The notes under the pieces: generated by a model | Databases searched by the model: none | Seen by the model: the letters and a program-made list of their open reading frames with translations, nothing else | Told to the model about the DNA's origin: nothing | Origin: Phenylobacterium sp. | GTDB taxonomy: Bacteria > Pseudomonadota > Alphaproteobacteria > Caulobacterales > Caulobacteraceae | DNA length: 36,646 bases | Reading direction: 5' to 3' | Assembly: GCF_031181185.1 (NCBI RefSeq) | Contig: NZ_JAPSKZ010000014.1 | Span: 1-36,646, forward strand | Part shown: in pieces, positions 1 through 36,646 of the stretch | Layout of the letters: each line of letters starts with the position of its first letter | Position numbering within the stretch: the first letter of the stretch is position 1 | Made by a program: the position numbers and the translations under genes

Positions 1-2
1 TC

Positions 3-125
3 GGGTCCGGCGGCAAGGGCGGCCGGGCGCATGCGCCGGACGAATGGATCGACGTGGCCAAGCCCGAGAGCGTGCGCGGCATGGGCGTCGGCCTGGCGGC
101 CCTCATCGCCATGGCGAACCGCTAG
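3..125 (+). CDS. M20-family metallopeptidase, C-terminal fragment (5' end outside window)
   Basis: Only the last 40 codons are present, read in the frame starting at base 3 and ending at TAG 123-125. The visible peptide contains GSGGKGGRAHAPDEWI followed by a helix-like tail (GVGLAALIAMAN). A Gly-rich stretch leading into AHAP(D/N)E is typical of the end of the catalytic domain of M20 peptidases and deacylases (carboxypeptidase G2, ArgE/DapE-like), where the His is a zinc ligand. That is a family-level inference from a short tail; the exact substrate cannot be told. It is followed after 6 bases by the flavoprotein gene, so the two could be co-transcribed. Confidence 0.55.
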   Translation, partial: GSGGKGGRAHAPDEWIDVAKPESVRGMGVGLAALIAMANR

Positions 126-131
126 CCGCCG

Positions 132-1313
132 ATGTCCAGCCAGGTCGCGATCGTCGGCGCGGGGCCCGCCGGGCTCTTCGCCGCCGAGCGGCTGGCCGGT
201 GCGGGTGTGGCTGTGACGGTGTACGACCGCATGCCGTCGGTCGCGCGCAAGTTCCTGATGGCCGGACGCGGCGGCCTGAACCTGACCCATTCAGAAGACT
301 TCGAGGCGTTCGTCGCACGCTATGGCGAGGCGTCGGCGTGGCTGCGGCCCTACCTAGAACGCTTCCCGCCGACCGCGCTGGTCGCCTGGGCCGAAGGCCT
401 GGGACAGCCGACCTTCGTGGGTTCGTCGGGGCGGGTGTTCCCCGCGGCGTTGAAGGCCTCTCCGCTGCTGCGGGCGTGGCTCACCAGGCTGGGCGGGCTG
501 GGCGTGGCGGTGCGCGTCCGCTCGGAATGGCGCGGCTGGACGGCCGACGGCGCGATGGTGCTGGGCGACGAGGAGGTCCGGCCGGACGCCGCGATCCTGG
601 CGCTGGGCGGCGCCTCGTGGCCGAAGCTGGGGACCGACGGCGGCTGGGCGGAGTTCCTGCCCCGGGACGTGACGCCATTTGCGCCGGCGAACATGGGCGT
701 CGACGTCGCCTGGAGCCCGGTGATGCAGGGCTTCGCCGGGCAGCCGCTGAAGGGCATCGCGCTGACCCACGGCGGTCGCACGGTGCGCGGCGAGGCGGTC
801 GTCAGCCGCTACGGCCTCGAGGGCGGCGCGGTCTATGCGATCTCGGCGGCGCTTCGCAAGGCGATCGCGGCCGACGGGGCGGCGGTGCTGGAGGTGGACC
901 TTCGGCCCGACATGAGCGTCGGCGCCCTGACCGCCCGACTGGCCAAGCCGCGGGGAAGCCAGAGCCTGTCGAACCATCTGCGCAAGGCGCTGAAGCTCTC
1001 TCCGGTCGAGACCAACCTGCTACGCGAGGCGCACGGCAAGGACCTGCCGGCGGAGCCCGGCGCCCTGGCCCGCGCGATCAAGGCGGCGCCTCTCAGGCTG
1101 ACCGGCGTGCAGGGCCTCGCCCGGGCGATCTCGTCGGCCGGCGGCGTCCGCCGGGACGCGGTGGACGAGAACCTGATGTTGACCTCACGGCCGGGCGTGT
1201 TCGTCGCCGGCGAGATGCTGGACTGGGAAGCGCCGACCGGCGGCTATCTGCTGCAGGCGAGCTTCGCGACCGGCCTGGCGGCCGCGGAGGGCGTCCTAAG
1301 GCGGCTGGAATAG
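132..1313 (+). CDS. NAD(P)/FAD-dependent oxidoreductase, HI0933/BaiN-like family
   Basis: The 393-residue protein opens with a classical FAD-binding Rossmann motif, VAIVGAGPAGLFAAERL (GxGxxG, about residues 5-21). This is followed by ARKFLMAGRGGLNLTHSE, the signature of the HI0933 flavoprotein family (the PP_4765-like branch, by recollection). The C-terminus carries a second FAD-contact segment, GVFVAGEMLDWEAPTGGYLLQASFATG, also standard for the family. Length is normal. The physiological substrate of these soluble flavoproteins is largely unknown; BaiN of gut clostridia acts on bile-acid intermediates, but nothing here supports that role. The ATG at 132 starts right at the family N-terminus although no strong Shine-Dalgarno precedes it. 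The ORF track's larger overlapping frame (44-2209) is a shadow here. Confidence 0.88.
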   Translation: MSSQVAIVGAGPAGLFAAERLAGAGVAVTVYDRMPSVARKFLMAGRGGLNLTHSEDFEAFVARYGEASAWLRPYLERFPPTALVAWAEGLGQPTFVGSSGRVFPAALKASPLLRAWLTRLGGLGVAVRVRSEWRGWTADGAMVLGDEEVRPDAAILALGGASWPKLGTDGGWAEFLPRDVTPFAPANMGVDVAWSPVMQGFAGQPLKGIALTHGGRTVRGEAVVSRYGLEGGAVYAISAALRKAIAADGAAVLEVDLRPDMSVGALTARLAKPRGSQSLSNHLRKALKLSPVETNLLREAHGKDLPAEPGALARAIKAAPLRLTGVQGLARAISSAGGVRRDAVDENLMLTSRPGVFVAGEMLDWEAPTGGYLLQASFATGLAAAEGVLRRLE

Positions 1314-1375
1314 ATGCGCCCTCGTCGGTGAAGCCGTCGGCCGGCGTGCTAAGCTCCTCCTCGGGAGGACGCGAG

Positions 1376-2209
1376 ATGGACAAGCTCACCGCCAGGTTCG
1401 ACGTCGACGGCCACGCCGCCGAGCTCCGGGAGCAGGGCTTCACCGTCATACGCGACTTCATGGACGCCGCGACCCTGCAGGCCGTGCGCGACAGCCTTGC
1501 GCCGTACATGGGCGCGCGCCGCGGACGCAACGCCTTCGAGGGCTTCAAGACAGAGCGGGTCTATACGCTGGTGGCGCGGGCCAAGGTGTTCGAGGACCTG
1601 ACCGCCGAGCCCCGCATCCTGGCGCTGCTCGACCGGTTCCTGCAGCCTGGCTACCTGCTGACCGCCAGCCAGTCGATCCAGATCAACCCCGGCGAGGCCG
1701 CGCAGGACCTGCATACCGACGACGGCTTCTATCGCCAGCCCCGGCCGAGACCCGCGATCAGCTACACCGTCATCGCGGCGGTGGACGCCTTCACCGCGGA
1801 GAACGGCGGGACCGAACTGATCCCCGGCAGCCACCTGTGGGGCGACGCCGGGGCGGAGGGACGGCCAAACGATCCGGCCGAACTCGAACGGATGCTGGTC
1901 CCGATGGAGATGCCGGCAGGCGCCTGCTTCGTGATGGCGGGGACCGTGCTCCACCGCGGCGGCGCGAACCGCAGCGACCGGCCGCGGCTGGCCTTCACGA
2001 ACCAGTATTGCGAACCCTGGGCGCGGACGCAGGAGAACTTCTTCCTCGGCGTCCCGGCCGAGCAGGTGCGCACGATGTCGCCGCGGCTGCAGACGCTGCT
2101 GGGTTACGAGATCTGGCCGCCGTTCATGGGCATGATCAGCTCGGTCCACCCGCGCAAGGCGCTGGAGCCCGGCTGGATTCCGCCGGTCGTGGCGCAGCGG
2201 CCGAACTAG
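1376..2209 (+). CDS. Phytanoyl-CoA dioxygenase (PhyH) family protein
   Basis: Predicted 277-residue Fe(II)/2-oxoglutarate-dependent oxygenase. I chose ATG 1376 because GGGAGG lies 7 bases upstream (1363-1368) and the upstream part of the ORF-track frame is only a shadow of the flavoprotein. The 2-His-1-carboxylate iron triad is visible: H113 and D115 in LHTDDGFY and H193 in VLHRGG, with R204 (DRPRLAF) placed to bind 2-oxoglutarate. GGTELIPGSH is a hallmark PhyH motif. Substrates in this family range over fatty acyl, quorum and secondary-metabolite molecules, so the reaction cannot be fixed. Its stop codon overlaps the stop of the convergent hydrolase gene in the tetranucleotide CTAG. Confidence 0.88.
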   Translation: MDKLTARFDVDGHAAELREQGFTVIRDFMDAATLQAVRDSLAPYMGARRGRNAFEGFKTERVYTLVARAKVFEDLTAEPRILALLDRFLQPGYLLTASQSIQINPGEAAQDLHTDDGFYRQPRPRPAISYTVIAAVDAFTAENGGTELIPGSHLWGDAGAEGRPNDPAELERMLVPMEMPAGACFVMAGTVLHRGGANRSDRPRLAFTNQYCEPWARTQENFFLGVPAEQVRTMSPRLQTLLGYEIWPPFMGMISSVHPRKALEPGWIPPVVAQRPN

Positions 2210-2943
2210 GCGAGGTTGCGGCGGAACAGGGCGAACAGGCGCTCCCAGTGGCGTTCGGCGGCGGCCTTGTCATAGGCGGCGCGCTGCGGGAAGGCGAAGC
2301 CGTGGTGGCAGCCGGGATAGAGCTCGACCTCGGCCTTGGCGCGGCTGTCCTTGAGCGCGGCGTCCAGCGCCTCGACCATCTCGAGCGGCGCGTAGGGGTC
2401 GATCTCGGCGCAGGCGAAGTAGAGCTCGGCCCTGGTCTTCTGGGCCGCCAGGTGCGGGCTGTCGGCGCGGTCGGTGACCAGCTGGACGCCGTACAGCGAG
2501 GCGGCGCAGCGAATGCGCTCGGGATGGCGGGCGGCGGCGTTGATCGCGTACTGGCCGCTCATGCAGTAGCCGATGGCGCCCGCCGGGCCCTGGCTGGCGG
2601 CGGGGTCGCGGTCGGCGAAGTCCAGCAGGGCGTCGGCGTCTTCCATCACCATGGGGATGTCGATGGAGCCCATCAGCTCGAACATCCGCGCCCGGGCCTC
2701 GGCCTCGGGCAGCGGCGGCAGGTCGGCGAGTTCAAGGACGCCGCGCCGGTAATAGAGGTTCGGCAGCATCACATAGTAGCCGACGGTGGCGATCCGCCGG
2801 GCCATGTCGCGCAGCTCCTCGCGGATCGCCGGGGCGTCCATGAAGAAGAGGACGATAGGGTGCGGCCCGCCACGCTCGGGGTGCGCGATGAAGGTGGTGG
2901 TGGCCCCATCTTTGGTGGGGATGTCGATCGTCTGTTCGATCAC
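2206..2943 (-). CDS. Dienelactone hydrolase family protein
   Basis: Predicted 245-residue alpha/beta hydrolase. The start is GTG at 2943, chosen because a perfect AAGGAG sits 6 bases upstream; the long ORF-track frame upstream is antiparallel shadow of cckA. The Cys-Asp-His triad of dienelactone hydrolases is visible: C127 in GAIGYCMSGQ, D182 in CAEIDPYAP and H214 in GCHHGFAF. The N-terminus (PTKDGATTTFIAHPE) is also typical of the family, including relatives annotated as carboxymethylenebutenolidase. There is no neighbouring chlorocatechol pathway, so true dienelactone activity is unlikely and a general esterase or lactonase role is more plausible. It lies 53 bases downstream of cckA on the same strand and converges on the PhyH gene. 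Confidence 0.88.
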   Translation of the reverse strand: MIEQTIDIPTKDGATTTFIAHPERGGPHPIVLFFMDAPAIREELRDMARRIATVGYYVMLPNLYYRRGVLELADLPPLPEAEARARMFELMGSIDIPMVMEDADALLDFADRDPAASQGPAGAIGYCMSGQYAINAAARHPERIRCAASLYGVQLVTDRADSPHLAAQKTRAELYFACAEIDPYAPLEMVEALDAALKDSRAKAEVELYPGCHHGFAFPQRAAYDKAAAERHWERLFALFRRNLA

Positions 2944-2996
2944 GGCGCGCTCCTTGGCCAGGAACGCTAGGCAAGAGACCCCGCCCGAGGCAAGCC

Positions 2997-5096
2997 TCAG
3001 GCCGCTTTCTGCAGCTCCTGCTTCACGCGCTCGGCCAGGGTCTTGATGTCGATCGGCTTGGGCAGGAACGACACGTTGCGCTCGCCCTCCAGCAGGTCCG
3101 AGAACTCGCTCTCGGCGTAGCCGGAGATGAACATCACCGGCGCGGCGCCCAGGTACTGGCGGGCCTGTTTCAGGAGGTCGGGCCCCTGCATGCCCGGCAT
3201 GACCACGTCGGAGATCATCAGGTCGATCTCGCCGGCGTGGGTTTCGGCGTACTCCAGGGCCTCCTCGCCGCTGGCGGCCTCGATCACCTCGTAGCCGCGG
3301 GCGCGCAGCAGCTTGGCCGCCACGCCGCGGACGGCGTCCTCGTCCTCGACGAACAGAATGCGGCCGGCGCCGGAGAGGTCGCGGGCGGCGGGACGCTTGG
3401 GCTTGGCGATCGGCTCGGGCGGCGGGGCCACGATGGCGGCCGGCACGTGCACGGGCAGGAAGATGCGGAAGGCCGCGCCCTCGCCCGGGCGCGAGTCCAC
3501 CGAAATCCAGCCGTCGGACTGCTTGACGATGCCATAGACGGTGGCGAGGCCAAGGCCCGTCCCCTCGCCCACCGGCTTGGTGGTGAAGAAGGGGTCGAAG
3601 ATCTTGTCCATCGCCTCGGGCGGGATCCCGGGGCCGTCGTCCGAGACCTGGACCAGGGCATGGTCGCCCTGGGCCATCGGATAGCCGAGGTTGCGCGCCT
3701 CTTCCTGCGTGACCCGACCGGTCTTGATCTTGATGCGGCTGCCGCCGTGGCTGCGGATGGCGTCGCGGGCGTTGACCACAAGGTTCATCACCGCGGTGTC
3801 CAGCTGGCCGCGATCGGCGCGGACGTGGGGCAGGTTGCGGCCGTAGTCGGTGACGAGCTTGATGTCCTCGGGGAGCAGCCGGCGGAGCAGGACCTCGGAT
3901 TCCGAGATCATCTCGCCCACGTCCAGGATCTCGCGCTGGACCGTCTGCTTGCGCGAGAAGGCGAGCAGCTTGCGGACCAGGTCGGCCGCCCGCATCGAGG
4001 TCTGCTTGATTTCGTTCAGGCCCTCGTAAGAGGGATCGCCCACCGGGTGGCGTGCGGCGAGCACGTCCAGCTGCATCAGGATGGCGGTCAGCAGGTTGTT
4101 GAAGTCGTGGGCGACGCCGCCGGCCAGCTGGCCGATGGCCTGCATCTTCTGGCTCTGGGACAGCTGCAGTTCGATCTGCTTCTGCTCGGAGACGTCGACG
4201 AGATAGGCCACCCAGCGCCCATCGCTCTTCGACAGGTACAGGTGGGCGATGCGCTGCGGGTCGTGCGCCAGGCGGACCTCCAGCGGCGCCTTGCCGTCGG
4301 CCAGCCGCTGGGCGGCGTCGGCGCGGCTGGAGGGCTCGATCAGCTCGCCGAACGGCTGGCCGACCTGCCACGCGCCGGCGACGGACTTCAGCGCCGGATT
4401 GGCTTCGACGATGGTGGCCTCGAACGGATCCTCGCCCTCGATGAGGGCGGCGCCGAAGGGCGAGGCGGCGGCGAAGGCGTCCAGCACCTTCGGCGGCGGC
4501 GCCTTGGCGTTCGAGAAGGCGTTCAGCACCTCCATCGCCGCCGACGGCAGGGCCAGCGTGCCGCCCTGCCCCGTCAGGCGGACCAGATAGCGGCGAGGGC
4601 CGACGGGCGAGATCAGCGCCTTGCGTTCCTCGCCGGCCACCTTGAGCAGCGCGCGGCCGAGGTCGCCCCGGCGGGCGGCGGCGAGGGCGCCGAACAGGCT
4701 GGCGGCGGCCGCGCCGCTCTTGGGCAGGCGCATGGCCGGACCCATGGCCTCCCGCCAGGCGGCGTTGGCGACCGACAGCTTGCCGTCGGGCGCAGCGATG
4801 GCGGCGGGCTCGTCCAGGGCGGCCAGGAAGGTCTCGGCGCCCTGGTCGCTCTCGACGGGAGCCTCGGACCCGGTGCGCAGGACGAACAGGCCCAGGCAGG
4901 CGACCCCGGCCAGCCCGATCAGCAGCATCATGCTGGCGAGCGTCGCCGGGCCGGCGTCGAGCGCCGGCGCCGCGGCGAAGCCCACGGCGAGCAGGAAGAA
5001 CACGATCGCGGCCCCGGTCAGGGGATCGAAGCGGTTCCTGGGCTTGGACGGCGGTTCGGCCAACGAGAGGGCCTCCGGCGATTCGGTCTTCAGCAT
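2997..5096 (-). CDS. cckA: Cell-cycle hybrid histidine kinase CckA
   Basis: Predicted 699-residue membrane hybrid kinase. Two N-terminal membrane segments (about 27-45 and 52-74) precede two PAS-like regions, a DHp helix with phospho-acceptor H330 in [14 protein letters not shown], an ATPase domain (N box [11 protein letters not shown] boxes DDGPGIP and [11 protein letters not shown]) and a receiver domain with D630 in [15 protein letters not shown]. In Caulobacter, CckA phosphorylates ChpT, which passes phosphate to CtrA and CpdR; the phospho-sites there (H322, D623 by recollection) lie at nearly the same spacing. ATG 5096 lies 4 bases after the flhB stop, so translation is probably coupled to the flagellar genes. 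The upstream MRRLSPCDT extension in the ORF track would overlap flhB and is less likely. Confidence 0.93.
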
Positions 5097-5100
5097 TGTG

Positions 5101-6186
5101 TCACAGGGGCTTAGGCGCCGCACGGCGCGCGCCGCGTCCGGCGTTGAGGATGAAGCCGATGATCTTGGCGACGGCTTCGTAGTGGGCGGGCGGGATCATG
5201 TCGTCCACCTCGACCGCGGCATAAAGCGCGCGGGCGAGCGGCGGGTCTTCGATGACGGGCACGCCGGCCTCCTCGGCGACGGCGCGGATCTTAAGGGCGA
5301 GGCTGTCGAGGCCTTTGGCGACGCATAGCGGCGCGCCGGTGGAGTCGGCTTCGTACTTCAGCGCCACGGCGTAGTGGGTCGGGTTCATGATCACGACGGT
5401 CGCGTCGGGCACCGCCTGTATCATCCGCCGGCGGGCGCGTTCGATCCGCAGCTGCTTCTGCCGGGCCTTCACGTGCGGGTCGCCGTCGGTCTGCTTGTAG
5501 TCCTCCTTCACCTCTTCCCGGCTCATGCGCATCCGCTTCATGAAGCGGTGGCGCTGCCACAGCCAGTCGGCGCCGGCGATGCTGAGCGAGAGCGCGGCGG
5601 CGGCGAAGATCAGCCGCTTCAGGATCTCCAGCGCGAACGGCAGCATGGCGATCGGGTCGAGGGCCGAAAGATTGGCCAGCTGAGAGACGTAGGGCTTCAG
5701 CACCCACCAGCCCAAGACGGAGGTGATGATGACCTTCAGCGTGGACTTGGCGAACTGCATCAGCCCGTCGGGACCGAAAATCTTCTTGAAGCCGCTGAGC
5801 GGCGACACCTTCTTCAGGTCGGGCTTGAGCTTCTCGCCCGAGAACATGAGGCCCGTCTGCATCAGGTTGCCGGCCACGCCGCAGATCATCGCCACGCTGA
5901 AGACGATCGCCAGCGCCGGGGCGGCGGCCAGGATGGCGTGACGGGCGACGCCCACGCCGCCCTGGCCGTCCAGGGCGATCTCATGCGGGTGGGCGATGAA
6001 CGGCACGAGCTCGTGGGCCAGGTTGCGCGACAGCCAGCCGCCGAAGATGAAGACGGCCGCCGACACGCCGGCCAGCACCGCGAATGCCGACAGGTCCGGC
6101 GTCTTGGGAACGTCGCCCTTCTCCCGCGCCTGGGATAGTTTTCGCGGTGTTGGTTCTTCTGTCTTGGAGGCGGCGTCTTCGCTCAT
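5101..6186 (-). CDS. flhB: Flagellar type III export protein FlhB
   Basis: Predicted 361-residue export-apparatus switch protein. The N-terminal EEPTPRKLSQAREKGDVP is the FlhB/YscU signature. Four hydrophobic segments follow between about residues 32 and 210, then a charged cytoplasmic domain with the autocleavage motif NPTH (N268-H271, in VIMNPTHYAVALKYE). FlhB cleaves itself there to change export specificity from rod/hook to filament substrates. Its ATG overlaps the fliR stop (ATGA), and its own TGA is 4 bases before cckA, so fliR, flhB and cckA form a translationally coupled unit. No key residue is missing. Confidence 0.97.
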   Translation of the reverse strand: MSEDAASKTEEPTPRKLSQAREKGDVPKTPDLSAFAVLAGVSAAVFIFGGWLSRNLAHELVPFIAHPHEIALDGQGGVGVARHAILAAAPALAIVFSVAMICGVAGNLMQTGLMFSGEKLKPDLKKVSPLSGFKKIFGPDGLMQFAKSTLKVIITSVLGWWVLKPYVSQLANLSALDPIAMLPFALEILKRLIFAAAALSLSIAGADWLWQRHRFMKRMRMSREEVKEDYKQTDGDPHVKARQKQLRIERARRRMIQAVPDATVVIMNPTHYAVALKYEADSTGAPLCVAKGLDSLALKIRAVAEEAGVPVIEDPPLARALYAAVEVDDMIPPAHYEAVAKIIGFILNAGRGARRAAPKPL

Positions 6187-6944
6187 GAGCCGAGGAAGGC
6201 CCCCACCAGCTCACGATAGCGGTCGACCCACACGAGGCCGATGACGCCCAGGCTGAGCGCAAACACCGCCAGACCCAGCAGCACGATGATGGGCGTGGCC
6301 ACGAAGAACACCTGGAACTGCGGCATGACCCGGCCGACCAGGCCCACGGCGACGTTGAAGATCAGCGAGAAGACCAGCACCGGCGCCGCCAGCTGCAGGC
6401 CCAGCGCGAACGAGCGGCTGAGGGTCTGGACGGCCAACTGGGCGGCGTCGGCGACGGGCACGTCCCGGCCGAAGGGGAACAGGCTGTAGGAGCGGACGAT
6501 CGCGGCCAGGAACATGTGGTGCAGGTCGGTCGTCATGATGAGGACGATCCCCAGCAGGCCCAGGAAGGTGGAGAGCGTCGGCGACGGCTGGGCCTGCATC
6601 GGGTTGGCGGTCTGTGCGAACGACAGCGTCGTGCCCAGCGAGACCATCTCGCCCGCGGTGGCCAGCGACATCATGAAGATGCGCAGGATGCCGCCGATCA
6701 TCAGGCCGATCAGGATCTCGCGGATCACCTCGCCGGCCATGGCGCCGGTCGTCGCCGGCAGCGCGGGCGCCGTCGGGCCCAGCACCGGGAACAGCATCAG
6801 CCCCAGCGCCAGCGCGAACGACAGCCGGATGCGCGGCGGGATGAACGTCTCGCCGATCCCCGGGATGAGCATGACGATCGCGCCCAGCCGCGCGAAGATG
6901 AGGCCGGCGGCGAAGACCTGCTGGGCTGTGGCGTAGGATTCCAT
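6183..6944 (-). CDS. fliR: Flagellar export gate protein FliR
   Basis: Predicted 253-residue multi-pass inner-membrane protein with about six hydrophobic segments. FliR-type features include FARLGAIVMLIPGIGETFIPPRIRLSFALALGLMLFP near the N-terminus and a conserved GRVMPQFQVFFVATPI segment in the C-terminal half. FliR joins FliP and FliQ in the helical export gate at the centre of the MS ring. Length matches the family. The gene begins 19 bases after the fliQ stop and overlaps flhB by 4 bases, the standard fliQ-fliR-flhB order. Confidence 0.96.
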   Translation of the reverse strand: MESYATAQQVFAAGLIFARLGAIVMLIPGIGETFIPPRIRLSFALALGLMLFPVLGPTAPALPATTGAMAGEVIREILIGLMIGGILRIFMMSLATAGEMVSLGTTLSFAQTANPMQAQPSPTLSTFLGLLGIVLIMTTDLHHMFLAAIVRSYSLFPFGRDVPVADAAQLAVQTLSRSFALGLQLAAPVLVFSLIFNVAVGLVGRVMPQFQVFFVATPIIVLLGLAVFALSLGVIGLVWVDRYRELVGAFLGS

Positions 6945-6963
6945 GGGGCCTTGCCGCCCCGGC

Positions 6964-7227
6964 TCACATCGCCGCGATGCGGGCCGCGATGTGCTGCATG
7001 AAGCCGCTCATCAGCGCGCCCATGAGCGGCAGGAAAATCAGGAGCGAGACGAAGATCGCGACGATCTTCGGCGCATAGACGAGGGTGGCTTCCTGGATCT
7101 GGGTGAGGGCCTGCAACAGGCCGATGCCGACGCCCACGATCAGGCCCACGATCAGCACCGGCGCCGACAGCTGGATGGTGAGCCAGATGGCGTCGCGCCC
7201 GACGTCCAGAACCTCGGCGCCGCTCAT
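6964..7227 (-). CDS. fliQ: Flagellar export gate protein FliQ
   Basis: Predicted 87-residue protein with two transmembrane helices (about 14-39 and 52-74) joined by the conserved loop QALTQIQEATLVYAPKI, which identifies FliQ/SctS-type gate subunits. It is the first gene of the fliQ-fliR-flhB-cckA unit. A GGGGG tract about 5 bases before the ATG can act as ribosome-binding site. The upstream region to the neighbouring transporter (99 bases) holds a TTAACCAT CtrA half-site about 64 bases from the ATG, consistent with early flagellar class II control in Caulobacterales. Confidence 0.95.
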   Translation of the reverse strand: MSGAEVLDVGRDAIWLTIQLSAPVLIVGLIVGVGIGLLQALTQIQEATLVYAPKIVAIFVSLLIFLPLMGALMSGFMQHIAARIAAM

Positions 7228-7290
7228 GAAATCCCCCGAAAGAACACTGAAAACGGCGGCCGACTCCGCCGGGGCCAGAGTCGGGCCAGT

Positions 7291-7298
7291 ATGGTTAA
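7291..7298 (-). promoter_or_regulatory. CtrA half-site (TTAACCAT) upstream of fliQ
   Basis: On the minus strand the sequence reads GTTCGTTAACCATACT, containing the TTAACCAT half-motif described for CtrA in Caulobacter. The partner TTAA expected 11 bases upstream is absent (GTAG instead), so it is a half-site rather than a full box. It lies 64-71 bases upstream of the fliQ ATG, a workable promoter distance. That this site is bound is inference. Confidence 0.5.
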
Positions 7299-7326
7299 CG
7301 AACGGCTACCGGTGGGCAGGAATTGC

Positions 7327-8889
7327 CTAGAGCCCGAGGTCGTTCTCGAGCTGCCGGGCGGCCTGGGCGGGCGTCGCCTTCCCCGCCTCCCGGTCGACGC
7401 TGTAGTTGGCCGCGCGCATGGCTTCGACGGGGACCTTGCCGATGAGCGGCTGCAGGACGCCGAGCAGGCGGCGGTCGCCGGCCCGCTTCGGCGAGACCAG
7501 GACGACGGCGTCGTAGGGCGGGATCGCCCCTTTCGGGTCGGTCAGCACGACGAGCCGGTCGGCGGCGATGCGGCCATCCGACGAGAACGCCGAGATCACG
7601 TCGGCCTCGCCGCCGGCGAGCGCTCGGTACATGAAGGTCGGCTGGTAGGACCGGGCGCTGCGGAAGTTCAGGCCGTAGGCCGCCTCGACCGCCTTCCATT
7701 CGGGCCGGGAGAGGAACTCCAGGTCCGAGCCCAGCGCGAGCCCTGGCGCCCGACGCGCCAGGTCGTCCAGGCTCGCCACGCCCAGCTCCCGGGCGCGGTC
7801 GGGCCGCATGACGAAGGCGTAGGCGTTCTCGAAGCCCAGCGAGCCCAGCACCTGCACGCCGTCGCGGCGGGCGAGTTCGGCCGTGAGCTGGTCCAGCACC
7901 GCCTGGCGGCCGGGATTGTCCGTGCGGCCCAGCACGTTCGTCCAGAGCGTGCCCGAGTAGTCGACGTAGACGTCCACCTCGCCAGCGGCCAGCGCCCGGT
8001 AGGCGACGGCGCTGCCCAGGTCCTCCTTGCGCGAGACGCGAGCCCCGCCCCGTTCGAGGCGCCCCGCGATCAGCTCGGCCAGGATGTACTGCTCGGAGAA
8101 GTTCTTGGCGCCCACAACGTAGGCCGCCGGCCGGCCGAAGCTGGCGAGCGGCAGGACGGCCAGCGCGACGCCTGCGAAGAGCGCGGCCGCCGCGCCAAGG
8201 GCCAACCCGCGCCGCCGACGGCGGACGCCCGCCTCGGCCAGGCCCAGCAGTTGGTCGGCGACCAGGGCCAACAGCGCAGAGGCCGCGCAGCCGAAGAGGA
8301 CGAAGACCCAGTTCTCGGTCTGCAGCCCTGCGAAGATGTAGTTGCCGAGGCTGGTCTGGCCGACCGGCGTCGAGAGCGTGGCCGCGCCGATGGTCCAGAC
8401 GGCGGCGGTGCGTACGCCGGCCATGATCACGGGCGCGGCCAGCGGCAGCTCCACCTGGAACAGCCTCTGACGCGCATCCAGTCCCAGGGCGTCGGCGGCC
8501 TCGCGCACGGCGGGGTCGATGCCGCCCAGGCCGGCGACGGTGTTCCGCAGGATCGGCAGCATGGAATAGAGCGTCAGGGCCAGCAGGGACGGCAGAAAGC
8601 CGAGCGCCGAGAAGCCGCCGCCGAAGATCGCCCGGCTCAGCGCCGAGAGCGCCAGCAGCAGGGGATAGAACAGGGCGAGCAGCGCCAGGCTTGGGATGGT
8701 CTGGATCAGGCTGGCGAGGGCCATCAGGGGCCAGCGGAGCCGGGCGCTGCGGGCGGCGGCCACCGCCAGCGGCAGGCTGATCGCGACGCCCAGGGCCAGG
8801 GCGCTGGCGCTGAGCAGCACGTGCCAGGCGAGGTACTCCGGCAGGCGCTCGAAAGCGGCGGCCAAACGTGGGCTCCACTGGGCGTTCAT
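7327..8889 (-). CDS. ABC transporter permease fused to OpuAC-type substrate-binding domain
   Basis: A 520-residue fusion. Residues about 1-215 are a BPD-type permease with several membrane helices and the EAA loop (EAADALGLDARQRLFQVELPLAAP, about 130-153). After an arginine patch (RRRRR) and another membrane helix (about 229-249), residues about 255-515 form a periplasmic binding domain opening with VGAKNFSEQYILAELIAG, the OpuAC/QAT-family signature. Known relatives import glycine betaine, choline or carnitine; fused permease-binding proteins of this layout also include EgtU, an ergothioneine importer. The substrate cannot be decided by eye. The ATG overlaps the ATPase stop (ATGA), and the two genes would make a complete two-gene importer. 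It separates two blocks of flagellar genes. Confidence 0.9.
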   Translation of the reverse strand: MNAQWSPRLAAAFERLPEYLAWHVLLSASALALGVAISLPLAVAAARSARLRWPLMALASLIQTIPSLALLALFYPLLLALSALSRAIFGGGFSALGFLPSLLALTLYSMLPILRNTVAGLGGIDPAVREAADALGLDARQRLFQVELPLAAPVIMAGVRTAAVWTIGAATLSTPVGQTSLGNYIFAGLQTENWVFVLFGCAASALLALVADQLLGLAEAGVRRRRRGLALGAAAALFAGVALAVLPLASFGRPAAYVVGAKNFSEQYILAELIAGRLERGGARVSRKEDLGSAVAYRALAAGEVDVYVDYSGTLWTNVLGRTDNPGRQAVLDQLTAELARRDGVQVLGSLGFENAYAFVMRPDRARELGVASLDDLARRAPGLALGSDLEFLSRPEWKAVEAAYGLNFRSARSYQPTFMYRALAGGEADVISAFSSDGRIAADRLVVLTDPKGAIPPYDAVVLVSPKRAGDRRLLGVLQPLIGKVPVEAMRAANYSVDREAGKATPAQAARQLENDLGL

Positions 8890-9653
8890 GCGCCGAACCG
8901 CGCCTCGAGCCGCCGCGCCTGGCGCAGCGGCGCCTCGAGCAAGGCGCGCACGTCAGGATCGGCGGCCTGGGACAGGAGCTCAGCCGGCGCGCCGTCGGCG
9001 AGGATGCGCCCCTCCTTCAGCACCACCACGCGGTCGGCGAGCAGCACCGCCTCGGCTATGTCGTGGGTGACCATGAGGGTGGTCACGCCCAGCCGCTCGT
9101 GCAGGGCGCGGTAGTCGGCGCCCAGCGGCTCGCGGATGATGGGATCGAGGGCGCCGAAGGGCTCGTCCATCAGAACCAGCGGCGGCTCGCCGGCGAGCGC
9201 GCGGGCGACGCCCACCCGCTGGCGCTGGCCGCCCGAGAGCGCGGCGGGCAGGCGGTCCTTCACCTCGACCGGGAGCCCGACGAGTTGCAGCAGCTCCGCC
9301 GTCCGGGCGACGATACGCTCGGTCGGCCAGTCCAGCAGCGCCGGCACGACGGCGATGTTCTCGGCCACCGTGCGGTGCGGGAAGAGGCCGATCTCCTGGA
9401 AGACGTAGCCGATCCGGCGGCGCAGGACGTGCGGCCGGGCGGCCCGCGCCACGTCCTCGCCCAGCACGGCGACGTGGCCGGCGTCGGGGCGGATCAGGCC
9501 GTTGAGCGTCTTGAGCAGCGTGGTCTTGCCCGAACCCGAGCCGCCGACCAGCGCCACGAATTCACCCGGACCGACCGTCAGGCCGATGCCGTCGAGGGCG
9601 GGCCGCCCTCCGTACCGCTTGCAGACGCCCTCGAGGCGGATCACCGGCTGCAT
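8886..9653 (-). CDS. ABC transporter ATPase, betaine/choline (QAT) or EgtV-like
   Basis: Predicted 255-residue ATPase. Walker A GGSGSGKTTLL, Q-loop region VFQEIGLFPHRTVAENI, signature LSGGQRQRVGVARAL, Walker B PLVLMDEPFGALD and the H-loop THD are all intact. The sequence resembles OpuCA/OsmV/ProV-type ATPases but lacks the C-terminal CBS pair that longer members use for osmotic sensing. It is the promoter-proximal gene, overlapping the fused permease/binding protein by 4 bases. The substrate follows that of the partner: a quaternary amine or ergothioneine-like betaine. Confidence 0.92.
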   Translation of the reverse strand: MQPVIRLEGVCKRYGGRPALDGIGLTVGPGEFVALVGGSGSGKTTLLKTLNGLIRPDAGHVAVLGEDVARAARPHVLRRRIGYVFQEIGLFPHRTVAENIAVVPALLDWPTERIVARTAELLQLVGLPVEVKDRLPAALSGGQRQRVGVARALAGEPPLVLMDEPFGALDPIIREPLGADYRALHERLGVTTLMVTHDIAEAVLLADRVVVLKEGRILADGAPAELLSQAADPDVRALLEAPLRQARRLEARFGA

Positions 9654-9739
9654 CGCCTCAGCCGTAGCACGGTTCCGGGGTCCCCGCCGCCGCCGCGACG
9701 CGTTATGACGATCGCCTGGACAGTCCCATGGAGTATCCG

Positions 9740-10240
9740 ATGACCCGTTCCCTGATCGCGCTCGCCGCCCTTGCCGCCGTCGTCGCGGGCCCCGCCCAGG
9801 CCGAAAGCCTGACGGCCGACCTGAAGAACGGCGCAGGCGAGACCATCGGCAAGGCGACCCTGACCGAAGCGCCCAAGGGCGTGGTGATGCGCATCGAGGC
9901 CCGGGGCCTGACGCCCGGCTGGCACGGTCTGCACTTCCACGAGAAGGCGGACTGCTCGAAGTCGGACTTCACCAGCGCCGGCGCTCACACCCGCCACGGC
10001 GAGGGCAAGGCCGTGCACGGCCTGCTGAATCCGCAGGCCAACGAGACCGGCGACCTGCCGAACATCCACGCGGGGCAGGACGGCGCGGCCGCAGCCGAGG
10101 TCTATACCACCCTGACGACGCTGAAGGCCCTGCGCGACGCAGACGGCTCGGCGGTGCTGATCCACGCGAACGCCGACGACCACATGACCCAGCCCATCGG
10201 CGGCGCCGGCGCGCGGGTGGCGTGCGCGGTGGTGAAGTGA
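9740..10240 (+). CDS. sodC: Cu,Zn superoxide dismutase SodC, periplasmic
   Basis: Predicted 166-residue precursor. I chose ATG 9740 (MTRSLIALAALAAVVAGPAQA) because GGAG lies 6 bases upstream and a clean signal peptide with an AQA cleavage site follows; the track's start at 9728 adds only MEYP. Copper ligands are visible: HFH, the bridging His of SAGAH and the His of LIHANADD. The disulfide cysteines (KADC and ACAVV) are present. Of the zinc ligands, the His of AVHG and the Asp of GDLPN are present, but the third His (E. coli GHLGDLP) is Glu here (NETGDLP). It would convert superoxide to peroxide in the periplasm. It diverges from the ABC transporter and converges on fliE. Confidence 0.9.
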   Translation: MTRSLIALAALAAVVAGPAQAESLTADLKNGAGETIGKATLTEAPKGVVMRIEARGLTPGWHGLHFHEKADCSKSDFTSAGAHTRHGEGKAVHGLLNPQANETGDLPNIHAGQDGAAAAEVYTTLTTLKALRDADGSAVLIHANADDHMTQPIGGAGARVACAVVK

Positions 10241-10290
10241 GCGCGTAGCGACTGGATCCGGGTTTTCGCCGGGATGCCTCGCTTTCGCGG

Positions 10291-10602
10291 TCAGATCGGC
10301 ATCCGCAGGATCTCCTGGTAGGCGCTGATCACCTGGTCGCGGACCGCCATGACGGTCTCCAGGCTGGCTTCGGCGGCCGAGATCGCCGTGACGACATCGA
10401 TCAGCTCGGCCTTGCCCTGGACCTGGGCGGCGATCTGGGTCTCGGCTTGGCGCGAGGCCTGGACGGCGTCGCCCATGGCGGCCTTGAGGATGTCGCCGAA
10501 GCCCGGCCCTGCGGCCGGGGCGGCGGTTTCCGAGCCGCCTTCCACGCCCAGGCCCTTCTGGGCGGCGGCGTAGGCCTTGGCGGCGGCAAGCGGCGTGATC
10601 AT
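10291..10602 (-). CDS. fliE: Flagellar hook-basal body protein FliE
   Basis: Predicted 103-residue protein. The C-terminal half, [44 protein letters not shown], is the defining FliE domain, ending in the invariant-type QEILRMPI. FliE links the MS ring or export gate to the rod and is an early export substrate. The N-terminal half is Ala/Gly-rich, as in other alphaproteobacteria. It starts 10 bases after the flgC stop and is the last gene of flgB-flgC-fliE. Confidence 0.96.
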
Positions 10603-10612
10603 GCCCTAGCCC

Positions 10613-11035
10613 CTACTTCTTCAGGAGGTCGAGCGTGCGCATCTCCATGGCGCGCGCGGTCTCGATGACATTGAGGTTGGCTTCGTAGGCGCGCTGGGCT
10701 TCGCGCATGTCCATCGCCTCGACCAGCGAATTGACGTTCGGCAGCTTCACATAGCCGTTGGCGTCGGCCGACGGATGGCCCGGGCTGTATTCGGTGCGGA
10801 AGTCGCTCTGGTCGGGCTCGACCCGCGCCATGCGCACGCCCTGGCCGCCGCCGGAGGCCACCTTGGCCGGTTCGAACACCGGCGCCTGGCGGCGGTAGGG
10901 ATCGCCGCCCGGCGTCTTCGCCGTGGAGTTCGCGTTCGCCAGGTTCTCGGCGATGATCCGCATGCGGGCCTGCTGGGCCCGGAGCGCGGAGGCGGCGATC
11001 GCCTGGGCGACGCCCGCCATGGAACGCTCAGCCAT
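10613..11035 (-). CDS. flgC: Flagellar proximal rod protein FlgC
   Basis: Predicted 140-residue rod protein. It has the N-terminal rod/hook heptad region with the ANxNTxxTPGGDPYRRQ-type motif (ANANSTAKTPGGDPYRRQ), an internal GVRMARVEPDQSDFRTEYSPGHPSADANGYVKLPNVN typical of FlgC, and a C-terminal coiled segment MREAQRAYEANLNVIETARAM. An AGGGGG tract about 8 bases upstream serves as ribosome-binding site. It lies 11 bases after flgB. Confidence 0.97.
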   Translation of the reverse strand: MAERSMAGVAQAIAASALRAQQARMRIIAENLANANSTAKTPGGDPYRRQAPVFEPAKVASGGGQGVRMARVEPDQSDFRTEYSPGHPSADANGYVKLPNVNSLVEAMDMREAQRAYEANLNVIETARAMEMRTLDLLKK

Positions 11036-11046
11036 CGGTCAGCCCC

Positions 11047-11475
11047 CTAGCCGCGGCCTGGCGGGCGAGCCGCCATGCGCAGGATGTTCATGGATTTCTG
11101 GTAGAAGCCGATGGCGGCGTCGTAATTCATGCGCGCCTCGGACATCTTCATCATCTCCTCCTCCAGCACCACGGCGTTGCCGTTGAGCGTGGTTTCGGAG
11201 CCGGGTGCGGCCACCGCCTTGTAGGCGCCGGCGGCGCCGCGGCGTTCGTTCCTGGGCGCCATGTGGCCGGCCTGGGTCGTCGCCATGCGGGTCGCGCCCG
11301 CCGTGGCGCCTTGCGCCTGCATCTGGGCCTGGAAGCCGAGCGGCTTGAGGTCCTGGGAGACGTACCCCGGCGTCTCGGCGTTGGCGACGTTCTGGGCGAT
11401 CACCTTCTGCCGCTCGGACAGATAGCCCAGCCGGCCGCGCAGCATCGAGAAGATCGGAATCTCGGCCAGGTTCAT
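11047..11475 (-). CDS. flgB: Flagellar proximal rod protein FlgB
   Basis: Predicted 142-residue rod protein, MNLAEIPIFSMLRGRLGYLSERQKVIAQNVANAETPGYV, which matches the FlgB N-terminus with the QNVANAxTPGY rod motif. The C-terminus (EARMNYDAAIGFYQKSMNILRMA) is also typical. I prefer ATG 11475 over the track's TTG at 11484 because it matches the family start and neither has a Shine-Dalgarno. A TTAA-N7-TTAAC box begins only 24 bases upstream, so the transcript may be very short-leadered or leaderless. Confidence 0.94.
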   Translation of the reverse strand: MNLAEIPIFSMLRGRLGYLSERQKVIAQNVANAETPGYVSQDLKPLGFQAQMQAQGATAGATRMATTQAGHMAPRNERRGAAGAYKAVAAPGSETTLNGNAVVLEEEMMKMSEARMNYDAAIGFYQKSMNILRMAARPPGRG

Positions 11476-11498
11476 GGCGAACAAGGTGAATAAACAGG

Positions 11499-11514
11499 GT
11501 TAATCGGCTCTTAA
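11499..11514 (-). promoter_or_regulatory. Full CtrA-type box TTAA-N7-TTAAC between flgB and fliO
   Basis: The minus strand reads TTAAGAGCCGATTAAC, an exact match to the Caulobacter CtrA consensus TTAA-N7-TTAAC. Read on the plus strand it is still TTAA-N7-TTAA, so it could act on both flgB (ATG 24 bases away) and fliO (preferred ATG 52 bases away). CtrA boxes usually overlap the -35 region, which fits start sites near 11472 and 11542. Binding is inferred from sequence only. Confidence 0.7.
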
Positions 11515-11565
11515 GAGACTCAGGGCCGGATGGGGGCGCAAAGGACCTCCGCCGCAGAAGCGCCC

Positions 11566-11865
11566 ATGAACTTCGTCGACTTCCTCCGAGCCGTCTTCGC
11601 GCTCGCGCTCACCCTGGGACTGGTGGGCCTGGCCGCCGTGGCGCTGCGCCGCTACGGGCCGCAGGCGCTGGCGCGTTTCGGCCAGCCCCAGCGGCGGGAA
11701 CGGCGGATGCGGGTCGTGGAGAGCCTGGTCCTGGATCCCGCGCGGCGACTGCTGATCGTCGAGTGCGACGGCCAGGAACGCCTGCTGCTGCTGGGCGAGG
11801 GCCGCCTGCTGGGCGAGACCCGCGCCCTGCCCGGCTCGAGCGCCGCCCAGCCGGACGCCCGCTGA
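11566..11865 (+). CDS. fliO: Flagellar biosynthetic protein FliO
   Basis: Predicted 99-residue protein with one N-terminal membrane helix (about residues 8-28, AVFALALTLGLVGLAAVAL) and a cytoplasmic domain with RRMRVVESLVLDPARRLLIVECDGQERLLLLGEG, the FliO domain. FliO is a chaperone-like factor that stabilises FliP during gate assembly. I prefer ATG 11566 over the track's 11530 because the nearby CtrA box would place transcription start near 11542. Its TGA shares one base with the fliP ATG (TGATG), so the two are translationally coupled. Confidence 0.87.
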   Translation: MNFVDFLRAVFALALTLGLVGLAAVALRRYGPQALARFGQPQRRERRMRVVESLVLDPARRLLIVECDGQERLLLLGEGRLLGETRALPGSSAAQPDAR

Positions 11866-12662
11866 TGCTGCGCGACCTCTCCAAGGCTGTCCGCGCCCTT
11901 CCCGCCGAGGACTGGCGCCGCGCTGCGGCGCTTTCGGCGCTCGCCACCCTGGCGGCCCTGGTCTTCCCGGCCGCCGCGGCCGCGCAGGCGGTGAACATCG
12001 ACCTGGGCACCGGCGCCGGTCTGACCGAGCGCGTGGTCCAGCTGGTAGGCCTGCTGACGGTCCTGTCGCTGGCGCCCTCCATCGTCATCATGACCACCTC
12101 GTTCGTGCGCATCGTGGTCGTGCTGTCGCTGCTGCGCACGGCGCTGGGCGTGCAGCAGAGCCCGCCGAACGCGGTGATCATCTCGCTGGCCCTGTTCCTG
12201 ACGGCGATTGTCATGGGACCGACGTTCGAGCGCTCGTACCAGGAAGGCGTGAAGCCGCTCCTGGACCAGCAGATGGAGCTGCCCGCCGCCTTCGACGCCG
12301 CGGGCGGCCCCGTGAAGACCTTCATGCTGAGCCAGGTGGACGAGGACGACCTCGCCCTCTTCATCCGCTTGTCGCGCATCCCCAAGCCGGCGACGGCCGA
12401 GGAGACTCCGCTGCGCGTGGTCACGCCGGCCTTCATGATCTCTGAGCTGAAGCGCGCCTTCGAGATCGGCTTCCTGCTGTTCGTGCCCTTCCTGGTGATC
12501 GACCTGGTCGTCGCCAGCGTGCTGATGAGCATGGGCATGATGATGCTGCCGCCGGTCGTGGTCAGCCTGCCCTTCAAGCTGATCTTCTTCGTCCTGGTGG
12601 ACGGCTGGCGACTGGTGTGCGGCAGCCTCGTGGAGAGCTTCCAGCGCGGCGCGGGCGGCTAG
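11865..12662 (+). CDS. fliP: Flagellar export gate protein FliP
   Basis: Predicted 265-residue protein. ATG 11865 overlaps the fliO stop. A hydrophobic N-terminus ending in AAAAAQA looks like a cleavable signal, as known for FliP. Then come LAPSIVIMTTSFVRIVVVLSLLRTALGVQQSPPN and the C-terminal FEIGFLLFVPFLVIDLVVASVLMSMGMMMLPPVVVSLPFKLIFFVLVDGW, both near-invariant FliP signatures. FliP forms the pentameric core of the export gate with FliR and FliQ. The 34-codon upstream extension in the ORF track is shadow of fliO. Confidence 0.97.
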   Translation: MLRDLSKAVRALPAEDWRRAAALSALATLAALVFPAAAAAQAVNIDLGTGAGLTERVVQLVGLLTVLSLAPSIVIMTTSFVRIVVVLSLLRTALGVQQSPPNAVIISLALFLTAIVMGPTFERSYQEGVKPLLDQQMELPAAFDAAGGPVKTFMLSQVDEDDLALFIRLSRIPKPATAEETPLRVVTPAFMISELKRAFEIGFLLFVPFLVIDLVVASVLMSMGMMMLPPVVVSLPFKLIFFVLVDGWRLVCGSLVESFQRGAGG

Positions 12663-12683
12663 CGCCGCCAGGCAGAGCGTAGG

Positions 12684-15599
12684 CTAGTTCTGCGCCGCCT
12701 TGGTGGCAGGCGCGGCTTCCGCCTGCCTGGCCGGCGCGGGCGGCTTGCCCGTCGGCGAGGGGCGCGTCTTGAAGCGGGTCTTCATCTTGGCGACCCAGCC
12801 TGCGAAGGCCTCGCTGTCAGCGCTGACGCGGCCGAAGTCGCCGACGGTGAGGCGGCCAGACGGCGCGCCGGAGAGCGCGATGCGCAGCGCCTCGGGATTG
12901 TTCGCCTTCTCGTAGAAGCCGGCGTACTGGCGCTCGAGCCGAGACAGCGACGCTTCGTCGCCGGCCAGGCTGTAGGCGACGCCCGCGCGCAGCAGCTTGC
13001 CTTCTTCCTCGGCGGTCAGCGGCTCGGGGTTCTTCCAGCGCTCGCCCAGGCCCTTCTCGAAGAGGGGACCGGCCGCCGCCCAATTCTTCTGCTTCCAGGT
13101 GATCTCGGCCCGGAGTTCCTGGGCCTCCCTGGAGGCGTCGCGCTCGATGATTTCGAGCGCGCTTTCGAAACGGCCGACGCCGGCCCAGGCGCGGGCCTCG
13201 ATCAGGCGGCGTTCGTTGTTGAGGGCGGTCGGCAGGACGGTCGTGCGCGAGGCGTTGATCGCCTGGATCGCCGCCTCGGGCTTGCGGTCCATCAGGTAGA
13301 TGAGGGCGAGGTCGGTGGAGACCTGGGCTCTGGCCACGCCCTCCAACCGGTTCTCGGCCTGGTACTTCAGGAGCTCGGCCGCCTGGGGCAGCAGATCGAC
13401 GTCGACCAGCCGGCGGACCAGCTTGCGGACCATCAGGTCGCCGTCGGCGCCGATCGGGGTGAGCTCCTTGAAATCGTAGAACAGGGCCAGCGCCTGGACG
13501 GGCTCCAGGCCGTCGGCCATGCCGTCGAGGAACAGGGCGCGGAAAGCGGCCGAGAGGTCCGCCTGCAGCTGCAGCGCCTCGGGCAGGTCGGGCAGGCGGC
13601 CGCCGGCGGTGCGCAGCGCCTCCAGCGCTTCGCGGTAGCGGCCCTGGCCGAGATAGAGGTTGCCCAGGGCGCGGATGGTCTCGAGCTCGGTCGCGTCGCC
13701 CCGCCAGCGGTAGCGCAGGTTGTCGAAGACGGTGGCCGCCTGCAGCGGCGTGAGCTTGCCCGTCTCGAGCTGGATTTGGGTGGCCCGCAGCAGGGCCGGC
13801 GCGGAGATGGAATCCACCGGCGCGCGGGCAATCGCGTTGTAGATCCGCAGCGCGCGGTCCTTATGGCCCTGCAGTTCGACGATGCGGGCCTGCACGAGGC
13901 GGCTCTGCAGCTCCTCCTGGGCGCCGGCTTTCTCCTGCAAGGCGAGCTTGATCCGGGCTTCGGCGCCGACGAGGTCGCCCTGGTAGAGCGAAGCCTGGGC
14001 CTCGGCCCGGGCGAAGCGGGCCTTCCAGGCCGGCGAAAACAGGGCGAAGGACTCGGCCCCGCGGCTGAACTGGGCGCGCGCGTCGGGCCAGTGGGCCAGC
14101 TGGGTCGCCACGTACGATCGCCACATGGCGCTGGACGGATCGTCGGCGAGGCTGGGCGACGACAGGTCGGCCTCGGCCTCCTTGTAGCGGCGGGCGAGCA
14201 CGCGGGCGACGCCGCGCAGGCCGCGGAATTCGGGGTCGTCGAGCATCTCCGGATGCTCGCGGGCCAGGTTGTTGAGGACGCCGATCGCCTCGAACGACAG
14301 CTCGGAGCCGACCAGGAAGCGGGCTAGCGCCATGCGCGCGGCGACCGGCGCCTGCCGGTCGTTGTTGGCGCCTTCCTGGGTGGCGGCGTTCAGAAGTGCG
14401 TTGTAGCGGGCGAGGAAGCCGCCCTCGCCGGTCTTGGCCCAGTCCTCGGAGATCAGCGCCGGCATGGCGGCGGGCTTGGGCGCGCCGAGTTCGGCCTGGA
14501 CCTTGTCGCGGATGGCCCAGGCGGGCGAGAGCGTCAGGCCCTGCGGCCGGCCGATGCGGACGATGTCGCCGTCCCGCTCGACGCTGAGGTCCTCGACAAA
14601 GGACTCGACGGCCAGGCCCTGGATCGAGGGCAGCAGCGCCATCTGCACATAGTCGCGCCGGCTGGGCACGCCCTTCGGCGGGCCAAGCGCCGTGACCACG
14701 GTGATCGCGTCGCCCACGACCGGGTCGGCGAACTGGACCACGCGAGTGGCGCCGGCCACGGGGGCCTTGACCACGGGCGGTCCGCCGGCCTCGTCGCGGC
14801 CGAGGCGAACGATGCCGGGTTGTGACTGGGAGCCGGGCCCAAGGGCGATGGTCCAGGTGTTGCCGACCGCCGTGGCGAAGATCGGGGTGTCCTTGGCCGT
14901 CTCGATCCTGAGGGCCGCGTGATCGGACCCGCGGAACGCCTGGATGGCGCCGACCTGCTTCAGACCCTTCGGCGCAGCGGAGACGTCGAGCTTGGCCGGC
15001 GCGTCGAAGACGACCCACACCGCGCCACCCCGGCGGAAGACGGCCGCGCCGGCCGGATTGGCCCAGGCGAAGGTGAGCTGGGCCTGACCCGCGGCGACGT
15101 TGACCCCCATCTTCACCACGCCGCCCGGCGGCAGCGGGTTGGGCCTGGGCGGCTCGGGCTCGGCCTGGACGACCTGGGCGGGCGCCTCGGGCGCGGGCGG
15201 CTTCTCGAAGACGTTGACGTAGGACGCGCCGTCGGCGGTTCCGACCTTCGCGTCGGCGTCGTCGGCGAGGGTGATCAGGAGTTGCAGCCGACCGCCCGTG
15301 CGGCGCTTCTCAGCCGTCTTGATCCAGCGCGGCGGCGAGGTGCGCAGGCGCGAGATGTCGGGATCCGCGTCGCGGCTGAAGGTCAGGACGAGAACCTGCC
15401 CGTCGCGCTTGGACGAGACGCTGGCCTGCCCCTTCCAATGGAACTCGAGGCGCGAGAACGTCTCGGCCTGGGCGACGCGGACGTCGAGCGGCCCTTTCGC
15501 CAGGGCTTCGGCGGCCGGCGCGGCCACGCTCGCCGGCGCCGCCACCGAGGCGATGCAGGCGGCGGCGACGCCGGAACGCAGGGCCTGGCGCAGGCTCAT
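12684..15599 (-). CDS. Large periplasmic TPR protein in the fliL-fliM-pflI operon
   Basis: Predicted 971-residue protein. An N-terminal signal-like stretch (about 1-27) is followed by two beta-rich, AMIN-like segments (about 35-140 and 160-265). These are joined by a Pro-rich linker (PEAPAQVVQAEPEPPRPNPLPPG). From about residue 390 to 900 it is a long array of TPR-like helical repeats (for example NLYLGQGRYREALEALRTAGG and AWAGVGRFESALEIIERDA). The C-terminus is Pro/Ala/Lys-rich. I do not recognise a named gene. Its place as last gene after fliL-fliM-pflI-motE suggests a periplasmic scaffold for the basal body or motor, which is inference. It starts 5 bases after the motE-like stop and converges on fliP. 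Confidence 0.75.
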   Translation of the reverse strand: MSLRQALRSGVAAACIASVAAPASVAAPAAEALAKGPLDVRVAQAETFSRLEFHWKGQASVSSKRDGQVLVLTFSRDADPDISRLRTSPPRWIKTAEKRRTGGRLQLLITLADDADAKVGTADGASYVNVFEKPPAPEAPAQVVQAEPEPPRPNPLPPGGVVKMGVNVAAGQAQLTFAWANPAGAAVFRRGGAVWVVFDAPAKLDVSAAPKGLKQVGAIQAFRGSDHAALRIETAKDTPIFATAVGNTWTIALGPGSQSQPGIVRLGRDEAGGPPVVKAPVAGATRVVQFADPVVGDAITVVTALGPPKGVPSRRDYVQMALLPSIQGLAVESFVEDLSVERDGDIVRIGRPQGLTLSPAWAIRDKVQAELGAPKPAAMPALISEDWAKTGEGGFLARYNALLNAATQEGANNDRQAPVAARMALARFLVGSELSFEAIGVLNNLAREHPEMLDDPEFRGLRGVARVLARRYKEAEADLSSPSLADDPSSAMWRSYVATQLAHWPDARAQFSRGAESFALFSPAWKARFARAEAQASLYQGDLVGAEARIKLALQEKAGAQEELQSRLVQARIVELQGHKDRALRIYNAIARAPVDSISAPALLRATQIQLETGKLTPLQAATVFDNLRYRWRGDATELETIRALGNLYLGQGRYREALEALRTAGGRLPDLPEALQLQADLSAAFRALFLDGMADGLEPVQALALFYDFKELTPIGADGDLMVRKLVRRLVDVDLLPQAAELLKYQAENRLEGVARAQVSTDLALIYLMDRKPEAAIQAINASRTTVLPTALNNERRLIEARAWAGVGRFESALEIIERDASREAQELRAEITWKQKNWAAAGPLFEKGLGERWKNPEPLTAEEEGKLLRAGVAYSLAGDEASLSRLERQYAGFYEKANNPEALRIALSGAPSGRLTVGDFGRVSADSEAFAGWVAKMKTRFKTRPSPTGKPPAPARQAEAAPATKAAQN

Positions 15600-15604
15600 G
15601 GTCT

Positions 15605-16510
15605 TTAGCCGGCCTTGGGCGGCGGGGTCGCCGCGGCGGGGGCGGCGGCCGGCGCGGCGGCGGGCGTCTCGGGCTTCGCGGCCTGCTGGTTGGCGGGCGC
15701 GGCCTTGCGCGGCGGCGTGCGAGCGGCCTGACGGCGCGGCGCGGGCGCGGCCTTGGGCGGCTCGGCGGCGGGGGTTGGCGACTGGGCTTCGTTCTGCGCC
15801 AGCGCCTGGGCGCGGGCGGCGGCGGCCTGGGCGTCGGTGAAGCGCTTGGCGAGGCCCTCGGTCAGCTTCTTGGCCTCGGCGGCCGGCATCTGGGCCATGA
15901 TGGCCGACAGCGACCGCTCCTTCATCTTGGCGGCGATCGGCAGGCGGACGGAGTCGTCCAGGGCGGTGAAGCGCGGGGCGGCGTCCTTGGCCTTCATGCC
16001 CTCGAACACCTTCACCAGGCGGTCGATCTCGGCGGCTTCCTTGTTGTTGGCCTGGGTGAGGAGGCCCGAGACCTCGCCCTTCAGCCCGTTCAGGGCCTTG
16101 ATCTTGGCGTCCAGCTTGGCCTCGGCCGCGGCCATCAGCGCGAGCTGGGTGTTGAGGTCGTTCTCGCGGGCGTCCAGCACGCCGCGGCGCTCGCCCAGGC
16201 TCTGCAGCACCTGCAGTTCGGCGGGCGACAGGCCGGCGGCCTTGGCGAGTTCGGCGGCGGTGGGCGCGCAGACCGCCTTCGGCTGGATCGTCGGCGTCGG
16301 CAGGGCCGCCGCGGCGTCCTTCGCCTGGCCAGTCTCGGCCTTGGCGTCCTTGGCCTTGTCCTTGGGCTCGCCCTTCACGGCCTCTTCGGCAAACGCGCGG
16401 GCGCCCGAGACGAGAGCCGGCAGGTCGCGGGCGCCGGCCAGGGCGTTGATGGCGAGCACGCCGGCGGCGGCGACGCCGACCAGCGGCAGGATGCGGGGCA
16501 TGGACTTCAC
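15605..16510 (-). CDS. MotE-like flagellar protein (MgtE N-terminal-like domain)
   Basis: Predicted 301-residue protein with an N-terminal membrane or signal segment (about 5-25). A coiled-coil stretch follows (LQVLQSLGERRGVLDARENDLNTQLALMAAAEAKLDAKIKALNGLKGEV). Then comes a helical MgtE-N-like domain (RLVKVFEGMKAKDAAPRFTALDDSVRLPIAAKMKERSLSAIMAQMPAAEAKKLTEGLAKRF), the architecture of MotE, a periplasmic chaperone for MotC in rhizobia. The last 60 residues are low-complexity Pro/Ala. The start is GTG 16510, chosen because GGAGG lies 6 bases upstream and GTGA overlaps the pflI stop; ATG 16501 is the alternative. The Caulobacter role is not established. Confidence 0.75.
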   Translation of the reverse strand: MKSMPRILPLVGVAAAGVLAINALAGARDLPALVSGARAFAEEAVKGEPKDKAKDAKAETGQAKDAAAALPTPTIQPKAVCAPTAAELAKAAGLSPAELQVLQSLGERRGVLDARENDLNTQLALMAAAEAKLDAKIKALNGLKGEVSGLLTQANNKEAAEIDRLVKVFEGMKAKDAAPRFTALDDSVRLPIAAKMKERSLSAIMAQMPAAEAKKLTEGLAKRFTDAQAAAARAQALAQNEAQSPTPAAEPPKAAPAPRRQAARTPPRKAAPANQQAAKPETPAAAPAAAPAAATPPPKAG

Positions 16511-17004
16511 CGGCGGCCTCCGAAGGCGGCGTCGAGGGTCAGCGGCGCGTCTTCGAAGAGGTCGTCCTCGGGATCGACCGGCGCGGGGCGGATCGGCGTG
16601 ACGCGGGGCTGTTCGCGCACCAGCCGCTCAGGCTTGGCGCGGGCCTCCCGGGCGGCGGCCAGCAGCGCGCCCAGGCGGCGCTCGGCGTCCCGGTCGGGAT
16701 CGGGCATGGAGCGCGCCTGTTCGGGCGCTTGGTTGATCAGGCGCTCCAGCTTGGTCGCGAGCGCGCGGCCCTTCTCGATGCGGTCGGCGAGCGCGTCGGT
16801 CGCCTCGTCGGTGGCCGCCCGCAGGTCGGCCAGGCCCTGCTCGGCGCGCTGCGCGGCGGCGTTCAGCTCGGCCACGGCGCTGGCGAAGCCGTCCTGGCTA
16901 TCGCGCAACGCGGTGAGGCGGCGGTTCAGGCGCACGCCCATGCCAAGGGCGGCGAGCAGCAGCCCCGCCAGCACGAGGTTCATGATCAGGCCGATGGCGC
17001 TCAT
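16507..17004 (-). CDS. pflI: PflI-like flagellar positioning protein (DUF6468)
   Basis: Predicted 165-residue bitopic protein. A single membrane helix (about 5-24, LIMNLVLAGLLLAALGMGVRL) is followed by a coiled coil with hydrophobic/Ala heptads (about 30-95) and an acidic, proline-containing tail (TPIRPAPVDPEDDLFEDAPLTL). PflI of Caulobacter is a small bitopic membrane protein that directs the flagellum to the pole and is encoded with early flagellar genes; topology, size and position after fliM fit. The identification rests on recollection of the family and context, so the symbol is tentative. GAGGAG precedes the ATG, which overlaps the fliM stop (ATGA). Confidence 0.6.
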   Translation of the reverse strand: MSAIGLIMNLVLAGLLLAALGMGVRLNRRLTALRDSQDGFASAVAELNAAAQRAEQGLADLRAATDEATDALADRIEKGRALATKLERLINQAPEQARSMPDPDRDAERRLGALLAAAREARAKPERLVREQPRVTPIRPAPVDPEDDLFEDAPLTLDAAFGGRR

Positions 17005-18071
17005 TGGCTCCTCGTGACGGCTTGGCGGGCGTGCGGCGTCAGAGGCGCCTCGACCCGGACGGCGATGTGAGAATTGCGGCGGCCCATCCGGCCGCGGGTG
17101 AGCGGGATGGCTCCCGCCCGAAGCTCGACCAGACTGTCGGGCGTGGCGTTCAGCATGATGGTGTCGCCGACCTTCAGGTCCAGCACGCGCTGCAGCGGGA
17201 TCTGCTGCTCGTCGAGGACGGCGCGGACCTCCATGCTGGTGGTCCAGAGCTCGGTGGCGAGGTGGCTTTCCCAGATGTTGTCGCGACCGAACTTCTCGCC
17301 CATGAACTGCTGCAGCAGCATCTTCCGAATGGGCTCGAGGGTGGCGTAGGGCAGCAGGAGCTCGATGCGGCCGCCGCGGTCTTCCATGTCGATGCGCAGC
17401 TTCACCAGGATCGCCGCATTGGCGGGACGCGCGATGGCGGCGAAGCGCGGGTTCGTCTCCAGCCGGTCGAGGGTGAAGCTCACCGGGGTCAGCGGCTCGA
17501 ACGCCTCGCGGGCGTCGGCGAGGACCACCTCGACCATCCGCTGGACCAGCACGCGCTCGATGGTGGTGTAGGGCCGCCCCTCGATGCGCATGGCCGCCGT
17601 GCCGCGCCGGCCGCCCAGCAGAACGTCGACGATCGAGTAGATCAGGTTCGAGTCGACCGTCAGCAGGCCGTAGTTGTTCAGCTCTTCCGCGCGGAACACC
17701 GACAGGATGGCCGGCAGCGGGATCGAGTTCAGGTAGTCGCCGAAACGGATCGACGAGATGTTGTCGAGGCTGACCTCGACGTTGTCCGAGGTGAAGTTGC
17801 GCAAGCTGGTCGTCATCAGCCGCACCAGGCGGTCGAAGACGATCTCCAGCATCGGCAGGCGCTCGTAGCTGACGAGCGCGGAGTTGATGATCGCTCGGAT
17901 GCCGGTGCGTTCGGCGACCTCGTCGTCCGAGAGGTCGAAGCCCAGCAGGCTGTCGATCTCGTCCTGATTGAGGATGCGCTCCGAACCGATCAGGCCCTCG
18001 GCGGAAGCGGCCTTGGGCTCGGTCCAGCCGGCGGCTGCGGTTTCGGGAGAGGTGTCGACGTCTTCGCTCAT
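17001..18071 (-). CDS. fliM: Flagellar motor switch protein FliM
   Basis: Predicted 356-residue C-ring protein. Near residue 33, ILNQDEIDSLLGF is the CheY-phosphate-binding motif of FliM. The middle domain contains the LEIVFDRLVRLMTTSLRNFTSDNVEVSL and LTVDSNLIYSIVDVLLGGRRG blocks, the latter the FliG-interacting region. The C-terminus (LQRVLDLKVGDTIMLNATPDSLVELRAGAIPLTRGRMGRRNSHIAVRV) is the SpoA domain shared with FliN. The gene follows fliL after 33 bases and overlaps pflI by 4. Confidence 0.97.
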   Translation of the reverse strand: MSEDVDTSPETAAAGWTEPKAASAEGLIGSERILNQDEIDSLLGFDLSDDEVAERTGIRAIINSALVSYERLPMLEIVFDRLVRLMTTSLRNFTSDNVEVSLDNISSIRFGDYLNSIPLPAILSVFRAEELNNYGLLTVDSNLIYSIVDVLLGGRRGTAAMRIEGRPYTTIERVLVQRMVEVVLADAREAFEPLTPVSFTLDRLETNPRFAAIARPANAAILVKLRIDMEDRGGRIELLLPYATLEPIRKMLLQQFMGEKFGRDNIWESHLATELWTTSMEVRAVLDEQQIPLQRVLDLKVGDTIMLNATPDSLVELRAGAIPLTRGRMGRRNSHIAVRVEAPLTPHARQAVTRSQ

Positions 18072-18104
18072 GGGATCTTGCGGTCAGCCAGGGCCTTTCA
18101 GGCG

Positions 18105-18704
18105 CTAGTTGATGAGCATCTCCTCGATCAGGACGGCGTTGGCTTTGGACGGCGCGATGACCAGGTTCACCCGGCGCAGGATCTCCATGCGCAGCTGGTA
18201 GCTGCCCTGGCTGCCGGCGAGGTCTTCGGGCCGCAGCTCGCGCAGGAAGCTCTGGAACATGTCCTGGAGCCTGGGCATGTTCGGGTCGAGCGTCTCGACG
18301 GCGCCCTCGTCGGGCAGCTCCAGGGTGAGCTTGAGCTTCAGGAAGGTGGGCCGACCGTCGGCGGTCTGCATGTTCACCACCACGTCGGGCATGGTGTAGA
18401 AAACCACCCCGTCGGGCCCTTCGCGGACGACGGCAGCGCCCTTCTCGCCCTCCTTGCCCTTCTCCTCCTTGCCCTTCTTTTCCTTCTTCTTGGGCTTGGC
18501 CTCGCCGTGAGCGGCAGCCTCGTCGGGCTTGGGCTTCAGGAACATGAAGGCCGCGGTCCCGCCGCCGCCCAGCACGAGCACGGCGGCCACGCCGCCGATG
18601 ATCAGGAGCTTCAGCGGAAGCTTCTTCTTGGCCGGTTCGGCGCCCTCCTCGCCCTCGGCGGGAGCCTCGCCCTCCGGCGCTTCCTTGACCTTGTCCTTGG
18701 CCAC
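18105..18704 (-). CDS. fliL: Flagellar basal body-associated protein FliL
   Basis: Predicted 199-residue protein. I choose GTG 18704 (VAKDKVKEAPEG) because AAGGAA lies about 8 bases upstream and the CtrA-like promoter boxes lie upstream of it; the track's longer ORF runs through those boxes. A cytoplasmic acidic N-terminus leads to a membrane helix (about 30-52), a very Lys/Glu-rich linker (PKKKEKKGKEEKGKEGEKG) and the periplasmic FliL domain (VFYTMPDVVVNMQTADGRPTFLKLKLTLEL) that surrounds stator units. The linker is unusually charged. It is the first gene of fliL-fliM-pflI-motE-TPR. Confidence 0.93.
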   Translation of the reverse strand: MAKDKVKEAPEGEAPAEGEEGAEPAKKKLPLKLLIIGGVAAVLVLGGGGTAAFMFLKPKPDEAAAHGEAKPKKKEKKGKEEKGKEGEKGAAVVREGPDGVVFYTMPDVVVNMQTADGRPTFLKLKLTLELPDEGAVETLDPNMPRLQDMFQSFLRELRPEDLAGSQGSYQLRMEILRRVNLVIAPSKANAVLIEEMLIN

Positions 18705-18750
18705 GCGCGCGTTCCTTAGAATCTTACCCGTCCACGCATGCGCCGGTTTG

Positions 18751-18780
18751 GTTAAGAACCCGTTTTTAACGGACCTTAAC
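18751..18780 (-). promoter_or_regulatory. Cluster of CtrA-like TTAA boxes upstream of fliL
   Basis: Three TTAA elements lie at 18752-18755, 18766-18769 and 18776-18779. On the minus strand TTAACC is preceded at N7 by AAAA, a near-consensus CtrA box about 50 bases before the fliL GTG. On the plus strand TTTA-N7-TTAAC is another near match. A fourth isolated TTAA is at 18823-18826. A density this high in otherwise GC-rich DNA supports CtrA control of fliL, as in Caulobacter class II genes, though no perfect TTAA-N7-TTAA is present. Confidence 0.55.
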
Positions 18781-18795
18781 GGGGGCGAACGATGC

Positions 18796-18812
18796 CCGGC
18801 ATTTTCCGCCGG
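18796..18812. promoter_or_regulatory. Inverted repeat CCGGC-N7-GCCGG, candidate FlbD (ftr) enhancer
   Basis: The sequence CCGGCATTTTCCGCCGG is a 5-bp perfect inverted repeat. It lies about 75 bases upstream of the start site predicted from the sigma54 promoter at 18862-18877, where FlbD-binding ftr elements sit in Caulobacter late flagellar promoters. An AT-rich stretch (ACTTTATTGTTCG) between the two could be an IHF bend. In Caulobacter FlbD also represses the fliL-type class II promoters, so one site between the two operons would make sense. Assignment is by position and general resemblance only. Confidence 0.4.
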
Positions 18813-18861
18813 TGGGCGCCCGTTAACTTTATTGTTCGTTGAAATATCTGGGCTTTTCAGT

Positions 18862-18877
18862 TGGCCCAAAGCTTGCA
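18862..18877 (+). promoter_or_regulatory. Sigma54 (RpoN) promoter for the flgF operon
   Basis: TGGCCCAAAGCTTGCA has the invariant GG and GC pair at the exact -24/-12 spacing and matches the consensus TGGCACNNNNNTTGCA at all but one defined position. The start site would fall near 18888, 35 bases before the preferred flgF ATG at 18923. This fits the sigma54-dependent class III rod/ring genes of Caulobacterales and rules out the ORF-track start at 18839. Confidence 0.8.
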
Positions 18878-18922
18878 GCGGAGGGACGTGAAAACGTCGC
18901 CCTGCAAGGCTTGCCGGTTAAG

Positions 18923-19660
18923 ATGGACAACGCCACCTACATCGGACTGTCGCGCCAGATGGTGCTCCGTCGCGAGATGGACATCATCGCCAACAACATC
19001 GCCAACCTGGACACCACCGGGTTCAAGGTCGAGTCGCTGCTGCACAAGACCGACGCCCGGTCGCCGGCCATGACCCTGGGCGGCCCCAAGCCGGTGAAGT
19101 TCGTCTCGGCTGACGGCGTGGCCCGCGACTTCAGCCAAGGCGCGCTGCGCCAGACCGGCGGCGAGCTGGACCTGGCCATCGAGGGCCAGGGCTTCTTCCG
19201 CGTCCAGGCCGACGACGGCGAGCGGTTCACCCGCGACGGCCGTTTCCGCACCGACGAGATCGGCCGGCTTGTGACCCAGGGCGGCCAGCCGGTGATGGAC
19301 GAGGGCGGCGGCGAGATCACCATCGACCCCGAGAAGGGGCCCGTGTCCATCGCCCAGGACGGCACCGTCAGCCAGGGCGCCGAGCGGATCGGCAAGGTGG
19401 GCGTGTTCACCTTCGAGACCCTCGCCGCCCTCGAGAAGACCGGCGACAACCAGTACCGCAACACCTCGAACCTGTTCCCGCAGCCGGCCGCCGACGCCCG
19501 CCTGCGCCAGGGCATGCTCGAAGGGTCGAACGTTCAGGCCATCCTGCAGATCACCCGCATGGTCGAGGTGAGCCGGGCCTACGAGTCCACCGCCAAGATG
19601 ATCGATGCCGAAGCCGACCTCTCGCGCCGCTCCGTCGAGCGCCTGGGCCGGGTCCAGTAA
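18923..19660 (+). CDS. flgF: Flagellar basal-body rod protein FlgF
   Basis: Predicted 245-residue rod protein starting MDNATYIGLSRQMVLRREMDIIANNIANLDTTGFKVE, the FlgF N-terminus with the rod ANNIANxxTTGF motif. The middle (GELDLAIEGQGFFRVQADDGERFTRDGRFRTDEIGRLVTQGGQPVMD) is the shared FlgE/F/G core and the C-terminus (EGSNVQAILQITRMVEVSRAYESTAKM) is the conserved D0 helix. I start at ATG 18923 because the sigma54 promoter places transcription start near 18888. First gene of flgF-flgG-flgA-flgH. Confidence 0.95.
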   Translation: MDNATYIGLSRQMVLRREMDIIANNIANLDTTGFKVESLLHKTDARSPAMTLGGPKPVKFVSADGVARDFSQGALRQTGGELDLAIEGQGFFRVQADDGERFTRDGRFRTDEIGRLVTQGGQPVMDEGGGEITIDPEKGPVSIAQDGTVSQGAERIGKVGVFTFETLAALEKTGDNQYRNTSNLFPQPAADARLRQGMLEGSNVQAILQITRMVEVSRAYESTAKMIDAEADLSRRSVERLGRVQ

Positions 19661-19674
19661 GGGAATAGCGACCG

Positions 19675-20463
19675 ATGCAAGCGCTCCGCACCGCCGCGAC
19701 GGGCATGGCCGCCCAGCAGCTGAACGTCGAGGTCATCTCGAACAACATCGCCAACATGAACACGGTGGCGTTCAAGCGTCAGCGCGCCGAGTTCCAGGAT
19801 CTGCTCTACCAGACCTTCGAGGCCGCGGGCGTGCAGTCCTCGGATCAGGGGACGATCGTGCCGACCGGCGTGCAGGTCGGCGCCGGCGTGAAGGCCGGCA
19901 GCGTCTACCGCATCGGCACCCAAGGCACGCTGACCCGCACCGACAACAAGCTGGACATGGCGATCGACGGCCGCGGCTACTTCCAGGTGCTGCTGCCCTC
20001 GGGCGAGACGGCCTACAGCCGCGCCGGCAACCTGGCGGTCAACGACCAGGGCCAGCTGGTCACCCAGGACGGCTACCAGATCCAGCCGGGCATCACGATC
20101 CCGCAGGACGCCGTCGACGTGGCCATCTCCAAGAGCGGCCAGGTGCAGGTGACCCAAGCGGGCCAGACGGCGCCGAACGTGGTGGGCCAGCTCGAGCTCG
20201 CCACCTTCCTGAACGAGGGCGGCCTGCAGGCCCAGGGCTCCAACCTGTTCATCGAGACGGCCGCCTCGGGCCCGCCCACCACCGGCATTCCGGGCGAGAA
20301 CGGCGTCGGCGAGCTGATCCAGGGCTACACCGAAGCCTCGAACGTCGACGCGGTGGCGGAAATCACCGCCCTGATCGTCGCCCAGCGGGCCTACGAGATG
20401 AACTCCAAGGTCATCTCGACCGCCGACAACATGCTGCAGACCGCCAACCAGGTGAAGGCTTAG
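19675..20463 (+). CDS. flgG: Flagellar distal rod protein FlgG
   Basis: Predicted 262-residue protein, MQALRTAATGMAAQQLNVEVISNNIANMNTVAFKRQRAEFQDLLYQ, an almost canonical FlgG start including the distal-rod-specific FKRQRAEFQDLLYQ segment. The core has QGTLTRTDNKLDMAIDGRGYFQVLLPSG and the C-terminus EASNVDAVAEITALIVAQRAYEMNSKVI. FlgG forms the stiff distal rod inside the P and L rings. Length matches. AAGGGA precedes the ATG, and the gene begins 14 bases after flgF. Confidence 0.97.
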   Translation: MQALRTAATGMAAQQLNVEVISNNIANMNTVAFKRQRAEFQDLLYQTFEAAGVQSSDQGTIVPTGVQVGAGVKAGSVYRIGTQGTLTRTDNKLDMAIDGRGYFQVLLPSGETAYSRAGNLAVNDQGQLVTQDGYQIQPGITIPQDAVDVAISKSGQVQVTQAGQTAPNVVGQLELATFLNEGGLQAQGSNLFIETAASGPPTTGIPGENGVGELIQGYTEASNVDAVAEITALIVAQRAYEMNSKVISTADNMLQTANQVKA

Positions 20464-20467
20464 GGCC

Positions 20468-21202
20468 ATGAGGACGCTCGCCGCCCTCGCCGCCTCGCTG
20501 CTGGTCGCGGGCCCTGCGCTCGCGGGCCAGCCCGTGACGCTGAAGACCGACGCCACCGACGCGGACGGCGTGGTGACCCTGGGCGACCTGTTCGACGGCG
20601 CGGGCGCCGCGGCCAAGGTCCCGGTCGCCGCTCGCGCGGGCGCGGTGGTCATGCTGGACGCCCTTGCGGTGCAGGCCGCCGCCCGCCGCGCGGGCCTGGA
20701 CTGGAGCAACGCCCAGGGAATCCGCCGCATCGTCGTGCGCGGCGGCCCGTCCGGCGCCGCCGCCCAGCGCGGCAACGTCGAGGTCCTGACCTGGGCCCGC
20801 AACATCATGGCGGGAGAGACGATCCAGCCGGCCGACCTCGTCTGGGGCAAGGCCGCAATGGCGCCGGCCGACGCGCCCAACGACCCGGACATGGTCGTGG
20901 GCCTGGCCGCCAAGCGGGCGCTGCGCGCCGGCGCGGCGGTGGCCGGTCGCGACGTGGCCGCCCAGGAGGTGGTCAAGGCGGGCGAGGTCATCACCCTGAC
21001 CTACGACGCCGACGGCATCACCCTCGCCCTGCAGGCCAAGGCCGTCTCCGGCGGCGGCGTGGGCGAGGTGATCAACGTCCAGAACGTCTCGTCCAAGAAG
21101 GTCGTCCAGGCGGTCGTCACCGGCCCTGGCCAGGCGGCCGCCGGCCCGGCCGCCGACCAGATGAAACTGCTCAACCGCAACACCCGCGTCGCGCTCCGCT
21201 GA
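20468..21202 (+). CDS. flgA: Flagellar P-ring assembly chaperone FlgA
   Basis: Predicted 244-residue precursor with a Sec signal peptide (MRTLAALAASLLVAGPALAG). The mature protein ends in a SAF/ChapFlgA domain: RNIMAGETIQPADLVW, AAKRALRAGAAVAGRDVA, VKAGEVITLTYDADGITLALQAKAVSGGGVGEVINVQNVSSKKVVQAVVTGPG. FlgA is a periplasmic chaperone for the P-ring protein FlgI, whose gene is not in this window. It starts 4 bases after the flgG stop. Confidence 0.94.
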   Translation: MRTLAALAASLLVAGPALAGQPVTLKTDATDADGVVTLGDLFDGAGAAAKVPVAARAGAVVMLDALAVQAAARRAGLDWSNAQGIRRIVVRGGPSGAAAQRGNVEVLTWARNIMAGETIQPADLVWGKAAMAPADAPNDPDMVVGLAAKRALRAGAAVAGRDVAAQEVVKAGEVITLTYDADGITLALQAKAVSGGGVGEVINVQNVSSKKVVQAVVTGPGQAAAGPAADQMKLLNRNTRVALR

Positions 21203-21213
21203 AGGAAGCCACC

Positions 21214-21963
21214 ATGCGTATCCGCACTCTCGCGCTTATCGCCCCCATCCTTATTGGCGCCCCCCTCGCCGCTTGCTCGACGGTGACCGAAGCCGTCCGC
21301 GGGCCGGAACTGGCCCCGGTGGGCTATCCCTCCGCCCTGGTGCCCCGTGAGCAACAGGTGTTGCCTTTGGCGTCGGCGCGCGAGCCGCTGCCGACGCCGG
21401 CCAGCGCCAACTCGCTGTGGCGTTCGGGCGCGCGCGCGTTCTTCGTCGACCAGCGCGCGGGGCGCGTCGGCGACATCCTGACCGTCCAGATCGACATCGA
21501 CGACAGCGCCAAGACCATCAATTCGACCACCAGCTCGCGCAGCTCAGGCGTCACGGCGGGCATCCCGCACCTGTTGGGCCTGGAGTCGAGCCTCGGCAAG
21601 ATCCTCCCCGGCGAGTACGACCCGGCCAACGCCATCGAGACCAGCTCGAAGTTCGCCAACACCGGCGCGGGCGCGGTGAACCGGGCCGAGAAGATCAGCC
21701 TGACCATCGCCGCCGTGGTCACGGGCGTCCTGCCGAACGGCAACATGACGATCCAGGGCACCCAGGAGGTGCGCACCAACCACGACATCCGCCAGCTGAC
21801 GGTGGCGGGCATCGTCCGGCCCGAGGACATCAGCGCCGCCAACACCATCCGCCACAGCCAGATCGCCGAGGCGCGGATCAGCTACGGCGGCCGCGGCGAC
21901 ATCCACCGCGTGCAGAAGACGCCGGCCGGCCAGTCGCTGATCGAGCGCTTCTCGCCCTTCTAG
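21214..21963 (+). CDS. flgH: Flagellar L-ring lipoprotein FlgH
   Basis: Predicted 249-residue outer-membrane lipoprotein with a signal peptide ending in the lipobox LAAC (C21). FlgH markers include SLWRSGARAFFVDQRAGRVGDILTVQIDIDDSAKT, the NGNMTIQGTQEVRTNHDIRQLTVAGIVRPEDISAANTI block and the C-terminal RISYGGRGDI. It forms the outer-membrane bushing for the rod. AAGGAAG lies 5 bases before the ATG. In this operon it follows flgA by 11 bases. Confidence 0.97.
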   Translation: MRIRTLALIAPILIGAPLAACSTVTEAVRGPELAPVGYPSALVPREQQVLPLASAREPLPTPASANSLWRSGARAFFVDQRAGRVGDILTVQIDIDDSAKTINSTTSSRSSGVTAGIPHLLGLESSLGKILPGEYDPANAIETSSKFANTGAGAVNRAEKISLTIAAVVTGVLPNGNMTIQGTQEVRTNHDIRQLTVAGIVRPEDISAANTIRHSQIAEARISYGGRGDIHRVQKTPAGQSLIERFSPF

Positions 21964-22009
21964 GATCAAAACCGGCGGCGCCGACGTTAACCCTTGCAGA
22001 GGGAGCGTC

Positions 22010-22483
22010 ATGCGCCGCCGGAGCCTTTTCAGCCTGTTCGCCGCCATGAGCCTGGCGGCCTGCGCGCATCCCGTGGCGCCCGTCCCGACCGGTCCCGACA
22101 TGGCCTGGTCCCTGAACCACGCCGAGGGCGAGGGCGCGAAGCTGGCCTACGGCCAACCCCAGACCGACAATGTGCTGCTGATGCTGACCTGCGAACCGCG
22201 TTCCGGCGCGGTGCGGGTCTCGATGAGCGCGCCGGACGGGGGCGGCGGCAAGGCCCTGAGGCTGAGCTCGGGCGGCCGCTCGGCGAAACTTGCCGGCCAG
22301 GCGGCGCCGTCCGGGCTGGGCGACGGGCTGCTGATCGAGGCCGAGGCCCGCGCGGACGATCCGGTGCTGGCGCGGTTCGCGCAGAGCGGCGAGCTGGCCG
22401 TGGCGGTCGGCGCCCGCTGGACGAAGCTGCCGGCCGATCCCGACAAGAGCCGCCGGTTCGTGGAGAGCTGCCGGGGAGCCTAG
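22010..22483 (+). CDS. Uncharacterised lipoprotein downstream of flgH
   Basis: Predicted 157-residue protein that I do not recognise. A signal peptide ([18 protein letters not shown]) ends in a good lipobox, LAAC, at C18. Residues after the lipobox are AHPV, with no Asp at +2, so outer-membrane sorting would be expected by the E. coli rule. The mature part contains two more cysteines (LTCEP and ESCRGA) that could pair, and looks beta-rich. It begins 46 bases after flgH, has a GAGGGAG ribosome-binding site, and probably extends the flgF operon. The gap upstream contains GTTAACCC, a weak CtrA half-site resemblance. Its TAG overlaps the dxs stop in CTAG. Confidence 0.75.
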
Positions 22484-24396
22484 GCCCGCCGGCCCTTCGC
22501 CGAGGCGTTGTCGATGCCGAGCGCGCCTAGGGCGGCGCGGACGATGCCGTCGGCGTCGAGACCCGCTTGCGCGTACATCGCTTCCGGCTTGTCCTGGTCC
22601 TGGAAGATGTCGGGCAGCGTGAGCGTGCGGATCTTCAGGCCGCGGTCCAGGGCGCCGTGCTCGGCCAGCGCATGCAGCACGAAGGCGCCGAAGCCGCCCA
22701 TCGCGCCCTCTTCCACCGTGACCAGGCACTCGTGCTCGCGCGCGAGGCGCAGCAACAGGTCGAGGTCCAGCGGCTTGGCGAAGCGCGCGTCGGCGACGGT
22801 GGCCGAGAGGCCGCGGGCCGCCAGGAGGTCGGCCGCGCGGAGGCTTTCCGTCAGGCGCGTGCCGAACGACAGGATGGCGACCGCCGTCCCCTCGCGGACG
22901 ATGCGGCCCTTGCCGATCTCGAGCGGGTCGGCCAGGGCCGGGATCTCGACGCCCACGCCCTCGCCGCGGGGATAGCGGAAGGCCGAGGGACGGTCGTCGA
23001 TGGCCACGGCGGTGGCGATGGCGCGGGCGAGCTCGGCCTCGTCGGAGGGACCCATCACGACCATGCCCGGCAGCTGGCCCAGGAAGCCCACGTCGAACGA
23101 GCCGGCGTGGGTGGGGCCGTCGGCGCCGACGAGACCGGCGCGGTCGATGGCGAAACGGACCGGCAGGCCCTGGATCGCGACGTCATGGACCACCTGGTCG
23201 TAGCCGCGCTGCAGGAAGGTGGAATAGATCGCCGCGAACGGCTTCATGCCGTCGGCGGCGAGGCCGGCGGCGAAGGTCACCGCGTGCTGCTCGGCGATGC
23301 CGACGTCGAAGGTCCGCTCCGGGAAGCGCTGGCCAAAGAGATCGAGGCCGGTGCCCGACGGCATGGCCGCGGTGATCGCGACGATCTTCGGGTCGCGCTC
23401 GGCCTGCTTGATCAGCTCCTGGGCGAAGACCTTGGTGTAGCTGGGCGCGTGGGTCTGCGACTTGGCCTGGGCGCCGGTCACCACGTCGAACTTGACCACC
23501 CCGTGGTACTTGTCGGCGGCGTTCTCGGCCGGGGCGTAGCCCTTGCCCTTCTGGGTGACGACGTGGACCAGCACCGGCTTGTCCACGATGTTGCGGGCGT
23601 TCTGCAGCACGTGGACCAGGGCGTCCATGTCGTGCCCGTCGATCGGACCCACGTAGTAGAAGCCAAGCTCCTCGAAGAACGTGCCGCCGGTGACCATGCC
23701 GCGGGCGTATTCCTCGGCCTTGCGGGCGGCTTCCTGCAGCGGCCGCGGGAAGGCCTTGGAGACCGCCTTGCCGAGGTTGCGGAGCGATTGGTAGCCGCCG
23801 CCCGACACGAGCCTGGCCATATAGGCGCTCATGCCGCCCACCGGCGGGGCGATCGACATGTCGTTGTCGTTGAGGATGACGGTGAGCTGCTTGGTCGTGT
23901 CGGCGGCGGTGTTCATGGCCTCGTAGGCCATGCCGGCGCTCATCGAGCCGTCGCCGATGACGGCCACGACCTTGTTGTCCCGGCCCTCGCGGTCGCGGGC
24001 GGCGCAGAAGCCCAGGGCGGCCGAGATCGAGGTGGCCGCGTGCGCCGCGCCGAAGGGGTCGTATTCGCTCTCGGCCCGCTTGGTGAAGCCCGAGAGGCCG
24101 CCGCCCTGGCGCAGGGTGCGGATGCGATCGCGGCGGCCCGTGAGGATCTTGTGCGGATAGGCCTGGTGGCCGACGTCCCAGATCAGGATGTCGCGCGGCG
24201 TCTCATAGACGTGATGCAGGGCGACGGTCAGCTCCACGACGCCCAGGCCCGCACCCAGGTGGCCGCCGGTCTGCGACACCGCGTCGATCGTCTCGGCGCG
24301 CAGCTCGTCCGCCAGCTGGCGCAGCTGGGCGATCGAGAGCCCGCGCGTGTCGGCGGGCGAGTTGACCGTGTCGAGCAGGGGCGTAACGGGGGGCAT
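22480..24396 (-). CDS. dxs: 1-deoxy-D-xylulose-5-phosphate synthase
   Basis: Predicted 638-residue enzyme that condenses pyruvate and glyceraldehyde 3-phosphate in the first step of the MEP isoprenoid pathway. The thiamine-diphosphate motif [31 protein letters not shown] spans about 148-178, H48 lies in [15 protein letters not shown], and [20 protein letters not shown] carries the transketolase-family catalytic Glu. Length is typical. It lies 24 bases after ispA on the same strand, the common xseB-ispA-dxs arrangement. Confidence 0.97.
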
Positions 24397-24420
24397 CGAG
24401 AAAGAACGCGACGGTTGAAA

Positions 24421-25299
24421 CTATTGCCGGCGCTCTAGCACGAAATCGACGCTGGCCCGCAGGAAATCGGCCTGGGCGCCGAAGGGCTCGAGGTGGGACT
24501 TGGTCTGGCCGGCCAGCACGCCCAGGCGCTCGCGGGCGGCGTCCACGCCCAGCAGGGTGACGAAGTTGACCTTCCCCTTCTCGACGTCCTTGCGCGCGGC
24601 CTTGCCCATGGCCTCGGCGTCGCCCTCGGCGTCCAGCAGGTCGTCCACGATCTGGTAGGCGAGGCCCAGGTCGTGGGCGAAGGCCATCAGGGCGTGCCGT
24701 TCGGCTTCCTTGGCGCGGGCGACCACCAACGGCAATTCGAAGGCGCAGGCGATCAGAGCGCCCGTCTTCAGGCGCTGCATGCGGGCGACGCCGCCCAGGT
24801 CCTCGCGCACGCCGAGGATGTCGATCATCTGGCCACCGACCATGCCCCGGGCCCCGGAGGCGGTGGCCAGCCGGGCGACCAGCTCGCTGCGGACCGATCC
24901 GTCGGGGTGGGTGTCCGGATGCGCCAGGATCTCGAAGGCGGCGGTCTGCAGCGCATCGCCCGCCAGCACGGCGGTGGCCTCGTCGTAGGCCTTGTGCACC
25001 GTCGGACGGCCTCGGCGCACGTCGTCGTCGTCCATGCACGGCAGGTCGTCATGCACCAGGCTGTAGGCGTGGATGCACTCCAGCGCGCAGGCGGCGCGCA
25101 GCACGGGCCGTTCGTCCAGGTCGAACATCCGGCCGGTCTCGAGGGCGAAGAAGGTGCGCAGGCGCTTGCCAGGACCAAGGACGGCGTAACGCATGGCCTC
25201 GGTCAGGCGGCTCTCCGGCCCGTCGGCGCGGGGGAGGAGCTCGTCGAGCGCCACCGTCACGAGGTCGGCGGCCTCGGCCACGCGCCGGGCGAGGTCCAT
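24421..25299 (-). CDS. ispA: Farnesyl/geranyl diphosphate synthase (short-chain polyprenyl synthase)
   Basis: Predicted 292-residue synthase. The first Asp-rich motif is [11 protein letters not shown] (D84-D90 region), with the two-residue Pro-Cys insertion of bacterial IspA-type enzymes; the second is [21 protein letters not shown] near residue 41 binds diphosphate and GGQMIDI is also conserved. It would make geranyl or farnesyl diphosphate from products of the MEP pathway that Dxs initiates. ATG 25299 shares a base with the xseB stop (TGATG); the ORF-track extension upstream is shadow of xseB. Confidence 0.94.
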
Positions 25300-25541
25300 C
25301 AGCCGAACTCGGCAGGCTCGGCGTTCGGCGCGCCGCCCGCGCCCATCACGATCTTCTCGACGCGCAGGCGTGCGGCCTCTAGCCGCGTCTCGCAGTGAGC
25401 CTTCAGCGCCGCGCCGCGCTCGTACATGCGAATGGAGTCCTCCAGCGGCGCCTGGCCCGACTCCAGGCGGGCGACGATCTGCTCGAGCTCGGCCAGCGCC
25501 TGCTCGAAGCTCATGGCGGCGATGTCGGCGGGCTCGGACAT
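25299..25541 (-). CDS. xseB: Exodeoxyribonuclease VII small subunit
   Basis: Predicted 80-residue protein. [55 protein letters not shown] is the diagnostic XseB helical hairpin (FE..L.ELE.IV..LE.G..PLE.S...YE.G..L...C...L). XseB binds the large subunit XseA, which is not in this window. I start at [14 protein letters not shown] (25541); the track's 30-residue N-terminal extension is atypical. Head of xseB-ispA-dxs; coupled to ispA through TGATG. Confidence 0.95.
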
Positions 25542-25624
25542 GGGTCCCCTCGTGGCGGCGCTCTGCGAACCTAGAACTGGCGCCGGCGCCGGTCCACCCG
25601 CTATGGGCAAAGGGCCGCGCGACT

Positions 25625-25642
25625 CCGTCATCGGTCTGCAAT
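25625..25642 (+). promoter_or_regulatory. Pho-box-like site upstream of the PhoX-type gene
   Basis: CCGTCAT-CGGT-CTGCAAT has the PhoB-box layout of two 7-mers separated by 4 bases. Compared with CTGTCAT the first repeat has one mismatch and the second two (11 of 14 matches). It ends 45 bases before the preferred ATG of an alkaline-phosphatase-family gene, which is the right place for PhoB activation. This is a by-eye match to a degenerate motif. Confidence 0.4.
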
Positions 25643-25687
25643 GATGGGCGGATAGCTCGGGGAGGCCGAGGGGTGCAATCCGAGATC

Positions 25688-27088
25688 ATGTCTGTATCGC
25701 GTCGACGTTTCCTGAGCCTGGCCGCCACCTCGGCGGCCTTCGGCGGCCTGTCCCAAGCCTTCGCGCAGGGCCCCGCCGGCGTGGCCTATCGCAACCAGGT
25801 CCCCGGCTACGGCGAGCTGGTCCCCGACCCGGCGCGCATCTTCGACCTGCCGAAGGGTTTCTCGTACCGCGTGGTCTCGGAATTCGGACAGCCGATGGAC
25901 GACGGCCTCGTCACGCCGGGCCGCATGGACGGCATGGGCGCCTTCGATGCAGGCGATGGCCGCGTGGCCCTGGTCCGCAACCACGAGATCTATCCGGCCG
26001 ACCTGGAGCGCTCGGCGTTCGGCCGCGACGGGGCCCTGACGGCCAAGGTCGAACGCGACCGGGTCTTCGACCGTATCGGCGACAAGCCTTTCGCCGGCGG
26101 GACGACGACGCTGGTGTGGGACCTTCGCGCCCAGCGGCTGGTGTCGCACCACCTGAGCCTGGCCGGCACCATGATCAACTGCGCGGGCGGCGTGACGCCC
26201 GAGGGCAGCTGGCTGTCATGCGAGGAGACCACCCAGCGGGCTGGCACCCAGGGCGCCCAGGACCACGGCTGGGTCTTCGAGGTGCCGGCGGACGCCCGCG
26301 GCCTGGTCGCGCCCCAGCCGATCAAGGCCATGGGCCGCTTCCGGCACGAGGCCACCGCCACCGACCCGCGCACGGGGGTCGTCTATCTGACCGAGGACAT
26401 CGGCGACGGCCTGATCTACCGCTACCTGCCGAACGACCGGCGCAAGCTTCTGGCCGGCGGCCGGCTGCAGGCCCTGGGTTTCAAGGGCGGCGGCGATCCC
26501 CGCAACTGGACCGAAGCCTGGTGGCGCCAGGGCGATTGGCGCGAGACGGTCTGGATCGACGTCGACGAGGTCGAGAACCCCAACGACGACCTGCGCCTGC
26601 GCGGCCAGGCCAAGGGAGCGGCGCCGTTTGCCCGCGGCGAGGGCCTGTTCTTCGGCAAGGGCGAACTCTACGCCACCTGCACCAACGGCGGGCCGAAGAA
26701 GCTGGGCCAGATCCTCCGCTATGTGCCCAGCCGCTACGAGGGCCAGCCGCGCGAAGCCGATGCGCCCGGGCGGCTGCAGCTGTTCCTCGAGCCGCAGGAC
26801 GAGGCGGTGATGAACATGGCGGACAACCTGGCGGTCGCCCCGTCAGGTCACCTGTTCGTCTGCGAGGATAAGGGCATGGGCCAGAACCAGCTGAAGGGCG
26901 TCACGCCCAAGGGCCAGGTGTACACGTTCGGCCGCAACGCCATGCCGCCGCCGGCCGCGGCCATGCCGGTGAACACCGAACTCGCCGGGGTCTGCTTCTC
27001 GCCCGACGGCTCGACGCTGTTCGTGAACCTCTATTCGCCGGGCAAGACCCTGGCGATCACCGGCCCGTGGAACCGCTTCCGCGCCTGA
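25688..27088 (+). CDS. phoX: PhoX-family alkaline phosphatase (DUF839), Tat-exported
   Basis: Predicted 466-residue precursor. The N-terminus [27 protein letters not shown] is a twin-arginine signal (SRRRFLS) with a cleavage site near AFAQ. The mature part has the PhoX/DUF839 signatures: [26 protein letters not shown] (with the Cys and Glu residues that contribute to the Fe/Ca cluster of PhoX), [23 protein letters not shown] and LFVCEDKG. PhoX enzymes release phosphate from organic esters in the periplasm. I chose ATG 25688 because the Tat motif begins there; the track's upstream 165 codons are antisense to xseB and ispA. The symbol is by family; some DUF839 proteins have other roles. Confidence 0.82.
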
Positions 27089-27092
27089 TGGC

Positions 27093-27359
27093 CTAGTGGA
27101 CGGCGCGGCTGGGCGACGGCATCGCCGCCAGCCGCTCGCGGGCCCGCCGGTTCGCCGCGCGCGACTTGCGCTGGAATTCGAGCTCGGCCTCGACGGTGCG
27201 GCAGACGTTCGCCGTCACCTGCTCCAGCGCCTTCGAGAGCCGGACGAGTTCGGCCGCGCCTTCCGCGGCCTTGACCTGAGCCGACAGCTCGTCGGCCTTG
27301 GCGAGTTCCCGCGACAGGCGGTCGAGCACCTTCGCGCGTCGGCGGCTGGGATCGTTCAT
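27093..27359 (-). CDS. Small coiled-coil protein of unknown function
   Basis: Predicted 88-residue, highly charged helical protein that I do not recognise. It contains LDRLSRELAKADELSAQVKAAEGAAELVRLSKALEQVTANVCRTVEAELEFQRKSRAANRRARERLAAM, which looks like a helical hairpin with Arg-rich ends and a single Cys. No signal peptide or membrane segment. ATG 27359 has no Shine-Dalgarno; a TTGACG element 31-36 bases upstream and a TTCTTAA -10-like element would start transcription at about the ATG, so the message may be leaderless. It converges on phoX with 4 bases between stop codons, and its promoter abuts the histidine-phosphatase stop. Confidence 0.65.
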   Translation of the reverse strand: MNDPSRRRAKVLDRLSRELAKADELSAQVKAAEGAAELVRLSKALEQVTANVCRTVEAELEFQRKSRAANRRARERLAAMPSPSRAVH

Positions 27360-27365
27360 GAACAA

Positions 27366-27395
27366 ATTAAGAACACGTCGCCACGCAGGCGTCAA
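27366..27395 (-). promoter_or_regulatory. Candidate housekeeping promoter of the small coiled-coil gene
   Basis: On the minus strand, TTGACG (27395-27390) is followed 16 bases later by TTCTTAAT (27373-27366). TTGACG agrees with the Caulobacter sigma73 -35 consensus; the -10 is only a loose match. The start site would be within a few bases of the ATG at 27359. Confidence 0.4.
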
Positions 27396-27396
27396 G

Positions 27397-28017
27397 TCAG
27401 CTGCGTTCGAAGCGCCGCATCGACCAATATTTGTAGCCTTCGCTCTCGACCAGCTTCCAGCCCAGCTTCCGCAGGGAGCGGCCGACCATGAAGTTGAAGA
27501 AGCCGTGCGCCAGGACGACGACGTTCTCGCCGCCGGCCGCCAGGCCGATCAGCATGGCGGCGGCGCGGTCGGCGCGCTCCTCGGCCTGGGAGCGGGTCTC
27601 CTGCCCTTCATGGTGATCGAAGAACCACCACCAAAGCCTGGCCAGGAAACCCCACAGCGAGGGCGACAGCTTGATCCAGCGCGGCAGGTCCGGCGGGGGC
27701 AGCGGCGCCTCGATGAGCAGGTCATGGCGGTCGAATTGACGGTCCCGCGCCAGCGCCTGGGCGCTCTCGATAGCGCGCACGCGGGTGGACGAGACGAGCG
27801 TCCCGCACCCTTCCACGAACTTCAGCAACTGCTGCGGCGGGGTCTGGCCGGGCAGGATGCCCAGGATCTCGTAGTTGGCCCAGAACTCGCGGTACTCGGC
27901 GGCGTTCAGGCGCACCTTGCGCGACAGCGCCGGCTCGCCGTGCCGGGCGAGGATGATCGCGCCGTGACGGATCGTGGCTGGCGCCACCTGGGGCTGGTCG
28001 GTGACGGGATCGCCCAT
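27397..28017 (-). CDS. Histidine phosphatase family protein (phosphoglycerate-mutase-like)
   Basis: Predicted 206-residue protein. ILARHGEPAL holds the RHG phospho-histidine motif near residue 24; SSTRVRAIESAQALA is the second family block and VVLAHGFFNFMVGRSLRKLGW supplies the second catalytic His. The segment IKLSPSLWGFLARLWWWFFDHHEGQETRSQAEERA is the variable cap and is very Trp/Phe-rich. Members act on many phosphate esters or phosphoproteins, so the substrate is unknown. I start at MGDPVTDQPQ (ATG 28017); the ORF track's upstream part is antisense-frame shadow of the HDAC gene. It lies 50 bases downstream of the HDAC gene on the same strand. Confidence 0.87.
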   Translation of the reverse strand: MGDPVTDQPQVAPATIRHGAIILARHGEPALSRKVRLNAAEYREFWANYEILGILPGQTPPQQLLKFVEGCGTLVSSTRVRAIESAQALARDRQFDRHDLLIEAPLPPPDLPRWIKLSPSLWGFLARLWWWFFDHHEGQETRSQAEERADRAAAMLIGLAAGGENVVVLAHGFFNFMVGRSLRKLGWKLVESEGYKYWSMRRFERS

Positions 28018-28067
28018 CAGACCTGCACGCCTTTGCCGATGGCGCCCACGCGCACCTGAAACGCCCC

Positions 28068-28994
28068 TCACCCGTCCGCCAGGGCCCTCACATGCGCAAG
28101 CGCAGAGCGGCCCAGAGCTTCGAGGTCGTACCCGCCCTCGAGCGAGGAGACAACCCGACCCTTCGCATGACGGTCCGCGACAGAGACGACCGCCCGGGTG
28201 GCCCAGGCGAAGTCGGCCTCCTCCAGGCTTTGGCCGGCGCCGCCGATCGGGTCGCGGCGGTGGGCGTCGAAGCCGGCCGACACGATGACCAGGTCGGGCG
28301 CGAAGGCGTCCACCTGGCCCATCAACCCCTCGAAGGCCTGCCGCCAGGCCGCAGCCGGGGCGCCCGGCTCCACGACCGCGTTGGCGATGTTGCCCGCCAC
28401 ACTCTCGGACGGGTGGCCGGTGCCGGGCCACATCGGCCACTGCTGGATGGACGCCAGGAACAGACCATCCTGGCCCAGGAACGCCGCCTGGGTCCCGTTG
28501 CCGTGGTGGATGTCGAAGTCGACGACGGCGACCCGCTTCAGGCCCGCCGCCTGCGCGACCTTCGCCGCCACCGCCACGTTCGAGAAGATGCAGAAGCCCA
28601 TCGGCAAGCCAGGTTCGGCATGATGTCCAGGCGGGCGCACGGCGCAGAACGCCCGCTGGGCGCGGCCCGCCGCCACGTCGCGGACCGCCTTGACCGCCGC
28701 GCCGGCGGCGCGCCCGGCCGCGACGAGACTGCCGGCGGACATGTAGGTGTCTGGGTCCAGCTCGTGGATGTCGTGGGCGGGCGTCGCGGCGAAGATCCGT
28801 TCCAGGTGCGCCGCCCCGTGCACCCGGGCGAGATCGGCCTCTTCCACCAGCGGCGCATCGTTGGGGATCAGGGCGAGGTCGCCGGCGTCATCGAGGGCGT
28901 CGATGACCGCCCGCAGCCGCTCCGGCCGCTCGGGATGGCCCTCGCCCGGACGGTGGTCCAGCATGTCGACGTGTGTGTAGAGCGCGACGTCCAT
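28068..28994 (-). CDS. Histone deacetylase family protein (AcuC/acetylpolyamine amidohydrolase-like)
   Basis: Predicted 308-residue zinc hydrolase. The catalytic His pair is in RPPGHHAEP (H124, H125), and the zinc ligands are D161 and H163 in DFDIHHGNG and D243 in SAGFDAH. The N-terminal [11 protein letters not shown] and the C-terminal [15 protein letters not shown] (family EGGY motif) are complete, so the enzyme looks active. Bacterial members deacetylate small amines, polyamines or protein lysines (AcuC acts on acetyl-CoA synthetase); no acsA-type gene is adjacent. A GNAT acetyltransferase gene is divergent 62 bases away, but any pairing is speculation. Confidence 0.93.
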
Positions 28995-29056
28995 GGCGCC
29001 ATCCTACCGCAAACCGCGCCCGTCGCTTACATGAGGGTCATCGCAGGGGGCCTCCG

Positions 29057-29629
29057 ATGACCGAAGCCGTGATCCGCCGGGCGCATGCCGCCGACGCCGA
29101 GACCTTGGCCGCGCTGGGCGCGCGCACCTTCGTCGAGACCTTCGGCCACCTCTATCCGCGCGAGGACCTCCAAGCCTATCTGGCCGAAGCCTACAGCCTG
29201 GAGCGCACCCGGCGCGACCTGGCCGACGCCGCCAAGGCGTCGTGGCTGGTGGAGGTCGGCGGTGAGGCGATCGGCTATGCCTTGGCGGGCCCCTGCAGCC
29301 TGCCGCACGAGGAGGTCACGCCCCGCTGCGGCGAGCTGAAGCGGATCTATTTCCTGAAGACGGCCCAGGGCGGCGGCTTGGGCGCGCGGCTGTTCGCCCA
29401 GGTGATCGCCTGGCTGCAGGCCGACGGTCCACGGGACGTCTGGATCGGCGTCTGGTCCGAGAACCACGGGGCGCAGAAGTTCTACGCCCGCCACGGCTTC
29501 GAGAAGGTCGGCGGCTACGGCTTCCCGGTTGGTAGAACGGTGGATTCCGAGTTGATCCTCAGACGAAGGGCGGAAACCTTCGCTGCAATTTCGCCACAAT
29601 TGGTGTTCGACGAACAGACATCGGCCTGA
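29057..29629 (+). CDS. GNAT-family N-acetyltransferase
   Basis: Predicted 190-residue acetyltransferase. The acetyl-CoA-binding motif A is LKRIYFLKTAQGGGLGARLFAQVIAWL (QGGGLG as the Q/RxxGxG/A signature). Motif B follows as WIGVWSENHGAQKFYARHGFEKVGGYGF. The N-terminal part (RRAHAADAETLAALGARTFVETFG) fits the RimI-like fold. Start ATG 29057 has GGGGG 6 bases upstream; the track's 28-residue extension is antisense to the HDAC start. The substrate is unknown. It is divergent from the HDAC-family gene. Confidence 0.93.
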   Translation: MTEAVIRRAHAADAETLAALGARTFVETFGHLYPREDLQAYLAEAYSLERTRRDLADAAKASWLVEVGGEAIGYALAGPCSLPHEEVTPRCGELKRIYFLKTAQGGGLGARLFAQVIAWLQADGPRDVWIGVWSENHGAQKFYARHGFEKVGGYGFPVGRTVDSELILRRRAETFAAISPQLVFDEQTSA

Positions 29630-29695
29630 GACAGCTCTGCGCGGGTCCGATTGTTGCGGAGATTTAACCTAGCGCCACCTTCCCGCGAACCTCTG

Positions 29696-29719
29696 CTTCT
29701 GAGAACCTGTAATCAGAAG
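29696..29719. repeat. Perfect inverted repeat CTTCTGA-N10-TCAGAAG
   Basis: A 7-bp perfect inverted repeat with a 10-base spacer ends 26 bases before the preferred ATG of the degenerate resolvase-like gene. Dyads of this length are typical operators, and resolvases bind dyad half-sites. It could alternatively be a weak stem-loop at the end of the GNAT transcript (67 bases after its stop), although there is no T-tract. Confidence 0.55.
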
Positions 29720-29745
29720 TGACGGAGTCTTCGAGGGCGCTTGGG

Positions 29746-30246
29746 ATGCTCAAGATCGGCTATGTTCGGTTCGGCGAGCAGGACCAGCACGAGCAGGTTT
29801 CGACCCTCGAAGCCCTCGGCTGCCAGGTGATCCGCACCGAGGAAACCCTCGCCGAGGGCGTCGGCTCGCCCGTCCTGGCGTCGATCCTCGACTTCATCGC
29901 CGCCGGCGACCAGCTGATTGTCACCCGCCTGGAGCACCTGGCCGCGTCCAGCCGCGAACTTCTGGATGTGGTGGCGCGCCTCGAGGCGCGCGGGGCCAGC
30001 CTCTATGTGGCGGACGCGGGTGTCAGCACCCAGGGGGAAGGCGGTCGCGCCCTGCGGGCGGTGCTGGAGGCCGTGGGCTCCTTCGACAGCGAAACCTCGG
30101 GACGGCGGCGGCGCGCCACCGCCGAGGCCCAGCAGATCCGGGCGCTGCGGCGCGCGGGCATCGGCCCCGTCGAGATCGCCCGGCGCCTCGGCGTCTCGCG
30201 CATGACGGTGTGGCGCAAGCTGCGCGAGATGGAGGCGCAAGCCTAG
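29746..30246 (+). CDS. Degenerate serine-recombinase (resolvase-like) protein lacking the catalytic Ser
   Basis: Predicted 166-residue protein with the fold order of Tn3/gamma-delta resolvases: N-terminal MLKIGYVR, the RLEHLAASSRELLDVVARLEARGASLYVADAGVST core, and a C-terminal HTH (GIGPVEIARRLGVSRMTVWRKL). Alignment by eye with Tn3 resolvase puts Gly at the nucleophile position S10 (YVRFGEQDQ against YARVSTSQQ), His at R68 and Ala at R71. The long E helix between core and HTH is shortened by about 20 residues. Cleavage activity is therefore not expected; a DNA-binding or regulatory role is inferred. I prefer ATG 29746 over GTG 29719 because it matches the family start and has GAGGG upstream. 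It ends in a CTAG shared with the LysR stop. Confidence 0.8.
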   Translation: MLKIGYVRFGEQDQHEQVSTLEALGCQVIRTEETLAEGVGSPVLASILDFIAAGDQLIVTRLEHLAASSRELLDVVARLEARGASLYVADAGVSTQGEGGRALRAVLEAVGSFDSETSGRRRRATAEAQQIRALRRAGIGPVEIARRLGVSRMTVWRKLREMEAQA

Positions 30247-31142
30247 GCTCCGCGCCGGCTCGCCTGCACGAAGTCCACGAACGCGCGCAACGGCGACGGC
30301 ATTGTCCGGCGGCTGGGATAGTAGAGGAACGGCGCCGGGAAGACCTCGGACCAGTCGGCCAGGACCTCCACCAGACGGCCGCTCGCCAGGTGCGGTTCGG
30401 CATAGCCGTCGAAGGTCGGCAGGAAGCCCAGTCCTTCCAGCGCCGCGCGCATGAGCAGCGCGGCGTTCGTCGACGTGATCGGGCCCGTCGGAGAGATGCG
30501 CAGCGTCTCGCCGCGGCGTTCGAACTCCCACGGCGGCTCCGCCCCGCTCGGGAAGCGCACCCGCAGGCACGGCAGCCGCAACAGGTCGCGCGGATGCTCG
30601 GGCCATCCCACGCGGGCGATCAGCTCGGGCGAGGCCACGACGGCATAGCGCTGGGGCGGGCCCAGCGACACGGCGACCATGTCCTGGGCCAGGCTCTCGC
30701 CCCAGCGGACGCCCGCGTCGTACCCCGCGGCCACGATGTCGACGAGGCTGGCTTCGATCGTGAGCTCGAGGCGCACGGCCGGATAGGCCTTGAGGAACGC
30801 GGTCAGCAACGGGGCCAGGAACAGGTCCACCGCCGGCTCAGGCGCGTTGATCCGCAGGGCGCCGGCGGGCTCGGCTTGGGCGGAGCGCGCCTCGGCCACC
30901 GCCTCGCCGATCTCGACCAGCGCCGGCTGCAGGCGGGCCAGCAGCGCGGCGCCCGCATCCGTGAGGGCGACGCTGCGGGTCGTACGGTTCAGCAGACGGA
31001 CGCCCAGCTGGGCCTCCAGCTCGCGTAGCGTGGCGCTCAGGGTCGACGCCGACACGCCCCGCTCGACGGCGGCGCGCCGGAAGTTCCGGTGTCGCGCGAT
31101 GGCCGCGAAGCTGTCGAGGGCGGCAAGGTCCAGCCGGTCCAT
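30243..31142 (-). CDS. LysR-family transcriptional regulator
   Basis: Predicted 299-residue regulator. An N-terminal winged HTH (about 1-60: LDSFAAIARHRNFRRAAVERGVSASTLSATLRELEAQLGVRLLNRTTRSVALTDAG) is followed by a LysR substrate-binding domain beginning GALRINAPEPAVDLFLAPLLTAFLKAYPAVRLEL, of the CrgA/PBP2 type. ATG 31142 matches the family start; the track's upstream TTG adds an atypical 11 residues. There is no Shine-Dalgarno and a dyad operator begins 10 bases upstream, so the gene is probably autoregulated. It diverges from the aldo/keto reductase, the usual arrangement for a LysR target. Confidence 0.92.
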   Translation of the reverse strand: MDRLDLAALDSFAAIARHRNFRRAAVERGVSASTLSATLRELEAQLGVRLLNRTTRSVALTDAGAALLARLQPALVEIGEAVAEARSAQAEPAGALRINAPEPAVDLFLAPLLTAFLKAYPAVRLELTIEASLVDIVAAGYDAGVRWGESLAQDMVAVSLGPPQRYAVVASPELIARVGWPEHPRDLLRLPCLRVRFPSGAEPPWEFERRGETLRISPTGPITSTNAALLMRAALEGLGFLPTFDGYAEPHLASGRLVEVLADWSEVFPAPFLYYPSRRTMPSPLRAFVDFVQASRRGA

Positions 31143-31151
31143 TGTTCGGAT

Positions 31152-31172
31152 TTCCGCACAGTTCGTGCGGAA
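31152..31172. promoter_or_regulatory. Dyad operator TTCCGCAC-N5-GTGCGGAA between LysR and aldo/keto reductase genes
   Basis: An 8-bp perfect inverted repeat with a 5-base spacer sits 10 bases before the LysR ATG. The right arm extends to GTGCGGAACAAT, whose complement partly recurs as ATTGTTC further left (31141-31147). The dyad contains a T-N11-A core as in LysR boxes. It could overlap the -35 of the reductase promoter (a GATTAT -10-like element lies at 31179-31184), so it may control both genes. Confidence 0.65.
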
Positions 31173-31235
31173 CAATGCCGATTATCGCGAGCAATTCCCA
31201 GGCCTAGCTTTCGTGCACAACCACGGAGGCGAACG

Positions 31236-32228
31236 ATGCAGACGCGCAAGCTTGGAACCACTGGTCCCACGGTCTCGGCCCTTGGCCTGGGCTGCATGGG
31301 CATGTCGGACATGTACGGCCCGGCCGACCGCGCCGAGAGCCTGGCCACCATCGACGCGGCGGTGGAGGCTGGGATCACCCTGCTGGACACCGGCGACTTC
31401 TACGGCATGGGCCACAACGAGATGCTGATCGGCGAGGCGCTGAAGCGCCACCGCCGCGACGACCTGGTGCTGAGCGTGAAGTTCGGCGCGCTGCGCGGGC
31501 CGGACGGCGCCTTCCTGGGCTACGACGCCCGGCCCATCGCGGTGAGGAGCGCCCTGGCCTATTCCCTGCGCCGCCTGGGCGTGGACCACATCGACGTCTA
31601 CCGGCCCTCGCGCCTGGACCCGAGCGTGCCGATCGAGGACACGATCGGGGCGCTCGCCGAGCTGGTGCAGGCCGGCTACGTCCGCCACATCGGGCTGTCC
31701 GAAGTGGGATCCGAGACGATCCGCCGTGCGGCCCAGGTCCACCCGATCAGCGACCTCCAGATCGAATACAGCCTGCTGTCGCGCGGCATCGAGGACGGCA
31801 TCCTGCAGACCTGCCGCGAGCTGGGCGTCGGGATCACCGCCTATGGCGTGCTCTCGCGGGGACTGATCGGCGGCCACATGAGCGCCGCCCCGTCGGGCCG
31901 CGACTTCCGGGCGATGAGCCCGCGCTTCCAGGGCGAGAACCTGGAGAAGAACCTGCAGCTGGCCGAGGCGCTGCGCACCGCGGCCCAAGCGGCGGGGGTG
32001 ACGCCGGCGCAGGCGGCGATCGCCTGGGCGGCGTCACGCGGCGACGACATCGTCCCCCTGGTCGGCGCGCGCCGCCGCGAACGGCTGGCCGAGGCCCTCG
32101 GCGCGCTGGAGGCGAAGCTGTCGCCCGAAGCGCTCGCCAGCATCGAGGCGGCCGTGCCGAAGGGCGCGGCGTCGGGGGAGCGCTACCCGACGCAGCAGAT
32201 GGCCATGCTGGACAGCGAGCGCGCCTGA
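31236..32228 (+). CDS. Aldo/keto reductase with altered catalytic tetrad
   Basis: Predicted 330-residue TIM-barrel oxidoreductase. KLGTTGPTVSALGLGCMGMSDMYG is the AKR N-terminus; D51 and Y56 are in DTGDFYG and K82 is in SVKFGAL. The usual His, expected in a YYQHRVDP context, is replaced by S125 (VYRPSRLDPSVPIEDT). The NADPH-binding end (PLVGARRRERLAEALGALE) is intact. It probably reduces carbonyls with NADPH, but the His-to-Ser change makes activity uncertain. GGAGG lies 6 bases before the ATG. It is divergent from a LysR gene and shares a dyad operator with it. Confidence 0.9.
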   Translation: MQTRKLGTTGPTVSALGLGCMGMSDMYGPADRAESLATIDAAVEAGITLLDTGDFYGMGHNEMLIGEALKRHRRDDLVLSVKFGALRGPDGAFLGYDARPIAVRSALAYSLRRLGVDHIDVYRPSRLDPSVPIEDTIGALAELVQAGYVRHIGLSEVGSETIRRAAQVHPISDLQIEYSLLSRGIEDGILQTCRELGVGITAYGVLSRGLIGGHMSAAPSGRDFRAMSPRFQGENLEKNLQLAEALRTAAQAAGVTPAQAAIAWAASRGDDIVPLVGARRRERLAEALGALEAKLSPEALASIEAAVPKGAASGERYPTQQMAMLDSERA

Positions 32229-32257
32229 GGTCCCGCGCAGACTGGACATGCGGGACC
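32229..32257 (+). terminator. Stem-loop after the aldo/keto reductase gene
   Basis: GGTCCCGC-N13-GCGGGACC is an 8-bp perfect inverted repeat starting the base after the reductase TGA. The stem is strong, but no T-run follows, so it may be a Rho-independent-like terminator, a 3'-end stabilising hairpin, or an operator for the downstream VWA gene. Confidence 0.4.
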
Positions 32258-32306
32258 CGGAGCCCCATCCTCGGCGTTCAAACGGACGTTCGAAGGCGGA
32301 TCCCGC

Positions 32307-33482
32307 ATGTTCATGCGCTTCTTCACCGAGCTGCGCGAGGCCAAGGTGCCCGTGACGCTGAAGGAGTACCTCGCCCTGATGGAGGGCCTGGACAAGGGCG
32401 TCATCGACCGCTCGGTGGACGACTTCTACTACCTGTCGCGCGCCGCACTGGTGAAGGACGAGAAGAACCTCGACAAGTTCGACCGGGTGTTCGGCCACGT
32501 CTTCAAGGGGCTGGAGCGGGTCGACGACGGGGTCACCGCCGACATCCCGGCCGAGTGGCTGAAGAAGATCTCCGAGAAATTCCTCACCGAGGAGGAGAAG
32601 GCGCAGATCGAGGCCATGGGCGGCTTCGAGAAGCTGATGGAAGCCCTGGCCGAGCGCATCCGCGAGCAGAAGGAGCGCCACGAGGGCGGCAACAAGATGA
32701 TCGGCACCGGCGGCACCTCGCCGTTCGGCGCTAACGGCTACAATCCCGAAGGCGTCCGCATCGGCCAGGACAAGGGCCGGCACGGCAAGGCCATCAAGGT
32801 GTGGGACAAGCGCGAGTACAAGAACCTGGACGACCAGGTCGAGCTCGGCACCCGGAACATCAAGGTCGCCCTGCGCCGCCTGCGCAAATGGGTCCGCGAC
32901 GGCGCCCCCGAAGAGCTGGACCTGGATGGCACGATCAAGGGCACGGCCGAGAAGGGCTACCTGGACATCCACCTGCGTCCCGAGCGCCGCAACAAGATCA
33001 GCGTCCTGATCTTCTTCGACATCGGCGGCTCGATGGACAGCCACATCAAGGTCTGCGAGGAGCTGTTCAGCGCCGCGCGCTCCGAGTTCAAGAACATGGA
33101 GTTCTATTACTTCCACAACTGCCTCTACGAGGCGGTCTGGAAGGACAACCGCCGGCGGCACGCCGAGAAGATCCCGACCTGGGACGTGCTCCACAAGTTC
33201 CCGCACGACTACAAGATCATCTTCGTGGGCGACGCCACGATGAGCCCCTACGAGATCACCTATCCGGGCGGGTCGGTGGAGCACTGGAACGAGGAGGCCG
33301 GCGCCGTCTGGCTGGACCGGGTGACCCAGATCTACGAGCGCGTGGTGTGGCTGAACCCGACCGCCGAGCGGCACTGGGACTACACGCCCTCGATCGGCGT
33401 GATCAAACAGCTGGTCGGCGACCGGATGTTCCCGCTGACGATCGAAGGGCTGGAGAAGGCGATGCGCGAGCTGGCCCGCTGA
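32307..33482 (+). CDS. VWA-domain protein, CoxE-like
   Basis: Predicted 391-residue cytoplasmic protein. The N-terminal half (MFMRFFTELREAKVPVTLKEYLALMEGLDKGV...FYYLSRAALVKDEKNLDKFDRVFGHVF) is the CoxE-like region. The C-terminal VWA domain has a metal-ion site, VLIFFDIGGSMDSH (DxGxS variant of DxSxS), near residue 235. The middle is basic/Gly-rich (MIGTGGTSPFGANGYNPEGVRIGQ). CoxE proteins usually act with a MoxR AAA+ ATPase as a chaperone pair for metal-enzyme or complex maturation; no moxR is next to this gene in the window. GAAGGCGGA precedes the ATG. No signal peptide. Confidence 0.88.
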   Translation: MFMRFFTELREAKVPVTLKEYLALMEGLDKGVIDRSVDDFYYLSRAALVKDEKNLDKFDRVFGHVFKGLERVDDGVTADIPAEWLKKISEKFLTEEEKAQIEAMGGFEKLMEALAERIREQKERHEGGNKMIGTGGTSPFGANGYNPEGVRIGQDKGRHGKAIKVWDKREYKNLDDQVELGTRNIKVALRRLRKWVRDGAPEELDLDGTIKGTAEKGYLDIHLRPERRNKISVLIFFDIGGSMDSHIKVCEELFSAARSEFKNMEFYYFHNCLYEAVWKDNRRRHAEKIPTWDVLHKFPHDYKIIFVGDATMSPYEITYPGGSVEHWNEEAGAVWLDRVTQIYERVVWLNPTAERHWDYTPSIGVIKQLVGDRMFPLTIEGLEKAMRELAR

Positions 33483-33516
33483 GCAACCAGGGGTGTGCGA
33501 TTGCGCCGGATCGACC

Positions 33517-33535
33517 TAAGCTGGCGTGATGCTTA
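33517..33535. promoter_or_regulatory. Small dyad TAAGC-N9-GCTTA before the TetR gene
   Basis: A 5-bp perfect inverted repeat with a 9-base spacer spans 33517-33535 and ends 10 bases before the TetR ATG, next to its AAGGGA ribosome-binding site. Size and position suit an autoregulatory TetR operator, but the arms are short and chance cannot be excluded. Confidence 0.3.
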
Positions 33536-33545
33536 AGGGATTCGC

Positions 33546-34205
33546 ATGACCGATCCCCTGATTCAGGATCCGCCCGAGACGGAAGAGGCGCAGGCCGCCA
33601 CCAAGGCTGCGGTCTTCAACGCCGCCGAGCGGCTGTTCGCGCTGCACGGCTTCCAGAACGTCTCGGTGCGCGACATCACCGCCGAGGCCGGGGTCAACCT
33701 GGCGAGCGTGAATTACCACTTCGGCTCGAAGGACGCCCTGCTCTTCGAGATCTTCAAGCGGCGCACGGCCGAGCTCAACCGCGAGCGGGCCCGCCTGCTG
33801 CACGAGGCCGCCGCTCGCCACGGCGGCCGCCCGCCGGTGCGCGAGATCCTCGAGGCGTATTTCTCGCCGCCGCTGCGCTGGTCGGCGCCGGACAACGAAC
33901 GCCGCATCTCGATCCAGTTCATCATCCGCGCCCGCTCAGAAGGGACTGAGGAGATGCGCGAGGTGCTGCGCAACGACGTCAGCCACCTCGCACGCTTCGC
34001 CGACGCGCTGCTGGCCGCCCGGCCCGACCTGCCGAAGGAAGACGTCTACTGGCGGCTGCACTTCGTGCTGGGCATGGTCCACAACAACCGCTTCGCCGAG
34101 TTCGACCGGCTGCACCATCTGTCGGGCGGCGTCACCCGCGAGGGCGACGTGCAGGCGCTGCTGAGGCGCATGCTGGACTTCGCGGAGGCTGGCTTCCTGG
34201 CCTGA
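33546..34205 (+). CDS. TetR/AcrR-family transcriptional regulator
   Basis: Predicted 219-residue regulator. The HTH is at about residues 20-66 (AVFNAAERLFALHGFQNVSVRDITAEAGVNLASVNYHFGSKDALLFEIFKRR), with the YHFGSK signature of the family. The ligand domain (about 80-215) has FSPPLRWSAPDNERRISIQFIIRARSEG, of the type seen in regulators of lipid or efflux genes, but the ligand is unknown. AAGGGA lies 5 bases upstream of the ATG. It is not divergent from any gene; its neighbours are the VWA gene and the HWE kinase on the same strand. Confidence 0.93.
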   Translation: MTDPLIQDPPETEEAQAATKAAVFNAAERLFALHGFQNVSVRDITAEAGVNLASVNYHFGSKDALLFEIFKRRTAELNRERARLLHEAAARHGGRPPVREILEAYFSPPLRWSAPDNERRISIQFIIRARSEGTEEMREVLRNDVSHLARFADALLAARPDLPKEDVYWRLHFVLGMVHNNRFAEFDRLHHLSGGVTREGDVQALLRRMLDFAEAGFLA

Positions 34206-34312
34206 CGGCCTCCGGCGCCGACTGGAGGGCCACCGCATCGCGATGTGCCGCGGAACACAGAATTTCCCAAGGCCAAGCTTGCGTTGAGAGAGGCTCTGGG
34301 GAAGGTGACCAC

Positions 34313-36253
34313 GTGCTGCGTTGCAGCGCGAGCGTCCCAGTCCGGTCGATGAACATCTCAGTCCAGCCAGCGCCCCCAGACGTTCCCTTGGACATGAAGC
34401 GCGCCCTTCGCGCGCACCCCTGGGAGACCACTCCGGTCGGGGCTATGTCCGATTGGCCGGCGTCGCTGAAGACGCTCGTCGATGTCATGTTGGACGCCGA
34501 TCAGCCGATGCTGATCATCTGGGGCCCGACACGGACGATGATCTACAACGATGGCTATGCGCCCACCCTGGGAAGTCGCCATCCCGGCGCCCTCGGCCGA
34601 CCGTTCTTCGAAGTATGGCCGGAACTTGAACCCGATCTCAGTCCGATCATGGCGCGGGCGCTTGCGGGCGAGCCGATCCATATGGGGGACATTCGCCTAA
34701 CGGTGCACCGCAACGGCTATCCGGAAGAGGCGCACTTCGCTTTCTCCTACACGCCGATCCGGGACGACCGGCAGAAGGTCGTCGGCATCTTCTGTCCCCT
34801 GCGCGAGACCACGCGCGAGGTCGCCGCGGCCGAGACGCAGGCGTTCTGGCTGAAGCTGGAGCGCGAGCTGATGGACCAGACCGACCCGGCGGCGATCATT
34901 CAGACCTCGCAGCGGGCGCTCGGCGAGAAGCTCCAGGCCGGTCGGGTCGGCTACGGCGCCGTGGACTTCGAGGCCCGTTACTTCACCACGGCCAACAACT
35001 GGACCGACGGCAGCATCCCGCACCAGAACGGCACCCACGACCTCGCGGCCTTCGGACCCGAGATCTGGAACGCGCTGAAGGGCGGCGAGCCGCTGGCGAT
35101 CGAGGACGTCACGACCGACCCGCGGTTCGACTCGCCGGAGGCGCGCGCCGCCTTCGCGGCCCTGCAGATGCGCTCGGCGCTGACGGTCAGCTTGGTGAAG
35201 GGCGGACGGATGATCGCCGCCATGTACGTGCACGATCAGCGGCCGCGACGCTGGACGACCGCGGATCGGGAGCTGGTTCTGCAGGTCGCGGACCGCACCT
35301 GGTCGGCGCTGACCCGCGCGTCGGCCGAACAACAGGTCCGCAGCGTCCTGTCGAGCATGGCGGAGGGCTTCCTGCTGCTCGACCGTCAGTTCCGCGTCGT
35401 GTCGATCAATCCGGAAGGGCTGCGGCTGGACGGCCGCGCGCGGCACGAGATGCTGGGCCGGACACACTGGGAGCTGTGGCCCGGCACCGAACACTCCGCC
35501 CTGGGCCAGGTGCTCCGGCGCGCGATGGCCGAGGCCGCTCCCGCCGAGCTGGAGCACGTCTACGCCTTCGAGGATGGCCGCACCGTCTGGTTCGAGACGC
35601 GGGCCTATCCGACGGACCAGGGCCTCGCGCTGTTCTACCGCGACGTCAGCGAGCGGAAGGCCGCCGAGCAGCGGCTGGAGCTGCTGATGCGTGAAGTCGA
35701 TCACCGCGCCAACAACCTGATGTCCGTTGTGCAGGGCGCCGTCGCGTTAAGCCGCGCGGACGACGCCGACACACTCAGGACGATCATCCTTGGCCGGGTG
35801 GACGCGCTGGCCCGGGCGCACCAGCTGCTGGCGGCGTCTCGATGGACCGGCGCCGATCTGCGGCGGCTCGTCGCCGACGAGGTTCGGGCCTACACGCTGG
35901 GCGACGGTGACCGCGTGTCGATCAATGGGCCTGACGTGCCGCTGAGCCCGGCCCTGGCGCAGGGCATCGCCATGGCGGTGCACGAACTGGCCACCAATGC
36001 GCTCAAGCATGGGGCGCTGAACAACGCCACGGGCCGAATCGACGTGGCCTGGACGCGCTCGGCCCACGGTCTGCGGCTGACCTGGACCGAGTCCGGCGGA
36101 CCGCCGGTCGAGGCGCCCACCCACGCAGGGTTCGGCACGACCGTGCTGCAACGGGCGCTCAAGGGGGCGATCGGCGGGCAGACGACGCTGAGCTGGAACG
36201 AGCGGGGGCTGGTATGCGTGCTCGAGGCGCCTCTCTCGGACAACGCCGGCTAG
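34313..36253 (+). CDS. HWE-family sensor histidine kinase (PAS-GAF-PAS)
   Basis: Predicted 646-residue kinase without membrane segments. An N-terminal PAS-like region (about 35-165, WPASLKTLVDVMLDADQPMLIIWGPTRTMIYNDGYAPTLG) is followed by a GAF-like domain (about 180-335) and a second PAS (about 340-450, LSSMAEGFLLLDRQFRVVSINPEG). The HWE kinase core follows: phospho-His in REVDHRANNLMSVVQGAV, N box HELATNALKHGAL and the WTESGG motif that names the family. HWE kinases often act on general-stress or light/redox pathways, but no cognate regulator is adjacent. The GTG at 34313 has AAGG upstream; ATG 34349 is the other candidate and has none. Confidence 0.9.
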   Translation: MLRCSASVPVRSMNISVQPAPPDVPLDMKRALRAHPWETTPVGAMSDWPASLKTLVDVMLDADQPMLIIWGPTRTMIYNDGYAPTLGSRHPGALGRPFFEVWPELEPDLSPIMARALAGEPIHMGDIRLTVHRNGYPEEAHFAFSYTPIRDDRQKVVGIFCPLRETTREVAAAETQAFWLKLERELMDQTDPAAIIQTSQRALGEKLQAGRVGYGAVDFEARYFTTANNWTDGSIPHQNGTHDLAAFGPEIWNALKGGEPLAIEDVTTDPRFDSPEARAAFAALQMRSALTVSLVKGGRMIAAMYVHDQRPRRWTTADRELVLQVADRTWSALTRASAEQQVRSVLSSMAEGFLLLDRQFRVVSINPEGLRLDGRARHEMLGRTHWELWPGTEHSALGQVLRRAMAEAAPAELEHVYAFEDGRTVWFETRAYPTDQGLALFYRDVSERKAAEQRLELLMREVDHRANNLMSVVQGAVALSRADDADTLRTIILGRVDALARAHQLLAASRWTGADLRRLVADEVRAYTLGDGDRVSINGPDVPLSPALAQGIAMAVHELATNALKHGALNNATGRIDVAWTRSAHGLRLTWTESGGPPVEAPTHAGFGTTVLQRALKGAIGGQTTLSWNERGLVCVLEAPLSDNAG

Positions 36254-36353
36254 ACCTCAAAGGTCGGCTGGGCGCCCCACCAATCCTGCCAAAGCTCGCC
36301 TGAAAGCCTGCCACCCGGCTGGCGGACACGCGAAGCTGCGCCATATCGGCGCC

Positions 36354-36646
36354 ATGCCGAAGATCATCACCGACGCCGCGACTTTCATCGCGCCCAAGGC
36401 CTGGGGCGCCCGCGATCTGGCCTTAGTGGAAGGCGCCAGCGTGCGCTTGCACTGGACCGACCAGCCGTACGACTGGCACGTCAACGACGGCGCCGAGGTG
36501 TTCCTGGTCCTCGAGGGCGAGGTGGAGATGCGCTACCGCGAGGCCGGCGTGGAGAAGGCGGTGCGCCTGAAGCCCGCCGACATGTTCATCGCCGAGGCCG
36601 GCGACGCCCACGTGGCCCACCCGATCGGGCCGGCCAGGGTGCTGGT
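36354..36646 (+). CDS. Cupin-domain protein, N-terminal part (3' end outside window)
   Basis: The first 97 codons are visible: MPKIITDAATFIAPKAWGARDLALVEGASVRLHWTDQPYDWHVNDGAEVFLVLEGEVEMRYR. The stretch WHVNDGAEVFLVLEG is cupin motif 1 with a metal-binding His and Glu, and the later PADMFIAEAGDAHVAHP contains the motif-2 His. Function cannot be told from the fold; small single-cupin proteins of this type are often described as sugar- or mannose-6-phosphate-isomerase-like. The window ends inside the reading frame. No strong ribosome-binding site is seen. Confidence 0.8.
   Translation, partial: MPKIITDAATFIAPKAWGARDLALVEGASVRLHWTDQPYDWHVNDGAEVFLVLEGEVEMRYREAGVEKAVRLKPADMFIAEAGDAHVAHPIGPARVL

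Follow-up and report, generated by a model that had tools for sequence, protein, structure and literature searches.

A Resolvase-Family Protein of Phenylobacterium That Has Lost Its Catalytic Residues and Probably Serves as a Site-Specific DNA-Binding Regulator

Introduction

Serine recombinases are usually known as enzymes that cut DNA. In the gamma-delta resolvase, helix E is about 35 residues long, with its N-terminal half forming the dimer interface; the Tn3 resolvases, for their part, use res to control their own gene. Beyond this group of enzymes, TnpB nucleases are the origin of certain RNA-guided regulators. Poxvirus F16 is described in PMC11980589, with reference to Senkevich et al. 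(2011), as a serine recombinase predicted to be catalytically inactive. A search of the literature found no bacterial lineage of fixed non-catalytic resolvases for which selection and promoter evidence were presented, and nothing on the Phenylobacterium case or on a bacterial regulator of the dead-resolvase type.

In this article, a protein of this kind is analyzed in a stretch of 36,646 nucleotides from Phenylobacterium sp. (contig NZ_JAPSKZ010000014.1), referred to below as the window. The protein shares with small serine recombinases the Resolvase N-terminal fold and the C-terminal HTH_7 domain, while Ser10, R45 and R71, and the long helix E are absent.

29746..30246, + strand: resolvase-family protein of 166 aa, predicted to be catalytically dead (translation, Pfam, AlphaFold model, and orthologue alignment), comprising a resolvase-type N-domain at residues 1-112, a short Arg-rich linker, and an HTH at about residues 128-161

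Protein Architecture and Catalytic Positions

The reading frame runs through 166 codons without a stop, and its translation matches the Pfam families Resolvase (E 8.5e-15) and HTH_7 (PF02796, E 6.9e-9), both beyond the curated cut-offs. The sequence relatives with solved structures are the Tn3 and gamma-delta resolvases, a DNA invertase, and Sin. An AlphaFold model built from 24 orthologues, with a mean pLDDT of 85, resembles the catalytic domain of gamma-delta resolvase (2rsl_A) with a TM of 0.84 over the target and an rmsd of 2.0 A. In the alignment of the catalytic positions to gamma-delta resolvase, R8 is kept, while S10 is replaced by Gly, D36 by Thr, R45 by Ser, R68 by His, and R71 by Ala. 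A preliminary description of this DNA had proposed a resolvase fold without the catalytic serine, with Gly, His, and Ala at positions 10, 68, and 71, the R45 region not conserved, and the C-terminal HTH intact, and the present data agree with it on all of these points. With the catalytic serine and most of the catalytic arginines missing from the alignment, the protein is, as judged from its residues, not classed as a working serine recombinase. Assignment to the IS607-type serine transposases was also rejected, the HTH being C-terminal here and not N-terminal ahead of the catalytic domain.

The protein is approximately 20 aa shorter than gamma-delta/Tn3-type resolvases, the difference lying in helix E and the linker. 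In the model, helix E spans residues 97-111 and is followed by the Arg-rich linker, modeled with low confidence, and then by the HTH. The N-terminal half of the helix carries G97, G100, L103, A105, L107, A109, and V110, which are invariant in the orthologue alignment, and since this is the dimer half, the part that was lost would be the minor-groove arm. The earlier statement that helix E is cut is thereby correct as to the length, but only the C-terminal half is missing and the dimer-forming half is kept.

Orthologues, Selection, and Ancestry

Of 60 Phenylobacterium genomes, 46 contain a close orthologue (E of 1e-30 or lower) and 14 do not have the gene; a scan of named genomes provided 77 loci, including those of the cultured P. 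kunshanense, P. aquaticum, P. haematophilum, and P. deserti. Of 65 intact orthologues, 55 have Arg at position 10 and none has Ser, indicating that no replacement serine has arisen at this site; Gly is a peculiarity of the 166-aa protein, and the idea that G10 is fixed had to be abandoned. At the other positions, D36 is mostly Pro, R45 is lost, R68 is kept as Arg in 17 and is His or Gln in most, R71 is kept in three, and R119 has become Pro in 60 of the 65. The HTH sequence GPVEIARRLGVSRMTVWRKL is nearly invariant. On the basis of these residues, the loss of catalysis is a fixed trait of the orthologue family.

For 11 close orthologue pairs, dN/dS is 0.089 overall, with 0.086 in the N-domain, 0.220 in the linker, and 0.033 in the HTH; these pairs were used in place of distant ones, whose values (median 0.32) were discarded for near-saturated synonymous sites. 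Both the N-domain and the HTH are under purifying selection, and the N-domain is therefore still needed, though apparently unable to cut. The few copies that look frameshifted or truncated (L084, L094, and L106) are all from MAG or long-read draft contigs. The family does not consist of random frameshifted remnants, and the open frame without decay that had been noted for this gene extends to the 65 copies compared.

In a tree of 54 proteins, the 40 dead proteins, among them paralogues and members from a sister genus, constitute one side of a branch with a support of 100/99, which is consistent with a single loss of catalysis, the placement of the long branches L099, L105, and L168 being less certain. 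The closest active relatives are L155 and L170 (support 94/77, not starred). The ancestor of the gene is a small serine recombinase. Other origins were considered and rejected: plasmid matches remain below 60% identity (best listed 41.6%) and are annotated as ordinary recombinases, viral contigs yielded just short HTH matches, and the search for a link to defence systems gave weak HTH matches and nothing else.

Some Phenylobacterium genomes additionally encode paralogues without catalytic residues (L096-L099 and L168), situated at other loci behind different promoters. Homologues in a sister genus (L102, L103, L154, and L156-L158) are dead as well, with GNAT still adjacent, and the identity of L102 and L103 to the dead resolvase is about 36%. 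The sole other resolvase-domain protein seen in the own genome (L171, G000:C166:9998-10234, 148 aa as read) starts mid-domain and has a divergent HTH with no clear resolvase HTH; it is possibly another non-catalytic lineage.

Genomic Locus and Inheritance

The gene has an HDAC-GNAT pair on one side and a VWA gene on the other, the features being as follows.

28068..28994, - strand: histone-deacetylase-superfamily gene (HDAC), linkage conserved
28973..29629, + strand: GNAT acetyltransferase, the upstream neighbor, with the first GTG taken as start (the real one may lie further inside), linkage conserved with the sister genus included
32307..33482, + strand: VWA/CoxE-like gene, directly after GNAT in most genomes without the dead resolvase

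About 65 of the 77 named-genome loci display the order dxs, polyprenyl synthetase, His-phosphatase (-), HDAC (-), GNAT (+), and dead resolvase (+), and in the sister genus the dead resolvase stands beside GNAT despite an inverted HDAC-dxs block. The gene is vertically inherited at one chromosomal locus. Genomes without it represent natural empty sites: GNAT is retained in all 16 such Phenylobacterium genomes examined and in most of them runs directly into the VWA/CoxE-like gene, recognized by its start MFMRFFTELR..., and neither the promoter element described below nor a gene remnant was detected downstream of GNAT in the 16, which indicates that the gene and its promoter are gained or lost as one unit.

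Downstream in the window comes a LysR gene in convergent orientation, which makes the dead-resolvase gene monocistronic here. Separating the dead resolvase from the VWA gene, the segment at 30243-32228 contains this LysR regulator and an aldo/keto reductase, and it looks like a variable insertion spot, since homologues of the two occur in only about 20 of the 77 loci.

The Promoter and Its Conserved Element

Upstream of the gene, the following features were delineated.

29653..29668, + strand: promoter element GTTGCGGAGATTTAAC, with one mismatch to the consensus ATTGCNNNGATTTAAC (conservation across 68 orthologues)
29680..29685, + strand: putative -35 box TTCCCG, 11 bp past the element (TTG[AG]CG in most orthologues)
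29703..29708, + strand: putative -10 box GAACCT after a 17-bp spacer, fitting xAxxxT
29696..29719, no strand: dyad CTTCTGA-N10-TCAGAAG with 7-bp perfect arms, overlapping the putative -10 box, lineage-specific

The consensus ATTGCNNNGATTTAAC is matched upstream of the 68 orthologues at 13 of 13 positions in 44, at 12 in 19, at 11 in three, and at 10 and 9 in one each, giving at least 10 of 13 in 67. The gap from the element to the -35 box is 10-11 bp in 67 of the 68, TTG is found at -35 in 65, the spacer between the boxes is 17 bp in 58, and the -10 box conforms to xAxxxT in 60. With the center of the element near -54, this fixed spacing to the -35 box suggests that the factor bound there contacts RNA polymerase. 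The element contains no evident dyad, which a symmetric dimer would prefer.

Exact matches of ATTGCNNNGATTTAAC number 40 in 80 Phenylobacterium genomes, of which about 39 lie at this promoter. Thirty were read as loci, 27 of them reaching the orthologue start after 79-98 bp and the other three being at the orthologue by coordinates; most of the unread matches are also at the orthologue by coordinates, with G102, G109, and G110 unchecked and G015 somewhat further upstream. Outside Phenylobacterium, two matches occur in about 190 genomes. The CtrA box, which is TTAA-N7-TTAA, was rejected as the identity of the element, whose first half is ATTG, with each position fixed at 94-100%, and which is nearly unique as a site. 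The sole exact match elsewhere in the own genome (G000:C119:5692-5707) lies between genes for a TonB-dependent receptor and a carboxylesterase-like protein; by an estimate from base composition, it is at about the chance level, with roughly one expected over 80 genomes.

The dyad had been put forward in the preliminary description as a candidate binding site. It is real in the window, with perfect arms, but it is not conserved across the 68 orthologues, in whose -62 to -12 regions inverted repeats are at the chance level (mean z 0.016), and a role as operator was consequently rejected. The conserved element lies about 45 bp upstream of it.

A Related Motif before a Membrane-Protein Gene

When the element was used to look for a regulon in Phenylobacterium genomes, matches away from the gene itself, exact or with one mismatch, were few and near the control rate. 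Those that recur lie at the promoter of a 146-aa membrane protein and, in two genomes, at that of a lipoprotein-like protein of about 490 aa; one of these two genomes lacks the resolvase. The motif before the membrane-protein gene reads [AG]TTGC-N6-TTAAC, in fuller form [AG]TTGCAATA[GC][AT]TTAAC, and it is kept in G034 (as GTTGCAGAACTTTAAC) and G041, both without the dead resolvase. In G008, G013, and G046 it has become CTTTC, while the resolvase element is still ATTGC, which shows that the resolvase element TTGCNNNGATTTAAC and the motif TTGCAATA[GC][AT]TTAAC are distinct and change independently. Given this persistence without the resolvase and this independent divergence, the alternatives are that the motifs have no relation to each other or that both are recognized by another factor. 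The dead resolvase does co-occur with the membrane protein, but both are missing mainly from small genomes, so that shared ancestry also accounts for the co-occurrence.

The membrane protein (L219-L248 in Phenylobacterium; G000:C121 near 9414-9872 in the own genome) has no Pfam match. The upstream block of its gene, [AG]TTGCAATA[GC][AT]TTAACTGG, is conserved; after it comes a long inverted repeat, nearly perfect (e.g., GCGCCCCTAAT...TTAGGGGCGC), which extends up to the start codon and may act as an operator or form a hairpin in the RNA.

Probable Function and Alternative Explanations

The fixed loss of catalysis, the purifying selection, and the inheritance at one locus together argue for a function other than recombination, likely DNA binding; the preliminary description had likewise proposed a function retained without recombination, and this is the best reading of the evidence. 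The protein is accordingly regarded, with a probability of roughly 0.6, as a domesticated serine resolvase, which has ceased to cut and now acts as a site-specific DNA-binding regulator, and DNA binding in a regulatory role would be its most likely function. The N-domain would dimerize by means of what remains of helix E, placing two HTHs on the DNA, which, with the helix-E arm and the active site gone, would be bound without cleavage or strand exchange. With less certainty, the protein may regulate its own gene by way of the element near -54, much as Tn3 resolvase uses res, and it may have further targets beyond its own promoter. Autoregulation is possible by this analogy, and the near uniqueness of the element together with the Tn3 precedent makes it attractive. 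A more specific scenario, to be held tentatively at somewhat less than even odds, is that a resolvase lineage was converted once into a dedicated autoregulated transcription factor, having lost catalysis and the helix-E arm, kept the dimer core and HTH, and acquired a new asymmetric operator phase-fixed to RNA polymerase.

The element may nevertheless belong to a factor other than the dead resolvase, because a related motif persists at a second promoter in genomes without the resolvase. The protein would then still be a non-catalytic DNA-binding regulator with its own targets elsewhere, and the -54 site, in an activator-like, helically fixed position, would serve a different activating factor, to which the TTGC-N6-TTAAC motif before the membrane-protein gene also points. 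This explanation is considered unlikely, given that the full element is practically unique per genome, which is unusual for a separate regulator, and that the resolvase element and the membrane-protein motif differ and do not change jointly.

The remaining explanations differ more fundamentally from a domesticated regulator. The retained dimer half of helix E and the presence of active relatives in some of the same genomes, such as G018 (L170) and G044 (L163), would fit a protein that regulates active serine recombinases or acts as their dominant-negative partner, via mixed dimers or site occupancy; such a role is quite improbable, as active relatives occur sporadically, in contrast to a dead gene that is widespread and passed on vertically, and the only other resolvase-domain protein of the own genome has no clear resolvase HTH. 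The nucleoid or replicon factor of the preliminary description, an architectural or maintenance protein in keeping with a DNA-binding fold without catalysis encoded chromosomally and mostly in single copy, did not gain support and is judged very improbable: a repeated genomic site was searched for in Phenylobacterium genomes and none was found, and a gene missing from 14 of 60 genomes is not essential. A decaying, functionless remnant of a transposon resolvase, suggested by the missing catalytic residues and the few broken-looking copies, is barely credible, being contradicted by the frame open in 65 orthologues, dN/dS of about 0.09, the conserved promoter, and the syntenic inheritance.

Comparison with Known Systems

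The Tn3/gamma-delta-type resolvases (PDB 5cy1, 1gdt, and 2rsl) share with the dead protein the N-terminal fold, R8, the N-terminal half of helix E, and the C-terminal HTH_7. They differ in that the dead protein lacks Ser10, D36, R45, and R71, its helix E and linker are about 20 residues shorter, its gene is not accompanied by a transposon, and the upstream element contains no evident res-type dyad. The active L155 and L170, from the same bacterial family, are nearest in the tree and have a similar HTH (GISRMTVYRE), but, unlike the dead family, they keep S10, R45, R68, R71, and a full helix E; upstream of them, several GTCAC/GTGAC repeats in inverted pairs form a res-like arrangement, in place of which the dead family has the ATTGC element. 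The lineage is a natural setting in which to ask which parts of a resolvase, among the dimer core, the arm, and the HTH, are enough to bind DNA sequence-specifically and to control transcription, and it advises caution with annotations as "recombinase family protein", which may conceal regulators.

Poxvirus F16 is, like the dead resolvase, a member of the resolvase superfamily that is predicted to be inactive and yet has been kept; it is viral and, in the account cited above, reported at the nucleoli of animal cells, and the likeness drawn here is one of description. TnpB-derived regulators, of unrelated fold and RNA-guided, have in common with the dead resolvase the probable course of its history, in which an enzyme of a mobile element is reused as a regulator.
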